A stretch of 64,000 nt of DNA from Macrococcoides canis. Its GTDB lineage: Bacteria > Bacillota > Bacilli > Staphylococcales > Staphylococcaceae. The notes beneath the pieces were generated by a model, which made no database searches, was not told the origin of the DNA, and saw only the letters and a program-made list of their open reading frames with translations. The stretch spans positions 1,550,001-1,614,000 of the forward strand of contig NZ_CP021059.1 of the NCBI RefSeq assembly GCF_002119805.1. The letters are read 5' to 3'. Shown here piece by piece: positions 1 through 64,000 of the stretch. Numbering within the stretch: the stretch's first letter is position 1; each line of letters starts with the position of its first letter. Position numbers and translations under genes: made by a program.

Positions 1-45
1 AGCGCAATACGCTGTAGATAATTTATCGAAGTAAAAATTGAATAA

Positions 46-76
46 TAAGGGTGTCTTTGTCATACCCTTATTTTTT
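46..76 (+). terminator. intrinsic terminator of an off-window gene
   Basis: A 7-bp stem (TAAGGGT/ACCCTTA) is followed by six T residues on the + strand. It would end a + strand transcript entering from the left, presumably another gene of the mobile element, just before the recombinase gene. Confidence 0.6.
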
Positions 77-102
77 ATACACTTTTTTAGGAGGTCACAC
101 TT

Positions 103-1467
103 ATGTACACAGCGTTATATCTACGTGTGAGCACGATGGAACAGGCAGATAATAACTTCTCGCTTGCTGCGCAAGAGAGTAAACTACGTGCTTACGCAGA
201 AGCAAAGTCATTAGATAATATTAAAGTGTTCGTTGATCCAGGTTATTCAGGTAGCAATATGAACAGACCTGCGCTCACTCAACTATTGGAATTAGTTAAA
301 CGTAATCAAGTATCAAACATCTTAGTCTATAAACTCGATAGACTATCACGTTCTCAAAAGGATACACTTAACATCATTGAAGATTATCTACTACCACACG
401 ATGCGAATTTAATCAGCTTATCAGAATCATTCGATACATCTACGTCATTTGGTCGTGCGATGATTGGTATATTATCTGTATTCGCTCAATTAGAACGTGA
501 GAACTTTAAAGAACGCTCTCGCATGGGAATGTTACAACGTGCGAAAGAAGGCAAAATCAGTGGATATGGTGGCAAAATATTCGGGTATGATTATATCAAT
601 GGCGAGTTGATTATTAACGATTATGAAGCGATGATTGTTAAGAAGATTTATAACTATTATATTAAAGGGTTAGGTGTAACGAAAATATTCATGCAGCTGC
701 AGAAAGAACACCCTGGTATCATTAAGTCATCACATCATATATGGCAGATATTAAGACGCAGGACGTATACTGGCGATTTTGATTATATGGATGAATCGTA
801 TGAGGGTATTCATGAAGCGATTATCGATAAGTCTATCTATGATCAGGTACAAGTATTAAGGAATAGTCGTAATAGTAAACAGAAGTCTGATGCTGTCTAC
901 ATGCTTACAGGATTAACATACTGCAAATGTTGTGGATATAAAATGCAGGGTACAGTATCAGCATCGACTTATAAAGATAAACATTATAAACGAAGATATT
1001 ATAGATGTAATACGAATAAACGTAATAAAGTGAATAACAACCCTTTCAGATGTGCAACAAAATCTATTAAAAAAGATGAATTAGAACATGTTGTTATATC
1101 GCAAATTAAGGCGCTAGACATTGATTTAAAGATAGATGACATACAAACTAACACAATTGATACTAAAGCCATTGATAAGCGTTTAAATGAGTTAGAAAAA
1201 CAGTCAGAAAAGTTACTGAATTTATATATTGAAGATAGTATCAGCAAGTCGATACTTGACAAGAAGATAGAAGAAATTAATATAGAAATAGAAGCGTTAC
1301 AGAATGTTGAAACAGAAGATAATCAAACAAAATTACAAGCATTAGAAATCGCAAAAGAATTTAACTTTGATAAAGCTACAGATTACGAAGTACAGAACCT
1401 TATACATCTGCTTGTTAAACGTATAGATGTTGATAATTCAAGCGTGGACATCCAATTCATTTTTTAG
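103..1467 (+). CDS. large serine recombinase (phage-type integrase)
   Basis: This 454-residue protein is a site-specific DNA recombinase of the large serine family, which integrates or excises prophages and islands. The N-terminal resolvase domain (about residues 3-145) carries the nucleophile Ser10 in YLRVSTMEQ, then the SGSNMNRPAL and KLDRLSR motifs and the GRAMIGILSVFAQLERE helix. A recombinase domain follows (about 155-260). A zinc ribbon has C274/C277 and C302/C317, and a coiled coil lies at about 345-400. From memory it resembles the integrase of Listeria phage A118 in length and motifs. A strong AGGAGG sits before the ATG. The gene stops only 3 bp from the truncated yfcC reading frame on the other strand, as expected for an integrase gene at its element's end. 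Family is certain; its target is inferred. Confidence 0.93.
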   Translation: MYTALYLRVSTMEQADNNFSLAAQESKLRAYAEAKSLDNIKVFVDPGYSGSNMNRPALTQLLELVKRNQVSNILVYKLDRLSRSQKDTLNIIEDYLLPHDANLISLSESFDTSTSFGRAMIGILSVFAQLERENFKERSRMGMLQRAKEGKISGYGGKIFGYDYINGELIINDYEAMIVKKIYNYYIKGLGVTKIFMQLQKEHPGIIKSSHHIWQILRRRTYTGDFDYMDESYEGIHEAIIDKSIYDQVQVLRNSRNSKQKSDAVYMLTGLTYCKCCGYKMQGTVSASTYKDKHYKRRYYRCNTNKRNKVNNNPFRCATKSIKKDELEHVVISQIKALDIDLKIDDIQTNTIDTKAIDKRLNELEKQSEKLLNLYIEDSISKSILDKKIEEINIEIEALQNVETEDNQTKLQALEIAKEFNFDKATDYEVQNLIHLLVKRIDVDNSSVDIQFIF

Positions 1468-1470
1468 AGG

Positions 1471-2013
1471 TTATTTTATTAGCGCGAACGGATTGATCAT
1501 ACCACCAAGGAATCCAATACCTGCACCAAGAGCTATCATCGCAGCTCCGACCATCGCATCATAACCGAGTGCTGTCGCTAGAGCGATACCAATAGGTACA
1601 AATATAATCGTTTCTTCACTAAGACCAATCGAAAATCCAAGAATACTGAATATGATCATCGTAATTGGAATCAGCCATCTACCATGGCGACCGACGCGTT
1701 CCATAAGCGCATTGACTCCTGTCGTAATAGCATCAGTACGGTGAATTATCCCAAATGCTCCGCCGACAATAAAGATATAGAAGATAATCTCCGCACCTTC
1801 GATTAAGCCGTTCGGTATCGCTCTAAAAATCTCCACAGGTGCGACAGGTGCTTGCGATACATGGTGATAAGAACCATTGATGACCTCTGTCCGGTCTTCT
1901 ACTTTGTGACGTTCAAACTCTCCAGCGGGTATAATATATGTCATGAATGCTGCGAGACAGACAATTATTAGTAACAATAGATATGTATGTGGCATCTTTA
2001 ATCTATCTTTCAT
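1471..2013 (-). pseudogene. truncated YfcC-type membrane transporter, N-terminal part
   Basis: The 180 residues match the beginning of YfcC/DcuC-like carriers (putative basic amino acid or C4-dicarboxylate transporters), which are usually about 460-510 residues long. Membrane segments start with YLLLLIIVCLAAFMTYIIP and continue to GAGIGFLGGMINPF, a point where the family normally runs on. The reading frame instead adds only A-L-I-K and stops, 3 bp from the stop of a converging recombinase gene. The start is secure, with AAGGAGGAG before the ATG at 2013. The 3' portion is not in this window. The simplest reading is that the recombinase inserted its element within the gene, with the remainder beyond the other element end. 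A fixed deletion is the alternative. Confidence 0.8.
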
Positions 2014-2159
2014 ACAATCTCCTCCTTTTTGTTAGCATTCCCTAATTTTATAAAATACATTCAAAAAATTCAGATTTTATTAGAATTATTCTTCAAAACA
2101 AAAAACTTCCGGCAATGTATCCATCTTTTGATTTCTACATTGTACGAAAGCTTTATATT

Positions 2160-3443
2160 TTATATATTAAAATTTATTTTTTTTAATTTATCTTTAACTG
2201 CACTAATGAAATACAGACTACCTGTGACAAGCAGTACATCACCATCATAGTTTCTTATAAAATCTGCATAATCTTTTACTTTAATGCGTTTATCATGTTC
2301 AACATGTTCATATAAAGTGTCGAGCGGCAGTGCTTTAGGGAAATCAAATGTTGTCACATAGAAATGCTCGCTTATTTCTTCCAGCGACTTTAACATGCGA
2401 CCGATGGGTTTACCATCGATAGCGGAGAATAATACATCAATCTTATGATCTGCATAATGTGATTTCATCGTATCTACTAACACTTCAATTGATTCAAGAT
2501 TATGAGCACCATCCAGAATAATTGTCGGATGCTCCTGAATCTTTTCAATACGGCCAGTCCATGTTGTATCTTCAATGGCCTGGATCATCTTGTTAAAGTC
2601 CAGGAGAATCATACCTCTATCATACATTTCCAGTAAAGTAGCAATCGCAAGCGCAGCATTTTCCTGCTGATGCGCACCGATCATCTTCAGTTCAATCGCC
2701 TCAAGTTCGTAGGATTTATAACGAAATGTAAATTCATCCCCTTTTTGAACGATTTGAATATCACGACCGAGTTTAATCCCTTTAATGTGCTTTTCTTCTA
2801 CGACACCATTGATATATTCCTTTGCATCTTCATTCTTTACCGCATAGACTAAAGGTACCCCGACTTTAATGACACCTGCTTTTTCTTTAGCAATATCGAT
2901 ATAAGTATCTCCGATAATAATTGTATGATCTAATCCAATCGATGTTAAGATAGACATAATCGGCGTGAATACATTTGTCGAATCATTCTTAGCCCCAAGT
3001 CCTGCTTCAACGATTACAAAATCTACAGGATGTACTTCACCAAAATAAACAAACATCATCATCGTAATAATCTCGAATTCCGTTGCAGTCCCAAGGTCCG
3101 TTTCCACTTCCAGCTGTTCGCTTACCGGCTTAACGATTTCAACGAGCTGAACGATTTCATCATCTGAAATCGGCTGACCGTTTAAACTGATTCGTTCATT
3201 AAACGTTTCAATATACGGACTCGTAAATGTGCCGACTTCATAATGATTAGCTATAAGCGCATTTTTCAGGTAGCTGACAGTCGAACCTTTGCCGTTTGTA
3301 CCTACGACATGGATACCTTTTATGTTGTGCTGTGGATTATCGAGTTTATCCAGCATCCATTCCATACGTTTTACACCAGGTTTAATACCGAATTTATAGC
3401 GTTCATGTATCCAATATAAACTCTCTAAATAATTCATAGTCAT
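2160..3443 (-). CDS. folC: folylpolyglutamate synthase / dihydrofolate synthase
   Basis: The enzyme adds glutamate to dihydropteroate and folates in the cytoplasm, the late step of folate synthesis and retention. The 427 residues show the Mur-ligase-type P-loop GTNGKGST at 48-55, the AKEKAGVIK segment containing the carbamylated lysine of the family, and the C-terminal domain motif ILDGAHN. The ATG at 3443 overlaps the valS stop as TAATG, with AGGAAG upstream, so it is translationally coupled to valS. The valS-folC order is shared with Bacillus and Staphylococcus. Below it the usual neighbours are replaced by the truncated transporter and mobile element. No clear terminator is seen in the 146 bp downstream. 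Confidence 0.96.
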   Translation of the reverse strand: MTMNYLESLYWIHERYKFGIKPGVKRMEWMLDKLDNPQHNIKGIHVVGTNGKGSTVSYLKNALIANHYEVGTFTSPYIETFNERISLNGQPISDDEIVQLVEIVKPVSEQLEVETDLGTATEFEIITMMMFVYFGEVHPVDFVIVEAGLGAKNDSTNVFTPIMSILTSIGLDHTIIIGDTYIDIAKEKAGVIKVGVPLVYAVKNEDAKEYINGVVEEKHIKGIKLGRDIQIVQKGDEFTFRYKSYELEAIELKMIGAHQQENAALAIATLLEMYDRGMILLDFNKMIQAIEDTTWTGRIEKIQEHPTIILDGAHNLESIEVLVDTMKSHYADHKIDVLFSAIDGKPIGRMLKSLEEISEHFYVTTFDFPKALPLDTLYEHVEHDKRIKVKDYADFIRNYDGDVLLVTGSLYFISAVKDKLKKINFNI

Positions 3444-6070
3444 TACTTCCTATTCAATTGGTTTAGACGTTCCTGAACACTATTATATTTCTCTGTATAT
3501 AGTGCCTGCTTTTCTTTTTCTTCGTTAATAATTTTCTCTGGTGCTTTAGCGACAAATTTTTCATTACTTAGCTTCTTATCGACACGCTCTAATTCTTTCT
3601 GCCACTTTTCCAGTTCTTTTTCAAGACGTGCAATTTCTTTATCCATATCAATCAGACCTGCTAACGGAAGAATGACAGAACCTCCTGTCACAGCAGTCGT
3701 AATCACTTCTTCCGGAATTTCAACAGATGACTGAATCGTCAGTTCTGAAGGATTACAGAAACGTTCGATGAATGGACGTTCTCTCTCAAGACGCGCTGCT
3801 ACGTCATCATTATTTGTCTTGATCATCATCGGAATTTGTTTCGACATCGGAGTATTCACTTCACTACGTGTATTACGTACTGCACGAATAATCTCCATCA
3901 GCTGTTCCATATCACGCTTAGATTGTTCATTCGATAATTCAGGTTTTACTTGTGGCCAGCTTGCCGTTACGATAGAGTCTCCAGCAACCGGAAGATTCTG
4001 CCAAATATGCTCTGTTACAAACGGCATAAATGGATGCAGCATACGCATAATTGAATCCAGTGTATAGGCTAAGATTGAACGTGTCATTTGTTTCTGTGCT
4101 TCATCGTCACCATTCATTGGAATCTTACTCATTTCAATGTACCAGTCACAGAACTCATCCCAGATGAAGTTATACAGCACACGTCCCACTTCACCAAATT
4201 CATATTTATCCGCTAGACGCGTAACTTCTTCAATTGTTTCATTGAGTCGTGTTAATATCCATTCATCAGCAAGTGATTTTTCACCAGTAAGATCAATATC
4301 CTTTGCTTTAAAGTCTTCACCGATATTCATCAAACTAAATCTAGAAGCATTCCAGATCTTGTTGATAAAGTTCCATGCCGCTTCAACCTTTTCAGTTGAA
4401 TAACGTAAATCTTGTCCAGGTGATGAACCTGTAGCTAAGAAGTAACGTAGACTATCTGCGCCGTACTGATCAATCACATCCATCGGATCAACACCGTTAC
4501 CGAGCGATTTACTCATCTTACGGCCATCTTCTGCTCGTACTAATCCATGAATCAGTACATCATCAAATGGACGTTTACCCGTAAATTCTAATCCTTGGAA
4601 GATCATGCGGGCAACCCAGAAAAAGATGATATCATATCCAGTAACGAGAACATTTGTCGGATAGAACTGCTGATAATCTAAGGCATCCGTATCTGGCCAT
4701 CCTAACGTTGAAAATGGCCAAAGCGCACTTGAGAACCAAGTATCCAGTACATCTTCATCCTGTGTCCAGTTTTCGATATCAGCAGGTGCTTCTTTACCGA
4801 CATAGATTTCTCCTGTTTCATTATGGTACCAGGCAGGAATTTGATGTCCCCACCAGAGCTGACGAGAGATTGTCCAGTCATGAATATTCTCCATCCAGCG
4901 AGAGAATGTATTCTCGAAACGATTCGGTACAAATTCTATGCGATTCTCTGTCTGTTGATTGTTCAGTGCCTGCTCTGCTAATGGAGCCATCTTAACAAAC
5001 CACTGTGTAGACAAGTATGGTTCTACAATTGCACCACTGCGCTCAGAATGACCCACCTGATGCATGTGACGTTCAACTTTAACAAGTTCTCCACTTTCTT
5101 TTAAATCAGCAATCAATTGTTTACGACATTCGAAACGATCCATGCCTTCATATTTTCCACCTAAAGCATTGATAGATCCGTCTGTATTCATCACATTGAT
5201 GCGTTCTAAGTTATGGCGATTACCAATTTCAAAGTCATTAGGATCGTGTGCAGGGGTAACTTTCATCGCCCCTGTTCCGAAATCCATCTCAACGTATTCA
5301 TCAGCAAGTACTGGAATTTCTCGGTTCATAATCGGTAAGATAACGTTTTTACCGATCATATCTTTATAACGTTCATCTTCTGGATGAACAACAACAGCTG
5401 TATCCCCTAACATCGTCTCAGGACGTGTCGTTGCAATCTCAATAAATCCTGAGCCATCAGCGAGTGGATAGTTAATATGATAGAACGCACCTTCTACTTC
5501 TTCATGTATCACTTCAATATCACTTAATGCCGTACGCGCTGCAGGATCCCAGTTTATGATACGTTCGCCACGATAGATCAGTCCTTTTTCGTACATCTTA
5601 ACGAACACTTCTTTAACTGCATCGCTCAAACCATCATCTAATGTGAATCGTTCACGAGAATAATCTAATCCAAGACCTAGCTTCGCCCACTGTTCACGAA
5701 TAAATCCTGCATATTCTTCTTTCCATTCCATCGTATGCTCTAGAAATTTCGCTCGTCCGATGTCATGACGACTGATGCCATCTTCACGTAATTTTGCTTC
5801 TACCTTCGCCTGCGTGGCAATACCGGCGTGATCCATCCCAGGTAAATATAATGTATTATAGCCTTGCATACGTTTCATTCGTGTAATGATGTCCTGTAAT
5901 GTCGTATCCCATGCATGTCCAATATGCAGTTTCCCTGTTACGTTTGGTGGTGGAATTACGATTGTATACGGTTTTTTGTCGCTATTACTTTCTGCTTTAA
6001 ATAATTCTTTCTCAACCCACTCTTTATATCTACCTGTTTCTACTGCTTTCGGATTATATTTCGTTTCCAT
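3443..6070 (-). CDS. valS: valyl-tRNA synthetase
   Basis: A class I aminoacyl-tRNA synthetase of 875 residues that charges tRNA-Val and edits misactivated threonine. The HIGH motif appears as LHIGH at 48-52 after PPNVTGK, and KMSKS lies at about 518-522 in [13 protein letters not shown]. The CP1 editing domain includes [13 protein letters not shown]. The C-terminus is a coiled coil rich in Lys and Glu, typical of ValRS. GGAGGC precedes the ATG. The gene is first in a valS-folC operon and is preceded by its own sigma-A promoter and a T-box leader, so expression should rise when uncharged tRNA-Val accumulates. Confidence 0.98.
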
Positions 6071-6094
6071 TATTATGCCTCCAACTCGATAATT

Positions 6095-6326
6095 TCAAAT
6101 AAAAAAATCCATCCTATAACTATAGGACGGATTTTCCGCGGTACCACCTAAATTCAGTATTACTACTGCACTCAAAAGATTAACGCTCTTACACGTATTT
6201 ACCTACTTTATTCAATAAATAATTTCTCCAGGCTACCTTCATAAACTTGCAATATGCATTCTCACCAACCATGCACTCTCTATAAATGCGCATCTACTAC
6301 TCTTCCTGATACTATATGAACTTAAA
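6095..6326 (-). promoter_or_regulatory. T-box leader of valS (valine-responsive)
   Basis: On the minus strand the leader contains the T-box core TAGGTGGTACCGCGG (6132-6153 region) followed by a terminator hairpin (AAAATCCGTCCTATA paired with TATAGGATGGATTTT) and a T-run. Stem I elements are visible, including GGTTGGTGAGAATGCA. The likely specifier loop reads GAAGGTAGCC, in which GTA is a valine codon. The downstream gene is valS, so specificity for uncharged tRNA-Val is well supported; the exact specifier register is inferred. Confidence 0.9.
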
Positions 6327-6329
6327 ATA

Positions 6330-6358
6330 ATTGTATTAGATTCATGATATATTGTCAA
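6330..6358 (-). promoter_or_regulatory. sigma-A promoter of the valS leader
   Basis: The minus strand has a perfect TTGACA (6353-6358), a 17-bp spacer and TACAAT (6330-6335). Transcription would start near 6323, giving a leader of about 250 nt that contains the T-box. Confidence 0.85.
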
Positions 6359-6365
6359 TTTATAT

Positions 6366-7412
6366 TCAAGTATATCGTGTTCTATATTTGAGGTAGATGG
6401 AAAGCAATGGCGTTACAACAAGCAGAATAATAAAAATCCTGAAAATATGATAGCTTGAAATCATCGCTACGTTCGCACCAGTCTCCAGACCAACAATAAT
6501 AATCTGCGCCATCCCGCCAGGGGCTGCACTTAAAAATAGATCATTAAAACTTTCATGCATAAATAGATTCATTAAATACACGATAATAAATGTACCTGTG
6601 ATCAATAGTAAATTCTGAACCAGTACACCAATAAATAGCTGTCGATTAATCTGATAAGAAAGATCATACAGCTGCAGTCCAATACGAATACCAAAAAACA
6701 TTTGAGCTAAAATAATAAGCGGAGTCGGTATCATAAAATTGATTCCAGTCGTTAAATTCCAGATCATCAAAACAGTTATCGGACCCATCATATCTGGTAC
6801 AGGAAAATGTATGCGTCTAAAAATATATCCAGCAATAACCATCGCACCTATTAACAGTAAAATAGTTGGTAAGTTAATTGCATCCATCATTGACGGTGTC
6901 CTCGATATTGTCATGTGATGATTACCCTCTGGAAGTAGTGAGGAGATGAAAGGTACAATCATAACGACAATCAGAATTCTCGAAGTTTGTGCTAACGTAA
7001 CGACTAACAGATTGGCATGTTTATTCTCCTCTGCCATCACAATCATCTGATTCAATGCACCAGGTATCGATGCTAAAATAGCCGTTTCAAGAGAGCAGTT
7101 TAAAAAATGCTTTAAAACATACGAAATCATTATAGCTAACACAATGACGAATATACTCATCAATACGATGTACAACAGCTCATCTTGAATATCAGCTACA
7201 ATTTCTTTCGTAAAGGACGCTCCAATCTGAGCCCCTAAAATATATAATCCGACTTCGCTCAACCATTTAGGCCAGCGATAATCTCCTGAAGTAAATTTTC
7301 TAAGTAGAACTGTTGCAATAATCGGACCGAATAACCATGGCAATATAAGATGAAGTGCACTTAGGAGCAGACCCATTAATAAACTCGCAATAAAAATAAT
7401 AATGTAGTTCAA
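6366..7412 (-). CDS. AbrB-duplication membrane protein (AbrB/YdjM-type permease)
   Basis: A polytopic membrane protein of the family built from two AbrB-type membrane repeats, often misnamed ammonia monooxygenase or AbrB regulator. About ten hydrophobic segments are visible, with the repeated glycine/proline-rich signatures IPGALNQMIVM and AAPGGMAQIIIVG at equivalent places in the two halves. Substrate and function are unknown for the family. I chose the TTG at 7412 (348 residues) because AGGTGAT lies just upstream and the protein then starts directly in a membrane segment; ATGs at 7433 and 7442 are in frame but lack a good ribosome site. It lies between valS and the heme operon, which may not imply a shared role. 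Confidence 0.8.
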   Translation of the reverse strand: MNYIIIFIASLLMGLLLSALHLILPWLFGPIIATVLLRKFTSGDYRWPKWLSEVGLYILGAQIGASFTKEIVADIQDELLYIVLMSIFVIVLAIMISYVLKHFLNCSLETAILASIPGALNQMIVMAEENKHANLLVVTLAQTSRILIVVMIVPFISSLLPEGNHHMTISRTPSMMDAINLPTILLLIGAMVIAGYIFRRIHFPVPDMMGPITVLMIWNLTTGINFMIPTPLIILAQMFFGIRIGLQLYDLSYQINRQLFIGVLVQNLLLITGTFIIVYLMNLFMHESFNDLFLSAAPGGMAQIIIVGLETGANVAMISSYHIFRIFIILLVVTPLLSIYLKYRTRYT

Positions 7413-7480
7413 GTAATCACCTGCCTTCTTCATACAAATCATACCATATAGGGGTATAATAATTATACTTAAATGCTCAA

Positions 7481-7512
7481 AAAAGTCTAAGACATTAATG
7501 TCTTAGACTTTT
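7481..7512 (-). terminator. perfect 16-bp palindromic terminator
   Basis: AAAAGTCTAAGACATT is followed immediately by its exact complement, giving a long hairpin with an A/T-rich base. It lies just after the stop of the gene at 7523-7987 and is symmetric enough to work in both directions. Confidence 0.75.
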
Positions 7513-7522
7513 AATATTACTG

Positions 7523-7987
7523 TTATGCTACGAGATCAAAGTTAACGATTGATGCTAAATCAAATGATTTTACTTGTGCATCAGAAGTTTTCTCTTCAGT
7601 AGCTTCTTCAGTAGTTTCAACTTCTTCAGTTGTAGTTGTTTCTGTTGTTGGTGCTTCAGTTGTTGCTTTTTCTTCTGTCTTTACATCATCCTCAGCAGCT
7701 TTATTATCATTACAGAACTTGAATAATAAAGGTACTAGAATCAGAAGAAGTAATAAAGGTAAGATCCATTTTAATGGATTGCTTTTCTTCTCATGGTGTA
7801 CATGGTCTTCACGTACATGATGATCGCGGTCTACAACCACTTTATCATGATGTTCACCTTCACGAACTTTTTGTCCGTTTTTGTATGTATCTCCATCTGC
7901 TTGATGAGTTACATTTTCGTGTCTATTCTTTGATGAATCGTAGATAACTTCATTTCCTTTTTCGTTTCTGTTTTTGTTGTTCGTCAT
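7523..7987 (-). CDS. single-pass membrane protein with His-rich and Thr/Glu-rich regions, function unknown
   Basis: I do not recognise a family for these 154 residues. The first 72 residues are very hydrophilic, contain GDTYKNGQKVREGEHHDK, and become His-rich (DRDHHVREDHVHHEKK). One membrane helix follows (about 74-91, LKWILPLLLLLILVPLLF), then a low-complexity tail of Thr and Glu (TTEAPTTETTTTEEVETTEE) and a short hydrophobic C-terminus. There is no signal peptide, so the basic N-terminal part is probably cytoplasmic and the acidic tail outside. GGAGGTCG precedes the ATG and a strong terminator follows, so it is a monocistronic, probably real gene. Upstream, a possible sigma-B-like pair GTTTCA-N14-GGTTAT can be read, with imperfect match. 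Confidence 0.7.
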   Translation of the reverse strand: MTNNKNRNEKGNEVIYDSSKNRHENVTHQADGDTYKNGQKVREGEHHDKVVVDRDHHVREDHVHHEKKSNPLKWILPLLLLLILVPLLFKFCNDNKAAEDDVKTEEKATTEAPTTETTTTEEVETTEEATEEKTSDAQVKSFDLASIVNFDLVA

Positions 7988-8091
7988 AATAACGACCTCC
8001 AGATTGTATTATGTAACTTGTTTCATTTACATATCAATCTATAACCTTTTAATCACATCTTGAAACATTATTTTTTAATTTTTTTTAAATT

Positions 8092-9375
8092 TTATACAAT
8101 AGCGGTTAAAGCTTTATCAAAAGCATCGATCGTTTTCTGAATATCTTCTTCTGTATGTTCAGTTGACAGGAACATTCCTTCAAACTGCGAAGGAGGTAAG
8201 AACACACCATTATTGGCCATCTCTTTATACATCGCTGCAAACAGTTTAAGGTCAGAGCGTGATGCAATTTCAAAGTTTGTCACTTTCTCCGCATTCAGGA
8301 AAAATCCGATCATGCTACCTGCACGATTGATCGTAATCGGTACATTATGTTTAGAGAACACTTCTGTCAGTCCCTGTTCCAGCATGTCCCCAAGATGATT
8401 GAAGTAGTCATAGCTGTCTGGTGTTAACTGGCTTAATGTATAGAAACCACCGGTCATCGCCAATGGATTGCCACTTAATGTTCCTGCCTGATAGACAGGA
8501 CCGCTTGGTGCAATTTGTTCCATAATATCACGACGGCCCCCAAACGCGCCGACTGGTAATCCGCCACCAATCACTTTACCTAGACATGTTAAATCCGGTG
8601 TAACTCCGAAATATCCTTGTGCACAGTTGTATCCTACTCTAAATCCAGTCATCACTTCATCAAAGATAAGTAATGCATCATGCTCAGACGTAATCTCTCT
8701 TAATCCTTCAAGGAAGCCATCAACAGGCGGAACAACACCCATATTTCCTGCTACTGGCTCTACAATTACGGCTGCAATATCATCGCCAAATCTTTCAAAG
8801 GCCGCTTTGACAGCATCCAGATCATTATAATGAACTGTAATCGTATTTTCTGCAGTGCCTTTAGGTACACCAGGTGAATCTGGCAATCCTAAAGTTGCAA
8901 CGCCACTTCCTGCTTTAATGAGTAATGAGTCACTATGCCCATGATAACATCCGATAAATTTCAGAATCTTATTCTTACCTGTAAAGCCACGTGCTAAACG
9001 CAGTGCAGCAAGTGTTGCTTCAGTGCCACTTGAAACCATGCGTACCATTTCAATTGATGGTACACGATCGATTACAAGTTCAGCCATCTTATTCTCAAGC
9101 TCAGTCGGAGCCCCAAAACTTGTTCCATTTAATACTGCTTTATTTAATGCGCCTGTAACTGTATCATTCGCATGACCTAAAATTAACGGTCCCCAGCTTA
9201 ATACGTAATCGATGTATTCATTGCCATCGATGTCATATATTTTAGAACCTTTCCCACGTTCCATGAATATTGGATCCATATCTACACTTTTAAAAGCACG
9301 AACGGGACTATTGACACCCCCTGGCATCAAATTGACCGCTTCGCTGAATGCTTGCTTTGATTTCGAATAATTCAT
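8092..9375 (-). CDS. hemL: glutamate-1-semialdehyde 2,1-aminomutase
   Basis: A PLP-dependent cytoplasmic aminomutase that converts glutamate-1-semialdehyde to 5-aminolevulinate, the second step of the C5 heme pathway. In 427 residues it has SSGTEA (115-120) for phosphate binding, IFDEV (237-241) for the pyridine ring, and the Schiff-base Lys267 in [18 protein letters not shown]. The ATG overlaps the hemB stop as TAATG with AAGGAG upstream, so it is coupled to hemB. It is the last gene of the heme operon. The region downstream is T-rich without a clear stem. Confidence 0.98.
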
Positions 9376-10358
9376 TAGTATTCTCCTTCATCTAAGTATT
9401 TACAAATATCTTTTGCAAAGTACGTAATAATCATATCTGCTCCTGCACGTTTCATAGAAAGCATCTGTTCCATTACGATACGCTCTTCGTCAACCCAGCC
9501 ATTAATACTCGCAGCTTTTGTCATTGAGTATTCACCACTCACATTATATGCTACAATCGGTACATTTGAATTGTTGCGCACATCACGAATAATATCTAAA
9601 TAAGATAATGCAGGTTTAACGATCATCATATCGCAGCCTTCTTTTAAATCACTTTCAAGTTCAAGCATTGCTTCACGACGATTCGCTGGATCCATCTGGT
9701 AGCTCTTACGATCACCATGACTCGGTGCACTTTCTGCAGCATCACGGAATGGTCCATAGAATGCTGATGCATACTTAATGCCATAACTCATAATCGGTAT
9801 ATTAACAAAGCCAGCCTCATCTAATCCTTTACGAATTTCTGTAACAAAGCCATCCATCATATTGCTTGGTGCAATAATATCTGCTCCTGCTTTCGCTTGA
9901 GAAACTGCAGTCTGTACGAGTAATGGCAATGTTTCATCATTGATGACATCATGTGTGTGCTCATCTAATACACCACAATGGCCATGATCTGTGTATTCAC
10001 ATAAACATGTATCAGCGAGTACAAGCATATCTGGATAGAGTGACTTTACTTTGCGCGTTGCTTTTTGAATGATACCCTCATCATCATACGCACCTGTACC
10101 GCAAGCATCCTTATGGTTCGGAATACCAAATAAAATAACCGCACGAATTCCAAGCTTATATGCTTCATGTACTTCTTCATCCATAATATTGAGACTCAAT
10201 TGATAGATGCCTGGCATAGATGGAATTTCTTTTTTCACATCATCTTTTTCTACTACAAATATCGGATAGATAAGGTCGCGTTTATGTAACGCTGTTTCTC
10301 TAACCATATTACGCATATTGACTGAACTTCTTAATCTTCTATGACGATCAAAATTCAT
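9375..10358 (-). CDS. hemB: delta-aminolevulinic acid dehydratase (porphobilinogen synthase)
   Basis: The enzyme condenses two 5-aminolevulinate molecules into porphobilinogen. The 327-residue protein shows the cysteine metal site [14 protein letters not shown] (C118, C120, C128), indicating a zinc-type enzyme, and the two Schiff-base lysines K195 ([17 protein letters not shown]) and K248 ([11 protein letters not shown]). It lies between hemD and hemL in an operon of the same direction; AAAGGCAGG precedes the ATG. Length and motifs are normal for the family. Confidence 0.98.
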
Positions 10359-10373
10359 TATTTAAACCTGCCT

Positions 10374-11042
10374 TTAATCTAATTTTTTAATTGTTTCATA
10401 CATCGCGAATAATGTTTCTTTCTCACTAATTGCGTGGGGTACGTTATATTTTTGTAACGTTTCACTCGTTACTTGTCCAATCGCCATCACACGCACACCT
10501 TCTGATAAAGTATAGTGCTGAAAATATGCTTGGACAGATGATGGACTTAAAAACAATATCCAGTCGATATCACCGCTTTGAATCATCTGATGAACACACA
10601 TGACATTGTCAAGATATGGCTGTGGTTCATATAGTTCTATTTTATCGACAGTAGCGATATTTTTCAAAGTTTCAAACATCAATGGTCTTGCTTTTTTTGA
10701 AACGGGCAGACAAACTGTTTTGTCTTCAAAGCGTGTGTCCATATCTTCTAAAAAATATTCCTGCTGAAAACGGCTTGGAACGTAATCTACCTTAATATTC
10801 ATATCAGCGAGTGCTTCTTTAGTTTTCGTTCCGATTGCTGCTACTTGTTTGTATTTTACATCTGGATACATTTCAAAGAATAAGATTACCGCATTCTTAC
10901 TCGTAAAAATAAGCCAGTCATATTGTGCACGGATCGTTTCATCTAAAGGCAGCGCACAAATTTTAATCAATGGTTTATGCAGCACTGTCATTCCTTCATA
11001 TGTTTCATTACGACTTCCTGTGTTCAATACAACTGGCTTCAT
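10374..11042 (-). CDS. hemD: uroporphyrinogen-III synthase
   Basis: The enzyme inverts ring D and closes hydroxymethylbilane to uroporphyrinogen III, the branch point between heme and siroheme; both branches are encoded in this window. The sequence is poorly conserved, as usual for HemD, but shows the two-lobe pattern with WLIFTSKNAV in the first half and WILFLSPSSVQAY in the second, and the position between hemC and hemB is diagnostic. I start at the ATG at 11042 (222 residues), spaced 9 nt from AAAAAGGA; an in-frame TTG at 11051 is too close to that site. Confidence 0.9.
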   Translation of the reverse strand: MKPVVLNTGSRNETYEGMTVLHKPLIKICALPLDETIRAQYDWLIFTSKNAVILFFEMYPDVKYKQVAAIGTKTKEALADMNIKVDYVPSRFQQEYFLEDMDTRFEDKTVCLPVSKKARPLMFETLKNIATVDKIELYEPQPYLDNVMCVHQMIQSGDIDWILFLSPSSVQAYFQHYTLSEGVRVMAIGQVTSETLQKYNVPHAISEKETLFAMYETIKKLD

Positions 11043-11057
11043 TTTAATCAATCCTTT

Positions 11058-11981
11058 TTATGCGTCTTGATTTAAAGTTTCAATAATTGCTTTTGCTCCA
11101 TTTTGTTCCATCGCTCTGGCTACGTGCGTCCCGACCTCTGTCGGATTACTGCCACTATGCGTAACTTTATATTTTTCTTTTCCATCTGGACTCATAATCA
11201 GCCCTGTAAATTCAATAGCTTCGCCAACCATTATTGCATGACCAGCAATGGGTACTTGACAGCTACCATCCATCAATTTCAAGAATGTTCTTTCAGCTTC
11301 TGTACAGATTTCAGTCGCTTCATCATGAACTGATCTTAATAGTGCTAAAACTTCTTCATCATCACTTCTGCATTCAATTCCTAATGCACCTTGGCCAATC
11401 GCGGGCAACATCATTTCAGGATCTAGATATTCAGTAACAATCGACTTATCCCATCCCATTCGGTTAAGCCCTGCTGCAGCTAAAATAATTGCATCATAGT
11501 CCTCATCGCGAAGTTTTGCAAGGCGTGTATCAATATTGCCTCTTATCCATTTAATTTCTAGATGTGGATATTGATCTAACAATTGTGCCCCACGTCTTAA
11601 TGAAGATGTGCCTACAATACTTCCCGCTTTTAATTCATGTAATGGAATATGATTCTTAGCAATATATGCATCGCGCGCATCTTCTCGAACTGGAATACAT
11701 CCTAGTGTTAATCCTTCAGGTAAGACACTTGGAACATCTTTCAGTGAATGAATCGCAAAATCAATTGTACGATCATAAAGCGCCTGTTCAATTTCTTTAA
11801 CGAACAAGCCCTTGCCGCCAACTTTAGAGAGCTGGACATTCACTATCTGATCACCTTTAGTGACAATCTCCTTGATTTCAATTTCGAGATCTGGATGTTT
11901 ACGCTTTAACTGATCAATAAATTGCTGACTTTGTGTCAGTGCTAGTTTGCTTCTTCTTGAACCTACGATAATTTTTCTCAT
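11058..11981 (-). CDS. hemC: hydroxymethylbilane synthase (porphobilinogen deaminase)
   Basis: It polymerises four porphobilinogens into hydroxymethylbilane using a covalent dipyrromethane cofactor. In 307 residues I see SLKDVP with the catalytic Asp82, the arginine-rich SSLRRGAQL and RGNIDTRL segments, and the cofactor cysteine C241 in [20 protein letters not shown] precedes the ATG. It sits between hemX and hemD with a 15-bp gap to the hemD start, in the standard Firmicutes order. Confidence 0.98.
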
Positions 11982-11990
11982 AACTGCCTC

Positions 11991-12824
11991 CTAATAGAAT
12001 AGCTGATGAAAACCAGAGAACCTTGATACAACGAGATAATTGATTAACAACATCAAAAAAAGCATGACATTGATATCCATCAGCACACGCATCTGTAAAC
12101 GTGCTTGCTGTTGCAGATAAATATAGATAAAGTATCCAGTCAGTAATATAAGAGAGCCAATCACTTTCGAATCATACCATATCGTATTACCTTCGAAGGA
12201 CAATCCCCAGTATATCCCGAGTATTAGAGAAATCAATAGAAGGACTGAACCTACAATTGCAAATAAAAGCGATAGCTGGCTTAAACTTGAAAGATCACTG
12301 ATTCGAAAGAACTTCTGATTAAACTTCTTCTTCTTTAAATAATTCATCTGCACAATATATAATACTGAGTGTAAAGACGAAACTAAAAACATTACATAGC
12401 TGACAATTGCAAGCGCGACATGTATCCATAAGAGTTCATTCATCATATGTGAAACCGTCGTATCTTCATAAAATTCAGCTGGATGAAACGTATGAATCAT
12501 CATAAAGATAAAACCGATTAAATTCATCATAAACACAAAAAATTCCGTCTTGATAAAACGTGAAAGTATGATCGAAAGTAATATTATCAGCCATGTGTAA
12601 AAATAAAAACCTTCTGTTAAAGTTTCAAAAGGCATCCGTCCTACGATAACTCTAAACAATAAGATTGAACAAGTCTGCAGGAGGAATACTAACCATAACA
12701 GTATATAGCCTGTTTGTTTAATCCGATTTGATTTCTGGACGAAATCAAGGAAATAACAAGCAATACTTATCATATAGACGATAAGTATTGCTTCGTGCAT
12801 ACGCATTAAAAGTAATTCATTCAT
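11991..12824 (-). CDS. hemX: HemX, CcsA-like membrane protein of the heme operon
   Basis: An integral membrane protein of 277 residues with about eight hydrophobic segments. It belongs to the cytochrome c assembly (CcsA/ResC-like) family; in Bacillus and Staphylococcus HemX is reported to limit the cellular level of HemA. Candidate heme- or function-related histidines lie in membrane or loop positions (for example HTFHPAEF and WIHVALAIVSYV). Its place directly after hemA, with AGGTGATGTA before the ATG and only 8 bp between the genes, supports the assignment. The biochemical mechanism cannot be read from the sequence. Confidence 0.9.
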   Translation of the reverse strand: MNELLLMRMHEAILIVYMISIACYFLDFVQKSNRIKQTGYILLWLVFLLQTCSILLFRVIVGRMPFETLTEGFYFYTWLIILLSIILSRFIKTEFFVFMMNLIGFIFMMIHTFHPAEFYEDTTVSHMMNELLWIHVALAIVSYVMFLVSSLHSVLYIVQMNYLKKKKFNQKFFRISDLSSLSQLSLLFAIVGSVLLLISLILGIYWGLSFEGNTIWYDSKVIGSLILLTGYFIYIYLQQQARLQMRVLMDINVMLFLMLLINYLVVSRFSGFHQLFY

Positions 12825-12832
12825 TACATCAC

Positions 12833-14173
12833 CTATTGCTCGGGATTAAAGACAAAACTGCTTTTTGAACGACGAACTTCCGGTTCATTGTTCTCTATGC
12901 TTTCAACTTCATTCGTAATATTGAAAATCTCCTGGAAAAACTGCAGTTCCGCTGCTCTGTTCTCTGAACCACTCATCTCTTTCGCCTGTGAGATCGGATC
13001 TTTAAGCATCTGATTAATGATACTCTTCATATGTTTTGAAATGACTTTACGATCACGTTCAGAAAGGTCAGGCATCTTACGATCGATGCTCTCCATCGTT
13101 GTTTCCTGAATTCTTAGAGCTTTCTCACGTAACGCTGTAATAACTGGTACAACGCCTAACATATTGATCCAGTCAACAAAAGACAGCACTTGTTTATCGA
13201 TCATCGTATAGATGGCTTGTGCTGCACGTTCACGTTCTGCAAGGTTGGCGTCTACCAGACCTTTCAGATCATCGACATCATAGTTAAAGATAAGATCGAT
13301 ATCGTTCACTTCAGGATCGATATCACGTGGTACGGCGATATCAATTAATACGAGCGACTTATTCTTACGCAACTTCATAATATCCTGCATCATTGGTTTC
13401 GTGATAATAAATTCCTGTGCACTCGTTGAAGAGATGACGATATCACTTTCAATCAGCGCACATTGAAGTTCCTGCAGCGATACTTGACGACCTCCATACT
13501 GGTCTGCAAGTGATTTCGCCTTCTCAGCCGTACGGTTGATCACAGTAATTTCTGATGCCCCTGAGCCAACTAAGTTTTGCAGGGCAAGCTCAGCCATTTC
13601 ACCTGCACCTATAATCAAGATTTTCTTATTATCCAGCTTACCTAATATTTTCTTGCTTAATTCAACTGCTGCATAACTTACCGATACAGCCTTTGAAGAA
13701 ATATCTGTCTCCGCATGCGCACGCTTTGCAAGCGTGATTGCATCTTTAAATAGCTTATTAAATACTGTACCTGTCGTACCTTCACTTTGTGCAAGCAGAA
13801 AACTATCTCGAATTTGTCCGAGAATCTGCGTTTCACCGAGTACGATTGAATCGAGTCCAGTGATTACTTTGAAAAGGTGATAAATTGCTTCATTGCCGAC
13901 CTTTACATCTGTCACAGATTTAACAGTTTCAATATCAACATCAAACCACTCAGACATAAATGATTTTACGTAATATCTACCTGTATGAACCTGATCCGTA
14001 ACTGCGTAGATTTCTGTGCGGTTACATGTAGAAAGAATGACACCTTCCAGTATTGATTTTTGATTGATTAAAGCAGACAATGCCTGCTGAATCGTTGATT
14101 CACTAAATGCCAGCTTCTCCCTTAAGCTGACATCTGCTGTTTTGTGATTGACACTCACAACAACAATATGCAT
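12833..14173 (-). CDS. hemA: glutamyl-tRNA reductase
   Basis: It reduces glutamyl-tRNA-Glu to glutamate-1-semialdehyde with NADPH, the first committed and regulated step of heme synthesis. Starting at the ATG at 14173 (446 residues, [12 protein letters not shown]), the catalytic Cys50 lies in [13 protein letters not shown], followed by [15 protein letters not shown], a Rossmann domain with [12 protein letters not shown] and a C-terminal dimerisation helix region. The longer in-frame start at 14218 has no ribosome site and does not match the family. A TATAAT at 14204-14209 suggests the operon promoter, though the -35 is weak. It heads hemAXCDBL. Confidence 0.97.
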
Positions 14174-14263
14174 ATTAACGCCCCCATTTTTGCCATTGTT
14201 TCTATTATAACATTTCATCTCGATTATGCTTTAATTCTGCCCGATTTCATAAAAAATTCACAA

Positions 14264-14851
14264 TTACAGATATTTCTCGATCGCATCGAAGATCATCGGA
14301 TTCTTATCCTTACTTAAAGCGGTATAGCTGATTAGCGTATCAGACGGATCCATATCAAGATCCTGCTTGATAATTTTTAGATGCTTTTGGATCTTACCTT
14401 TAGGTATCTTATCTTCTTTCGTCGCAATGACGATTGTCGGTATTTCATAATGTTTCAAAAAGTCATACATCAATCGATCATCTTCAGTAGGATTATGACG
14501 TATATCTACAAGCTGTATGACACAAGCAAGGTTATCACGGGTAGTGATGTAAGTCTCTATCATCTTACCCCAGCGTTCTCTTTCAGTTTTAGAAACTTTC
14601 GCATAACCATACCCCGGAACATCTACAAAGACAAGCTGTTCATCAATGTTAAAGAAGTTTAACGTCTGAGTTTTACCAGGCTTTGATGAAATTCTCGCCA
14701 TACTCTTTCGACCGATCATCGTATTGATAAACGATGACTTTCCAACATTTGAGCGTCCCGCTAATGCCACTTCTTTTAGTCCTGTGTCAGGATATTGGTC
14801 AGGTTTCACCGCACTAATAATTATCTCTACATTATTTGGATTAATATTCAT
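14264..14851 (-). CDS. engB: ribosome biogenesis GTPase EngB (YsxC)
   Basis: An essential small GTPase that assists 50S ribosomal subunit assembly. The 195-residue protein (start [10 protein letters not shown] at 14851, after GAGGAGACGAC) has the G1 loop GRSNVGKS (32-39), a G2 region with [10 protein letters not shown]3 DVPGYG and G4 ATKED. A longer frame from 14896 lacks a ribosome site. The clpX-engB-hemA order is conserved in Staphylococcus. A terminator after clpX separates the two transcripts at least partly. Confidence 0.96.
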
Positions 14852-14902
14852 TGTCGTCTCCTCTTCTTTCATCTCATCTATTATACATGAAATCATACAA
14901 AA

Positions 14903-14929
14903 AAGAGAATGTACTGTTTACATTCTCTT
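14903..14929 (-). terminator. intrinsic terminator after clpX
   Basis: An 11-bp stem AAGAGAATGTA/TACATTCTCTT with a 5-nt loop is followed by six T residues on the minus strand, between the clpX stop and the engB start. Confidence 0.85.
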
Positions 14930-14935
14930 CATTGC

Positions 14936-16192
14936 TTATGCTGACGTTACTTCAATATTTATAAGTTCATCATCAGCATTATAAAGTTCCGGAGACGCAC
15001 CGTCTTTTATCGTCTCTTTTGTAATGATTACTTTTTTAACGTCTGTTCTTGATGGGACACTGAACATAACTTCAAGCATACTTTCCTCGATAATCGATCT
15101 TAAACCACGTGCACCCGTCTTACGTTCAATTGCAAGTTCACTGATCGCAGTCAATGCCTCATCTGTAAATTCTAATGAAACATCATCAATTTCAAGCATC
15201 TTCTTATATTGTTTGACGAGCGCATTTTTAGGCTCAGTCAATATATTCTTCAGTGCATCAACATCTAACTGCTCTAGATTCGCAACAACTGGTATACGCC
15301 CGATGAACTCTGGAATAAGACCATAGCTTTGTAAATCTTCTGGTTTAATTTGTGATAATAACGTCGCCTCATCAATACCTTGTTCTTTAATACCAGTAAA
15401 GCCTATTACCTTTTCTCCTAAGCGACGCTTAATCACTTCATCGATACCGTCAAATGCGCCACCTAGAATAAATAGAATGTTTGTTGTGTCAATCTGGATA
15501 AATTCCTGATTTGGATGCTTTCTTCCACCTTGTGGCGGTACACTTGCAACAGTACCTTCTAAAATTTTAAGTAATGCCTGTTGTACGCCTTCACCACTCA
15601 CATCACGTGTAATCGATGTATTTTCAGATTTACGGGCAATCTTATCAATCTCATCGACATAGATAATACCTTTTTCGGCACGTTCAATATCAAAGTCAGC
15701 AGCTTGAATTAAACGAAGTAAGATGTTCTCGACATCTTCACCGACATAACCTGCTTCTGTAAGACTCGTTGCATCTGCAATTGCAAACGGTACGTTAAGC
15801 GAACGTGCTAAAGTTTGAGCAAGTAAAGTCTTACCGCTACCAGTTGGTCCAATTAATGCGATATTACTCTTTTGTATTTCCACACCATCTTCATCATTCA
15901 ATGGATTGAATATACGTTTGTAATGATTATAAACCGCTACTGCTAATGCCTTTTTCGCCTTATCCTGTCCAATAACATAAGCATCCAGTAACGCCATCAT
16001 TTCGTGTGGTTTTGGAATTTCAGTGATTTCTTCGTGTTCAACAGTCTTTAGCTCTTCAGCTACGATCTCTGAACATAGTTCAATACATTCATTACATATA
16101 TATACGCCACTTCCTGCGACTAATTTCTTAACCTGGTCTTGATCTTTTCCGCAGAAAGAGCATTTTAAGTTTTCATCTTCATTATTATACAC
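14936..16192 (-). CDS. clpX: ATP-dependent Clp protease ATP-binding subunit ClpX
   Basis: An AAA+ unfoldase that feeds substrates to ClpP and also works as a chaperone. It begins with a zinc-binding domain (C11-x2-C14 and C33-x2-C36), followed by the Walker A motif GPTGSGKT, Walker B region [10 protein letters not shown], the GRIPV segment and sensor II region GARGLRSI. I use the GTG at 16192 (418 residues), which is correctly spaced from AGGGGTG; the GTG at 16201 is too close. Its own promoter is visible upstream and a terminator follows. Confidence 0.97.
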
Positions 16193-16216
16193 TCTTAACA
16201 CCCCTATTCTTAAAAG

Positions 16217-16245
16217 AATATACTAAACATTTACATTGATTGCAA
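16217..16245 (-). promoter_or_regulatory. sigma-A promoter of clpX
   Basis: On the minus strand TTGCAA (16240-16245), a 17-bp spacer and TATATT (16217-16222) lie just upstream of the clpX ribosome site. Confidence 0.7.
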
Positions 16246-16265
16246 ATGATTAAACTAAAATTAAA

Positions 16266-16308
16266 AAACACGGACGAAATTCCTTAAAAGCAGGAGTCGC
16301 CGTGTCTT
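16266..16308 (-). terminator. probable terminator after tig
   Basis: Imperfect inverted arms ACACGGCGACTCCT and AGGAATTTCGTCCGTGT, with T residues after them on the minus strand, lie between the tig stop and the clpX promoter. Confidence 0.6.
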
Positions 16309-16334
16309 TTAACGGTAATGTTTCTCTTTACAAT

Positions 16335-17618
16335 TTATTTCTCTTTAGATTCTTTAACAAGAACATCGATTGCTTTTTGGATACGTAAGTCGTCTTTCAA
16401 TACTTCTCCGTTACCAAGCGCTGCTTTAATATCATCTACTGATAATCCGAACTGTTCGCTCATCTTAGAAAGTTCAGCATCTACGTCTGCATCTGATACT
16501 TCGATGTTTTCAGCTTTAGCGATTGCTGCTAATGTTAAGTTTGTTTTAACACGTGCTTCAGCATCAGCTTTCATGCTTTCTTTAAGTTGTTCTTCAGTTT
16601 GACCTGAGAATTGATAGTAAAGGTCTAAATTTAATCCTTGTTGTGCAATACGTTGTTCAAACTCCTGCATCATACGGTCTAATTCTGTATTGATCATAGC
16701 TTCTGGAATATCAACTTTAGCATTTTCAACAGCTTGAGCAATTAAGCTTTCTTTCATGTTGTTCTCTGCTTGTAATGTTTTTTGTTCTTGTAGATCCTTT
16801 TTGTATTTCTCTTTATATGCATCTACTGAATCAACTGACTCATCTAATTCTTTCGCCATTTCATCGTCTAATTCAGGTACTTCTTTAGATTTAACTTCGT
16901 TGATCTTCACTTTAAATACAGCTTCTTTACCTGCTAATTCTTCAGCATGGTATTCTTCAGGGAATGTAACGTTAACGTCTTTTTCGTCGCCAACTTTCGT
17001 ACCTATTAATTGCTCTTCGAATCCAGGGATGAATTGACCTGATCCGATTTCTAGATCGTATCCTTCAGCTTTGCCGCCTTCGAATGCTTCGTCATTAACA
17101 TAACCGTCAAAGTCTAAGTTAACAACGTCGCCTTCAGCAACTTCGCCTTCTTCTTTAACGACTAATTCAGCTTTACGTGCTAAATCAGCTTCGATTGCTT
17201 TGTTTAAATCTTCTTCCGTTACTTCTGTATCTTCTTTTTCAACTTCAAGACCTTTGTAATCTCCAAGTTCTACTTCAGGTTCAACTGTAACTTTTGCTGT
17301 AAAGATTAATTCTTTACCTTTTTCCATCTGTTCGATATCGATTTCCGGACGATCAACCGGGTTGATACCCGCTTCTTCAACTGCAGATGCATATGCATCA
17401 GGTAAGATGAAATCTAAAGCATCCTGGTATAATGCTTCTGCACCAAAACGTTGTTCGAACATTTGACGTGGCATTTTCCCTTTACGGAAACCTGGTACGT
17501 TAACTTGTTTAACAACTTTCTTGAATGCTTTATCTAATCCTGCATTAACTTCTTCAGCCGGAACTGTTACTGTTAATACACCTTCGTTACTTTCTTGTTT
17601 TTCCCATTTTACTGACAT
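16335..17618 (-). CDS. tig: trigger factor (ribosome-associated chaperone, peptidyl-prolyl isomerase)
   Basis: A cytoplasmic chaperone that binds ribosomes at the exit tunnel and helps nascent chains fold. The N-terminal domain has the ribosome-docking motif [12 protein letters not shown]. The FKBP-type isomerase domain follows (about 150-245, with [14 protein letters not shown] and [10 protein letters not shown]), then the long helical C-terminal arms. Starting at the ATG at 17618 after GGAGGA, the protein has 427 residues, as expected. The tig-clpX order is widely conserved. Confidence 0.97.
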
Positions 17619-17660
17619 GTGATATTCCTCCACGTATTTCTGATTTTTTTCAACTCTCTC

Positions 17661-17688
17661 ATTATAACATAATACATGATAGCTTCAA
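17661..17688 (-). promoter_or_regulatory. sigma-A promoter of tig
   Basis: On the minus strand TTGAAG (17683-17688), a 16-bp spacer and a perfect TATAAT (17661-17666) precede the tig ribosome site. Confidence 0.7.
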
Positions 17689-17708
17689 CAATCTACAACT
17701 ATTATTTT

Positions 17709-18653
17709 TTAATGATTATACTTTTCGAGTTGATCTATTTTGCTCATTATATCAATTGTATGCTGTTTACCCAAATCATCTGATTTAATGTCTGTAAACA
17801 GCTGCAGAATATAATGCGCATATGTTTGTATAATTAAGTCTATGTGCTGTTTATCGAAATATTCAAATTCCAGCGGATATAGTAGAAGGTGATGCTGTTT
17901 CATGAATGCAAAAGCATGATCTGCAGCTGATGGCATTTCACGCTGAATATAAAAATATACACCATAAACCACTTCTTGAAATTCCGATGTCTCTACTCGA
18001 TTTAACTGTGCTATCTCGACTTGCTTCGTATGATCAAATTTTGTTATCGTCACAGTCTTATCGCACTGTGCCATACGCAAATACTGCAGAATAAATGAAA
18101 TGACTTTAGGATGTAATGTATTCGATTCTAATATATGCAAAAACGACATCTGATAGGCGAAATCTTCCTCATCAATCAGCCTTAAGATCAAGTCACACTG
18201 CGCATTGCTATCAGAACTTTGGAACGTCATGATAAATTTTCTGCTTACACGCCTTTTCGCCTCTAGCGCTTGTGCTGCTTCATCATACAGCGGCATAAGC
18301 GTCATCAGTAACTTCTGATCTACATTTTCCTGTCGGAGCATCTCAATTAATTCTACGACTGTCTGATATTGCTTATAATACATTAAACTTTCCAGAAAAT
18401 AAGGAATGATTTCGTTATACGCTGGATGTCCTTGATTCAGCAGAATACTCGATTCCTCCTTAAGCTCAAGAAAACTTTCAAGCTGATAGAGACATTCTAG
18501 CTTCAACAGCTGATCATCGGCATTCAGTTCAAAATGCTTTTCGAATGTAATAAATAGATCATATGCATCTTCATATCGACTACTTTTCATCGCCTGATGT
18601 ATTTGACGACGTAAGTTATCCTCTAACTTCGGGAAGATTATGATATCTGACAT
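17709..18653 (-). CDS. conserved helical-repeat (TPR-like) protein, function unknown
   Basis: A soluble 314-residue protein made almost entirely of amphipathic helices, for example the paired segments around YEDAYDLFITFEKHFELNAD and AYNEIIPYFLESLMYYKQYQ, consistent with TPR-like repeats. No catalytic motif or signal peptide is visible. A similar hypothetical gene lies at the same place in Staphylococcus (between tig and a NUDIX gene). The ATG at 18653 follows AGGAC and is 2 bp from the end of the upstream NUDIX gene, so the two are co-transcribed. Function is not known to me. Confidence 0.85.
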   Translation of the reverse strand: MSDIIIFPKLEDNLRRQIHQAMKSSRYEDAYDLFITFEKHFELNADDQLLKLECLYQLESFLELKEESSILLNQGHPAYNEIIPYFLESLMYYKQYQTVVELIEMLRQENVDQKLLMTLMPLYDEAAQALEAKRRVSRKFIMTFQSSDSNAQCDLILRLIDEEDFAYQMSFLHILESNTLHPKVISFILQYLRMAQCDKTVTITKFDHTKQVEIAQLNRVETSEFQEVVYGVYFYIQREMPSAADHAFAFMKQHHLLLYPLEFEYFDKQHIDLIIQTYAHYILQLFTDIKSDDLGKQHTIDIMSKIDQLEKYNH

Positions 18654-18654
18654 A

Positions 18655-19275
18655 TTAATGTCCTACATTATAAATAGATTCGATAATCAATCTTGACCAT
18701 GATTCATATTCCGCATCCTGCATCAGCATATGTTCTTTCTTCCAGTCAATCTTAAGTGTATCTGTTTCATTGACAAATACTTCAGAAGAAGCAACTTTCA
18801 ATTTGAATACTAGACCGATATGCACACGACCTACCTCAGTATCATCATCATTAATAAATCCAATGAGCTGTAACGCATTCGCTGAGACATCACGAACACC
18901 TACTTCTTCTTCCAGTTCTCGACTTGCATTCTCAAGAAGAACATCTTCAATTTGCGCATTATCGATACGGTTCATATGCCCGCCGATTCCGATAGAAGAT
19001 AATCCATGGAGTCTGCCTTCGCCGCCACCTGCAAGTCGTTCATATACTAAAATTTCATCATTCTCATTTTCAAGGATACAATATGAAATCAACTGTTTAT
19101 AGCGTTCATCCTCTTCCATATCCCCACGGCGTTTCACTTCATATTTCGTTAATGTCTCATATATTTCAAGTGCACGTTGATCTTCCATTGAGATAAAGCC
19201 ATTGAAATGATTCTTCTCATGACTAAAAATCGTCTCGCGATCAACGACGATAATTTGCTCATCAAATTTATTCAT
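18655..19275 (-). CDS. NUDIX hydrolase
   Basis: A 206-residue cytoplasmic NUDIX-superfamily protein, expected to cleave a nucleoside diphosphate linked to another group with Mg2+. The NUDIX box is visible as GGHMNR followed by RELEEEVGV, fitting the GX5EX7REUXEEXGU pattern apart from a longer spacing. The segment ILVYERLAGGGEGRLHGLSSIG precedes the box. AAGGAG precedes the ATG. The substrate cannot be told from sequence. It is co-oriented with the TPR-like gene. In S. aureus, from memory, rplT comes next here; in this window rplT is over 40 kb away. Confidence 0.88.
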   Translation of the reverse strand: MNKFDEQIIVVDRETIFSHEKNHFNGFISMEDQRALEIYETLTKYEVKRRGDMEEDERYKQLISYCILENENDEILVYERLAGGGEGRLHGLSSIGIGGHMNRIDNAQIEDVLLENASRELEEEVGVRDVSANALQLIGFINDDDTEVGRVHIGLVFKLKVASSEVFVNETDTLKIDWKKEHMLMQDAEYESWSRLIIESIYNVGH

Positions 19276-19474
19276 AGTATTTCTCCTTATAACAGATTTA
19301 TAGGTTACTTAGATTTTATCGAAATTAGACGATGCTTTCAATCGATATTCTCTGTACAAGTGATGATTATAGTCTAAATTCATTTAATGTGCAAAGGCCG
19401 TAAAACAATATTTTATAATCAATCGTCAAACATGTTAATATAAAGACACAATAGTAAACAAGGAGCAATGGACG

Positions 19475-20206
19475 ATGGATAAAATTGGGACGCTTGAAAA
19501 AGCAATAAAAGAGAGTGAAAAAATAGTATTTTTCGGAGGCGCAGGGGTATCAACTGAAAGCGGCATTCCAGACTTTAGAAGCGCAAACGGAATCTTTATG
19601 CAGGAAACTGGCCTGGAACATTCCCCGGAAGAGATTATTTCTATCGATTTCTTTCATAAATATCCAAAACAATATTTTAGTTTTCACTTTGATAAACTCG
19701 TGTACCCGCATGCATTGCCAAATCGTGCACATCATTTTATCACTGAACTTGAACAGCTAGGCAAAGATGTAACCGTCGTAACACAAAACATCGATGGCCT
19801 GCATCAATTAGCCGGCAACAGCAAAGTACTGGAACTTCATGGTAATGTTCAGACAAATTACTGTACACACTGTAAGAAAATCTATGACCTTGAAGATATT
19901 GAGCTGGATAAAGATGGCATACCGAGATGCCCGCTTGATAATCATATCGTGCGCCCTGACATTGTGATGTACGGCGAAGCACTTGATTCATCTGTAATTA
20001 CTGAAGCAGTTACAGCGATACAGAATGCCGATCTGATGATGATCGCCGGTACATCGCTTGTTGTGTACCCTGCATCTACCTTTGTAGATTTCTTTAATGG
20101 CAAGACACTTGCAGTAATTAATAAGACGCCGATTCGTACGATACGAAACGACGCTTTAATATTTGAAGATGCTATCGGAAAAATATTAAAATCAATCAAA
20201 TTATAA
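19475..20206 (+). CDS. NAD-dependent protein deacylase, Sir2 family
   Basis: A bacterial sirtuin of 243 residues, which removes acyl groups from lysines using NAD. I see the NAD motif GAGVSTESGIPDFRS (22-36), TQNIDGLH (103-110), the catalytic His122 in ELHGN and the C-terminal GTSLVVYPA. The zinc site has C130 and C133 but then only C152 (RCPLDNH); the usual fourth cysteine is replaced, so zinc binding may be altered or use another ligand. AAGGAG lies 9 nt before the ATG. The gene is alone on the + strand, divergent from the NUDIX gene. Confidence 0.93.
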   Translation: MDKIGTLEKAIKESEKIVFFGGAGVSTESGIPDFRSANGIFMQETGLEHSPEEIISIDFFHKYPKQYFSFHFDKLVYPHALPNRAHHFITELEQLGKDVTVVTQNIDGLHQLAGNSKVLELHGNVQTNYCTHCKKIYDLEDIELDKDGIPRCPLDNHIVRPDIVMYGEALDSSVITEAVTAIQNADLMMIAGTSLVVYPASTFVDFFNGKTLAVINKTPIRTIRNDALIFEDAIGKILKSIKL

Positions 20207-20212
20207 AAAAAA

Positions 20213-20232
20213 CGCATCTCAATTGAGATGCG
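20213..20232 (-). terminator. terminator of tRNA-Arg (and possibly of the sirtuin gene)
   Basis: A perfect 20-bp palindrome based on CGCATCTCAA/TTGAGATGCG is followed by eight T residues on the minus strand, just after the tRNA 3' end. It also lies directly after the converging sirtuin gene. Confidence 0.85.
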
Positions 20233-20240
20233 ACGATTAG

Positions 20241-20314
<74 letters not shown>

Positions 20315-20475
20315 AATATTTAACACAAGATTAATTATAATCAACTTTAAGATGTAAAGTCAACAACAATTAGAAAATAAATTAACTAATAATCACATCA
20401 ATGATTGCGAATTACACGATAATACGAGAAATACATTATAAAGCAGAGAATAGTCACATACTCTGCTTTATTCTA

Positions 20476-20976
20476 TTACAATAAAATGATTTCTTTATCT
20501 ATGATTTCATGGTGCTGATCATAATAGGTGATCATCTGATTCTCTTCTTCAACCGTAAAGACGGCATATGTCTCCGTGTCCTCGCTTCTTGACTGTGCAA
20601 TAGACCCTGGGTTGATACATACAACACCTTGCACAGTTTCAATGCGTTTGACATGTGTATGTCCATAGAAAGCAAGGTTACAGTTGGCTTCAGCTGCTGC
20701 TTCAGCAAGTCGCGTTCTACTTCTGCCGACGCTATACAGATGCCCATGTGTCACAAAGGCATTGATATGCTGCATCTGAACTTGTGTTGAAGATTCGAAT
20801 TGATGACCATAATCACAGTTACCAGCGACTCTTATATATGGCTTTAATTCAGGATCATTATAATCAAATTCAGAATCGCCGAGATGAATAAAAATATCTG
20901 CATCCTCATGAACAGAGACAATATCCGTTAAAATATTTTTCATACGATGATTATCACTTACGATTACCCATTTCAT
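20476..20976 (-). CDS. metallophosphoesterase of the YfcE/MJ0936 type (YsnB)
   Basis: A 166-residue calcineurin-like phosphodiesterase. All metal-binding motifs are present: VSDNH (6-10), HLGDSEFD (31-38), GNCD (52-55), THGH (76-79) and YGHTH (104-108). The physiological substrate of the family is unclear. TAAGGGGTG precedes the ATG. It lies directly after rdgB, with murI further upstream, the same order as in Bacillus and Staphylococcus, so it is probably the last gene of that operon. Confidence 0.93.
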   Translation of the reverse strand: MKWVIVSDNHRMKNILTDIVSVHEDADIFIHLGDSEFDYNDPELKPYIRVAGNCDYGHQFESSTQVQMQHINAFVTHGHLYSVGRSRTRLAEAAAEANCNLAFYGHTHVKRIETVQGVVCINPGSIAQSRSEDTETYAVFTVEEENQMITYYDQHHEIIDKEIILL

Positions 20977-20987
20977 ACGATCACCCC

Positions 20988-21563
20988 TTATATGATTTGT
21001 GAATCAAGTAATTGTGCAATTGCTTTACCACGATGTGAAATTTGCGCTTTTTCTTCACCAGTAAGTTCTGCTGTCGTTTTACCGAGTTCCGGTACATAGA
21101 AGATAGGATCATATCCAAATCCATTATCACCACGGCTTTCTGTTAATAGTTCACCTTCAACTTCTCCCCTGAATGTTTTCGTCGGTTGTCCTGGGATACT
21201 CACTGCAATCACGCATACAAAACGTGCTTGTCGATTGTTCTGACCTTCCATCTGCTGTAATACAAGATCGATATTTGAATCATCTGTTGCATCTTCTCCA
21301 GAGTAGCGTGCTGAGTATACCCCTGGTGCATTATTCAGCGCATCTACTTCTAATCCAGAATCATCACTTATTACAATCTTATCCAGCAATTGACAGCCAT
21401 GTTCAGATTTTAATGCGGCATTCGCTTCAAATGTTGTTCCTGTTTCTTCCACATCAAAATCTTTAATCAATTCTTTAATTCCTATAACGTTATGTGACTT
21501 AAAAATATGCTTAAAGTCCTCAATCTTTCCTTTATTTCCAGTAGCGATTACGATTTCTTTCAT
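20988..21563 (-). CDS. rdgB: XTP/dITP pyrophosphatase (RdgB/HAM1 family)
   Basis: It hydrolyses non-canonical purine triphosphates (XTP, dITP) to keep them out of nucleic acids. The 191 residues from the ATG at 21563 begin [14 protein letters not shown], followed by FEANAALKS, the catalytic SDDSGLEV segment, [22 protein letters not shown] and SHRGKA near the C-terminus. TGGAGG precedes the ATG, which overlaps the murI stop as ATGA, so the genes are translationally coupled. A longer frame from 21614 is unsupported. Confidence 0.96.
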
Positions 21564-22366
21564 ATATCCTCCAGTTGTATTGATTCGACATATATATCCG
21601 GATCTTTTAACCATTCTTTTGCAATCTCAGTAAAATGTTCTGCATCCCCATTAACAAAGAAGCGATGTGCTGTAGCAGCTGGCTGAGTCACATGTTCATT
21701 TCTAAACGTAAGAATCGCACTAACCTCACGCGCCGTTTCCAGTCCAGATGAAATCACTTTCTTCTGACCATTGAAAAATTGATTAATATAGTCTTGTAGC
21801 AAAGGATAATGCGTACATCCGAGAATTACAGTATCACTTTTGTGCATCTTGTATTCCTGCAAAGTACGAGAAATGATCCGCATGCTTTCGGTTTCATCTT
21901 TATATCTTCTACTCTCTACTAACGGTACGAAATCAGGACAGCTTTTTCCATCCACTTCGATATGGGGATTAATCATATGTATCTTCTCTTTATATGCATG
22001 TGAACGAATTGTACCTTCTGTTCCGAGCACAAGTACATGATTGTTTTCAGTTGTCATTATCGCTGTTCTGGCGCCTGGTTCAATCACTCCGATAATCGGT
22101 ATTTTAAATTTGGCACGCAGTGACTCAAGCGCAGCAGCAGTTGCTGTATTACAAGCGATGACAAGCATCTTTATATGTTTGTTTATAAGAAATTCTGCAA
22201 GCTGCATTGTGAAACATCTTACTTCTTCCTGTGTACGCGGACCATATGGACAGCGTGCTTCATCACCAAGATAGTAGATCGTTTCATTTGGAAGCTGTCT
22301 CATAATTTCTTTCGCTACAGTTAATCCACCAACGCCTGAATCAATTACTCCTATCGCCTGATTCAA
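21560..22366 (-). CDS. murI: glutamate racemase
   Basis: A cofactor-independent racemase providing D-glutamate for peptidoglycan. The two catalytic cysteines are in [11 protein letters not shown] (C72) and GCTHYPLL (C184), and the N-terminus reads [19 protein letters not shown] choose the TTG at 22366 (268 residues, NQAIGVID) because AGAAGGTG is correctly spaced and homologues begin at this point; the GTG at 22375 lies inside that ribosome site. The gene overlaps the upstream MarR gene by about 26 bp, implying coupled translation. Confidence 0.96.
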
Positions 22367-22796
22367 TACGTTCACCTTCTTCTGTCTCTTTGTATAAAGC
22401 GTGGGTGTGCTTGTAGTAATCTTTCACGCTGTACTCAGACGCTTTAACGAGCGACTGTAAATAACGCTGGCGTTTAATGATGACATCATCGATAAGCTGC
22501 TGACCACGCTCTGTCAGATGTATATTTACTTTACGTTTATCGTCGTCATCCTTTCTGCGCACTGCAAACTCTTTTTGTACAAGCTGATCCACAAGTTCTG
22601 ATGTAGAGGATATCGCAAGATTCAGATGTTTTGATAATGCCCCAATCGTCATTGCATCTGTCTCTTTGATCCACTGAACAGCCATAAACTGGACATCAGA
22701 TATATTGTACGCAATCAATTCTTGCCGACCTTCATTCTTGATGATATCTGCAAGTCTTCTAAGTTCAAATTCTAAAGCAATAATATCCTGGTTCAT
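22341..22796 (-). CDS. MarR-family transcriptional regulator (YsmB-like)
   Basis: A 151-residue winged-helix regulator. The MarR core is visible: [24 protein letters not shown] as the helix-turn-helix, then the acidic wing [20 protein letters not shown]. The position upstream of murI and downstream of sdhB matches ysmB in Bacillus. Ligand and targets are unknown. AAAAGGAGAC precedes the ATG. The gene overlaps murI and so heads the marR-murI-rdgB-ysnB operon. Confidence 0.92.
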
Positions 22797-22890
22797 AGGC
22801 GTCTCCTTTTACATATATACTCTTATCATAACAAATTATTACCCTAAATTTCAGTAAATATATAATCCATATGTATTATTTTAAAAAAAT

Positions 22891-22920
22891 AGCTTTCAGA
22901 AATATAGATTTCTGAAAGCT
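22891..22920 (-). terminator. terminator of the sdh operon
   Basis: A 13-bp perfect stem (AGCTTTCAGAAAT/ATTTCTGAAAGCT) with a 4-nt loop is followed by TATTTTTTT on the minus strand, directly after sdhB. Confidence 0.9.
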
Positions 22921-22933
22921 ATCATTTAATAAA

Positions 22934-23698
22934 TTATTGAACTTGATGGTCAGAACCAAAGAATGATTTGAACATCTGGAATGTTGTTTCACGGTTCATT
23001 GCTGCAATAGATGTAGTTAACGGGATTCCCTTAGGACAAGCCGTCACACAGTTTTGTGAATTTCCGCATTCTGCTAGTCCACCCTCACCCATCAATGCGT
23101 GAAGACGTTCATCTTTATTCATACTTCCAGTTGGATGTAAGTTAAATAAACGTACTTGAGAAATTGGCTGAGCACCCATAAACTCAGAATTTTTATTAAC
23201 ATTAGGACATACTTCTAAACATACACCGCACGTCATACATTTAGATAATTCATAAGCTGTCTGACGTTTCTTTTCAGGCATACGTGGACCCGCTCCTAAG
23301 TCATACGTTCCATCAATCGGAACCCATGCTTTCACACGTTTCAAGTTATCGAACATCTTCGTACGATCGACTTGAAGATCTCGAATGACTGGGAATGTTG
23401 CCATCGGTTCTAGACGAATCGGCTGTTCTAACGTGTCAATAATCGCTGAACATGATTGGCGTGCTTTACCATTAATGACCATAGAACATGCACCACATAC
23501 TTCCTCAAGACAGTTCATATCCCAAGTAACCGGTGTCGTCTTTTCACCTTTTTCATTGATAGGGTTACGCTGAATTTCCATCAATGCAGCGATAACGTTC
23601 ATATTCGGACGATAAGGAATCACGAAAGTTTCGTCGTAAGATGCACTATTTGCATCTTTTTGACGTTTAATAATCAGTTTAATTGATTTTTCTGCCAT
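22934..23698 (-). CDS. sdhB: succinate dehydrogenase iron-sulfur subunit
   Basis: The electron-transfer subunit of complex II, on the cytoplasmic face of the membrane. In 254 residues, [2Fe-2S] ligands are C63, C68, C71 and C83, and later cysteine clusters C154-x2-C157-x2-C160-x3-C164 (CMTCGVCLEVCPN) and CGNSQNCVTACPKG bind the [4Fe-4S] and [3Fe-4S] centres. AAAGGAGG precedes the ATG, inside the end of sdhA. It is the last gene of sdhCAB and is followed by a strong terminator. Confidence 0.97.
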   Translation of the reverse strand: MAEKSIKLIIKRQKDANSASYDETFVIPYRPNMNVIAALMEIQRNPINEKGEKTTPVTWDMNCLEEVCGACSMVINGKARQSCSAIIDTLEQPIRLEPMATFPVIRDLQVDRTKMFDNLKRVKAWVPIDGTYDLGAGPRMPEKKRQTAYELSKCMTCGVCLEVCPNVNKNSEFMGAQPISQVRLFNLHPTGSMNKDERLHALMGEGGLAECGNSQNCVTACPKGIPLTTSIAAMNRETTFQMFKSFFGSDHQVQ

Positions 23699-23700
23699 GA

Positions 23701-25464
23701 TTATTTACCTCCTTTACTTGATTTAGAGTAGTCACGTACACGTGGTGGAATTAAAGATACATCAACGGGCTCATACGTAAATTCTGGCGCTTCTTTCGGA
23801 CCTGTGTATTTCGCCATAGTCGTCTTTAACCATTCTTCATCGTTACGTTCCGGGAATTCTGGTTTATAGTGTGCACCACGAGATTCATTACGATTATATG
23901 CACCAATGGTCATAACACGCGCTAATACTAACATATTCCATAGCTGACGCGTGAAGAAAACAGCCTGATTACTCCATAATGCTGTATCCTCCATATCGAT
24001 ATCATGATAACGCTCCATAAGTTCAACGATTTTTTTATCCGTTTCAAGCAGACGATCGTTATGACGCACTACAGTTACGTTTGCTGTCATGATTTCACCA
24101 AGTTCTTTATGCAGTTTATATGCATTCTCAGTTCCTTTCATGTTCAGCAGTGCGTCGAAACGTTTCTGTTCTTGTTCTACATGTTTTCTATAAATATCAT
24201 CTGATACATCTTCATATGATTTTTCAAGACCTTTAATATATTTAATTGCGTTTGGCCCAGCAACCATACCACCGTAGATTGCAGATAATAATGAGTTTGC
24301 ACCTAAACGGTTACCACCGTGCTGTGAGTAATCACATTCACCAGCTGCAAACAATCCAGGGATGTTTGTCATCTGATCATAATCAACCCATAATCCACCC
24401 ATTGAGTAATGTACCGCCGGGAAAATCTTCATCGGTACTTTACGTGGATCATCACCTGTAAATTTCTCATAAATTTCAATGATACCACCAAGTTTGACAT
24501 CAAGTTCGTGCGCATCCTTATGAGATAAATCAAGGTATACCATGTTCTCCCCGTTAATACCAAGCTTCTGATTCACACACACGTCGAAGATTTCACGCGT
24601 TGCAATATCACGAGGAACTAGGTTACCGTAATCAGGATACTTCTCTTCTAAGAAGTACCACGGTTTACCGTCCTTATATGTCCAGACACGTCCACCTTCA
24701 CCACGCGCTGATTCACTCATCAGACGAAGTTTATCGTCTCCAGGAATCGCTGTTGGGTGAATCTGGATGAACTCACCATTTGCATAGATTGCACCTTGCT
24801 GATAGACAACAGATGCTGCTGAACCTGTATTGATCATAGAGTTTGTTGATTTACCGAAAATTATACCAGGACCACCCGTTGCCATAATTACAGCATCAGA
24901 TTTAAATGACTGAATTTCAGATGTCGTTAAGTTCTGCGCAACAATTCCACGAGCAGTACCTTCATCATCGATAACCGCACCTAAAAATTCCCATCCTTCA
25001 TATTTCGTAACTAAACCTTCTACTTCAAATTTACGAACTTGTTCATCTAATGCATACAATAATTGCTGACCTGTTGTCGCACCTGCATATGCAGTACGAT
25101 GGTGTAAAGTACCACCGAAACGACGGAAATCAAGTAATCCTTCAGGTGTTCTGTTGAACATAACACCCATACGGTCTAATAAATGAATGATTCCAGGTGC
25201 CGCTTCTGTCATTGCTTTAACAGGAGGTTGATTTGCTAAGAAATCTCCCCCGTATACTGTATCGTCAAAGTGAATATAAGGTGAGTCACCTTCACCTTTC
25301 GTGTTAACTGCTCCATTAATACCACCTTGCGCACAAACAGAGTGTGAACGTTTCACTGGTACAAGTGAGAATAAATCAACAGGTGTACCTGATTCTGCCG
25401 CTTTAATTGTTGCCATAAGACCGGCTAGTCCCCCACCGACAACGATAACGTTACTTTTTGCCAT
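23701..25464 (-). CDS. sdhA: succinate dehydrogenase flavoprotein subunit
   Basis: The 587-residue catalytic subunit oxidises succinate to fumarate with covalent FAD. The N-terminal dinucleotide fold is NVIVVGGGLAGLMATIKAAE, the flavinylation region contains RSHSVCAQGGINGA, and the substrate segment includes RFGGTLHHRTAYAG and HPTAIPGDDKLRLMSESARGEGG, with the later AVHYSMGGL and GECDYSQHGGNRLGANSLL motifs. It is the middle gene of sdhCAB. AGGGGAG precedes the ATG at 25464. Confidence 0.98.
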   Translation of the reverse strand: MAKSNVIVVGGGLAGLMATIKAAESGTPVDLFSLVPVKRSHSVCAQGGINGAVNTKGEGDSPYIHFDDTVYGGDFLANQPPVKAMTEAAPGIIHLLDRMGVMFNRTPEGLLDFRRFGGTLHHRTAYAGATTGQQLLYALDEQVRKFEVEGLVTKYEGWEFLGAVIDDEGTARGIVAQNLTTSEIQSFKSDAVIMATGGPGIIFGKSTNSMINTGSAASVVYQQGAIYANGEFIQIHPTAIPGDDKLRLMSESARGEGGRVWTYKDGKPWYFLEEKYPDYGNLVPRDIATREIFDVCVNQKLGINGENMVYLDLSHKDAHELDVKLGGIIEIYEKFTGDDPRKVPMKIFPAVHYSMGGLWVDYDQMTNIPGLFAAGECDYSQHGGNRLGANSLLSAIYGGMVAGPNAIKYIKGLEKSYEDVSDDIYRKHVEQEQKRFDALLNMKGTENAYKLHKELGEIMTANVTVVRHNDRLLETDKKIVELMERYHDIDMEDTALWSNQAVFFTRQLWNMLVLARVMTIGAYNRNESRGAHYKPEFPERNDEEWLKTTMAKYTGPKEAPEFTYEPVDVSLIPPRVRDYSKSSKGGK

Positions 25465-25494
25465 TGCTATGTCACTCCCCTAAATATCTATAAA

Positions 25495-26106
25495 TTATAC
25501 GAATGCGAATAACGCTCTTAAACCGATAAATGTAACGACGATAAACACTAATAATGACACATATGCCATAGCGTTCTGTGACTTCTGAGATTGAGTAATG
25601 CCCCAGCTTACTGCAAATGACCATAGACCATTCGCAAAGTGGAAGATTACGCTTACAATTCCGATTACATATAAGATTAACGTGATCGGATTACTGAATA
25701 GATCTGCCATCATATCGTAATTGATATGATGGCCAAGCGCTGCCTGAACACGTGTCTGCCAAACGTGAACTGCGATAAAGATAAATGCGATTACGCCAGT
25801 CACACGCTGTAATAAAAACATCCAGTTACGGAATGTTGAATAGCGCTGTACATTATTTTTCGCAGTGAACGCAATAAAAATACCGTAAATTGCATGGAAT
25901 AGAATCGGTAAATAGATCACCAAAGTTTCTAATACAATCTTAAATGGTAAATTCCACATAAAGTCAGAAGCTTTATTGAAACTTTCCGGCCCTGCTACTG
26001 CAAAATGGTTGATGACTAAATGCTGAATTAAAAAGACACCGAGCGGAATTACACCAAGTAATGAATGTAGTCTACGTAGTGCAAAAGATTTGTCTGAACT
26101 TGCCAA
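25495..26106 (-). CDS. sdhC: succinate dehydrogenase cytochrome b558 subunit
   Basis: The membrane anchor of complex II, with five predicted membrane helices in 203 residues and histidines expected to ligate heme b (for example H24 in IQHLVINH, and those in FHAIYGIF, VHVWQTR and IFHFANGLW). It passes electrons to menaquinone. The start is TTG at 26106, after a G-rich ribosome site (AGGGGGG, 8 nt away). It is the first gene of sdhCAB; the 200 bp upstream contain a Fur-like box and repeated short elements. Confidence 0.93.
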   Translation of the reverse strand: MASSDKSFALRRLHSLLGVIPLGVFLIQHLVINHFAVAGPESFNKASDFMWNLPFKIVLETLVIYLPILFHAIYGIFIAFTAKNNVQRYSTFRNWMFLLQRVTGVIAFIFIAVHVWQTRVQAALGHHINYDMMADLFSNPITLILYVIGIVSVIFHFANGLWSFAVSWGITQSQKSQNAMAYVSLLVFIVVTFIGLRALFAFV

Positions 26107-26306
26107 GTGAGGTCCCCCCTATAAACTATTAGTAATTTCACAAATTCAATAATACGCTTCTTATGTATCGAAATCAAGAAACCGATTACATTTAATATTA
26201 AAAAAGTTTGTGAAATCAATTGTTGCCCTTATTGTATCATTTATTCGCACACTTTGGGGCATGAAAATGATTCTCAATTACATGATTTCACAAACATTTT
26301 TAATTG
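26107..26306 (-). promoter_or_regulatory. sdhCAB upstream region with three alternating TTTGTGAAA elements
   Basis: On the minus strand three related arms occur in order: GTTTGTGAAATCA (26283-26295), its exact complement TGATTTCACAAAC (26206-26218) followed by six T residues, and AATTTGTGAAATTA (about 26134-26147) close to the sdhC ribosome site. The first two could form a terminator-like stem across a 64-nt loop; the second and third could pair instead. A TTGATT with an AT-rich -10 region may be a promoter. The arrangement is seen in the sequence; its function is inferred. Confidence 0.5.
26262..26282. promoter_or_regulatory. Fur-like box upstream of sdhC
   Basis: TGAAAATGATTCTCAATTA (first 19 of 21 bases) matches 17 of 21 positions of the Staphylococcus Fur box TGATAATGATTCTCATTATCA as I remember it. 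It lies about 160 bp upstream of sdhC. It could serve sdhCAB or a small RNA between uvrC and sdhC. Confidence 0.6.
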
Positions 26307-28091
26307 TTATTCAAGATTTAATTTTGTCTTTATTTCAATCGCAAGCTTCTCTGGTAATCCAGCAGCGCGTATCTCTTCAACTGAAGCTTCTTTGATGCGC
26401 TTGACGGAACCGAAATGCTTCATCAGTTTCTGTTTTCGTTTTGGACCCATACCTTCAATCTGATCGAGCTGTGAAGACAGTCCTGTCTTACGTCTCGTAT
26501 TGCGATGAAAACTAATTGCAAAACGGTGCACCTCATCTTGTATACGCTGTAGTAAATAGAAGCTCTGACTCTTCTTATTCAAAGGAATGATATTAAACTC
26601 ATCACCATAGATCAGTTCACTTGTCATATGTTTATCATTCTTCTTAAGACCTGCAACCGGGATATCAAGATTAAGCTCATTGATAAGTACATCCAGAACA
26701 CTTGTCATATGGCCTTTACCGCCATCGACGATGATCAAGTCCGGTAACGGCAGATTTTCTTTAAGTACCCTCGTATAACGACGTCGTACAACTTCTCGCA
26801 TACTTGCATAGTCATCCGGTCCAGTCACTGTCTTAATCTTATACTTACGATAATCACGTTTACTTGGTTTACCATCTACAAAAGTAATCATGGCTGCGAC
26901 AGGATCTACCCCTTGTATATTTGAGTTATCGAAAGCTTCAATTCTTATCGGTGTTTCAATGCCCATCACATTCCCCAGTTCTTCTATCGCCTTAACCGTT
27001 CTGGATTCGTCTCGTTCTATAATATCGAACTTATTCGTCAGTGCGATCTTCGCATTCTTCACCGCTAGATCGACCATTTCTTTTTTCCTGCCTTTTTTAG
27101 GCTGAATCACCTTTGTTTCTACTACTGAACGAACCATATCCATATCCAGTCCAAGGGGGATATGGACTTCACCAGGTAAAATATTTTCTTCTAACTGATA
27201 AAACTGACCGATAAAATTATAGAAATGACTTTTCGCATCATCTATCAATGGAATCATCTGAACTTTACGTTCAATTAAGTTTCCTTGACGGATAAAGAAT
27301 ACTTGCACACACATCCAGCCTTTATCAACGCTGAAACCGAATATATCTCTTGTTGTCATATCACTGGTCATCATCTTCTGTTTAAACATCAATGATTCGA
27401 TATGCTGTATGAGATCACGATATTCTTTCGCTTCTTCGAATTCAAGATTTTCTGCTTTTGTGTTCATCTTCTCTTTAAGTTCTTCTACGATCGTCGTATC
27501 ATGCCCATTTAGAAAGTTAGTGACGATCTGTATATATCTCTGGTATTCTTTTTGATCGACATCATACACACAAGGACCTAGACATTGCCCGATATGGTAG
27601 TACAAACACAGTTTATCAGGCAGATGTGTACACTTACGAAACGGGATGATTCTATCCAGCAGTTTCTTCGTTTCGTGCGCTGCATATGCATTCGGATAAG
27701 GTCCAAAGTATTTTCCGCTATTTTTCTTTACTGTCCTTGTAACTAAGAGCCTCGGATGTTTTTCATTCGTAATCTTGATGAAAGGGTAGCTCTTATCATC
27801 CTTCAGCAAAATATTATATCTTGGATAATGTTTCTTGATGAGCGTCAGTTCAAGAAGGAGAGACTCAATCTCTGTACTCGTCACAATGTATTCAAAGTCA
27901 CGGATTTCCATCACTAGACGCGTTGTCTTCTCATCATGACTGCCAGTAAAATAGCTGCGCACTCTATTTCTTAAATTCTTTGCCTTGCCGACATAGATGA
28001 CCTGGTCATTTCTGTCTTTCATCAAGTAGCATCCAGGTTCAGACGGTAACACCGATAATTTATTTCTTATTTGCATTTCATAATCTTCCAT
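26307..28091 (-). CDS. uvrC: excinuclease ABC subunit C
   Basis: The dual incision nuclease of nucleotide excision repair, 594 residues. The N-terminal GIY-YIG nuclease domain is visible as [20 protein letters not shown], followed by a cysteine-containing segment, the UVR domain (about 195-235, [20 protein letters not shown]), the RNase H-like second nuclease domain ([22 protein letters not shown]) and C-terminal helix-hairpin-helix motifs ([17 protein letters not shown]). I start at the ATG at 28091 after GGTGATT. It lies between trxA and sdhC as in Staphylococcus and Bacillus. Confidence 0.97.
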
Positions 28092-28123
28092 AGCAATCAC
28101 CACACATCCATTCAGTCATAAAA

Positions 28124-28156
28124 AAACAGGCAGAGACACTCGTGTCCCGCCCGCAT
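28124..28156 (-). terminator. probable terminator after trxA
   Basis: GC-rich imperfect inverted arms (GGCGGGACAC and GTGTCTCTGCC) are followed by CTGTTTTTTT on the minus strand, just after the trxA stop. Confidence 0.65.
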
Positions 28157-28166
28157 GTATTGTTGA

Positions 28167-28481
28167 TTAGTAATGTTTCGCAAGTACAGCTTGTAATTGT
28201 TCTTTAGGTTGGAAACCTACAACTTTATCTACTGCTTGACCATCTTTAAATACGATTAAAGTTGGGATACTCATTACTTCAAATTTAGCTGCTGTTGCCT
28301 GGTTTTCATCAACATCAACTTTAACGATGTTCGCTTTACCTTCAACATCTTTCGCTAAATCTTCTAATACAGGTGCAATCATTTTACAAGGCCCACACCA
28401 AGGTGCCCAGAAATCTACTAATGTCACACCTTCTTTAATATTCTCTTCAAAGTTACTATCTGTTGCATTAATTAAAGCCAT
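28167..28481 (-). CDS. trxA: thioredoxin
   Basis: The main cytoplasmic protein disulfide reductase, 104 residues, with the active-site WCGPC (C29, C32), a conserved Asp23 in LVDFWAPW and the cis-proline segment MSIPTL. The ATG at 28481 follows GGAGGAATGG; the longer frame lacks a ribosome site. It is flanked by uvrC and mutS2 as in other Firmicutes. An AT-rich palindrome (TCAGATA-AA-TATCTGA, 28524-28539) lies in its upstream region and may be regulatory. Confidence 0.98.
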   Translation of the reverse strand: MALINATDSNFEENIKEGVTLVDFWAPWCGPCKMIAPVLEDLAKDVEGKANIVKVDVDENQATAAKFEVMSIPTLIVFKDGQAVDKVVGFQPKEQLQAVLAKHY

Positions 28482-28562
28482 AATCCATTCCTCCATGTCA
28501 ATTAAGTTTATAAAAGGAGTATATCAGATAAATATCTGACGGTCATTCCTTTTGCTCATTTA

Positions 28563-28658
28563 TTAAACTACAAATAAATAAATGATGCCACCTAAAAGCA
28601 TCAGCACCGAAATTACAATCAGCACCTTTGCGAGCTTATACATATCGAAATTGTCCAT
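28563..28658 (-). CDS. small 31-residue membrane protein, unknown
   Basis: A short open frame starts at the ATG at 28658 with a strong AAGGAGGAACT ribosome site and encodes MDNFDMYKLAKV followed by one hydrophobic helix of about 20 residues ending in IIYLFVV. It lies 9 bp after the mutS2 stop, in the same direction, and before trxA. The ideal ribosome site and the clean single membrane helix support translation. I know of no named homologue. It could be a small regulatory membrane peptide or simply an unannotated conserved gene. Confidence 0.65.
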   Translation of the reverse strand: MDNFDMYKLAKVLIVISVLMLLGGIIYLFVV

Positions 28659-28667
28659 AGTTCCTCC

Positions 28668-31004
28668 TTACTTCAGTTCAACGACTGTAACACCAAAGCC
28701 ACCTTCAGCAGGCGTACCTCCTCGAAAACTTGATACAGCTTTTGAACGTCTTAAATATTGTTGTACACCTTTTTGAAGAGCGCCAGTCCCTTTACCGTGT
28801 ATAATTGTTACCTGCTCATAATTACTGAGCAGTGCCTGATCCAGATACTGTTCCAGTTTTATCAGTGCATCTTCATAGCGTTCTCCACGCAAGTCCAGTT
28901 CCATCTTGATCGTTTGACGATTACTTCTCGGTACTACACGAATTTTATCCTCTTTAGGCGGAGCTTCTTTTTCGAGCTCATCAAGTGGTAGTTTCATCTT
29001 GATAATCCCCATCTGAACAACCGCTTCCTTGCCATCTACATCGAGAATGACTCCTTTTTGACCGTAGCTTAATACTTTTACGTGGTCACCTTTTTCTATG
29101 ACTTCGTTCTTCGTTGATTTCTTATCTGCCTTAATCTTTGTTTCGTGATACATTTTACCGAGTTTCGAACGCTTTTCAATTAATTCATTTTCTTTTATAT
29201 CAGCATTTGATTTTAAATTACGCAATGTTTTTAAGAGTTCATCCGCTTCTTTCTCTGCATCTTTAACAATCTTATTCGCATCTTGTTTTGCACGTTCAAT
29301 CAAGTTTTCCTTTTGTGCTAAATAGCTGTCAAAGTTTTTCTTTAGATCATTATGCAATGTCTGGACTTCTAACTTCAGCTGCTCTGTAAAGATGCGGTCA
29401 TCTTCCATCTGCTTTGCATTGCTTTCTAAGCTTTTGATCATATTATCGATTTCAACATCGTCCATATGAATCATTTGTCTGGCATGCTTAATAATCGAAA
29501 GACTTAAACCTAACTTCTTCGCAATATCAAATGCGTTACTCTTACCTGGGACTCCCATCAACAAACGGTATGTCGGACTTAATGTTTCAACGTCAAATTC
29601 CACACTCGCATTCATCACATGCTCACGATTATAACTGTAAGCCTTAAGTTCTGGATAATGCGTCGTCGCCATCGTCATAACATTCTGTTCAAGACACGTA
29701 TCTAGTATACTCATCGCCAGCGCCGCACCTTCACTTGGATCTGTACCAGCACCGAGTTCATCAAACATTACGAAGCTGTCACTCGTCATTTCATTTAATA
29801 TCATGACAATATTCGTCATATGGCTGGAGAATGTTGACAGCGACTGTTCTATCGACTGTTCATCACCGATATCACAGAATACTTCGTCGAAAACGCTGAT
29901 TGCTGCTCCTTCAGCTGCAGGTATCATCATACCGCTTTGTGTCATCAAGATAATGAGTCCAGTTGTTTTTAAAGTAACTGTCTTACCACCTGTATTCGGT
30001 CCAGTAATGATGACAGTCTGTGTGTCACCGATAAAGCTGATATTATTTTTGACAACCGTATCTGCAGGTAATAACGGATGCCAAGCTCCTGGCAGATCTA
30101 CAGTACGTGCATTTACAACATTCGGCATGACCATCTTGTTGCGGTTTCCATATTTCGCCTTAGCCATCAGCACGTCTAAATCGGATAACACATCCGTCGA
30201 ATACGTCAGCGCATTGTCATATTCTGCGACTTCATTTGTCAGTTCATAGAGTATACGTTCAACTTCTTCTTGTTCACGATGTGTTACTGCACTGAGTTCT
30301 GTTGATAGCTGTACAATGCTATTCGGTTCAATATAAAATGTCTGACCACTACTTGAAGTATCATGAACAATGCCGGGGAAATCCTGCTTATATTCACTAC
30401 GTACCGGAATAACTTGACGTCCATTACGAATCGTTACGATTGCATCTGATAACTTCTTCTGGTTGTTCGAGCTGCGCACAATGCTTTCTAATCGCTCTTT
30501 TATACGACGGTTGATACGGTTCATCTCCTGACGAATCTCAGAGAGTTTCGGCGATGCATGGTCGAACAATGTCGTTTCATCACACTTTGCCTGTATACTT
30601 TCAGCAAGTTCCGTTACTTGAGGCAGCTGCTGAAACTTGTGATACATCACTGGAATTTCCAGTTCACGCTCTTCATACAGGTTCGCGATATATGTTTTGT
30701 AACGATTGACGACTTTAATGTTGTGCTTAATCTTATTCAGTTCTACAACCGAAAGTACTGAACCAATCACCGCACGGCGTACAAGCGACTGAATATCGCT
30801 CAGCATACTCATACCTGGCTCTGTTTGCGTCATCTCAATGAGACGTGCCTCTTCAAGATGTGAAAGCATGTTATCTATTTCAGCTTTGTCGCTGATTGGT
30901 TGTGTCATCATCACTTTCTTGCTTGACAGTTCATTTTGAGTAAATGCGTCAACACGTTCGATAATTTTATTATATTCTAATATATTTAATGCTTTTTTAT
31001 TCAT
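28668..31004 (-). CDS. mutS2: endonuclease MutS2
   Basis: A MutS paralogue without the mismatch-binding domain, linked to suppression of homologous recombination and, in Bacillus, to ribosome rescue. The 778-residue protein has a core and lever helical region, the ATPase domain with Walker A GPNTGGKT (about 334-341) and DELGAGTDPSEGAALA, a long coiled coil (about 500-620), a KOW-like segment (KVLSYGQKGVILDVDGK) and the C-terminal Smr nuclease domain with HGKGTGALQKGVQQYL. I start at the ATG at 31004, after GGGAAG within the end of polX. Confidence 0.97.
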   Translation of the reverse strand: MNKKALNILEYNKIIERVDAFTQNELSSKKVMMTQPISDKAEIDNMLSHLEEARLIEMTQTEPGMSMLSDIQSLVRRAVIGSVLSVVELNKIKHNIKVVNRYKTYIANLYEERELEIPVMYHKFQQLPQVTELAESIQAKCDETTLFDHASPKLSEIRQEMNRINRRIKERLESIVRSSNNQKKLSDAIVTIRNGRQVIPVRSEYKQDFPGIVHDTSSSGQTFYIEPNSIVQLSTELSAVTHREQEEVERILYELTNEVAEYDNALTYSTDVLSDLDVLMAKAKYGNRNKMVMPNVVNARTVDLPGAWHPLLPADTVVKNNISFIGDTQTVIITGPNTGGKTVTLKTTGLIILMTQSGMMIPAAEGAAISVFDEVFCDIGDEQSIEQSLSTFSSHMTNIVMILNEMTSDSFVMFDELGAGTDPSEGAALAMSILDTCLEQNVMTMATTHYPELKAYSYNREHVMNASVEFDVETLSPTYRLLMGVPGKSNAFDIAKKLGLSLSIIKHARQMIHMDDVEIDNMIKSLESNAKQMEDDRIFTEQLKLEVQTLHNDLKKNFDSYLAQKENLIERAKQDANKIVKDAEKEADELLKTLRNLKSNADIKENELIEKRSKLGKMYHETKIKADKKSTKNEVIEKGDHVKVLSYGQKGVILDVDGKEAVVQMGIIKMKLPLDELEKEAPPKEDKIRVVPRSNRQTIKMELDLRGERYEDALIKLEQYLDQALLSNYEQVTIIHGKGTGALQKGVQQYLRRSKAVSSFRGGTPAEGGFGVTVVELK

Positions 31005-31008
31005 ACGA

Positions 31009-32718
31009 TTACTTCCCATTCTGTATCCAAGATTTAAAGGCATCACGTGGTAACGTATTAATAACCTGCCCTTTTTTTACATAACCTTTTATCGCTGTGC
31101 TCACACCATATTTCATCAACTCAAGCTGATCGATTGCATGTGCATCTGTGTTGATCACGAGTTTAATATCCGGGTATTGCTTTAATACGTCACTTGATAA
31201 GTCAAGACGCATCGGATGCGCATTGATTTCAAGCACGGTATTTGTCTTGTGTGCTGCTTCAATGAGCTTTGTCATGTTTACATGATAACCATTACGACGA
31301 CCAATCAACCTGCCAGTTGGATGCGCAATATGTCTGACATACGGATTATTACACGCATTGATCAGACGTTTCATAATCTCGTCCTCACTTTGATTCAGCG
31401 ACTGATGGATGGCACCGATACAATAGTCAAGCTGTGCCAGCACATCATCACTATAATCCATTGCACCATCTGCTAGTATATCCATTTCAACACCTGAGTA
31501 AATATCAATTTCTGAGTACTGTTCATTTAAAGCTTTAATACGTGCATTCTGTTCTAACAGACGTTCTTCTGACAATCCATTTGCCACGTACAAACTTTTT
31601 GAGTGATCGGTGATCATCATGTACTCATACCCTTTTGCGATACACGCTTCTATCATCTGTTCTAACGTATGCGCGCCATCACTATAAGTTGTATGCATAT
31701 GTATATCACCACGAATATCCGCAAGCTGAATAATCTCACTGAATGCTTTATATTCAAATTCGGAACCATCCTGTCTCATTTCGGGTGGAATAAACGATTG
31801 ATTAAAGTGCTGATAAATTTCAGCTTCTGATTGCATCTGAATCAGCTTTCCATCATCAGTAGTAATACCATATTCACTAATCTTCTCATTTCTTTCCTTT
31901 GCCAGCTGACGTATTCTGATATTGTGTTCTTTACTTCCAGTAAAATGCTGCAACATATGGGCATAACCTGCTGAATCTGTAAACCTGAAATCAACCGTCG
32001 TAATGATATCTTCTCTTTCAGCCTGAATCGTAACTTTCTCATCACCAGCCAGTTCAACTTTCTTAATAAATGGCAATGTCGTTAACTGTGTCTTAACAGC
32101 TTCACGATTACTTGTTTCAACGATATAGTCAATATCCTTAGAAAATTCGTTGCGGCGTCTAAAGCTGCCTGCCACACTGAAACGGTTGATGTCATCAATT
32201 TGAGACAGTGCTGTATCGATCATCTGTGTAAACTGATGTACCTGATAAATGCTTAGTTTCTCTGTCATGGTCAACATTTCTTCGATGCCCGATAGTATAT
32301 TTTCTTCAGATTTTTTACCGAATCCAGCAAGTGCACTGATTTCGTTATTCAGGCACGCTGCTTTTAATTCATCTACCGTTGTAATACCTAGCGCATCATT
32401 GATCTTCACAATTTTTTTAGCACCAAGATTACGAATCTTCAGCATCTGTATGAAGCCTTCAGGAATTTGTTCCTTTAACGTTTTAAGCAGTGATGATTCA
32501 TGATGTGCTCTAATATCCTCCAGCACTTCAGCAACACCTTTACCAATGCCTTTAATCTGTGTGAAATCAGAAACTGCATTGATATCGCCCTCGAATGTCT
32601 CAAGATTTGCTGCTGCTTTACGATATGCGGAAACTTTGAATGGATTCTCAGCTGAAAGTTCAAGTAATGTGGCAATACGTTCCAGCTGCTTTATATAATC
32701 TTTCTTTGTAATGTTCAT
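31009..32718 (-). CDS. polX: DNA polymerase/3'-5' exonuclease PolX
   Basis: A family X repair polymerase with a PHP exonuclease domain, 569 residues. The order is an N-terminal helix-hairpin-helix region (IKGIGKGVAEVL, NLGAKKIVKI), a nucleotidyltransferase palm with SAGSFRRRNEFSKDIDYI-like aspartates (VAGSFRRR, KDIDYIVE), and the C-terminal PHP domain with metal ligands in DIHMHTTYSDGAHT and later histidines (HPTGRLIG, INTDAHA). GGAGGG precedes the ATG at 32718. It lies between cvpA and mutS2 in the usual order. Confidence 0.97.
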   Translation of the reverse strand: MNITKKDYIKQLERIATLLELSAENPFKVSAYRKAAANLETFEGDINAVSDFTQIKGIGKGVAEVLEDIRAHHESSLLKTLKEQIPEGFIQMLKIRNLGAKKIVKINDALGITTVDELKAACLNNEISALAGFGKKSEENILSGIEEMLTMTEKLSIYQVHQFTQMIDTALSQIDDINRFSVAGSFRRRNEFSKDIDYIVETSNREAVKTQLTTLPFIKKVELAGDEKVTIQAEREDIITTVDFRFTDSAGYAHMLQHFTGSKEHNIRIRQLAKERNEKISEYGITTDDGKLIQMQSEAEIYQHFNQSFIPPEMRQDGSEFEYKAFSEIIQLADIRGDIHMHTTYSDGAHTLEQMIEACIAKGYEYMMITDHSKSLYVANGLSEERLLEQNARIKALNEQYSEIDIYSGVEMDILADGAMDYSDDVLAQLDYCIGAIHQSLNQSEDEIMKRLINACNNPYVRHIAHPTGRLIGRRNGYHVNMTKLIEAAHKTNTVLEINAHPMRLDLSSDVLKQYPDIKLVINTDAHAIDQLELMKYGVSTAIKGYVKKGQVINTLPRDAFKSWIQNGK

Positions 32719-32764
32719 AATACCCTCCAAAATAAAAGCCATAGACAAGTAGCCTATGACTTTA

Positions 32765-33307
32765 TTAAATGATAAACCCTGCATATTCAAACAAATGTTT
32801 CGCAAAATTGCTTAATATCGGTGTATGATTCGCAATTAAGTTTGCGATGAAGCTTTCTTCAAGCTTCGTTTGTATCGTTGTTATTGGAACCATTGACAAT
32901 AAAAATAACACGATAAATATAAGTAGATGAGATTCAATAAATCCTAATATCCCACCGAATAAACGATTGAACTGGTTCAGTAAAGGTAACTGTGCAATAT
33001 AATCAAAAACAGTAGCGATAAACTGAAGAATAATCTTACTTAATAAAAATAATATGATGAAACTTACAACGTTATAAAATGTCATTTCATTTGTAATCAT
33101 ATTCAAAAACTTCGACTCATAATTCCCTTCTGTGGATGGAAACGGAATCATTAACACCAGCTTCTGTGCGAGATCCTTATAAAAAAGCTGTGCGATAATA
33201 AAGGACCCGAGCGTTCCGATCAAATGTAATGATTGCAAGATTAACCCTCTTCTAAGACCGATAATCGTTCCTAGACATAAAAAGAATATCAATAAAATAT
33301 TAATCAT
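32765..33307 (-). CDS. CvpA-family membrane protein
   Basis: A 180-residue polytopic membrane protein of the CvpA (colicin V production) family, with about four hydrophobic segments and the family's N-terminal glycine-rich start (FLCLGTIIGLRRGLILQ). The molecular function of the family is poorly known; links to envelope or biofilm traits exist in other bacteria. Its start overlaps the end of zapA by 8 bp, indicating a shared transcript zapA-cvpA-polX-mutS2. Confidence 0.9.
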   Translation of the reverse strand: MINILLIFFLCLGTIIGLRRGLILQSLHLIGTLGSFIIAQLFYKDLAQKLVLMIPFPSTEGNYESKFLNMITNEMTFYNVVSFIILFLLSKIILQFIATVFDYIAQLPLLNQFNRLFGGILGFIESHLLIFIVLFLLSMVPITTIQTKLEESFIANLIANHTPILSNFAKHLFEYAGFII

Positions 33308-33572
33308 GACTGTTATTACCCTCTAGACGATTCAACTTCTCTAACAGTAAATCGTGTTCTTCCTTTAGTTTCACATAATCATCCATCACGTTAACTGCTG
33401 CAAGCACAGCCTTTCGTGAAGTGTCGAGACCTGCATTATACTTAGCAATCTCCCGAATACGTTCATCAACAAGACTCGCAACGTGACGGATGTGGCTCGG
33501 CTCTTCTTCACCGAGAATAGTATAGAACTGATCATATATATTTACAGTAATACGATTCTTAAACTCTCCCAT
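33300..33572 (-). CDS. zapA: cell division protein ZapA
   Basis: A 90-residue FtsZ-associated protein that bundles FtsZ filaments. The N-terminal part (RITVNIYDQFYTILGEEEP, HIRHVASLVDERIREI) is the ZapA head, and the C-terminal part is a coiled coil (DDYVKLKEEHDLLLEKLNRL). CGGAGTG precedes the ATG. It is the first gene of a minus-strand operon with cvpA, polX and mutS2 and is divergent from rnhC. Confidence 0.93.
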   Translation of the reverse strand: MGEFKNRITVNIYDQFYTILGEEEPSHIRHVASLVDERIREIAKYNAGLDTSRKAVLAAVNVMDDYVKLKEEHDLLLEKLNRLEGNNSHD

Positions 33573-33671
33573 ATCAACACTCCGACATCGTCATTTATTT
33601 TAGTTTATGTTACCATTTTTATAGGATAATTAACAATAAAAACATACTAATATGTTAGAAAGCAGGATGAA

Positions 33672-34613
33672 ATGAGCAATAAAGTTTACCTATTAACTGC
33701 TGATCAAGCAAAAAAAATAGAAAATATATTACCTGTATCCAATTCAAGTCTCCCCCAAGGTACGAAATATCGTACTAAACTATCCGGTCATACAGTAACA
33801 CTATACAACTCCAATAAGTTGATGATTCAAGGTTCAGACAGTGAAATCATCGGACAGCAACTGCTCTCTAAGGCAGGCATTCAAATGAATCAGCAACCTG
33901 TTACTAGTATAAAGAACAAGGTTTCACAAACAGCATCCGATAAAATGATACAGTATGATCACTTCAACTGTATCGGAAGTGACGAAGCCGGTTCAGGTGA
34001 TTATTTCGGACCGATGACTGTCGTTGCAAGCTATGTATCAAAGAAAAATGCCGAAATACTGAAAGTTCTCGGCGTGATGGATTCTAAAAATTTAAAAGAT
34101 AAGCAAATAATTGAGCTCGCAGAACAGATCATTCCGATCATCCCGCACTCACTGCTCGTACTAGATAACGTCAAATATAACGAACGTAAACAGATGGGCT
34201 GGTCACAAGTAAAAATGAAAGCTGTCCTGCATAATGAAGCGATAAAAAATGTACTGAATAAAATTGAAGAACCTGTTGATTACATCGTCATCGATCAGTT
34301 TGCAGTTCAAGGTGTATATGAAAATTACGCTCTCGGTGCTATACCTGAGCGTAATAGAACAAAGTTCGAAACGAAAGGTGAATCTAAAGCGATTGCCATC
34401 GCCGCAAGCTCGATCATTGCAAGATATGCTTTTGTAAAACACTTCGAACAGATCATTAAAGATACCGGTATATCAATAACTAAAGGTGCAGGCGCTAAAG
34501 TTGATGTGGAGGCTGCTAAAATCATTAAACTTAAAGGTATTGATTATTTAGATACGATAACAAAAAAAGACTTTAAAAATCGGCAAAAAGCATTGAAGCT
34601 CATAAAAAAATAA
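33672..34613 (+). CDS. rnhC: ribonuclease HIII
   Basis: It removes RNA from RNA-DNA hybrids. The 313 residues include an N-terminal TBP-like substrate-binding domain and the RNase H fold with acidic residues in GSDEAGSGDYFGP (D104, E105), GVMDSKNLKD and VIDQF. AGGATGAA lies before the ATG. The gene is convergent with pheT and shares a bidirectional terminator with it; the pheT-rnhC-zapA arrangement is standard in Staphylococcus and Bacillus. Confidence 0.97.
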   Translation: MSNKVYLLTADQAKKIENILPVSNSSLPQGTKYRTKLSGHTVTLYNSNKLMIQGSDSEIIGQQLLSKAGIQMNQQPVTSIKNKVSQTASDKMIQYDHFNCIGSDEAGSGDYFGPMTVVASYVSKKNAEILKVLGVMDSKNLKDKQIIELAEQIIPIIPHSLLVLDNVKYNERKQMGWSQVKMKAVLHNEAIKNVLNKIEEPVDYIVIDQFAVQGVYENYALGAIPERNRTKFETKGESKAIAIAASSIIARYAFVKHFEQIIKDTGISITKGAGAKVDVEAAKIIKLKGIDYLDTITKKDFKNRQKALKLIKK

Positions 34614-34638
34614 GCTGACATTGTCAGCTTATTTTTTT
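34604..34638. terminator. bidirectional terminator between rnhC and pheT
   Basis: Arms ATAAGCTGACA and TGTCAGCTTAT are flanked by A and T runs on both sides, so the hairpin is followed by a T-run in either direction. Confidence 0.9.
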
Positions 34639-37036
34639 AACTTCTAAGTTTGGCACCAATTGCTTCTAATCTTTCGATGACCGCATCATATATCGGCTTA
34701 ATCTCCTCATCCGTCAACGTCTGTTCAGGATTTAAGAATTCCATACGAATCGCAACAGATTTCTTATCTTGTGCAATATGTTCACCTTCATAAACATCGA
34801 ATACTTCTGCTGATTTTAAATATTTAGAATCTACTTTAAGGATTTCTTCAATCAGTACACCTGTATCTTGTTTACGTTCAACTTCAAGCGCAATATCACG
34901 ACTTGTTCCAGGGAACTTCGGAATCATGTTGTAGATAATCTGTCCTTGATGAATTGAAAGCAATGCATTTAAGTCCAGTTCAAATACATATGTTTCTTTT
35001 AGATCGTTCTCTTTTTCTACTGTAGGATGCAACTGACCGATAATACCGACTTTTGTTTCATCCACATAAATGTCTGCACTACGACCAGGATGCAGCATCG
35101 GCTCACCGCTTCTTACATAACGGAACGCTAGACCTAATCTATCAGCTATCGCTTCTACGATTCCTTTCACATGGAAGAAGTCGACTTGTTCTTTCCTCCC
35201 TTGATGCATCGTTGGCGTGACAAGACCTGTCATAATCCCGGCGACATGTTCTTCTTCCGATGGTAATATGTCGTCTTGTTTAAAGAATGTATTCCCAATT
35301 TCATAGAATGCGACATCTTTCATTTGACGTGCATTATTGTAGCTGACAACATCAATTAAGTGTGGCAGTAACGACTGACGTAGTACCGCATGATCTTCAC
35401 TCATCGGCATTAAGAGTGCTGTCGTTTCAGCTTCTTTTAATGCGAACTGTGTTGATTTTTCATTTGAGACAAGTGCGTAGGTAATTGCCTGATTTAATCC
35501 TAATCCTTGAAGCAACGCTTTCACTGCACGACGTTTCGCCTGATAATCAGTCAGTCCGACTTGTTTATTCGTCTTCGTTTCCGGTAATGTCGCAGGTAAT
35601 GCATCATACCCATAAATACGTGCGACCTCTTCAACTAAATCTTCTTTAATTGTAATATCGCCACGGCGGGACGGTACGATAACGTTGAATGCGTCACCAT
35701 CTACCTTCGTTTCAAAGCCAAGACGTTCGAATATATTTTTGATTTCTGTATTAGAGATATCAAATCCAATCAAATGATTAATATCATCCGTTGTTATCTG
35801 TACGCTCGTTGTAAGCTCCGGTAATGTCCCAGCTGAAGCGACACCATTTAGTACTTCTCCTTGCGCATTTTCCTGCAGCAGATACGCTGCACGGTCTAAA
35901 GCATCAAGTACAAATTCTGCTGCAACCCCTTTTTCAAAGCGGCTTGATGATTCAGAGCGTAAGTTCATACGGTTCGCAGTTTTTCGGATATTAAGCGGTG
36001 CAAACATTGCAGACTCAATCAACACATTCACCGTACTATCCGTTACTTCAGAGAAATCTCCTCCCATAACGCCAGCAAGCGCTACTGGTGTTGTACCGTT
36101 TGTAATCACGATGTCTTCTGCAGTTAATGTACGCGCTTTATCGTCTAAAGTCGTCATCTTTTCGCCATCAGCTGCTGAACGTACTTTAATCGTCGTGCTG
36201 CCAATCTTATCATAGTCAAACATATGCAGCGGCTGACCATATTCCAGCATAACGTAATTCGATACATCGACAACGTTATTAATCGGTCGGATACCTGCTT
36301 TAATTAATCGACCCTGAATATATGCAGGGGATGGGCCGATCTTCACGTTCTTAACGACACGTGCAGCATAATACGGTGATAACGATGTATCTTCAATTTC
36401 AATACTGATAAAGTCTGATACTTGTTCACTCGTCTCATTAATATGCGTTTCAGGTAACTTTAATGGCTCTTCATATAATGCACTTGTTTCAAATGCAGAA
36501 CCAACCATGCTCATACAGTCGCTACGGTTCGGTGTTAACCCGAGTTCCATTACTTTATCATCAAGCGATAATGCAGCAAGCGCATCTGTACCTGGTGTAA
36601 TAGTTTCTGTAAATACATAGATCCCTTTTTCGTACGCTTCTGGAATGAGGTTAGAAGGGATACCCAGTTCACCTAATGAACAGATCATACCGTTAGATTC
36701 TACTCCACGTAGTTTCGCTTTTTTTATCTTAACCCCACCAGGCAGACGTCCTCCAGGTAAGCAGACGATTACTGTCTGACCAGCTGCGACGTTCGGCGCA
36801 CCACAGACAATTTGTTTCACTTCTTCGCCAACATTGACCTGACAGACATTTAATTTATCCGCATCAGGATGCTTCTCAATCGACTCTACATGTCCAACTA
36901 CTAAGTTCTTAATATCTTTCGTATAGTCAATAATTTCTTCAATCTCAATTCCGCTTCTCGTAATCTTCTCAGCAAGCGCTTCTACCGGAACATCAACTTT
37001 CACATATTCATCTAACCATTCTTTACTTACTAACAT
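34637..37036 (-). CDS. pheT: phenylalanyl-tRNA synthetase beta subunit
   Basis: The large subunit of the heterotetrameric synthetase, 799 residues. Domains in order: an N-terminal tRNA-binding (EMAP/OB) domain ([21 protein letters not shown]), B3/B4 editing domain ([13 protein letters not shown]), B5 DNA-binding-like domain ([16 protein letters not shown] region) and C-terminal FDX-ACB anticodon-binding domain ([14 protein letters not shown]). I start at the ATG at 37036 after GGAGGAG. It overlaps the end of pheS by 14 bp, so the pair is translationally coupled. Confidence 0.98.
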
Positions 37037-38093
37037 TCGGTTCTCCTCCATCTTCTAAACGTAAAAACTGACGAATAAATCTTAGATCATTCGTATAGAA
37101 ATGACGAATATCTTCAATACCATACTTTAACATAGCGATACGATCTGGTCCCATACCGAATGCGAATCCAGAATATTTATTAGAATCAAAACCAGCCATC
37201 TCTAAAACGTTCGGGTGGACCATACCGGCACCAAGAATTTCAATCCATCCTGTCCCCTTACATACGTTACATCCCTTACCTTTACATTTGAAGCATGAAA
37301 TATCAACTTCAACAGAAGGCTCAGTAAACGGGAAGAAGCTTGGACGCAGACGAATTTCACGATCTTCACCGAACATCTTCTTCGCAAAGTATTCAAGTGT
37401 TCCTTTAAGGTCACTCATCTTAATGTTCTCGTCTACAACTAACCCTTCGATTTGAGTGAATTGATGTGAATGCGTCGCATCATCCGAGTCACGACGGTAC
37501 ACTTTCCCTGGACAGATAATCTTTACTGGCCCTTCACCATTACGCGACTCTAATGTACGCGCCTGTACAGGAGATGTATGCGTTCGCATCAATACTTCTT
37601 CAGAAATATAGAAACTATCCTGCATATCACGTGCAGGGTGAGATTTTGGAAGATTAAGTGCTTCAAAGTTATAATGATCGCTTTCTACTTCGAACCCTTC
37701 TACAATTTCATAGCCTAGACCGATGAATAAATCTTCAATATCCTCAACGATACGGTCGAGTGGATGACTGCTTCCTGAACTTAACTTTTTACCCGGCAAC
37801 GTAATATCAATGGTTTCACTTTCAAGACGTTTGTTCACAAGTTCAGCTTCAATACGTGCTTCAACTTCTGCAATTGCACTTTCTACAGTTTGCTTTGCAT
37901 CATTTACAAGCTGGCCAAACATCGGTTTCTCTTCATTCGGTAATGATTTCATCTCCTTCATCAACCCAGTGATCACACCTTTTTTACCGATGTAAGAAAC
38001 TTTAATATCTTGTAATGCTTTCTTATCTGTAATCTGACTTACTTTGTCCACTGCCTCAGACTTTAACGCCTGTAATCTTTCTTTAAGTTCCAT
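37023..38093 (-). CDS. pheS: phenylalanyl-tRNA synthetase alpha subunit
   Basis: The catalytic class II subunit, 356 residues. An N-terminal coiled coil is followed by motif 1 ([18 protein letters not shown]), motif 2 ([21 protein letters not shown]), a cysteine cluster [17 protein letters not shown] that may bind zinc, and motif 3 near [20 protein letters not shown] precedes the ATG at 38093; a longer frame reaches back into the T-box leader and is not real. Confidence 0.98.
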
Positions 38094-38109
38094 GTTCTTC
38101 CTCCTTAAA

Positions 38110-38348
38110 TTTAAACAATAAAAAAAGCCTTCATTCCTCATACAAGGGACGAAAGACTCCGCGGTACCACCCAAATTTGTGCATATGCACACAGCTCATT
38201 AAGCGATAACGGAACAACCGGTCTAACTTCTTATTAGACTGCCTGTCAGCTGAAAAGACATGTATGTGATGATTTCACTCTCACCAATGTGAAACTCTCT
38301 TGACAACACATACATCTCCCGGCTGATAAACGGCGATGTATTTCATTA
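38110..38348 (-). promoter_or_regulatory. T-box leader of pheST (phenylalanine-responsive)
   Basis: The minus strand carries the T-box core GGGTGGTACCGCGGA (38158-38172 region), then a terminator formed by AGTCTTTCGTCCCTTG and GAGGAATGAAGGCT followed by TTTTTT. The upstream stem I region includes a likely Phe specifier TTC in GTCTTTTCAGCTG. Together with the upstream promoter this explains the 442 bp without a gene between pheS and the next coding region. Confidence 0.9.
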
Positions 38349-38353
38349 CATTC

Positions 38354-38382
38354 ATTATATAGAATCCAGTTATTTTATTCAA
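38354..38382 (-). promoter_or_regulatory. sigma-A promoter of the pheST leader
   Basis: TTGAAT (38377-38382), a 17-bp spacer and a perfect TATAAT (38354-38359) on the minus strand. Confidence 0.85.
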
Positions 38383-38535
38383 GTTCAGTATCGCAATACA
38401 ATCAAAAAGACTAAATAGTATATCAGAAAAACTTTAGGTAAATATATAGATAAATAATTCTATATGTATTATCATTTAATATAAATAACAACAACTTATT
38501 TACTATATTAAAATATATTAACTGGAGGTCTTATT

Positions 38536-39504
38536 ATGAAAACCAAAAAAATAATATCGACGATTGTTGCTGTCTCACTCATGACGTTTCCTGCTCAGAC
38601 ATTTGCAGAAACAACGCAAGCTTCAAAAATTGATGCATTAAAAAATGAAATTGAAACCCATCATAACGAAATCGAGCAAAACGTCAATACACTATCTGAA
38701 GAAGTTAAAGCAAATAAGGAAAATCTTCAAGAATTAAAAGAGAATACAGCTAAGGCACATGAAGCGATACAAGCTAAAACGGAAGCCATTTCACCATCAG
38801 AAAACCATTCAAATTTAAACGAAAAAATTGAGAATGCGAAAAAGCAGCTGCCAGCAACTGATCTTCCGCGCACTCAGCCACCTGAAATTAATGCTAATAA
38901 ACTTGTATCTGAAATAGATGGAGAAGCAATCTCGCTTTCTGACAAATGGCTGAACAATGAAAATATGGATACACTATTAAAGTTAGAAACTTTAAAGTAT
39001 CAACAGGAAATTAGCGAACTCGAATATAGAACGAAAGTCCTTAAAGTACTTAATGAGACATTGAGCAACTATTTGAATGATTCAGATCGCTTACACTTTA
39101 ACTTTAACGATTTATTATCTCATGGATTTAACACAGACGAGCTTGATCAAAAATATCAATCAAGATTAAATAATCTCTCAGCATTAAAAGATGCAGGAAA
39201 GCTCACTCAACGCGACTATAACGGAAAAGTTTTCGACCTCCTTCACGATCATCTTCAGGAAGGGAACCGAAAACTCACTGCACTGAATAATGAACTTGGT
39301 AAAAATGATATCAGTGACTCGCTTGCGAGTGGATTTGTCAACAACTTATCAGCTCCTGTAAAAGCAGAGCCTATGAGTATACAGTCAAATACAAATACAT
39401 TACCAGAATCAGGTGAAGCTGCAAGTAAACCATTGATGGCAGCTGCGGTTGTTATACTAATCACTGGTGCATTGATACTGTATCGTTCACGCAAGAAGAA
39501 ATAG
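38536..39504 (+). CDS. secreted coiled-coil surface protein with LPESG sortase signal
   Basis: I do not recognise a named family. The 322 residues begin with a signal peptide (MKTKKIISTIVAVSLMTFPA, likely cleaved after TFA at 24). Coiled-coil and Glu/Lys-rich helices follow (about 30-90 and 140-260). The C-terminus is a cell-wall sorting signal: LPESG at 289-293, a hydrophobic stretch (about 298-316) and the basic tail RSRKKK. LPESG departs from the standard LPXTG by Ser for Thr. The protein should be attached to peptidoglycan if a sortase accepts it. Strong GGAGG precedes the ATG. It sits alone between pheST and a NERD gene, in a region that looks accessory. Confidence 0.85.
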   Translation: MKTKKIISTIVAVSLMTFPAQTFAETTQASKIDALKNEIETHHNEIEQNVNTLSEEVKANKENLQELKENTAKAHEAIQAKTEAISPSENHSNLNEKIENAKKQLPATDLPRTQPPEINANKLVSEIDGEAISLSDKWLNNENMDTLLKLETLKYQQEISELEYRTKVLKVLNETLSNYLNDSDRLHFNFNDLLSHGFNTDELDQKYQSRLNNLSALKDAGKLTQRDYNGKVFDLLHDHLQEGNRKLTALNNELGKNDISDSLASGFVNNLSAPVKAEPMSIQSNTNTLPESGEAASKPLMAAAVVILITGALILYRSRKKK

Positions 39505-39625
39505 ATTAAACAGTTAACACATCATTCAATTGGTGTGTTTTTATATTGTAAAAATATCGAAACCTTAAATTTACAATAAATACGTATAATGTATGTGCAA
39601 GTCACTATATAAGGAGGCTCATGTG

Positions 39626-40504
39626 GTAAAAAAACCGAAAGCATTGATGTTGGAGGAAGCGTTGTATCGTAGATTAGCTGGTTATACATTTTCTGATGAT
39701 TACTATTATGTCAATAGCGGTTATGAAGGTGAAATTCTTTTTTTACAGAAATTCCCGATAAAGGACTGTCACTTACAACTCTTTAATATCACCCTACAAG
39801 TCGATAACACTAAATTTGAAATCGATCGCGCTATAATAACTGGTGACGGTATTTATGCATTCGACGTTAAGAATTATGGAAAGGGATACGAAATCATAAA
39901 TAATGACTGGTACAAAAATAAAAATATTATCAAAAATCCTATGACACAATATAACGGGATGAAAAACGGTCTAAATACAATTGCCAAACTAATGACATTG
40001 CCACACGACATATACTGCTATACTGTATTTATAAAAAAGGAATTCAATATAAATCAGAAATTAGAAGGTATCCTTTTATATAATGAAATACATCAGACTT
40101 TCAGAAAGATACATAATGATAAACCTGTATCACAATTAGATAAAAAGTTATTAACACATATTGAAAGTAATCATATTCCATTAACATTTCATAATCGAAG
40201 ACCACAATTTGATATAAGGGATATTGAACCTGGATTAAAATGTATGAATTGCAATTCATCAATATTGAAACTTGAGAATAATGCTAGAACAATAGTATGC
40301 AGCAGTTGTCTCAGTAAAACGACTAAGATCGAACTTATACATAATAATTTAATCGACCTTGATATTATTTTTGCAAGACCGTTCAACACAAAAGAAGCAC
40401 ACAAATGGATAGGCACCGACTATAGAAATATAACTTTACGAGTATTAAATCAATATTTTATAAGAACTGAAAATGATGAATATTACTATAAGTATAATTG
40501 CTGA
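39626..40504 (+). CDS. NERD-domain protein with C-terminal zinc ribbon
   Basis: A 292-residue protein whose N-terminal half is a NERD (nuclease-related) domain. The putative PD-(D/E)XK-type residues are visible as GYEGE (E35), EIDR (D68) and AFDVKN (D80, K82). The C-terminal part has two CxxC pairs (C206/C209 and C225/C228), a likely zinc ribbon. I choose GTG at 39626 because AAGGAGG lies 5 nt upstream; the ATG at 39593 has no ribosome site. NERD proteins are DNA-linked, some found in defence or plasmid contexts, but the substrate here is unknown. It is followed directly by the 40-bp repeat array. Confidence 0.82.
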   Translation, partial: VKKPKALMLEEALYRRLAGYTFSDDYYYVNSGYEGEILFLQKFPIKDCHLQLFNITLQVDNTKFEIDRAIITGDGIYAFDVKNYGKGYEIINNDWYKNKNIIKNPMTQYNGMKNGLNTIAKLMTLPHDIYCYTVFIKKEFNINQKLEGILLYNEIHQTFRKIHNDKPVSQLDKKLLTHIESNHIPLTFHNRRPQFDIRDIEPGLKCMNCNSSILKLENNARTIVCSSCLSKTTKIELIHNNLIDLDIIFARPFNTKEAHKWIGTDYRNITLRVLNQYFIRTENDEYYYKYNC

Positions 40505-40517
40505 AAATAATTTGGAT

Positions 40518-40769
40518 TTCTGCACACTTTGTGCTCCGGGCGTGCAGATTCGTCGGGTTCTGCACGCTTTGCGCTCCGGACGTGCAGATTCGTCGGGTTC
40601 TGCACGCTTTGTGCTCCGGACGTGCAGATTCATCGGGTTCTGCACGCTTTGCGCTCCGGGCGTGCAGATTTGTCGGGTTCTGCACGCTTTGTGCTCCGGA
40701 CGTGCAGATTCGTCGGGTTCTGCATGCTTTGCGCTCCGGGCGTGCAGATTCATCGGGTTCTGCACGCTT
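40518..40769. repeat. GC-rich 40-bp tandem repeat array, six copies plus a partial
   Basis: Units of exactly 40 bp begin TTCTGCACGC and continue TTTGYGCTCC, GGRCGTGCAG, ATTYRTCGGG. Copies start at 40518, 40558, 40598, 40638, 40678 and 40718, with a partial copy from 40758. Differences between copies are almost all transitions, and one position alternates T, C, T, C, T, C, pointing to duplication of an 80-bp dimer. Each junction holds GTGCAG...CTGCAC and TGCACG...CGTGCA inverted arms, so either strand could form hairpins. The GC content is far above the flanking sequence, and several frames on both strands are stop-free, which I regard as a by-product. It is intergenic, between the NERD gene and a convergent gene. 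Confidence 0.92.
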
Positions 40770-40792
40770 CACTGTCTATATATGCAAAAAAT

Positions 40793-40816
40793 ACTCATAA
40801 ACTTCGGTTTATGAGT
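40793..40816. terminator. bidirectional terminator with TTCG loop
   Basis: A perfect 10-bp stem ACTCATAAAC/GTTTATGAGT closes on a TTCG tetraloop. TATTTTTTG follows on the minus strand, so it ends the converging gene at 40826. Confidence 0.8.
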
Positions 40817-40825
40817 AATAAAAGA

Positions 40826-41185
40826 TTAATCGATAATCCCCATCTCAAAGGTCATTCTCTTTAAAGTCTGGACATTATCTCTCGTTCTAAAAACAAGCGT
40901 GCAAATAGATTTATCCTCAAGCAAATTGAAGTTTTCATCCTCACGCGAAACCTTTACGATAACAAGCTCACTATATCGTTTTTTCCCCTTATAAATAACT
41001 TCAAAATTCCAATCCTGCTCCATTCCAAAACGTTCTTTAAAAATAGCAAGTAAACCCTGCTTATTTAATCTTGAAATTGATCCATCTTCTTTAACGAATG
41101 TAGCAATCATTTCATCATCAATTATTCTTTCTACTGCGCCGTAATCTTGATTTCTCCATGATGCTAATAAATGTAAATACGCCAT
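40826..41185 (-). CDS. small NTF2-like (SnoaL/DUF4440-type) protein
   Basis: A 119-residue soluble protein. The pattern, an N-terminal helix pair (YLHLLASWRNQDYGAVERII), followed by DDEMIATFVKEDG and strands with VIYKGKKRYSELVIVKVS and ICTLVFRTRD, suggests a cone-shaped NTF2-like fold often used in ligand binding or small enzymes. No catalytic residues can be assigned. The ribosome site (AGAGAAG) is weak to moderate. Family assignment is tentative. Confidence 0.65.
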   Translation of the reverse strand: MAYLHLLASWRNQDYGAVERIIDDEMIATFVKEDGSISRLNKQGLLAIFKERFGMEQDWNFEVIYKGKKRYSELVIVKVSREDENFNLLEDKSICTLVFRTRDNVQTLKRMTFEMGIID

Positions 41186-41271
41186 CCCTACACTTCTCTC
41201 TTTATATAAGTATATATTTATAAATATTATATACGTTTTTATTGAAGATGGTATATAAAATTATCAATACA

Positions 41272-41763
41272 TCACTGTAATTCTTCTTCTCGCGTCATAT
41301 ATCTATTCGCAACTGTCGTAAAGCTAGAGATCAATAAAATAAATATAGCAAAAGGAAACCCAATATCAAAACTAGTATATTGATAAATAAATATTATGAC
41401 TGATAAAAGGATTAATCCTCCTTTAATCGCGTAGTTCTTCTTCCAGCTTACATTTCTAAAATTAAAACGCTGCACTTCATTTGTAAAAGAAACGATGAAC
41501 ATAAATAAATAAAATAACAGGAAGCTTATATGTAACTTCAGAAATTCATGTCTTTCAATAAGTCTTTGCTGCTGGTCACTTAACTTATAAAATTCTTCAG
41601 TATACGTATCAACAGCATAATAATCTAGTATGAAATATAAAAGAATGCCCGGAATAAGTATTAGAAACATGATTACCCATTCCTGCTTTCGATATCGTTC
41701 ATAGCCAACTTGTCTATCCAATTTAAAGAAATTTGTAAAGTAATACTTGAACTCTTCTTTCAT
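41272..41763 (-). CDS. four-helix membrane protein, unknown
   Basis: A 163-residue membrane protein with four hydrophobic segments (beginning WVIMFLILIPGILLYF, LHISFLLFYLFMFIVSF, GGLILLSVIIFIYQY and GFPFAIFILLISSF) and a charged cytoplasmic N-terminus. No conserved motif is recognised. I start at the ATG at 41763 after GAGGTGTGA; the longer frame from 41784 has no site of its own. It lies alone between the NTF2-like gene and the rRNA methyltransferase. Confidence 0.65.
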   Translation of the reverse strand: MKEEFKYYFTNFFKLDRQVGYERYRKQEWVIMFLILIPGILLYFILDYYAVDTYTEEFYKLSDQQQRLIERHEFLKLHISFLLFYLFMFIVSFTNEVQRFNFRNVSWKKNYAIKGGLILLSVIIFIYQYTSFDIGFPFAIFILLISSFTTVANRYMTREEELQ

Positions 41764-41822
41764 TTCACACCTCTTTTTTACCATAATATTACTTTACAGA
41801 CAATTTAATTGCAATAAAAAAA

Positions 41823-41843
41823 AGAACCGAGCAATCGGTTCTA
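41823..41843 (-). terminator. terminator at the end of the SpoU methyltransferase gene
   Basis: An 8-bp stem AGAACCGA/TCGGTTCT with a GCAA loop is followed by a run of T residues on the minus strand; the stem overlaps the stop codon. Confidence 0.8.
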
Positions 41844-42581
41844 CTTTACAAAATGATACATCAGTATGCCTGCACAAACGGCAACATTTAAACTTTCGGC
41901 TTGACCGTGAATCGGTACGTATAAGTTTTCATCTGTAGCAGATAGGATTTCTGGGCTCACACCTTGCCCTTCATTTCCTAATACAATCATAAAATTTTCA
42001 CTTGGAATGATTTCCTTATAATCACGTGCTTCATCTAAACTCGTGCCATAGATTGTACCGCTAAACTTCGATCTTGCTTCTTCAAAGTCCATCTCAAGTA
42101 CTGGTATATGGAACACACTGCCTTGAGATGCGCGTAGAACTTTGTCGTTATAAATATCAACAGTCCCTTTTGCAATAATTACAGCGTCCACTCCTGCCGC
42201 ATCTGCTGTACGAATAATCGTTCCAACGTTCCCTGGATCCTGAATACGGTCTAAATAAATAACACGGTTCAGCTCAGCCTCTTTCCCATCTTTCATATTG
42301 CATACAGCGTATATTCCTTGTGGTGCTTCTGTCTGGGATAACTTCTCAGCAACTTTAAAAGTAATCTCATACTGCTGTTTGCTGCCCGCAACCATAGCTT
42401 CTGTCAATCGATCCGGATTAACAGTAAGAATCATTTCAATATCAACTTTACTATTTACTGCTTCTTCAACGAGATGTTCTCCTTCAATTATAAACTGCTG
42501 CATCTTTTTTCTATCTTTTCTATTGTGCAGTTTAGCTATCTGCTTGATTTTCTGGTTTTGTATCGATTCAATTAGTTCCAT
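41841..42581 (-). CDS. TrmH/SpoU-family RNA 2'-O-methyltransferase
   Basis: A SPOUT-fold methyltransferase of 246 residues that methylates ribose 2'-OH in rRNA or tRNA. Motifs: LDRIQDPGNVGTIIRTADAAGV (motif 1 with the catalytic Asn and Arg), MIVLGNEGQGVS (motif 2) and IPIHGQAESLNVAVCAGI-like motif 3 (VPIHGQAESLNVAVC). An N-terminal substrate-binding domain precedes them (about 1-90). In S. aureus a similar gene is next to pheS, so synteny holds loosely. The start overlaps the MarR stop as TAATG, so the two are coupled. Confidence 0.93.
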   Translation of the reverse strand: MELIESIQNQKIKQIAKLHNRKDRKKMQQFIIEGEHLVEEAVNSKVDIEMILTVNPDRLTEAMVAGSKQQYEITFKVAEKLSQTEAPQGIYAVCNMKDGKEAELNRVIYLDRIQDPGNVGTIIRTADAAGVDAVIIAKGTVDIYNDKVLRASQGSVFHIPVLEMDFEEARSKFSGTIYGTSLDEARDYKEIIPSENFMIVLGNEGQGVSPEILSATDENLYVPIHGQAESLNVAVCAGILMYHFVK

Positions 42582-43021
42582 TATTGTCCCTCTTCCTTTA
42601 TCAATGAGAATCCTGGTCTCATTTCTGCTAATGATTCCATCACATCAATCCACTGATTGCCGGCATCTTTAAATGTTGTTTCAATCAGATGACGCTGTGC
42701 TTCGTTCAACGTATCTATCAGCTGTATCCCTTTTTGTGTAGGAAAGAGTTCTTTCAGACGTTTATCCTGAGGTGATGGTTGTTCAGTAATCAGCGCTTTT
42801 TCTTTTAATACTTTCAGCGTACTTTGAGAACCTTGTTTAGAAATCTCAAGTACAGTAAGCAGTTCTTTCATGGTGATACCTGGTTTCTTACAAATAAAAA
42901 ACAGAAATCGATGATGCTGTCTCAACATCCCATGCTGTTCAATAATTTCATCTGCTGCACCGATGAACGTCTTATATGCAAAGTAAAATAACATATGTTC
43001 ATAATCTTTATCCTTATACAT
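42581..43021 (-). CDS. MarR-family transcriptional regulator
   Basis: A 146-residue winged-helix regulator with the helix-turn-helix ITMKELLTVLEISKQGSQST and wing LITEQPSPQDKRLKELFPTQKG. It is divergent from the ThDP decarboxylase gene, and the region between holds a GTCAA-N5-TTGAC palindrome on the -35 of that gene, so it is a likely repressor of it. AAGGGATAG precedes the ATG. The ligand is unknown. It overlaps the downstream SpoU gene. Confidence 0.9.
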   Translation of the reverse strand: MYKDKDYEHMLFYFAYKTFIGAADEIIEQHGMLRQHHRFLFFICKKPGITMKELLTVLEISKQGSQSTLKVLKEKALITEQPSPQDKRLKELFPTQKGIQLIDTLNEAQRHLIETTFKDAGNQWIDVMESLAEMRPGFSLIKEEGQ

Positions 43022-43085
43022 TGTCTCTATCCCTTCAACGTATTACTTATATTATACAGTGAATAATTTAGATTACAACAAATAG

Positions 43086-43124
43086 GTCAATATAGTTGAC
43101 TTAATATTAATTTAGCTTTATATT
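43086..43124 (+). promoter_or_regulatory. promoter of the ThDP decarboxylase gene with a palindromic operator
   Basis: TTGACT (43096-43101), a 17-bp spacer and TATATT (43119-43124) form a sigma-A promoter on the + strand. The inverted repeat GTCAA-TATAG-TTGAC (43086-43100) covers the -35 hexamer. The divergent MarR gene has its own TTGTAA-N16-TATAAT promoter on the other strand. Confidence 0.65.
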
Positions 43125-43154
43125 TATATTGTTAATCAAGAAAGGATGATAGAT

Positions 43155-44795
43155 ATGAAACAAAGAATCGGTCAATACTTAATCGATGCGCTTCATGTGA
43201 ATGGTGTCGATAAAATTTTTGGAGTACCAGGAGACTTTACATTAGCATTCCTGGACGATATCATTCGTCATGACAGTGTAGAATGGGTAGGAAATACAAA
43301 TGAACTTAATGCGGCTTATGCTGCTGACGGTTATGCGAGAGTCAACGGACTTGCTGCGGTAAGTACAACATTTGGTGTAGGAGAGCTAAGCGCAGTAAAC
43401 GGGATTGCTGGAAGCTACGCTGAACGTGTGCCAGTAGTGAAAATATCAGGTGGCCCTTCATCTGTAGCGCAAAAAGAGGGACGCTACGTCCATCATTCAC
43501 TTGGTGAAGGTATTTTTGATTCGTATTCAAAAATGTATGCACATATTACTGCAACGACAACAATACTCACTGTCGACAATGCAGTTGAAGAAATTGATCG
43601 CGTGATTCATACCGCACTGAAAGAAAAACGTCCTGTGCACATCCATCTACCAATAGATGTTGCTTTGACAGAAATCGAAATTCCTCATGCCCCTAAAGTG
43701 TACACACATGAATCACAAAATGTTGATGCATATATACAGACGGTAGAAAAGAAACTCATGTCTGCAAAACAACCCGTGATTATCGCAGGACATGAAATCA
43801 ACAGCTTTAAACTGCACGAACAACTAGAACAGTTCGTAAATAAAACAAATATACCAGTTGCACAGCTTTCTCTTGGTAAATCTGCTTTTAATGAAGAAAA
43901 TGTACATTATCTAGGAATTTATGACGGTAAGATCGCTGAAGAAAGTGTGAGAGAATATGTTGATAATGCAGATGTTATCTTAAATATCGGTGCAAAACTG
44001 ACAGACTCAGCAACTGCTGGCTTCTCATACAAATTCGATACTGAAAATATTATCTATATTAACCAGAATGACTTTAAAGCTGGAGACGTTGTAAGCAATA
44101 ATGTCTCACTTATCGACCTTGTCAATGGTCTGAACAGCATTAACTATAAAAACGAAACAGAATTCCCTGTATATAAACGTTCGGATATGCAGTATGATTT
44201 GAATGATTCACCATTAACACAACGCAACTACTTCAAAATGATGAATGCATTCTTGGAAAAAGATGATATTTTACTTGCAGAGCAAGGCACATCATTCTTT
44301 GGTGCTTATGATTTATCTCTGTATAAAGGAAACCAGTTTATAGGTCAGCCGTTATGGGGATCTATCGGTTATACATTCCCATCACTATTAGGATCTCAGC
44401 TTGCTGATGTTAATCGACGCAACATTCTGCTCATCGGTGACGGTTCATTACAATTAACTGTTCAGGCATTATCTACAATGATCAGAAAAGACATCAAACC
44501 GATCATCTTCGTAATCAATAACGATGGCTATACTGTTGAACGTCTGATACATGGTATGGAGGAGCCATACAACGATATTCAAATGTGGAACTACAAACAG
44601 TTACCAGAAGTCTTTGGTGGTAAAGAAACAGTTAAAGTCCACGATGCGAAGACTTCAAATGAACTAAAGACCGTTATGGATAACGTTCAAGCAGACAAAG
44701 ATCATATGCACTTTATCGAAGTTCACATGGCTGTAGAAGATGCTCCTAAAAAATTAATCGATATTGCAAAAGCATTCTCTGATGCGAACAAATAA
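43155..44795 (+). CDS. thiamine-diphosphate 2-oxoacid decarboxylase (indolepyruvate/pyruvate decarboxylase type)
   Basis: A 546-residue ThDP enzyme of the pyruvate/indolepyruvate decarboxylase family; S. aureus has a homologue annotated ipdC. The N-terminal PYR domain has FGVPGDFTLAFLD and the catalytic Glu region GNTNELNAAYAADGYAR, with HHSLGEG carrying the paired histidines. The C-terminal PP domain has GDGSLQLTVQALST and NNDGYTVERLIHG. Expected products are an aldehyde and CO2 from a 2-oxoacid such as pyruvate, indolepyruvate or a branched-chain oxoacid; the substrate cannot be decided. AAAGG lies 9 nt before the ATG at 43155. Confidence 0.93.
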   Translation: MKQRIGQYLIDALHVNGVDKIFGVPGDFTLAFLDDIIRHDSVEWVGNTNELNAAYAADGYARVNGLAAVSTTFGVGELSAVNGIAGSYAERVPVVKISGGPSSVAQKEGRYVHHSLGEGIFDSYSKMYAHITATTTILTVDNAVEEIDRVIHTALKEKRPVHIHLPIDVALTEIEIPHAPKVYTHESQNVDAYIQTVEKKLMSAKQPVIIAGHEINSFKLHEQLEQFVNKTNIPVAQLSLGKSAFNEENVHYLGIYDGKIAEESVREYVDNADVILNIGAKLTDSATAGFSYKFDTENIIYINQNDFKAGDVVSNNVSLIDLVNGLNSINYKNETEFPVYKRSDMQYDLNDSPLTQRNYFKMMNAFLEKDDILLAEQGTSFFGAYDLSLYKGNQFIGQPLWGSIGYTFPSLLGSQLADVNRRNILLIGDGSLQLTVQALSTMIRKDIKPIIFVINNDGYTVERLIHGMEEPYNDIQMWNYKQLPEVFGGKETVKVHDAKTSNELKTVMDNVQADKDHMHFIEVHMAVEDAPKKLIDIAKAFSDANK

Positions 44796-44853
44796 TATAT
44801 TTATACATTCAGGAAATGATATGCCTGGTGTCCATTAAAAGACAACTTATTAA

Positions 44854-44889
44854 AGAACGCCCTGTCATTTATGACATGGGCGTTCTCTT
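44854..44889. terminator. bidirectional terminator
   Basis: Outer arms AGAACGCCC/GGGCGTTCT enclose inner arms TGTCAT/ATGACA. It lies between the decarboxylase gene and the convergent methyltransferase gene and serves both. Confidence 0.8.
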
Positions 44890-45622
44890 ATTCTTTCACA
44901 ACTTTAAATATTACAAATGATGGACGATGATTAATTTTTTCTATATCAACATGATTCATGAATTCAAGAGACAAATTAGTATTTCCAGTTTCGACGATAC
45001 GCTCTAATCTAAATCCCGCTTCAAGCAATGTATTCAGCAGCTCCTCCATTGTTCTATGATATTTCATCACGTCTTGCTGTAACCACCTTGTAATGCGTAC
45101 CCCACTTTCGAAGTAATGATCCAGCTTATAATGATCATACATATCAGGCACATGTGACCACAAATCATCTGAACGCGTTGCAGTTGCTACAGGATGCTCA
45201 CATGAGAAAATAAACACCCCATCTTGCTTCAAATGATTATAAACCTTTTGAACAGCACCTTTATAATCTTCAATATAGTGAAATGCAAGGGATGAAACGA
45301 TAACATCATAATCCGCGACAGAATCAAATTCCATAAAATCATTATTTAAGAAAGTAACATGCTGATCCTGTATATTTTCCTTTGCTTTCTGTATCATGTT
45401 GCTAGAAATATCGATGCCCGTGATCTGAATCGGCGACTGCTCAAGCATATACTGGACGAGCTGTCCCATTCCACAACCGATATCGAGTATTGTCTTATTA
45501 TACAGATTCGGCAGCAGTTCTTTGATCCTCGGTACTTCTATCATTTCGTTATAACTCGTTGGATTTAACCTGACCTCTTTGTAACGACTAAAAAAATCGT
45601 CGTTATCATATATATTATGCAT
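44888..45622 (-). CDS. SAM-dependent class I methyltransferase
   Basis: A 244-residue Rossmann methyltransferase. Motif I is ILDIGCGMGQLVQYML, followed by ITGIDISSNMIQKAKE and the post-I acidic residue, VIVSSLAFHYIEDY (motif IV region) and FIFSCEHPVATATR. The acceptor is unknown; the C-terminal half is typical of small-molecule methyltransferases. GAGGAGAATC precedes the ATG. It shares direction with, and follows, the damaged M42 peptidase gene. Confidence 0.88.
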   Translation of the reverse strand: MHNIYDNDDFFSRYKEVRLNPTSYNEMIEVPRIKELLPNLYNKTILDIGCGMGQLVQYMLEQSPIQITGIDISSNMIQKAKENIQDQHVTFLNNDFMEFDSVADYDVIVSSLAFHYIEDYKGAVQKVYNHLKQDGVFIFSCEHPVATATRSDDLWSHVPDMYDHYKLDHYFESGVRITRWLQQDVMKYHRTMEELLNTLLEAGFRLERIVETGNTNLSLEFMNHVDIEKINHRPSFVIFKVVKE

Positions 45623-45706
45623 ATCGATTCTCCTCTTAGTATCGGGAATATGGCAAATTTTTTAAGTGGCGTACTTCGCAATAGTTCGACACCTACACAA
45701 TTCTCC

Positions 45707-46771
45707 CTAAATCTCCTGCTTGATAATTCGTTCCACAACTTCATCATCAAGACTTTCCACTACTTTCTTAAGCAACTTGACTGCACCATTGTAATCTTCG
45801 CGGTGCATCATCGATACATTACTATGAATATAGCGTGTCGGCACAGATATAGTTATAGCAGGTACACCGTTATTACTCACTGCAACATGTCCTGCATCCG
45901 TATATCCTCCTGTCAGATGATCAACTTGATACTGAATCCCATTCTCTTCTGCCACCTGTTCAACATATCTTCTAAATGACACATGTCCAATATTCCAAGC
46001 ATCTGATAACAATATAACTGGCCCTTCTCCCATCTTCGCCTGTCCAGCGTTCTCCATACCTGGCGTCTTCGAACATAGACATACATCCACTGCAATCGCT
46101 AAGCTCGGTTTCATCTTATTTGCAGCAGTAATCGCACCGCGAGATAAGGTTTCTTCTTGTGTTACAGCACCTGCATATAAACTAATCGTATTATCCGCTT
46201 CTTTTATTACTTCATACGTTGCAGCACATCCAAAGCGATTATCAAATGCTTTGGCCAGTAAATAGTTCGGGTTCGCCATTACTTCAAATTCTGAATACGG
46301 TGTAATGGCATCTCAAACGCGTACTCCGGCATTCAATGTCTCTTCACGATTATCTGTTCCGATATCAATAAACATGGCATCTGGATTAACTTTATTACGT
46401 TCAGCTAGTGGCAATACGTGCGGTGGTTTACTACCGATTACACCGCGAACTTCCCCTTTTTGCGTTATAATCGTCACTTTCTGACTCGTCATTACAGTGC
46501 CAGACCAGCTGCCTAAATTTGTGAATTTGATAAATCCATCTTCAGTAATTTCTGTGACCATAAATCCAATTTCATCAAGATGTCCAAGTAACATTATCGA
46601 ATGTTTTGATTCTGTCTCTTTAACTCCAAAAATACTCCCTGTATTATCATGCACGGTTTGTATACGTTCTTCATCAAATAATTCCTGCATCAACTTTGTC
46701 ATCGGCAGCTCGAATCCCGCCGGTGCATTACAGTCGGTCATTTGTTTAAGTAGTTCTAGTTGCTGATTCAT
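45707..46771 (-). pseudogene. M42-family aminopeptidase interrupted by one in-frame TGA
   Basis: Read through the stop, the frame gives 354 residues, normal for M42 (glutamyl aminopeptidase/YsdC-type) metallopeptidases. The N-terminal part has the metal motif LLGHLDEIGFMVTEI. TGA at 46313-46315 interrupts AGVRV-stop-DAITPYSEFEVMANP; homologues have glycine here, so a single G-to-T change of GGA to TGA explains it. The C-terminal part keeps LAKAFDNRFGC, the catalytic TQEETLSRGA and the final histidine region YIHSNVSMMHREDY. AGGAGATG precedes the ATG. Both halves are otherwise intact and undecayed. The lesion is recent, or is a sequencing error. Confidence 0.88.
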
Positions 46772-46822
46772 ATATACATCTCCTATATCTCTGTAAATTT
46801 TCTTATATCATTCTTAACTATC

Positions 46823-48028
46823 TTACATATACTGTCCTAAAAATACACCAATCGCTGTGCCAACATAGTTTCCGATAATATATCCGAGTGTACCTACAAC
46901 GAGAATCGGTCCGATTAATTTGTGCCACCCTTTGGCAATGGCTAACGCTGCTGCAGTTGTCGGTCCTCCTATATTGGCATTACTAGCAAGTAATATTTCC
47001 TCTAAGTCTGCTCCAATAAATTTACCGGCAACTAAACTTATAACAAGATTTAGCATCGCAATAATAAACACAAACAATAATAGCAATGGTGCTGTCTGAA
47101 TAATTAAAGGTATTGAAGCTGGAATTCCTAATACGAAGAAGAAAAGATATATAAGAAACGTTCCAAATTCATTACTACCATTTAACTGTTTAAAGAATTT
47201 AGGGAAGAGTAATAGCAATACAAATGTAAACGTCGTTAAGATTAAATATTTATCTGTTACTAGACCTGTAAACATTTCATATAAAATATTGCCATCCGCT
47301 TTCGGCAAAATATCAGTCATAAATGCTGACAGTTTAAATGATACAGCTACAATAAAAAATGCTGCACCGAAATTTAACGCAATATCAAGCAACAAAATTT
47401 CTTTGCGACTGAAATAATCATCGTGGCCTGCAATATGTGTACCTTCTACTTCATCAATGTGCGGCGTATTAAATTTCATTCTAAAGAATCGCATTGTAGG
47501 AATCGCCATTAATGTCAAAATAAATATCGCTGTCATTAAGTTATCTGCAACTACTGCAGCTGATATTACATCTTTAGGTGGATCAAACTTTAATGCCATC
47601 GCAGCAAAATTCACGCCCCCACCAATATAGCTTGCACTCATCATCGCACTCAGTTTATCGAGATAAGGGATATGTTCTTTTAGTAAAAAGAATGCAGCAA
47701 AAGTTCCAGCTACCGTTCCAACAGAACTTAATAGAAATATACCGAGTAATCGGCCACTTTCTTTCCATATTGCTTTAATATCAATTTGAAATAATAATAA
47801 CGGTAAAGCTAGAGGAATAATAAAACCCCATACTTGATCATAAACAATAGATTCTGTCGGAATAATTTTAAAATTAGATAGCAACAGTGCAAAGATTAAG
47901 GCAATAATAGCCCCTGAAACTTTGGCTGCCCATTTATATCTTAATTCAAGATAAATACTTAGACTGCTGAAAATTACAATGATCGCCCATAACGTCATGA
48001 CATCGTCTGCCGCAAAAAGTGTCTTCAT
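46823..48028 (-). CDS. DUF819-family membrane protein (YjcL-like)
   Basis: A 401-residue protein with about ten hydrophobic segments, resembling DUF819 membrane proteins such as Bacillus YjcL. Typical features are the glycine-rich ASYIGGGVNFAAMALKF and ASNANIGGPTTAAALAIAKGW, which probably line a transport path. The substrate is unknown. GAGGTAAAC precedes the ATG. It shares direction with the M42 peptidase gene and could import or export peptides or amino acids, but that is speculation. Confidence 0.85.
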   Translation of the reverse strand: MKTLFAADDVMTLWAIIVIFSSLSIYLELRYKWAAKVSGAIIALIFALLLSNFKIIPTESIVYDQVWGFIIPLALPLLLFQIDIKAIWKESGRLLGIFLLSSVGTVAGTFAAFFLLKEHIPYLDKLSAMMSASYIGGGVNFAAMALKFDPPKDVISAAVVADNLMTAIFILTLMAIPTMRFFRMKFNTPHIDEVEGTHIAGHDDYFSRKEILLLDIALNFGAAFFIVAVSFKLSAFMTDILPKADGNILYEMFTGLVTDKYLILTTFTFVLLLLFPKFFKQLNGSNEFGTFLIYLFFFVLGIPASIPLIIQTAPLLLLFVFIIAMLNLVISLVAGKFIGADLEEILLASNANIGGPTTAAALAIAKGWHKLIGPILVVGTLGYIIGNYVGTAIGVFLGQYM

Positions 48029-48102
48029 CGTTTACCTCCTCAAAAAGCATTATAGCTCTAATTTATCAGAATATTCTATATTATTGAAGAGGTAATCATT
48101 CA

Positions 48103-48735
48103 TTATAAACGTTTCGCAAACTTTTCTTTGTGTTCTTCGGGTAAAGCATCAACTTTTAATGCTTTTTCAATTAGCGTTTTATTATGCTTATCACCGTAAA
48201 CTAATTCATTAAACTCATGTAAAGTAAATCCAGTATCATCTTTCTTCACAAGCTCTAACTTACTATCTGGTGCAACTACGCCTTCAATAAGTACTCTAAA
48301 ATAACAGCCAGTTGCTCGACTAGCAGCCATCATCTTTACAATATTAGGAACATTATGAACTTGTGCTATCGTATTACATGGTCCACGCCCTTCGGTAACT
48401 TGAATGACCGCTTCACCTAATTTAAATGTATCGCCAATACAAATCGTATCTTTATCCAGTCCAACAGTAGTAATATTCTCACCAAACAAACTAAATTCAG
48501 TATCTATATCCATGTAATCTGACCATAAAGCATAGTCATTAAAATCATATAAACATACAGCTTTATTCACACCACCATGTGCTTTATACACTTGATGATC
48601 TCCTACAAAACCAGTTGTTGTAAGTAATGTCGGCAATTCAATAGGATATTTATAATAAGCTGTTTTTGTTACCTTACCATTAAACAACTTCTTTTCAACT
48701 TGACCAATACAAATTCTTTTCACTTCGTATTGCAT
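48103..48735 (-). CDS. MOSC-domain protein (YiiM-like)
   Basis: A 210-residue MOSC-domain protein, a family that binds sulfur or molybdenum cofactor and in YiiM/YcbX reduces N-hydroxylated compounds. I see GDHQVYKAHGGVNKAV (45-60), the SLFGENITTVGL segment and the conserved Cys120 in GRGPCNTIAQ. GGGGTGAG precedes the ATG. No molybdopterin genes are in this window, so the cofactor context is not visible. Confidence 0.88.
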   Translation of the reverse strand: MQYEVKRICIGQVEKKLFNGKVTKTAYYKYPIELPTLLTTTGFVGDHQVYKAHGGVNKAVCLYDFNDYALWSDYMDIDTEFSLFGENITTVGLDKDTICIGDTFKLGEAVIQVTEGRGPCNTIAQVHNVPNIVKMMAASRATGCYFRVLIEGVVAPDSKLELVKKDDTGFTLHEFNELVYGDKHNKTLIEKALKVDALPEEHKEKFAKRL

Positions 48736-48797
48736 TAACTCACCCCGCTCTTTTTTATCAGTTTACCCAAACTTAACTAACAAGTAAAATAGGAAAA

Positions 48798-48815
48798 GCC
48801 ACTCGATGGAGTGAC
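48798..48815 (-). terminator. probable terminator after the ABC transporter operon
   Basis: Arms GCCACTC and GAGTGAC (one G-T pair) with a GATG loop are followed by CTTTTCC on the minus strand, downstream of the permease gene. Confidence 0.55.
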
Positions 48816-48867
48816 TCTTTTAAACGACGTCTTCAAAGTAGTACTTCGAAAAATTTCATACAGCTTA

Positions 48868-49668
48868 CTAAAGACTTAAGTTCTTCTTATTAAACAGCAG
48901 TAGATTCACAATAAAGAGTAATACAATAATACTGATGCTAATGCCATAATTCAGCATTAAATCTGCATCTCCGCTTGAAATTTTTGCGCTGTCGTACAAA
49001 CTAAATACGGTAAAGTGTTTCATCCATTCTACATCTTCACTCAGTTTAGATCCGATTGATAATCCATACATCAATAATGCCATTCCACTAGCAGCGAGTA
49101 ATCCATGTTTCGCTTCATTAAAGATAAGCATACATGTTAAAGTAAACAAACATACAATCAAGAATACGACTGTTCCTAATACATTCAAATGGAATAGATT
49201 CCAGAAATCATATTTCGGATTCTCAACTATCCAGTTTATCAACCCTACACAAGCAAATGCCATCAGTACACCAAACAGTACATGTGCGATGATTGCTGCA
49301 ATTTGCATTTGACTCATAATTGAAATTCTTGAGAAAGGTAAGTTTAAGATGTTCGCTAGTGATTTATTCTCAATCCATTTACCATATAAATTATTCGCAA
49401 GCATAATTGAGAAACACAACATTAAAATGATAAAAATCATACCGTAATATTCCATCGCAATAAATTGGTTAATATCTTGTAAGCCCGCACTCATATTGAA
49501 TATCGCATTGAGTTCTTTCGGCATTTGTTTCATCATTTCTTCTAATCCATCCATCTTCTCAATCGTAGGATAGATATAAACAATCATGAGTAAATACAAG
49601 AATGCCCCAATTAGGAATGACATCATAAATGTTACAGCTTGTTTCAAATAGTAATTAAATAGTGTCAT
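48868..49668 (-). CDS. ABC-2-type transporter permease
   Basis: A 266-residue membrane protein with six hydrophobic segments and a large loop after the first (MDGLEEMMKQMPKELNAIF), the layout of ABC-2 permeases. I start at the ATG at 49668 after GAGGTGAGC. The ORF overlaps the ATPase gene by 14 bp, so the two form an export system. The substrate (drug, lipid or peptide) cannot be deduced. Confidence 0.88.
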   Translation of the reverse strand: MTLFNYYLKQAVTFMMSFLIGAFLYLLMIVYIYPTIEKMDGLEEMMKQMPKELNAIFNMSAGLQDINQFIAMEYYGMIFIILMLCFSIMLANNLYGKWIENKSLANILNLPFSRISIMSQMQIAAIIAHVLFGVLMAFACVGLINWIVENPKYDFWNLFHLNVLGTVVFLIVCLFTLTCMLIFNEAKHGLLAASGMALLMYGLSIGSKLSEDVEWMKHFTVFSLYDSAKISSGDADLMLNYGISISIIVLLFIVNLLLFNKKNLSL

Positions 49669-50548
49669 GTTGCTCACCTCTATCATAGAAATGTAAGAAG
49701 ATTTCTTCGAGTGATTCATTTTCAATATTAATATGTTCAATTTCAAATTTACTTAAATTTTGGATAACATCATTTGTTTGTCCTTTAATATTTAATTTCA
49801 CAATCACACCGTCAATACTACTTTCTGGATATATTACATTAAATGCTTTCGCTTGTTCTACTGATTTAAATTGAATGATATAATGCTGACGCGCGTTTGA
49901 CTGAATTTGTTCGATATAATCTAAATCAACAATGCGCCCATCTTTAATGATACAAATCGTATCACACGTACGCGATACTTCCGTAAAGCTATGAGAGCTC
50001 ATTAAGATTGTAGTCCCTTTCGCTTTCTCTTCATTGATGAGTTCTAAAAATATTTGCTGCACTAATGGATCTAGCCCTGATGTAGGTTCATCTAGAATTA
50101 AAATACTCGGTTCATGCATTAAACTTTGGATAATCGCAACTTTCTGCTTCATCCCTTTACTCATCTTGCCAATCTTCACTTTTTCATCGAGTTGTAATCG
50201 AGAAACAAGTTCATCTTTTCTCGTTGTATCGCTAATACCACGAGCTTTTAACATAAAGTTCAAGTAGTCTTTGCCACTCATATCATTCAGTAAGCTAATT
50301 TCACCCGAAATATAGCCAACAGACTTCTGAATCTTTTCTCTAGATATAAATGCATCTAATCCATTGATTGTAACCACTCCAGAAGTCGGTTGCATAAATC
50401 CCATCAACATACGAATCGTTGTAGACTTGCCTGCGCCGTTCGGACCTAAAAATCCAAAAACTGTACCAGGTTCAATATTGAAATTTAAATCAAAGACTCC
50501 TTTGTTATTTCCAAATTTTTTTGTTAAATTTTTCACTTCGATCATCAT
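49655..50548 (-). CDS. ABC transporter ATP-binding protein
   Basis: A 297-residue ABC ATPase of the drug/export type. Walker A is GPNGAGKST (35-43), the signature region reads MSKGMKQKVAI (129-139), Walker B is ILILDEPTSGLD (149-160), and the H-loop is SSHSF. A C-terminal regulatory part (about 215-297) follows. It begins ATG-ATG after GGGGTG. It is paired with the overlapping permease gene downstream. Confidence 0.93.
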   Translation of the reverse strand: MMIEVKNLTKKFGNNKGVFDLNFNIEPGTVFGFLGPNGAGKSTTIRMLMGFMQPTSGVVTINGLDAFISREKIQKSVGYISGEISLLNDMSGKDYLNFMLKARGISDTTRKDELVSRLQLDEKVKIGKMSKGMKQKVAIIQSLMHEPSILILDEPTSGLDPLVQQIFLELINEEKAKGTTILMSSHSFTEVSRTCDTICIIKDGRIVDLDYIEQIQSNARQHYIIQFKSVEQAKAFNVIYPESSIDGVIVKLNIKGQTNDVIQNLSKFEIEHINIENESLEEIFLHFYDRGEQHDTI

Positions 50549-50612
50549 TTACACCCCATTGAAAGCCTTAATAACTTAAAGTATAACGCTTTAAATATTA
50601 AGGTCAATCACA

Positions 50613-50642
50613 AAAAGCGAGTCTATCATTAGACTCGCTTTT
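50613..50642 (-). terminator. terminator after the LLM monooxygenase gene
   Basis: A stem AAAAGCGAGTCTA/TAGACTCGCTTTT is followed by T residues on the minus strand, between the monooxygenase and the ABC ATPase genes. Confidence 0.85.
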
Positions 50643-50654
50643 TACTGATATATA

Positions 50655-51989
50655 TTAATTTTCTAGATGACTTCGTAATGTCATACCTTCATAATCATCA
50701 TGAAAAATTCCACGTTTTTGTAGTTCTGGAACAACTTTTTCTACAAAATTTTTAACACCACTCTGACTTTCAGGGACAATTGAAAATCCATCCGTTGCTC
50801 CTGCTTCAAACCATGTTTCCATAAAATCAGCAACATCTTTTGCAGTACCTACGACAACTGGATGATAATTAATCACACCATTGGCCAGAACTTCTCTTGG
50901 ACTCAATCCTTTTTTAATAAGCTCTACCGCTCTACCTGATCGTGGATCATTCGGATTTGGATACGCTTGATCTTGTAACGTTAAAGGTAGTGGTTCATCT
51001 AGATTCATTCCACTTAAATTTATACCAATCATAGCAGATAAATAATAAACTTGTCTTCCAAATTCTGCATCACTCATAAAATCCATAATTTGATAACGTC
51101 TTTTAAGTGCTTCTTCATAAGTATCAGCAACAGTAACCATAAATCCTGAGAACATCTTAATATCATCTGGATTTCTTCTATGACGCATTGCACTCTGCTT
51201 TAAAGCATCTCTGTAACTTCTAGCTTCTTCTATTGTAAATGGATTCGCATACACTCCGCTAGCAAATTTACCTGCTAATTCAATTCCTTCATAGCTTGGT
51301 CCAGCTTGAAAAATCGGAGGTTGTCCTTGAATACTAGGAGGTATTGGTAATGGACCTTTAGTTTGATAATATTCACCTTGGAAGTGTGCCGGTTTAATCT
51401 TGCTCATATCGATAAAATCTCCTGACTCTTTGTCAGCAATATAAGCATCTTCACCAAAACTATTCCATAAAGACTGAACTGCTTCAACCATTTCATCAGC
51501 CATAGAATATCTTGTAGTTGTGTCTGGTAATGGGTCATTACCAAAATTATATGCAACTTCTGGTGTACCTGTAGTTACAGCATTCCAACCTACACGACCA
51601 TTACTAATGTGATCTAAAGATTTTAATTGTCTTGCTAAGTTATAAGGTAAATTATAGGTTGTCGAATATGTGGCAACAAGTCCAATTCTGTTAGTATGTG
51701 CTGCTACAGCTGATAAGATTGTCATTGGCTCCATTACAAACATAGGTGATTTTCTTGCAAGATCTCCATTTACACCCGATCCAACCATTCCCGGGGTATC
51801 TGCAATAAATAAAGTATGGATTTTACCTTTCTCAGCGAGTTTAGCTAGCTTAATATATTCATTGATATCAGTATATGCCTTCGGATTACTATCTTCTAAA
51901 CGCCATGAATAATTTTCTCCACCATAACCTGTTACTAACATCATTGCTAGTTTAATTTTTTTATTCTTATTGTTTAAATAATCTTTCAA
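50655..51989 (-). CDS. flavin-dependent monooxygenase, NtaA/SnaA/DszA family (LLM class)
   Basis: A 444-residue bacterial luciferase-like FMNH2-dependent monooxygenase of the NtaA/SnaA/SoxA(DszA) family. Recognisable segments are YSWRLEDSNP, ARQLKSLDHISNGRVGWNAVT, and PFQAGPS-like PPIFQAGPSYEG, with GATDGFSIVPE at the C-terminus. Family members attack small sulfur- or nitrogen-containing organic compounds, and need a separate flavin reductase. The start is TTG at 51989, after AGGAGGG. It lies downstream of, and probably with, the nitronate monooxygenase gene under the TetR regulator. The substrate is unknown. Confidence 0.92.
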   Translation of the reverse strand: MKDYLNNKNKKIKLAMMLVTGYGGENYSWRLEDSNPKAYTDINEYIKLAKLAEKGKIHTLFIADTPGMVGSGVNGDLARKSPMFVMEPMTILSAVAAHTNRIGLVATYSTTYNLPYNLARQLKSLDHISNGRVGWNAVTTGTPEVAYNFGNDPLPDTTTRYSMADEMVEAVQSLWNSFGEDAYIADKESGDFIDMSKIKPAHFQGEYYQTKGPLPIPPSIQGQPPIFQAGPSYEGIELAGKFASGVYANPFTIEEARSYRDALKQSAMRHRRNPDDIKMFSGFMVTVADTYEEALKRRYQIMDFMSDAEFGRQVYYLSAMIGINLSGMNLDEPLPLTLQDQAYPNPNDPRSGRAVELIKKGLSPREVLANGVINYHPVVVGTAKDVADFMETWFEAGATDGFSIVPESQSGVKNFVEKVVPELQKRGIFHDDYEGMTLRSHLEN

Positions 51990-52038
51990 TTTCTTCCCTC
52001 CTATTTAAATAAACTTCGTTCTACCTGAAATAAAACTA

Positions 52039-53007
52039 TTATTCAATTCCAGCCATTAATTCATTGATAATATGTTCTACATTTGTAATTTCGTTCAACA
52101 TAGATATACCAAGCCCAAATGAGGCAAAGCCTTTCGATAAATCTCCATATAACATGCCATCTCTCATGCCTGAGCCAGGATTAGATGCCTCAAAAATAGC
52201 ATTGTTTGTGGCCAAATTTTCATCCATTGATTTTAATAAATTAGGCAACTTACCTGGTAATGAACGATAGTATGCTGGTTTCGTTCGATATAATAACATA
52301 TCATTTGCATTTGACTGTATTAATTGTTCTTTAATATTTTCAGCCATTCTTGATTCAACTGTTGGTAAAAATGCAGTCCCGACAAAGATACCTTCAGCAC
52401 CTAATGCCATAGCAGCCTTTGCAGTACGACTATCACTAATTCCACCTGCAGCTAATACCGGAACTCTACCTTTTACGATATCTACTATCATCGGGACTAC
52501 TGAAAATGTTCCAATCACTTTACTTGGAACTTGTCCACCTTCATCAAAACCTGTAGCAACAAGAATATCTACATTTCCAGCAATAGCTTCTTCAGTAACT
52601 TCAGCAGTTGGTTCTCCACGATAAATTACTTTAATTCCGTTTTCCTTGAACCTAGATGTCCATTCAGCTGAAAATGCACCGACCATAACCGCTACTTCCA
52701 CACCTTCTTCAATCATCATATTTAACATAGGTTCAGTATACATATCAAAACCCGTTGCATTCGGAATGATATTTATACCTATTGGATTAGAAGTTATCTT
52801 TTTTGCAATCTTTACTTCTTTTCTCATATTTTCAACAGTTTCTTCTATTGAATTAGCAGGCTCAAATTGTCCTGCATTTATTCCTAAAACACCTAAAGCG
52901 CCATTCTTACTTATTTCACCAACAAATTTGCCATCCGTTAGCCAGCTCATCGGTCCTTGGATAATTGGTTTTTGTATACCTAAAATTTTAGTTACTCTGT
53001 TTTCCAT
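52039..53007 (-). CDS. nitronate monooxygenase (NPD/FabK-like)
   Basis: A 322-residue FMN-binding TIM-barrel protein of the nitronate monooxygenase family, which also includes FabK enoyl-ACP reductases. I see PIIQGPMSWLTDGK, a central NVDILVATGFDEGGQ, PVLAAGGISDSRTAKAAMA and ALGAEGIFVGTAFLPT. The nitronate catalytic histidine region is not distinct, so a related reductase function is possible. I start at the ATG at 53007 after GCGAGGTC. It is divergent from TetR, and a palindrome overlaps its promoter. Confidence 0.88.
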   Translation of the reverse strand: MENRVTKILGIQKPIIQGPMSWLTDGKFVGEISKNGALGVLGINAGQFEPANSIEETVENMRKEVKIAKKITSNPIGINIIPNATGFDMYTEPMLNMMIEEGVEVAVMVGAFSAEWTSRFKENGIKVIYRGEPTAEVTEEAIAGNVDILVATGFDEGGQVPSKVIGTFSVVPMIVDIVKGRVPVLAAGGISDSRTAKAAMALGAEGIFVGTAFLPTVESRMAENIKEQLIQSNANDMLLYRTKPAYYRSLPGKLPNLLKSMDENLATNNAIFEASNPGSGMRDGMLYGDLSKGFASFGLGISMLNEITNVEHIINELMAGIE

Positions 53008-53040
53008 TGCATTGACCTCGCTTTCTAATATAAAATATAT

Positions 53041-53090
53041 AGTACACCTGTACTTTAATTTAAACAATGACAGTTTCTCTCTATTTGTCA
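53041..53090. promoter_or_regulatory. nitronate monooxygenase promoter with two inverted repeats (TetR operator candidate)
   Basis: AGTACA-CC-TGTACT (53041-53054) is a perfect palindrome inside the minus-strand promoter TTGTTT-N17-TACTAT. A second inverted repeat TGACA-N13-TGTCA covers 53068-53090. Either could bind the divergently encoded TetR protein. Confidence 0.6.
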
Positions 53091-53136
53091 CTTAACTAAC
53101 AGATAGTTTGAAAATGTCATAGAAAGGATTCAAATT

Positions 53137-53676
53137 ATGGATAAAAGATTTGAACGTAGTGAAAAATTAATTCGAAAATCATTTATAGAATTGTTATCAA
53201 ATAAGTCTCATCAAAAAATTTCGGTAAGTGATATTTGCCGAAAAGCGGGATGTTCCAGAAACACATTTTATTTACATTATGATAGTAAAGATCATTTGAT
53301 CGCTGAAATAATGGACGAAATCATCCAGTCTATTGAAGAAAGTTGTCGCCCTGTAGTAAAAGATTTTAATAGTATAGGAATTACAGAATCTAAAATTTTT
53401 ACGGATCAAATTTTAAAAGCGGTCAATGAACAAAGATCTTTTATTAAAGTTTTAATTAATCAACAGCATTGGAACTTTTCAAAAAGATTATCTGAGGTAA
53501 TGCTGGCTTCTAATATTAAAGAGGCTGAAGCAATAAACCAACAGTATAATTTTCCTCATCTTATTTATTTTACAAATGGTGTTGTAGGATACATTAATTA
53601 TTGGTTGCAGACTGATTTATCACTTGATGAGGCTCAGATAGAATTAAATGAAGCAGTGAATTTTAAATTTAGATAA
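53137..53676 (+). CDS. TetR-family transcriptional regulator
   Basis: A 179-residue regulator with a typical N-terminal helix-turn-helix (SFIELLSNKSHQKISVSDICRKAGCSRNTFYLHYDSK, residues about 15-51) and a variable ligand-binding C-terminal half with no recognised ligand motif. AAAGGATTC precedes the ATG. It is divergent from the nitronate monooxygenase/LLM gene pair and probably represses it in response to an unknown toxic or nutritive compound. A strong hairpin terminator follows. Confidence 0.9.
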   Translation: MDKRFERSEKLIRKSFIELLSNKSHQKISVSDICRKAGCSRNTFYLHYDSKDHLIAEIMDEIIQSIEESCRPVVKDFNSIGITESKIFTDQILKAVNEQRSFIKVLINQQHWNFSKRLSEVMLASNIKEAEAINQQYNFPHLIYFTNGVVGYINYWLQTDLSLDEAQIELNEAVNFKFR

Positions 53677-53682
53677 AATAAA

Positions 53683-53715
53683 TGGAGAGTGCTTATCTAT
53701 TTGATAAGTACTCTC
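53683..53715. terminator. bidirectional terminator between the TetR and unknown gene
   Basis: Arms GGAGAGTGCTTATC and GATAAGTACTCTCC (one G-T pair) with a 5-nt loop lie between two convergent genes. Confidence 0.8.
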
Positions 53716-53724
53716 CTTTATTCA

Positions 53725-55089
53725 CTATTTTCGCTTCTTTTTCTTCTTACTTTTCTTCTGAACAACCTGTATTTTACTACGTTTAAACTCTGGCATTTCG
53801 CTTACTTTCTTACCACCTAAACGCCATAAACGCACTTCTGTATAGACGTCATTCAAAAGTCGCGTTAATCGTTCAGTTGGTACGACACTAATCATGTTCT
53901 TCGCCCCTAAATCTGCGATAAATTCAAATGCAGTTTCAAAACTATCAGTTACACGGAACGTCTCAATAATCTCTGAATAAAGTGCTTCAACTTGTTGATT
54001 ATAAATCTCTTCACCTTTCATATTGCGTTTTAATTCTATTTTCAGTTCACGTGTATGATTACTTGGTTCAACATATGCGTTTAATATGTATCTATATACC
54101 GCTTCTTTTGACTGCGGTATATAATATTCCATATTACTGAACATCTCGTCTAAATTTAATTGCTGATGTGAATATAATTCATGCTTTATCCAGTTTTCTT
54201 TGATATTCGGAACAAGATTAGGAAAGAAAGTTTGAATGTCTTTCAAGATCATTTCACGTGTTAATGCTTCTTGATAAAGTTTACGATACACTTGTTGCAT
54301 GATATCAATACGTGTAAATCCATATATATTGAAGATACCTCGGTAAAATTTAATCTTCTCAATATCCTTATTTAAATACCCATGTTGTTTTTGATATTTC
54401 TTAATATGTGCTGCAACATCACTCGGTAAAAATAATATTTCGTTAAATGTTGGTGCATATAGAAAAATCTCTCTTGTCGCACCTTTCATATATGTAAAAT
54501 TATCATAGTCAAATTGTAGTGCATTCTCGATATTTAACAGCAACTCGTAATCCATATATTTCAGCATTTTTTCTAGCATCGTGAAATCTTTGAAAAATGA
54601 TTCATGAATGGTATTAATTTGGGTTTGCTTATCATCTTTAATGTCCAATTGATAAAACATGGCGATCGCTTTTAAATCTTCTAACGTAAAATGATTTAAA
54701 TGTGCTTTTAACGTTTTGTTTCCATGCGTCTGAATCATTGTATCGATTTGTTCTTCCATCTTCATCTGTTCATTATACTGCGCAATATTCTTTTCAAACG
54801 CTGCGCTTTCTTTTTCGATTTCTTCTTCCGTTGGTGTTTGTATTTCAGGAAATTTACTATTTAAGACATGTTGATTGTAGATATTGATCATTTCAATCGG
54901 CATAAAGAACATCGCACCTTTTGTAGCAGGGATGATGCCTGCTTCGACCAGGTTCGGTAAAACGACTTCTGTTCGAATACTATCTCGATTAATGTTTAAC
55001 CCACGTTCCGCTAAAAGACTTAAATATACATGTTCTGTGTTGTTTAACTTTGGTAATACCGCTATAAATTTCTCTTCATTGATTGTCAT
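53725..55089 (-). CDS. unknown protein, 454 residues, with polybasic C-terminus
   Basis: I cannot name a family. The protein has no signal peptide and no membrane helix. The first 100 residues contain a winged-helix-like pattern (LSLLAERGLNINRDSIRTEV). The middle is helical, with several Phe/Tyr-rich segments (FTMLEKMLKYMDYELLLNIE, TREIFLYAPTFNEILFLPSD). The C-terminus ends with a run of Lys and Arg (KKSKKKKKRK), which suggests nucleic acid or ribosome binding. AAGGAGTT precedes the ATG. It is an orphan gene between TetR and the siroheme operon. Confidence 0.7.
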   Translation of the reverse strand: MTINEEKFIAVLPKLNNTEHVYLSLLAERGLNINRDSIRTEVVLPNLVEAGIIPATKGAMFFMPIEMINIYNQHVLNSKFPEIQTPTEEEIEKESAAFEKNIAQYNEQMKMEEQIDTMIQTHGNKTLKAHLNHFTLEDLKAIAMFYQLDIKDDKQTQINTIHESFFKDFTMLEKMLKYMDYELLLNIENALQFDYDNFTYMKGATREIFLYAPTFNEILFLPSDVAAHIKKYQKQHGYLNKDIEKIKFYRGIFNIYGFTRIDIMQQVYRKLYQEALTREMILKDIQTFFPNLVPNIKENWIKHELYSHQQLNLDEMFSNMEYYIPQSKEAVYRYILNAYVEPSNHTRELKIELKRNMKGEEIYNQQVEALYSEIIETFRVTDSFETAFEFIADLGAKNMISVVPTERLTRLLNDVYTEVRLWRLGGKKVSEMPEFKRSKIQVVQKKSKKKKKRK

Positions 55090-55110
55090 ATGATAACTCC
55101 TTGATTTAAA

Positions 55111-55137
55111 AAAGCTTGAACTAATCGTTCAAGCTTT
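55111..55137 (-). terminator. terminator of the nitrite/siroheme operon
   Basis: An 11-bp stem AAAGCTTGAAC/GTTCAAGCTTT, overlapping the cobA stop, is followed by TTTAAAT on the minus strand. Confidence 0.85.
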
Positions 55138-56140
55138 CATTCATTTTAACCTTTGATGGATTGATTTTTATATTAAATCTACTTTCTAGTAAACTTATTG
55201 ACTCGAGTGAGTCCGTTATGACTTCATCAAAACCATGAATCGATAATATTTCAGAATGGATGTTGAAATACTTACTTTGTACACGGTCATCGTTTAACTG
55301 ATCAATTGCATAATAAAATCCACCTTGATCATACATCTCCAGTATTTCTTCCGTGTCGATGTCTTTTTGTGAAATGTATAGTTTTCTTAATCCAAACCCA
55401 GGTAATTGTTCATACCATGATAAACCGTCACGTACATTTACTACATCACCGATAATAATCATTGCTGGATGTGTAACTTTATGTTCAATAACGAGATCAT
55501 TGATCGTTGATAAATCTCCTATCACCGTCTTTTGATAACCATAACTTGCATTTCCGATAACAGCTACCTTTAAATGCGCATCCATATCTTTAGACAGGAC
55601 AGAGACAATTTCAGGTAAAGCTTTCATCCCCATATAAAGTGCTAGTGTACCACCTTTAGCTAACGCCTGAAAATCAATTTCACGCATACTATCTTTTTGC
55701 AGATGACCTGTTGAGAAAGTAACATGAGGCGCATGTGCGCGATCAGTTAATGGAAATCCTGAATAGAGTGCAGCTGCACTGGCACTTGTTATACCAGGAA
55801 TAACCTCATATTCATATTTCTTTTCTAAACTATCTACTTCTTCAGAGAGTCTTCCAAATATACCGGGATCTCCACCTTTAAGACGCACTACTGTTAATCC
55901 TAATGCTGCTTTCTCAATGATGATACGATTAATTTCATCCTGCGCTTTATATTTAACATCTGGATTTTTACCAACATATATAAGTTCGCAATCTTGTTGT
56001 GATAATTGTAATAATATCGGATTGACTAGTCGATCATATATAATGACATCTGCAGTCTTTATTCTTCTGATTGCTTTATAAGTAACAAGACCAGGGTCAC
56101 CTGGTCCTGCACCGATAAAGTAAACTTTACCTAGATCCAT
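55121..56140 (-). CDS. cobA: uroporphyrinogen-III C-methyltransferase (SUMT)
   Basis: It adds two SAM-derived methyl groups to uroporphyrinogen III, giving precorrin-2 for siroheme. The N-terminal 240 residues have the methyltransferase motifs FIGAGPGDPGLVTYKA, VRLKGGDPGIFGRLSEE, VIPGITSASAAALYSG and FSTGHLQKD. The C-terminal 95 residues extend beyond a normal SUMT (about 260 residues) and end in a helical, acidic region; in Staphylococcus a similar longer protein exists, perhaps a decayed HemD-like domain. The start overlaps nirD by 10 bp, so they are coupled. Confidence 0.93.
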   Translation of the reverse strand: MDLGKVYFIGAGPGDPGLVTYKAIRRIKTADVIIYDRLVNPILLQLSQQDCELIYVGKNPDVKYKAQDEINRIIIEKAALGLTVVRLKGGDPGIFGRLSEEVDSLEKKYEYEVIPGITSASAAALYSGFPLTDRAHAPHVTFSTGHLQKDSMREIDFQALAKGGTLALYMGMKALPEIVSVLSKDMDAHLKVAVIGNASYGYQKTVIGDLSTINDLVIEHKVTHPAMIIIGDVVNVRDGLSWYEQLPGFGLRKLYISQKDIDTEEILEMYDQGGFYYAIDQLNDDRVQSKYFNIHSEILSIHGFDEVITDSLESISLLESRFNIKINPSKVKMNESLND

Positions 56141-56442
56141 ATATAAAGTACACCATCTTCAACTTCTGTTTTATAAGTTTCAACACAGCCGTCAGCTTCG
56201 TCCGGTGCCTGAACCTGTCCATCATTTAGATCGATCTTTCTGTCATGTAACGGACAGAATACATAATGTTCACTTACTGTCCCTTCAGATAAAGGTCCAT
56301 TTTTATGTGGACAACGGTTACCGATCGCTTTAATATCACCAGATTCTAATAAGAATATACCGATTTCTTCGTCTTTAACAAATACTTTCTTACCGATTTG
56401 AGGTTCTAGTTCAGATACATTGAATAATTTGATTTTTTCCAT
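56131..56442 (-). CDS. nirD: nitrite reductase small subunit (Rieske)
   Basis: A 103-residue Rieske-type [2Fe-2S] protein with CPHKNGPLSEG and CPLHDRKIDLN supplying Cys and His ligands. NirD partners NirB in assimilatory or fermentative NADH-dependent nitrite reduction to ammonia. The start is 2 bp from the end of nirB, and its stop overlaps cobA. Length and motifs are normal. Confidence 0.95.
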   Translation of the reverse strand: MEKIKLFNVSELEPQIGKKVFVKDEEIGIFLLESGDIKAIGNRCPHKNGPLSEGTVSEHYVFCPLHDRKIDLNDGQVQAPDEADGCVETYKTEVEDGVLYIWI

Positions 56443-56444
56443 GA

Positions 56445-58847
56445 CTATACGCGCTCCACTTCATACATTTTTCGTTTCTCTTCGTCTGATGCAATTGCTT
56501 TCCATGGCTCTTCCTGACGTGCTTTATTGGCATCCATTAAACGTTCAAATAATTCTTTTTGTTTCGCTTCATCAAGCAATACATCTTTTACCTGGTCGAA
56601 TCCTAGACGCTCCATCCATGGTGCTGTACGTTCACCATAAATACCTGTTTCACGGTAGTATTGCATCATTGCACCACATAATTGAATCACATCGTCTTCA
56701 GTTGCTACAGTTGTAAGTAATGTTGCGGCTTTAACTTCCGTACCACCGTTACCACCAACAAAGATCTGGAAGCCATTCTCAACGCCGATAACACCGAAGT
56801 CTTTCACACCAGATTCTACACAGCTACGTGGGCAACCTGATACTCCGATTTTAAATTTATGAGGTGTATCGATATATTCAAATGTTGATTCAAGACGAAT
56901 TGCAAGCTGTGTCGTTAACTGCGTACCAAATCGACAGAATTCTTTACCGACACATGATTTAACAGAACGTAGTTTTTTACCGTAAGCAGATGCTGAACGC
57001 ATACCTAGATCTTCCCACACTTGAGGTAATTCTTCTTTTTTAATACCATATAAACCGATACGCTGTGCACCAGTAATTTTCACTAACGGTACATCATATT
57101 TCTTCGCAACTTCACCTAACTTAATTAACTGATCAGGATTTGTAACCCCACCTTGCATCTGTGGAATAACAGAGAAAGTACCATCATTTTGAATGTTCGC
57201 ATGGAAACGTTCGTTTGCATAACGTGAATCTTTTTCGTCTTCGTGTTCATGTGGCCAGCACATATTTAAGTAGTAGTTGACTGCCGGACGACATTTCGGA
57301 CATCCACCTAAGTTATTAAATCCTAATACGTGACGTACTTCTTTAGACGTTTTTAATCCTTTAGCACGAATTTGCGTTACAATCTGGTCACGTGAAAGGT
57401 CGGTACATCCACAAATTCCAGTTGGTCCGCCCGCTTCAAATTTATCACCTAATGTATGAACGAGTAGATCAGCGATTTGTCCTTTACATTTACCACATGA
57501 TCCACCAGCTTTCGTATGTGCTGTAACTTCCGCTACCGTCGTTAATCCTTTTTCGTGTACTGCTTTTACGATCTGTCCTTTAGAAATACCGTTACATCCA
57601 CAAATCGTTTCATCATCTGCCATCGTTTCAACACTGATTGCATCAACTTCACCCGCTTTGTGTAATAAAGACACTAATGTGAATTCCTCGATCGCTTCTT
57701 CTTTTTTCATCATATTGTAGAAACGGTTACCTTCTTCAGTATCCCCATATAGTACAGCCCCTACAACTTTACCTTCTTCTACGAATACTTTTTTGTAGAC
57801 ATTATCTAAACCGTTAAATACTTCAATACCACGTGTCTTTTCACCTTCGTATATCTTACCGGCAGAGAATAGATCACAGCCAGATACTTTAAGTGACGTA
57901 AATGTAGTTGATCCGTGATAACCATCTGTTGGATTGCCTGTAATATGGTCTGCTAATACTTTACCTTGTTCGTAAAGTGGTGCTACTAATCCGTAAACCT
58001 TTGAGTTATGCTCAGCACATTCACCAACGGCATAAACATCCGGGTCACTTGTCTGCATAAAGTCATTAACAACAATACCACGACCGATTTCAAGTTCAGC
58101 TGCACGTGCTTGTTTCGTTACCGGACGAATACCTACAGCCATTACAACTAAATCTGTTTCAATCACTGAACCGTCACTTAAACGGATGGCTTCAACACGA
58201 TCTTTACCGATAATTTCCTGTGTGTTGCCTTGTAATTTAAACTTCATGCCTTGTTTCTCTAAATCAGCTTTTAACATTTCTCCAGCTTTACGGTCTAACT
58301 GCATTTCCATTAACCATTCACCTAAATGTACAACAGTAACATCCATGCCCTGGTCTAATAATCCACGTGCACATTCTAATCCTAGCAATCCACCACCGAT
58401 GACCACAGCTTTTTTGTAATGACGCGCCTGTTCAATGATGTATTCTGTATCTTTAATCGTTCTCCAGCCGATAACACCTTCAAGTTTCACACCATCAATC
58501 GGTAACATGAAAGCAGTTGATCCTGTCGCAATGATGAGTTTATCATATGAAACTGTAATGCCTTTTTTCGTTGTTACTGTCTTATTTGCTCTGTCGATTG
58601 ATTCAGCTTTATCATCATTGATCAATGTGATGCCTTGCTCTTTATACCATTCATAATCATTTAGAATCGTTTCCTGAATATCCATCTTCTTCTGTAAAAT
58701 ATTCGACAGCATAATACGGTTATAGTTCGGATATGGTTCTTCACCGATAACTGTTATTTCAAATAAATCTGGATTACGTTCTAAAATTTCTTCGATCGTA
58801 CGAATCCCTGCCATACCATTACCAATCATCACTAATTGTTGTTTCAT
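56445..58847 (-). CDS. nirB: nitrite reductase large subunit (NADH-dependent, siroheme)
   Basis: A 800-residue cytoplasmic enzyme that reduces nitrite to ammonia with NADH. Domains in order: FAD/NADH oxidoreductase with VMIGNGMAGIRTIEE and VVIGGGLLGLECARGL; BFD-like [2Fe-2S] domains with CGCNGISKGQI, CGKCKGQI and CGCTDLSRDQI; then the siroheme/[4Fe-4S] domain with ligands in SCVGKEFCRFGTQ and GVSGCPRSCVESG. GAGGAGAAAA precedes the ATG at 58847. It depends on siroheme from the neighbouring cobA, sirC and sirB. Confidence 0.98.
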   Translation of the reverse strand: MKQQLVMIGNGMAGIRTIEEILERNPDLFEITVIGEEPYPNYNRIMLSNILQKKMDIQETILNDYEWYKEQGITLINDDKAESIDRANKTVTTKKGITVSYDKLIIATGSTAFMLPIDGVKLEGVIGWRTIKDTEYIIEQARHYKKAVVIGGGLLGLECARGLLDQGMDVTVVHLGEWLMEMQLDRKAGEMLKADLEKQGMKFKLQGNTQEIIGKDRVEAIRLSDGSVIETDLVVMAVGIRPVTKQARAAELEIGRGIVVNDFMQTSDPDVYAVGECAEHNSKVYGLVAPLYEQGKVLADHITGNPTDGYHGSTTFTSLKVSGCDLFSAGKIYEGEKTRGIEVFNGLDNVYKKVFVEEGKVVGAVLYGDTEEGNRFYNMMKKEEAIEEFTLVSLLHKAGEVDAISVETMADDETICGCNGISKGQIVKAVHEKGLTTVAEVTAHTKAGGSCGKCKGQIADLLVHTLGDKFEAGGPTGICGCTDLSRDQIVTQIRAKGLKTSKEVRHVLGFNNLGGCPKCRPAVNYYLNMCWPHEHEDEKDSRYANERFHANIQNDGTFSVIPQMQGGVTNPDQLIKLGEVAKKYDVPLVKITGAQRIGLYGIKKEELPQVWEDLGMRSASAYGKKLRSVKSCVGKEFCRFGTQLTTQLAIRLESTFEYIDTPHKFKIGVSGCPRSCVESGVKDFGVIGVENGFQIFVGGNGGTEVKAATLLTTVATEDDVIQLCGAMMQYYRETGIYGERTAPWMERLGFDQVKDVLLDEAKQKELFERLMDANKARQEEPWKAIASDEEKRKMYEVERV

Positions 58848-58874
58848 ATTTTTTCTCCTCTTCAATTCAATCGT

Positions 58875-59300
58875 TTATTTTAATAACGCTTTAATTTTAT
58901 GTTTGAGTGCTTTACTTTTTTCCGGGCTTGCACCATCGCTTGAAATCATTATTCGCATGTCATCATATTTAAAAGATGCTACATTAAAGAAATTTGAGTT
59001 GCGCTTATTTGAACAATCATTAACAAGCTGATTATCATGTACACATTCCATGACCTGCTTATTAACACCTTCATCGTTTGTTGCAATAAACACGATGTCA
59101 TAATGACTGATATCCTGTTTTGTAAATGGGTGCTGAATACATTCAACATCCTTCGCCTTTATTTCAGCATCTATCTCTGGTGCCATGACTGTAATAAATG
59201 CACCTTCATCTTGTAAGCCGTTTACTTTGCGTTTTGCAATTCTGCCACCGCCTACAATCAGAATCTTTTTATCTTCTAAATTAAGCATGACTGGATACAT
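58875..59300 (-). CDS. sirC: precorrin-2 dehydrogenase (siroheme synthase N-terminal type), short form
   Basis: An NAD-dependent dehydrogenase oxidising precorrin-2 to sirohydrochlorin. The Rossmann core is clear (MYPVMLNLEDKKILIVGGGR, FIATNDEGVN, VNDCSNKRNSNFFNVASF). At 141 residues it is shorter than the roughly 200 of Staphylococcus proteins as I recall, lacking a C-terminal extension. GAGGAGG is correctly placed for the ATG at 59300, inside the sirB end; the frame from 59321 is unsupported. Confidence 0.88.
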   Translation of the reverse strand: MYPVMLNLEDKKILIVGGGRIAKRKVNGLQDEGAFITVMAPEIDAEIKAKDVECIQHPFTKQDISHYDIVFIATNDEGVNKQVMECVHDNQLVNDCSNKRNSNFFNVASFKYDDMRIMISSDGASPEKSKALKHKIKALLK

Positions 59301-60012
59301 GTGCATCCTCCTCAAGTTCATTGAGCTTATTTAATACGCCATGTGCCATATTAAAATCTAAATCTAATGTTTCAGTAAATGATATATCGTATCCCGCCTC
59401 AATGAAAGGCTGACTCAGTCGTTTAATCTTACGCACGAGATGACCATCGAATAAGAAATATGGCATAATGATAATCTTCTTGGTCTTATCCATCGTCTTC
59501 AGCTTTTCCTCAAAACTTAAAGCCCCATACAACATTGCTGGTACTAAGTTCTGTTCTGACGTCTGCTGCATCGTATTTACCATTTTAGTTAGACGTTCAT
59601 CTGGTTCAGCAAATCGCTTATTACCATGTGCTGTAATCAGTATCGTTTCATCATCAAATTCAGAGATGATGCGTTCACACACCTTGTACACGCTCGGTTC
59701 ATCACCGAAACAATCTGCTATACGATAAGTTATATGAGGATAGTCCTTCAACACTTCATCAAGCTGTGTTGGAATATCTTCTCTCGCATGCATTGCTGGA
59801 AATAGGAGCATCGGCATCACTAAAAATTCTGTGACACCTAGGTCTAACATACGACGCGTAACGATTGGTACATTTTCATCGTCTTTTTCCAGAAATGCTA
59901 TCTGCTGCACTGTTTCAGGTCGCTTTGATATTATATGGTCTACAAATTCTCTGAAAAGCTGATTTTTATCAGGCATCTTTGATCCATGTGCAATATATAT
60001 GATTCCTTTCAT
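59281..60012 (-). CDS. sirB: sirohydrochlorin ferrochelatase (SirB/CbiX)
   Basis: It inserts iron into sirohydrochlorin, finishing siroheme for NirB. The 243 residues comprise two related halves. The first has the AHGSKMPDKNQLF segment with the metal histidine, and the second has TAHGNKRFAEPDE. GAGGGGGAC precedes the ATG at 60012. It is the first gene of the sirB-sirC-nirB-nirD-cobA operon, below the NreC and Rex boxes. Confidence 0.92.
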   Translation of the reverse strand: MKGIIYIAHGSKMPDKNQLFREFVDHIISKRPETVQQIAFLEKDDENVPIVTRRMLDLGVTEFLVMPMLLFPAMHAREDIPTQLDEVLKDYPHITYRIADCFGDEPSVYKVCERIISEFDDETILITAHGNKRFAEPDERLTKMVNTMQQTSEQNLVPAMLYGALSFEEKLKTMDKTKKIIIMPYFLFDGHLVRKIKRLSQPFIEAGYDISFTETLDLDFNMAHGVLNKLNELEEDAHVSSHA

Positions 60013-60043
60013 GTGAGTCCCCCTCAATAAAAGATACATTTAC

Positions 60044-60102
60044 ATTATAGCTTATTTAGTTGTGAATATGTTCACATGTATAGATGAATAGGGATTTCCC
60101 TA
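60044..60102 (-). promoter_or_regulatory. nitrite operon promoter with NreC box and Rex box
   Basis: TAGGG-ATTT-CCCTA (60089-60102) matches the NreC-box consensus of staphylococcal nitrate/nitrite genes. TTGTGAA-TATG-TTCACAT (60060-60077) matches the Rex box TTGTGAA-N4-TTCACAA with one mismatch. A TATAAT (60044-60049) follows, without a convincing -35, as expected for an activator-dependent promoter. NreC would activate in the absence of oxygen with nitrate, and Rex would repress at low NADH. Confidence 0.8.
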
Positions 60103-60158
60103 TATAATTTATTTTGCAAGTATTTATATATGACGATGCAATTTAATTGTGTCATACA

Positions 60159-60197
60159 AAAAAGCGAATTGGACAATATGTCCAATTCGCTTTTTAT
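60159..60197 (-). terminator. terminator after the NAD(P)-binding protein gene
   Basis: A 17-bp stem (AAAAAGCGAATTGGACA/TGTCCAATTCGCTTTTT) with a 3-nt loop overlaps the stop codon and has a T-run on the minus strand. Confidence 0.9.
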
Positions 60198-60829
60198 GCT
60201 TTCTCACCTACGAGTGTAAATCTTTGATTGATATGCTGTGGATGTTCTATCTCATCCACAAGCGCTGTTACAAAATCATGATAGCTAATATAACTCTCTC
60301 CTTGACTATTTACCATTAACTTATCTTTACCTAGTGTGAAGTTGCCAGTCTTCTTGCCTTCCGGATCAAAGAATCCAGCTGGAGAGATAAATGTCCATGT
60401 TAAATCTTCGGCTTGTTTAATATCTTCATAGTTTCTCGCCTGACCTTTCGCGGAAGGCATAAAGATGTCGGGTAAATTACCTGACTCGACTAATGTAACT
60501 GATTCTGCATCATCTACATATAAACTCCCTGCACCACCGACAACAATAAGTCTCGTATCCGTACCTTTTAGTGCATCTATCAATACTCTGCCTGCTTTAA
60601 CATGTGCTTCTTCTTCTCCTAAAGGTGCACCAAATGCATTGACGATAATATCAAATGATGATACATCATCACTTCTTAAGTCAAAGATATCTTTTTCAAT
60701 GACTTTAATTTTTTGTGTTACTTTATGCGCATCTCTGACAATTGCCACAGGCTCGTATCCCCTGCTAATGAGTTCATCCACTACAAGACGTCCTACTTTA
60801 CCTGTAGCTGCTACTACACCAATCTTCAT
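60194..60829 (-). CDS. NAD(P)-binding protein (NmrA/YwnB-like reductase)
   Basis: A 211-residue single-domain Rossmann protein of the atypical short-chain dehydrogenase type, with GVVAATGKVGRLVVDELI near the N-terminus and VVGGAGSLYVD in the middle. Such proteins are often linked to quinone, aldehyde or flavin stress. TTAGGAGTG precedes the ATG at 60829. A GTATA-N5-TATAC palindrome overlaps the promoter and suggests control by a QsrR/YodB-type quinone-sensing repressor. Substrate unknown. Confidence 0.85.
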   Translation of the reverse strand: MKIGVVAATGKVGRLVVDELISRGYEPVAIVRDAHKVTQKIKVIEKDIFDLRSDDVSSFDIIVNAFGAPLGEEEAHVKAGRVLIDALKGTDTRLIVVGGAGSLYVDDAESVTLVESGNLPDIFMPSAKGQARNYEDIKQAEDLTWTFISPAGFFDPEGKKTGNFTLGKDKLMVNSQGESYISYHDFVTALVDEIEHPQHINQRFTLVGEKA

Positions 60830-60845
60830 ACTATCACTCCTAAAT

Positions 60846-60886
60846 ATTAGTATACTAATTATACTAATATTGACTATATTGTTCAA
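60846..60886 (-). promoter_or_regulatory. promoter with a GTATA-N5-TATAC operator
   Basis: TTGAAC (60881-60886), a 17-bp spacer and TATAAT (60858-60863) form a minus-strand promoter. GTATA-CTAAT-TATAC (60850-60864) overlaps the -10, and a 14-bp palindrome ATTAGTATACTAAT (60846-60859) overlaps that. The GTATA-N5-TATAC form matches the S. aureus QsrR site as I recall it. Confidence 0.65.
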
Positions 60887-60894
60887 CAAAAAAA

Positions 60895-60922
60895 GGACAA
60901 TGATGAACCTTCATCATTGTCC
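60895..60922 (-). terminator. terminator of the infC-rpmI-rplT operon
   Basis: A 13-bp stem (GGACAATGATGAA/TTCATCATTGTCC) followed by TTTTTTTG on the minus strand, directly after rplT. Confidence 0.9.
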
Positions 60923-60936
60923 GATCTAATCAAATA

Positions 60937-61293
60937 TTATTTTAAAGCTGCTTTCGCTTGGTTCACTAACTCAGCAAATGCTTTTTCGTCAGAGATAGCG
61001 ATCTCTGATAACATTTTACGGTTAATATCGATTCCAGCAACTTTTAATCCGTTCATTAAACGGCTGTAGCTGATATCATGTTTACGTGCTGCAGCGTTGA
61101 TACGTGCGATCCATAATTTACGGAATTCACGTTTCTTTTGACGACGGTCACGGTATGCATATTGACCTGATTTCATTACTTGTTGTTTTGCTACTTTATA
61201 TAATGTATGTTTAGAACCAAAGTAACCTTTAGCTAATTTAATAACCTTTTTACGACGGGCGCGTGTTACTGTTCCACCTTTAACTCGTGGCAT
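60937..61293 (-). CDS. rplT: 50S ribosomal protein L20
   Basis: A 118-residue primary 23S rRNA-binding protein needed early in 50S assembly, with the basic N-terminus [20 protein letters not shown] and [18 protein letters not shown] near the C-terminus. In Firmicutes L20 represses its own operon by binding the infC leader, for which a matching leader is present upstream. AAGGAGGAA precedes the ATG. Last gene of infC-rpmI-rplT. Confidence 0.98.
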
Positions 61294-61322
61294 TATAATT
61301 CCTCCTTAGAAATATCCTATTA

Positions 61323-61523
61323 TTATTTTACGTACGTTAACATTTGTGCTACGCGTTTTTGATCACCTTTAGAAACTAAAGCTGCTTTACGTAATCCGCG
61401 TTTTTGTTTTGTAGATTTGTTAGCAAATAAGTGTGAAGTGTAAGCTCTTGAACGTTTTAATTTCCCTGAACCAGTTCTTTTAACACGTTTCGCTCCACCA
61501 CGGTGAGTTTTCATTTTAGGCAT
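61323..61523 (-). CDS. rpmI: 50S ribosomal protein L35
   Basis: A 66-residue, highly basic ribosomal protein with [20 protein letters not shown] and [25 protein letters not shown] precedes the ATG. It sits between infC and rplT in the standard operon. Confidence 0.98.
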
Positions 61524-61535
61524 GTTTTTGTCCTC

Positions 61536-62063
61536 CTAGTTTTGTTTTTTGTCGACGATTGGCGCTAACATTAAGAACATTGAGCGGCCATCCATCTTTG
61601 GTTTTTGTTCAACAGTCGCAAGATCTTTACATTCTTCTGCAAATTTCTCTAATACGCGTTGACCGAATTCTTTGTGCGTAATAGCACGTCCACGGAAACG
61701 AATAGATACTTTAACTTTATCTTCTTTCTCTAAGAATTTACGAGCATTCTTAAGTTTCGTATTAAAGTCATGATCTTCGATTGTAGGACTTAGACGAATT
61801 TCTTTAACTGTAACAACTTTCTGCTTTTTGCGTGCTTCTTTTTCTTTCTTCTGCTGCTCAAACTTATACTTACCGTAATCCATAATTTTGGCAACGGGCG
61901 GTTTAGCGTTTGGCGCAACAAGAACAACATCAAGATTTACACGTTCTGCAATTTCGATTGCTTCGAACTTAGATTTAACACCAAGTTGTTCACCATCATG
62001 TCCAATTAAACGTAATTCTTTCGCGCGAATTCTGTCATTGATTTGAGTTTGATCTTTAGCTAT
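61536..62063 (-). CDS. infC: translation initiation factor IF-3
   Basis: It binds the 30S subunit and checks start codon selection. The 175 residues have the N-terminal domain ([21 protein letters not shown]), the linker [23 protein letters not shown] and the C-terminal domain ([40 protein letters not shown]). The reading frame has a GTG at 62072, but it lies within the ribosome site AGGAGGTG. ATA at 62063, correctly spaced, is therefore the likely start, as expected because infC uses rare start codons for autoregulation. Confidence 0.95.
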
Positions 62064-62081
62064 GGTTGACACCTCCTATAT

Positions 62082-62246
62082 GATTTACGAAGACAAACAA
62101 AAAAGCGAATGCATAATGCACCCGCTAAAAAATAGACATGTCTAACCATGTTATTTAACCCCGTAACTGCAATTGCGTCTGCAGGGCGAGAAGCGGGATG
62201 CTTCTACTTGTCCGTTTCGTATTCAACAGACTTAATAATAACAGGG
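62082..62246 (-). promoter_or_regulatory. L20-type leader of infC-rpmI-rplT
   Basis: Between lysP and infC the minus strand shows the GC-rich segment GTAGAAGCATCCCGCTTCTC, then CGCAATTGCAGTTACGGGGTT, and ends with a hairpin (AGCGGGTGCATTATGCATTCGC) and T-run. This is the layout of the L20 leader, where ribosomal protein L20 mimicry controls transcription. A sigma-A promoter is not obvious; TATTATTAAG is present near the start. Confidence 0.8.
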
Positions 62247-63746
62247 TTATGCTTCGATGTCAACATCTATTTTTTCATATTCGCTCATATCTGTATCTTG
62301 TGATAAATCAACTTTTTCCAATGGAATCTTCTTCGTTTTGTATCTTAATTTATGATATAAGAAGAATGCTAAGAAAATCGGGATTCCCATATACGTAATC
62401 ATAAATCCGTTCAAATCAAAGTTTCCATTTAATATCAGATCCGTATCCTGACCGATAATAACAAAGAGACATAATACAAATGCAAAGATTGGACCGAATG
62501 GGAACCACATTGCTTTATATTTCAATACCGATAAATCTTTATTCTGAGCATAAAATGCACGTCGGAATCGATAATGACTTATCGCAATACCGAGCCATGC
62601 AATAAAACCAGTTAATCCACTTGCTGCAACGATATATTCATACGCCCCACTCGCGACACGTTCAACTAAGAAGATGATCAGTACTACTACGAACGTCGCA
62701 AGTAAACTCGGAATCGGAACACCTTTATGATTTGTTTCTGAGAATTTACGTGATGCTAATCCATCTTTACCCATTGCATATAACATACGTGTTGAAGCGT
62801 ACATTCCACTATTACCCGCTGAAAGAATAGACGTTAAGATTACGGCATTCATAAACGAAGCTGCAAAGGCAAGTCCTGCATTTTCAAATACTAATGTAAA
62901 TGGTGACTTTGCAACACTATCTCCTCCCATTAAGTTCGGGTTAGTATAAGGAATAATCAAACCAATGACTAGAATAGATAAAACGTAGAATATTAATATT
63001 CTCCAGAATACTTGTTTAATTGCTTTCGGAATTGTTTTTTCTGGTTCTTCTGACTCACCTGCTGTAATCCCTACAAGCTCTGTACCTTGAAAACTGAATC
63101 CTGCAACTAAAAATACACCAAGAATCGTTAAGAAACTTCCTGTCAAACCATGACCTACAAAAGGTGCTTCACCCGCTGTGAAGTTTTTAAATCCTAAATA
63201 CTCTCCACCGAGTATTCCGAAGATTGTCAGTAATCCAATTCCTAAAAATAAAATAACTGTTGCTACTTTAATAATCGCAAACCAGTACTCACTTTCACCA
63301 TAGACACGTACAGATAACGTGTTTAAAAATAAGATAATGGCTAAGAAGACTAAACTCCATGCCCAGCCCGGCAAGAAATCCATCGGTTCCCAATATTTAA
63401 TGACACTAGCAGCAATACTGACATCCGCTGCAACTGTGATCACCCAGTTAAACCAATAGTTCCAGCCTAATGCAAATCCAAGTGACGGATCAACAAATCG
63501 TGTTGCATAAGTTGAAAAACTTCCTGAAATCGGAAGATACGTCGCCATCTCTCCGAGTGACGTCATTAAGAAGAACACCATAATCCCGATAATTGTGAAT
63601 GCAAGCAGCGCACCACCTGGCCCTGCATCACGAATGGCACCACCACTCGTCATAAATAAACCTGTACCAATACATCCACCGATCGCAATCATCGATATAT
63701 GACGCTGCTTCAACTTTCTTTGTACTTGATTTGTACTTTCTGACAA
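62247..63746 (-). CDS. lysP: lysine-specific amino acid permease (LysP-like)
   Basis: A 499-residue amino acid/proton symporter of the APC superfamily with twelve predicted membrane helices. The N-terminal RHISMIAIGGCIGTGLFMTSG is the conserved TM1 region of the family, followed by GEMATYLPISGSFSTYATRF. The start is TTG at 63746, after AGAAGGGAAG and just before LSESTNQVQ; the ATG at 63788 lies inside the terminator hairpin of the leader. The lysine riboswitch upstream indicates lysine as substrate. The infC-lysP neighbourhood is also found in Staphylococcus. Confidence 0.93.
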   Translation of the reverse strand: MSESTNQVQRKLKQRHISMIAIGGCIGTGLFMTSGGAIRDAGPGGALLAFTIIGIMVFFLMTSLGEMATYLPISGSFSTYATRFVDPSLGFALGWNYWFNWVITVAADVSIAASVIKYWEPMDFLPGWAWSLVFLAIILFLNTLSVRVYGESEYWFAIIKVATVILFLGIGLLTIFGILGGEYLGFKNFTAGEAPFVGHGLTGSFLTILGVFLVAGFSFQGTELVGITAGESEEPEKTIPKAIKQVFWRILIFYVLSILVIGLIIPYTNPNLMGGDSVAKSPFTLVFENAGLAFAASFMNAVILTSILSAGNSGMYASTRMLYAMGKDGLASRKFSETNHKGVPIPSLLATFVVVLIIFLVERVASGAYEYIVAASGLTGFIAWLGIAISHYRFRRAFYAQNKDLSVLKYKAMWFPFGPIFAFVLCLFVIIGQDTDLILNGNFDLNGFMITYMGIPIFLAFFLYHKLRYKTKKIPLEKVDLSQDTDMSEYEKIDVDIEA

Positions 63747-63775
63747 ATTAATAACTTCCCTTCTATAAATAAAAA

Positions 63776-63801
63776 TGGATGCACACAATTGTATGCATCC
63801 A
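63776..63801 (-). terminator. terminator (expression platform) of the lysine riboswitch
   Basis: TGGATGCATACAATTGTGTGCATCCA forms a 12-bp hairpin (one G-T pair), with ATTTTTATTT after it on the minus strand, between the aptamer and lysP. It presumably forms when lysine is bound. Confidence 0.8.
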
Positions 63802-63837
63802 TAAATGATTCTAGTACCATTTAGTAGCGCATCACAA

Positions 63838-63994
63838 TATGTGTGACAGTCTGTTACTTATTCAGTAACAGCCCAGAATTTAAGCTCATACACTTATCTT
63901 CTTCGGCATCGCTTCCTTTCTACTGATTTCAACTACGTGTATGACGTATCTATCAGTATACTCTTAAACAATGCGACCTCTACCTCAACGAGGA
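63838..63994 (-). promoter_or_regulatory. lysine riboswitch (L-box) of lysP
   Basis: The minus strand matches the lysine riboswitch: GAGGTAGAGGTCGCA at the 5' end, AGTAGAAAGGAAGCGATGCCGAAG in the middle (two parts of the core), CTGGGCTGTTACTGAATAAGTAACAG hairpin, and ACTGTCAC at the 3' end. It is followed by a terminator and lysP. Together they indicate transcription attenuation by lysine. The promoter lies beyond the window. Confidence 0.92.
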
Positions 63995-64000
63995 ATATTA

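Follow-up and report, generated by a model that had tools for sequence, protein, structure and literature searches.

Does the serine recombinase gene near the left edge of this region of the Macrococcoides canis chromosome mark the insertion of a mobile element within the neighbouring gene, yfcC? We analysed a stretch of 64,000 nucleotides (hereafter the window), which corresponds to G000:C1:1550001-1614000 of a genome, G000, that consists of a single contig of 2.36 Mb. The original prediction, made on the window, was that the recombinase had inserted an element within the truncated yfcC gene beside it, from which it is separated by 3 bp. The short spacing is as described, since three bases lie between the stop codons of the two convergent open reading frames (ORFs). 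We conclude that a temperate siphophage has almost certainly inserted in the host yfcC gene by means of its serine integrase, at an AA dinucleotide, thereby splitting the gene. The relevant features, in window positions unless a contig is named, are as follows:

103-1467, + strand: serine integrase ORF (454 aa), a large serine integrase at the attP end of the prophage
1471-2013, - strand: yfcC stub ORF (180 aa), matching DcuC positions 1-180 of 461 (1.4e-29)
1487-2013, - strand: host 5' part of yfcC, 175 codons and the first two bases of a Phe codon
1471-1488, - strand: end of the fused yfcC ORF encoded by the phage (third Phe base, ALIK, stop), counted with the AA that is shared at the crossover
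G000:C1:1513660-1514520, same strand as the 5' part: yfcC 3' remainder, matching DcuC 173-459
1-1486, no strand: right end of the prophage, the remainder of which lies left of the window (G000:C1:1514506-1550000)

Family searches of the 454-aa protein identified a Resolvase domain (PF00239, 8.8e-39) at the N-terminus, a Recombinase domain (PF07508, 5.5e-10) and a zinc beta ribbon (PF13408, 2.3e-12), a domain composition that identifies it as a phage large serine integrase. Its YLRVST motif aligns with those of the integrases of phages A118, phiFC1 and BL3, and we take the serine in this motif to be the catalytic residue. By sequence comparison the protein is distantly related to all three, with 38.4% identity to the BL3 integrase, 37.6% to that of phiFC1 and 34.1% to that of A118. 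The label "A118-type" that had been given to the recombinase is thus loose, since by pairwise identity, the measure used here, A118 is not the nearest of these phages to the protein. Close relatives of the integrase were found in none of the eight other genomes of the genus, where the best match has 34% identity (in G003), and in none of the 107 other genomes of the family at E<=1e-60. A pattern scan of genome contigs gave 35 matches, none of which is a relative.

If the recombinase had inserted an element within yfcC, the missing 3' part of the gene should lie to the left of the window, at the other end of that element. We detected it there: a DcuC search of the whole genome located the 3' remainder on the same chromosome, with 37 kb between it and the 5' part. 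Joining the 5' part, up to the AA at window positions 1487-1488, to the 3' part from 1514503 downward yields one in-frame ORF of 460 aa, and the reconstituted protein aligns without gaps over 460 columns to the intact YfcC proteins of three genomes of the genus, with 95.7, 87.2 and 83.5% identity. Rejoining in frame to 460 aa with a gapless 95.7% match excludes chance. A truncated ORF alone could mean that yfcC has decayed or rearranged on its own, with a recombinase beside the stub by coincidence. Nothing positive speaks for that reading, and it is refuted by the reconstitution, since the 3' part is kept at the other prophage end and the halves rejoin in frame without a gap; we consider its probability negligible. 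Hence, the insertion proposed for yfcC is borne out: one part of the gene lies at each end of a 36.98-kb element.

The reconstitution also refines where the gene breaks. It had been described as intact for 180 residues, with a break at GGMINPF and four added residues. The break does lie in the Phe codon of this motif, and ALIK is added, but 180 is slightly too long for the intact part, since the stub consists of 175 of the 460 host residues, then Phe, then the phage-encoded ALIK. The best NCBIfam name for the stub is putative basic amino acid antiporter, far below the cut-off (86 of 500 bits). Since the gene survives only as a 180-residue stub and a 3' fragment separated from its start, we expect the lysogen to have no active transporter.

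Between the crossovers, the element has a G+C content of 35.7%, compared with 37.2% on both flanks. A simple ORF call gave 58 ORFs of at least 40 aa in and beside the element, including int and the yfcC stub, and we compared 20 prophage ORFs with PHROGs. Matches covered lysogeny (CI-like repressor, anti-repressor, superinfection exclusion), replication (helicase, primase, SSB), structure and packaging (tail proteins, tape measure, tail chaperone, major head protein, minor head protein, portal, terminase large subunit) and lysis (endolysin, holin), and Pfam added the terminase small subunit. All the modules expected of a temperate siphophage (for lysogeny, replication, packaging, the head, the tail and lysis) are thus present between attL and attR. 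The element could instead be defective, or a satellite, given that completeness is judged from gene content; with the main modules present on 36.98 kb, we regard this as improbable, and the element as a complete-looking temperate siphophage by the same measure. When its central 19 kb were compared with phage records by megablast, 44 of these matched; the matches listed, which include the S. aureus phages Sebago and phiJB, cover 7% of the query at ~80% identity. None of 10 prophage proteins compared with anti-phage defence families gave a match. One further gene of the element extends into the window:

G000:C1:1549504-1550034 (last bases at window positions 1-34), + strand: phage lipoprotein gene (phrog_4980, 2.9e-53; PF07553, 4.4e-41)

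The encoded lipoprotein belongs to the Ltp superinfection-exclusion family, and its gene is situated between those for the repressor and the integrase. Among the tail genes we also noted an ORF of 430 aa with a hydrophobic start (G000:C1:1518578-1519870, equivalent to L005:2578-3870, - strand). It is one of the 20 ORFs compared with PHROGs, has no match there or in PADLOC or Pfam at 0.001, and is possibly a moron.

An insertion within yfcC predicts that related genomes carry an uninterrupted gene, and full-length yfcC was found in seven of the eight other genomes of the genus; the eighth (G003) has no orthologue, only a distant DcuC protein. Across the family, a match at 1e-20 is present in 88 of 108 genomes, and 74 of 108, by manual count of the listing, have a yfcC orthologue with at least 56% identity. 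Of these 74 orthologues, 71 are continuous (57-100% identity), that of G000 alone is split in two, and two (G072 and G074) are shorter, with matches that end at places other than the G000 split. The same truncation without a recombinase, an outcome that would have spoken against insertion, was therefore not seen in any other genome of the 108-genome family listing. We also compared the three flanking genes with those of one relative with an intact yfcC (locus L016), which we take to be radC, comC and folC. The order is kept in G000, with the first two flanking genes beyond the 3' part of yfcC and the third beyond the 5' part. The last of these lies in the window:

2160-3443, - strand: host neighbour gene, presumably folC, which also flanks the intact yfcC in L016 (87.9% identity over 422 aa)

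Both junctions of the element can be read directly in G000, and the following features surround the one in the window:

1462-1513, no strand: attR, phage half left and host half right, ~50 bp around the crossover, with outer limits set by analogy with A118-family sites, whose half-sites are 25 bp long
1487-1488, no strand: AA, deduced to be the crossover dinucleotide (on the gene strand it is the TT of the Phe codon), with its attL partner at G000:C1:1514504-1514505
1490-1497, + strand: GGATTGAT, an 8-bp stretch that occurs at both junctions (attL and attR), read as an arm similarity beside the crossover

Immediately before the sequences change, attR reads CGCGAA and attL CGTAAA, so that the adjacent common stretch is only AA, which corresponds to the first two bases of the GGMINPF Phe codon read on the other strand. 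Our first reading of the junctions was a different one, in which the 8-bp GGATTGAT common to both acts as a direct-repeat core of the conventional type and contains the crossover. At the junction itself no exact match is longer than this stretch, which does not include the AA and would shift the crossover 2-9 bp to the right. In G000 alone, the base that follows the AA (C in attR, T in attL) fits a GGATTGAT core equally well: the C after CGAA in attR is the C in the attP of a related phage contig, L027, and the T in attL is the T of yfcC in several relatives in the genus (for example L017 and L018). However, shuffling the two ends (60-61 bp each) 2000 times also produced an 8-bp match in 100 cases, and a search for direct repeats in wider stretches (400 x 600 bases) returned only an unrelated 9-bp match.

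What decides between the two positions is evidence from related phages in IMG/VR, together with the symmetry of attP. Three IMG/VR integrases are 92-93% identical to that of G000 (L026, L027 and L028; 92.5% for L027), and a fourth (L029) is 54% identical. In L027, int is followed by a joined attP and then by an apparent lysis end; the L026 and L028 records end at int. We found yfcC in none of the records of L026-L029. A fifth record, the prophage contig L106, has a phage arm followed outward by yfcC residues 176-460, 87% identical to L016. The L106 contig does not extend to an integrase end, and its phage arm is almost the same as the one in the joined L027 attP. Only 2.6 kb, in three pieces of at least 200 bases, is common to L106 and the G000 prophage, and we therefore regard L106 as the result of an independent insertion, by a mosaic relative, that is, as a second, largely different prophage at the same point in yfcC.

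At its junction, L106 reads GACCGTGAA and then CATAACGATAATATAAACAC, and the L027 attP reads GTACGAA and then CATATCGATAATATAAACAC. From this comparison the host sequence of L106 ends at GAA, provided that its attB, which we inferred from relatives, resembles theirs. The stretch common to host and phage at the crossover is thus GAA for L106 and AA for G000. With the same proviso, the phage-type sequence of L106 continues up to GTGAA, so the crossover would fall outside the GGATTGAT stretch. On this evidence we dropped GGATTGAT as the core. The attP of L029, too, has TGGATT after AA.

The symmetry of attP points to the same dinucleotide. We scanned 80 bp around AA for dyads at lengths of n=18, 22 and 25 and compared the scores with 2000 shuffles, using for G000 an attP assembled from its two junctions on the assumption of an AA crossover. 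The best dyad centre is A|A at all three lengths both in L027 (11/18, 14/22 and 16/25) and in G000 (10/18, 12/22 and 15/25). In L029, with scores of 10, 12 and 15, A|A is tied first at n=18, second at n=22, where a better centre lies 16 bp away, and first at n=25. For L027, L029 and G000, respectively, the score is reached anywhere by 55, 68 and 59 of 2000 shuffles at n=25; dyads are weak at n=22 (151, 564 and 582) and at n=18 (759, 970 and 1011). In a wider scan of 140-146 bp, a terminator hairpin outscores the A|A dyad in L027 and G000. The strength of this evidence lies in three attP sites pointing to the same base, not in any single site, and the dyad centre of all three is at A|A rather than in GGATTGAT. 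Two known sites served as controls: the dyad peak of phiFC1 falls in the annotated core at 1445-1447 (best at n=22 and 25, second at n=18), and that of A118 coincides with GG at every length. The text of PMC3783163 mentions the first G of the crossover site of A118. The scan of BL3, whose attP we did not locate, gave no clear peak and was not used. No significant dyad was detected in attB. Thus, attP and attB are non-identical with a short common core, and attP is pseudo-palindromic, each attP dyad being modest (~3% of shuffles at n=25).

G000 alone fits either position, and it is because of L106 and the dyad that we place the crossover at AA (window positions 1487-1488), as deduced from these sequences, and not inside GGATTGAT, a core that we now consider unlikely. 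The right arms of attP differ beside the AA, reading TGGATTGAT in G000, CATATCGAT in L027 (L027:8447-8483) and TGGATTATT in L029; further out, the arm is well conserved between G000 and L027 and partly so in L029.

We propose that insertion proceeds as follows. The phage genome would circularise, and the integrase would pair attP, just behind int, with attB inside the GGMINPFTVG codons. Cutting of both sites at the central AA/TT dinucleotide, followed by joining, would split yfcC after codon 175 with no sequence lost, so that the lysogen would keep the 180-residue stub (175 host residues, Phe and ALIK) and a 3' fragment without a start. Excision by the integrase and a directionality factor would restore yfcC exactly. 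A phmmer search with A118 gp44, which we take to be the directionality factor of that phage, gave nothing convincing (best E 0.011). Regulated gene integrity occurs with other gene-splitting prophages. Insertion in yfcC might similarly be a reversible switch, with excision restoring the transporter under some condition, and yfcC a repeated target in the Staphylococcaceae because switching benefits the phage, a combination to which we give very little credence.

The proposed attB coincides exactly with the invariant GGMxNPFTVG codons. When ten YfcC proteins from the family are aligned, no variation occurs at G176, G177, M178, N180, P181, F182, T183, V184 and G185, and the phage would therefore target a site that is widely present in the family. 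The GGMxNPF form was found in 29 of 30 yfcC loci inspected at the DNA level, and takes the form GGMLNPF in one of the seven genus relatives with an intact yfcC. The orthologue at L132 (G009:C11) has GGMINLF instead. Further yfcC prophages were sought in IMG/VR. A tblastn search took 75 loci (L045-L119), without L027, which we checked for yfcC separately; the YfcC protein and C-terminal patterns gave only the L106 record, and N-terminal patterns gave none. An attP left-arm pattern matched 62 contigs, of which only L027 is relevant, and a right-arm pattern matched 15, of which only L106 and L027 are. Searches of phage records for yfcC gave 13 matches each, all with <60% identity.

The phage A118 of Listeria integrates in comK. 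Its integrase has the same domain order along the alignment, and its attP also has a dyad peak behind int, at the GG crossover; it differs from the present system in its more distant integrase, its target and its core, and in that we found no convincing gp44 relative here. The integrases of phiFC1 (Enterococcus, EFC-1) and BL3 (Brochothrix) are similar to the present one over their full length. In phiFC1 the attP core lies directly behind int, as here, but the attP sequence is another one, and the annotated core is ACT rather than AA. DcuC/YfcC proteins often carry the name C4-dicarboxylate transporter, so the target is probably not wholly new: the S. pseudintermedius phage phiVB16-Pro3 and a relative in NA45-ST84 have a prophage site that the text of PMC8297860 assigns to a C4-dicarboxylate transporter. 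The host genus there is Staphylococcus, unlike here, and the likeness is one of gene name in that text. The Macrococcus prophage sites reported in PMC6008420 and PMC12016501 are comGC, tsaD/ABC transporter, tRNA-Leu, tRNA-Arg, downstream of glnA, and rpsD; neither main text contains the word yfcC. A search of the open literature for prophage integration in yfcC returned no paper that deals with phage sites, as judged by title and abstract, a weak absence that covers open papers only. The suggestion that the attachment site may be new thus holds against the main texts of the two Macrococcus papers and is weakened by S. pseudintermedius, where, going by the gene name in the text, the gene family has probably been reported already. 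The prophages described in those Macrococcus texts, phiMC1 and phiMP19Msa1099a/b among them, are also temperate siphophages of the genus, and those in comGC also inactivate a host gene. In kind, then, the present case is ordinary, a gene inactivated by a phage with a large serine integrase; its address is little described.

A metabolic transporter is hereby added to the genes interrupted by prophages in the genus, and no principle is changed. The locus provides a serine integrase for which both junctions are read directly, the crossover is deduced to lie at AA, and a further insertion occupies the same point. Since attB lies in a motif that is invariant in the ten aligned YfcC proteins of the family, the integrase is a candidate integration tool for Macrococcus, and perhaps for Staphylococcus. 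Elsewhere on the chromosome, G000:C1:40148-42965 contains two adjoining large serine recombinases, 33% and 28% identical to the prophage integrase, which are possibly the ccrA/ccrB pair of an SCC element.
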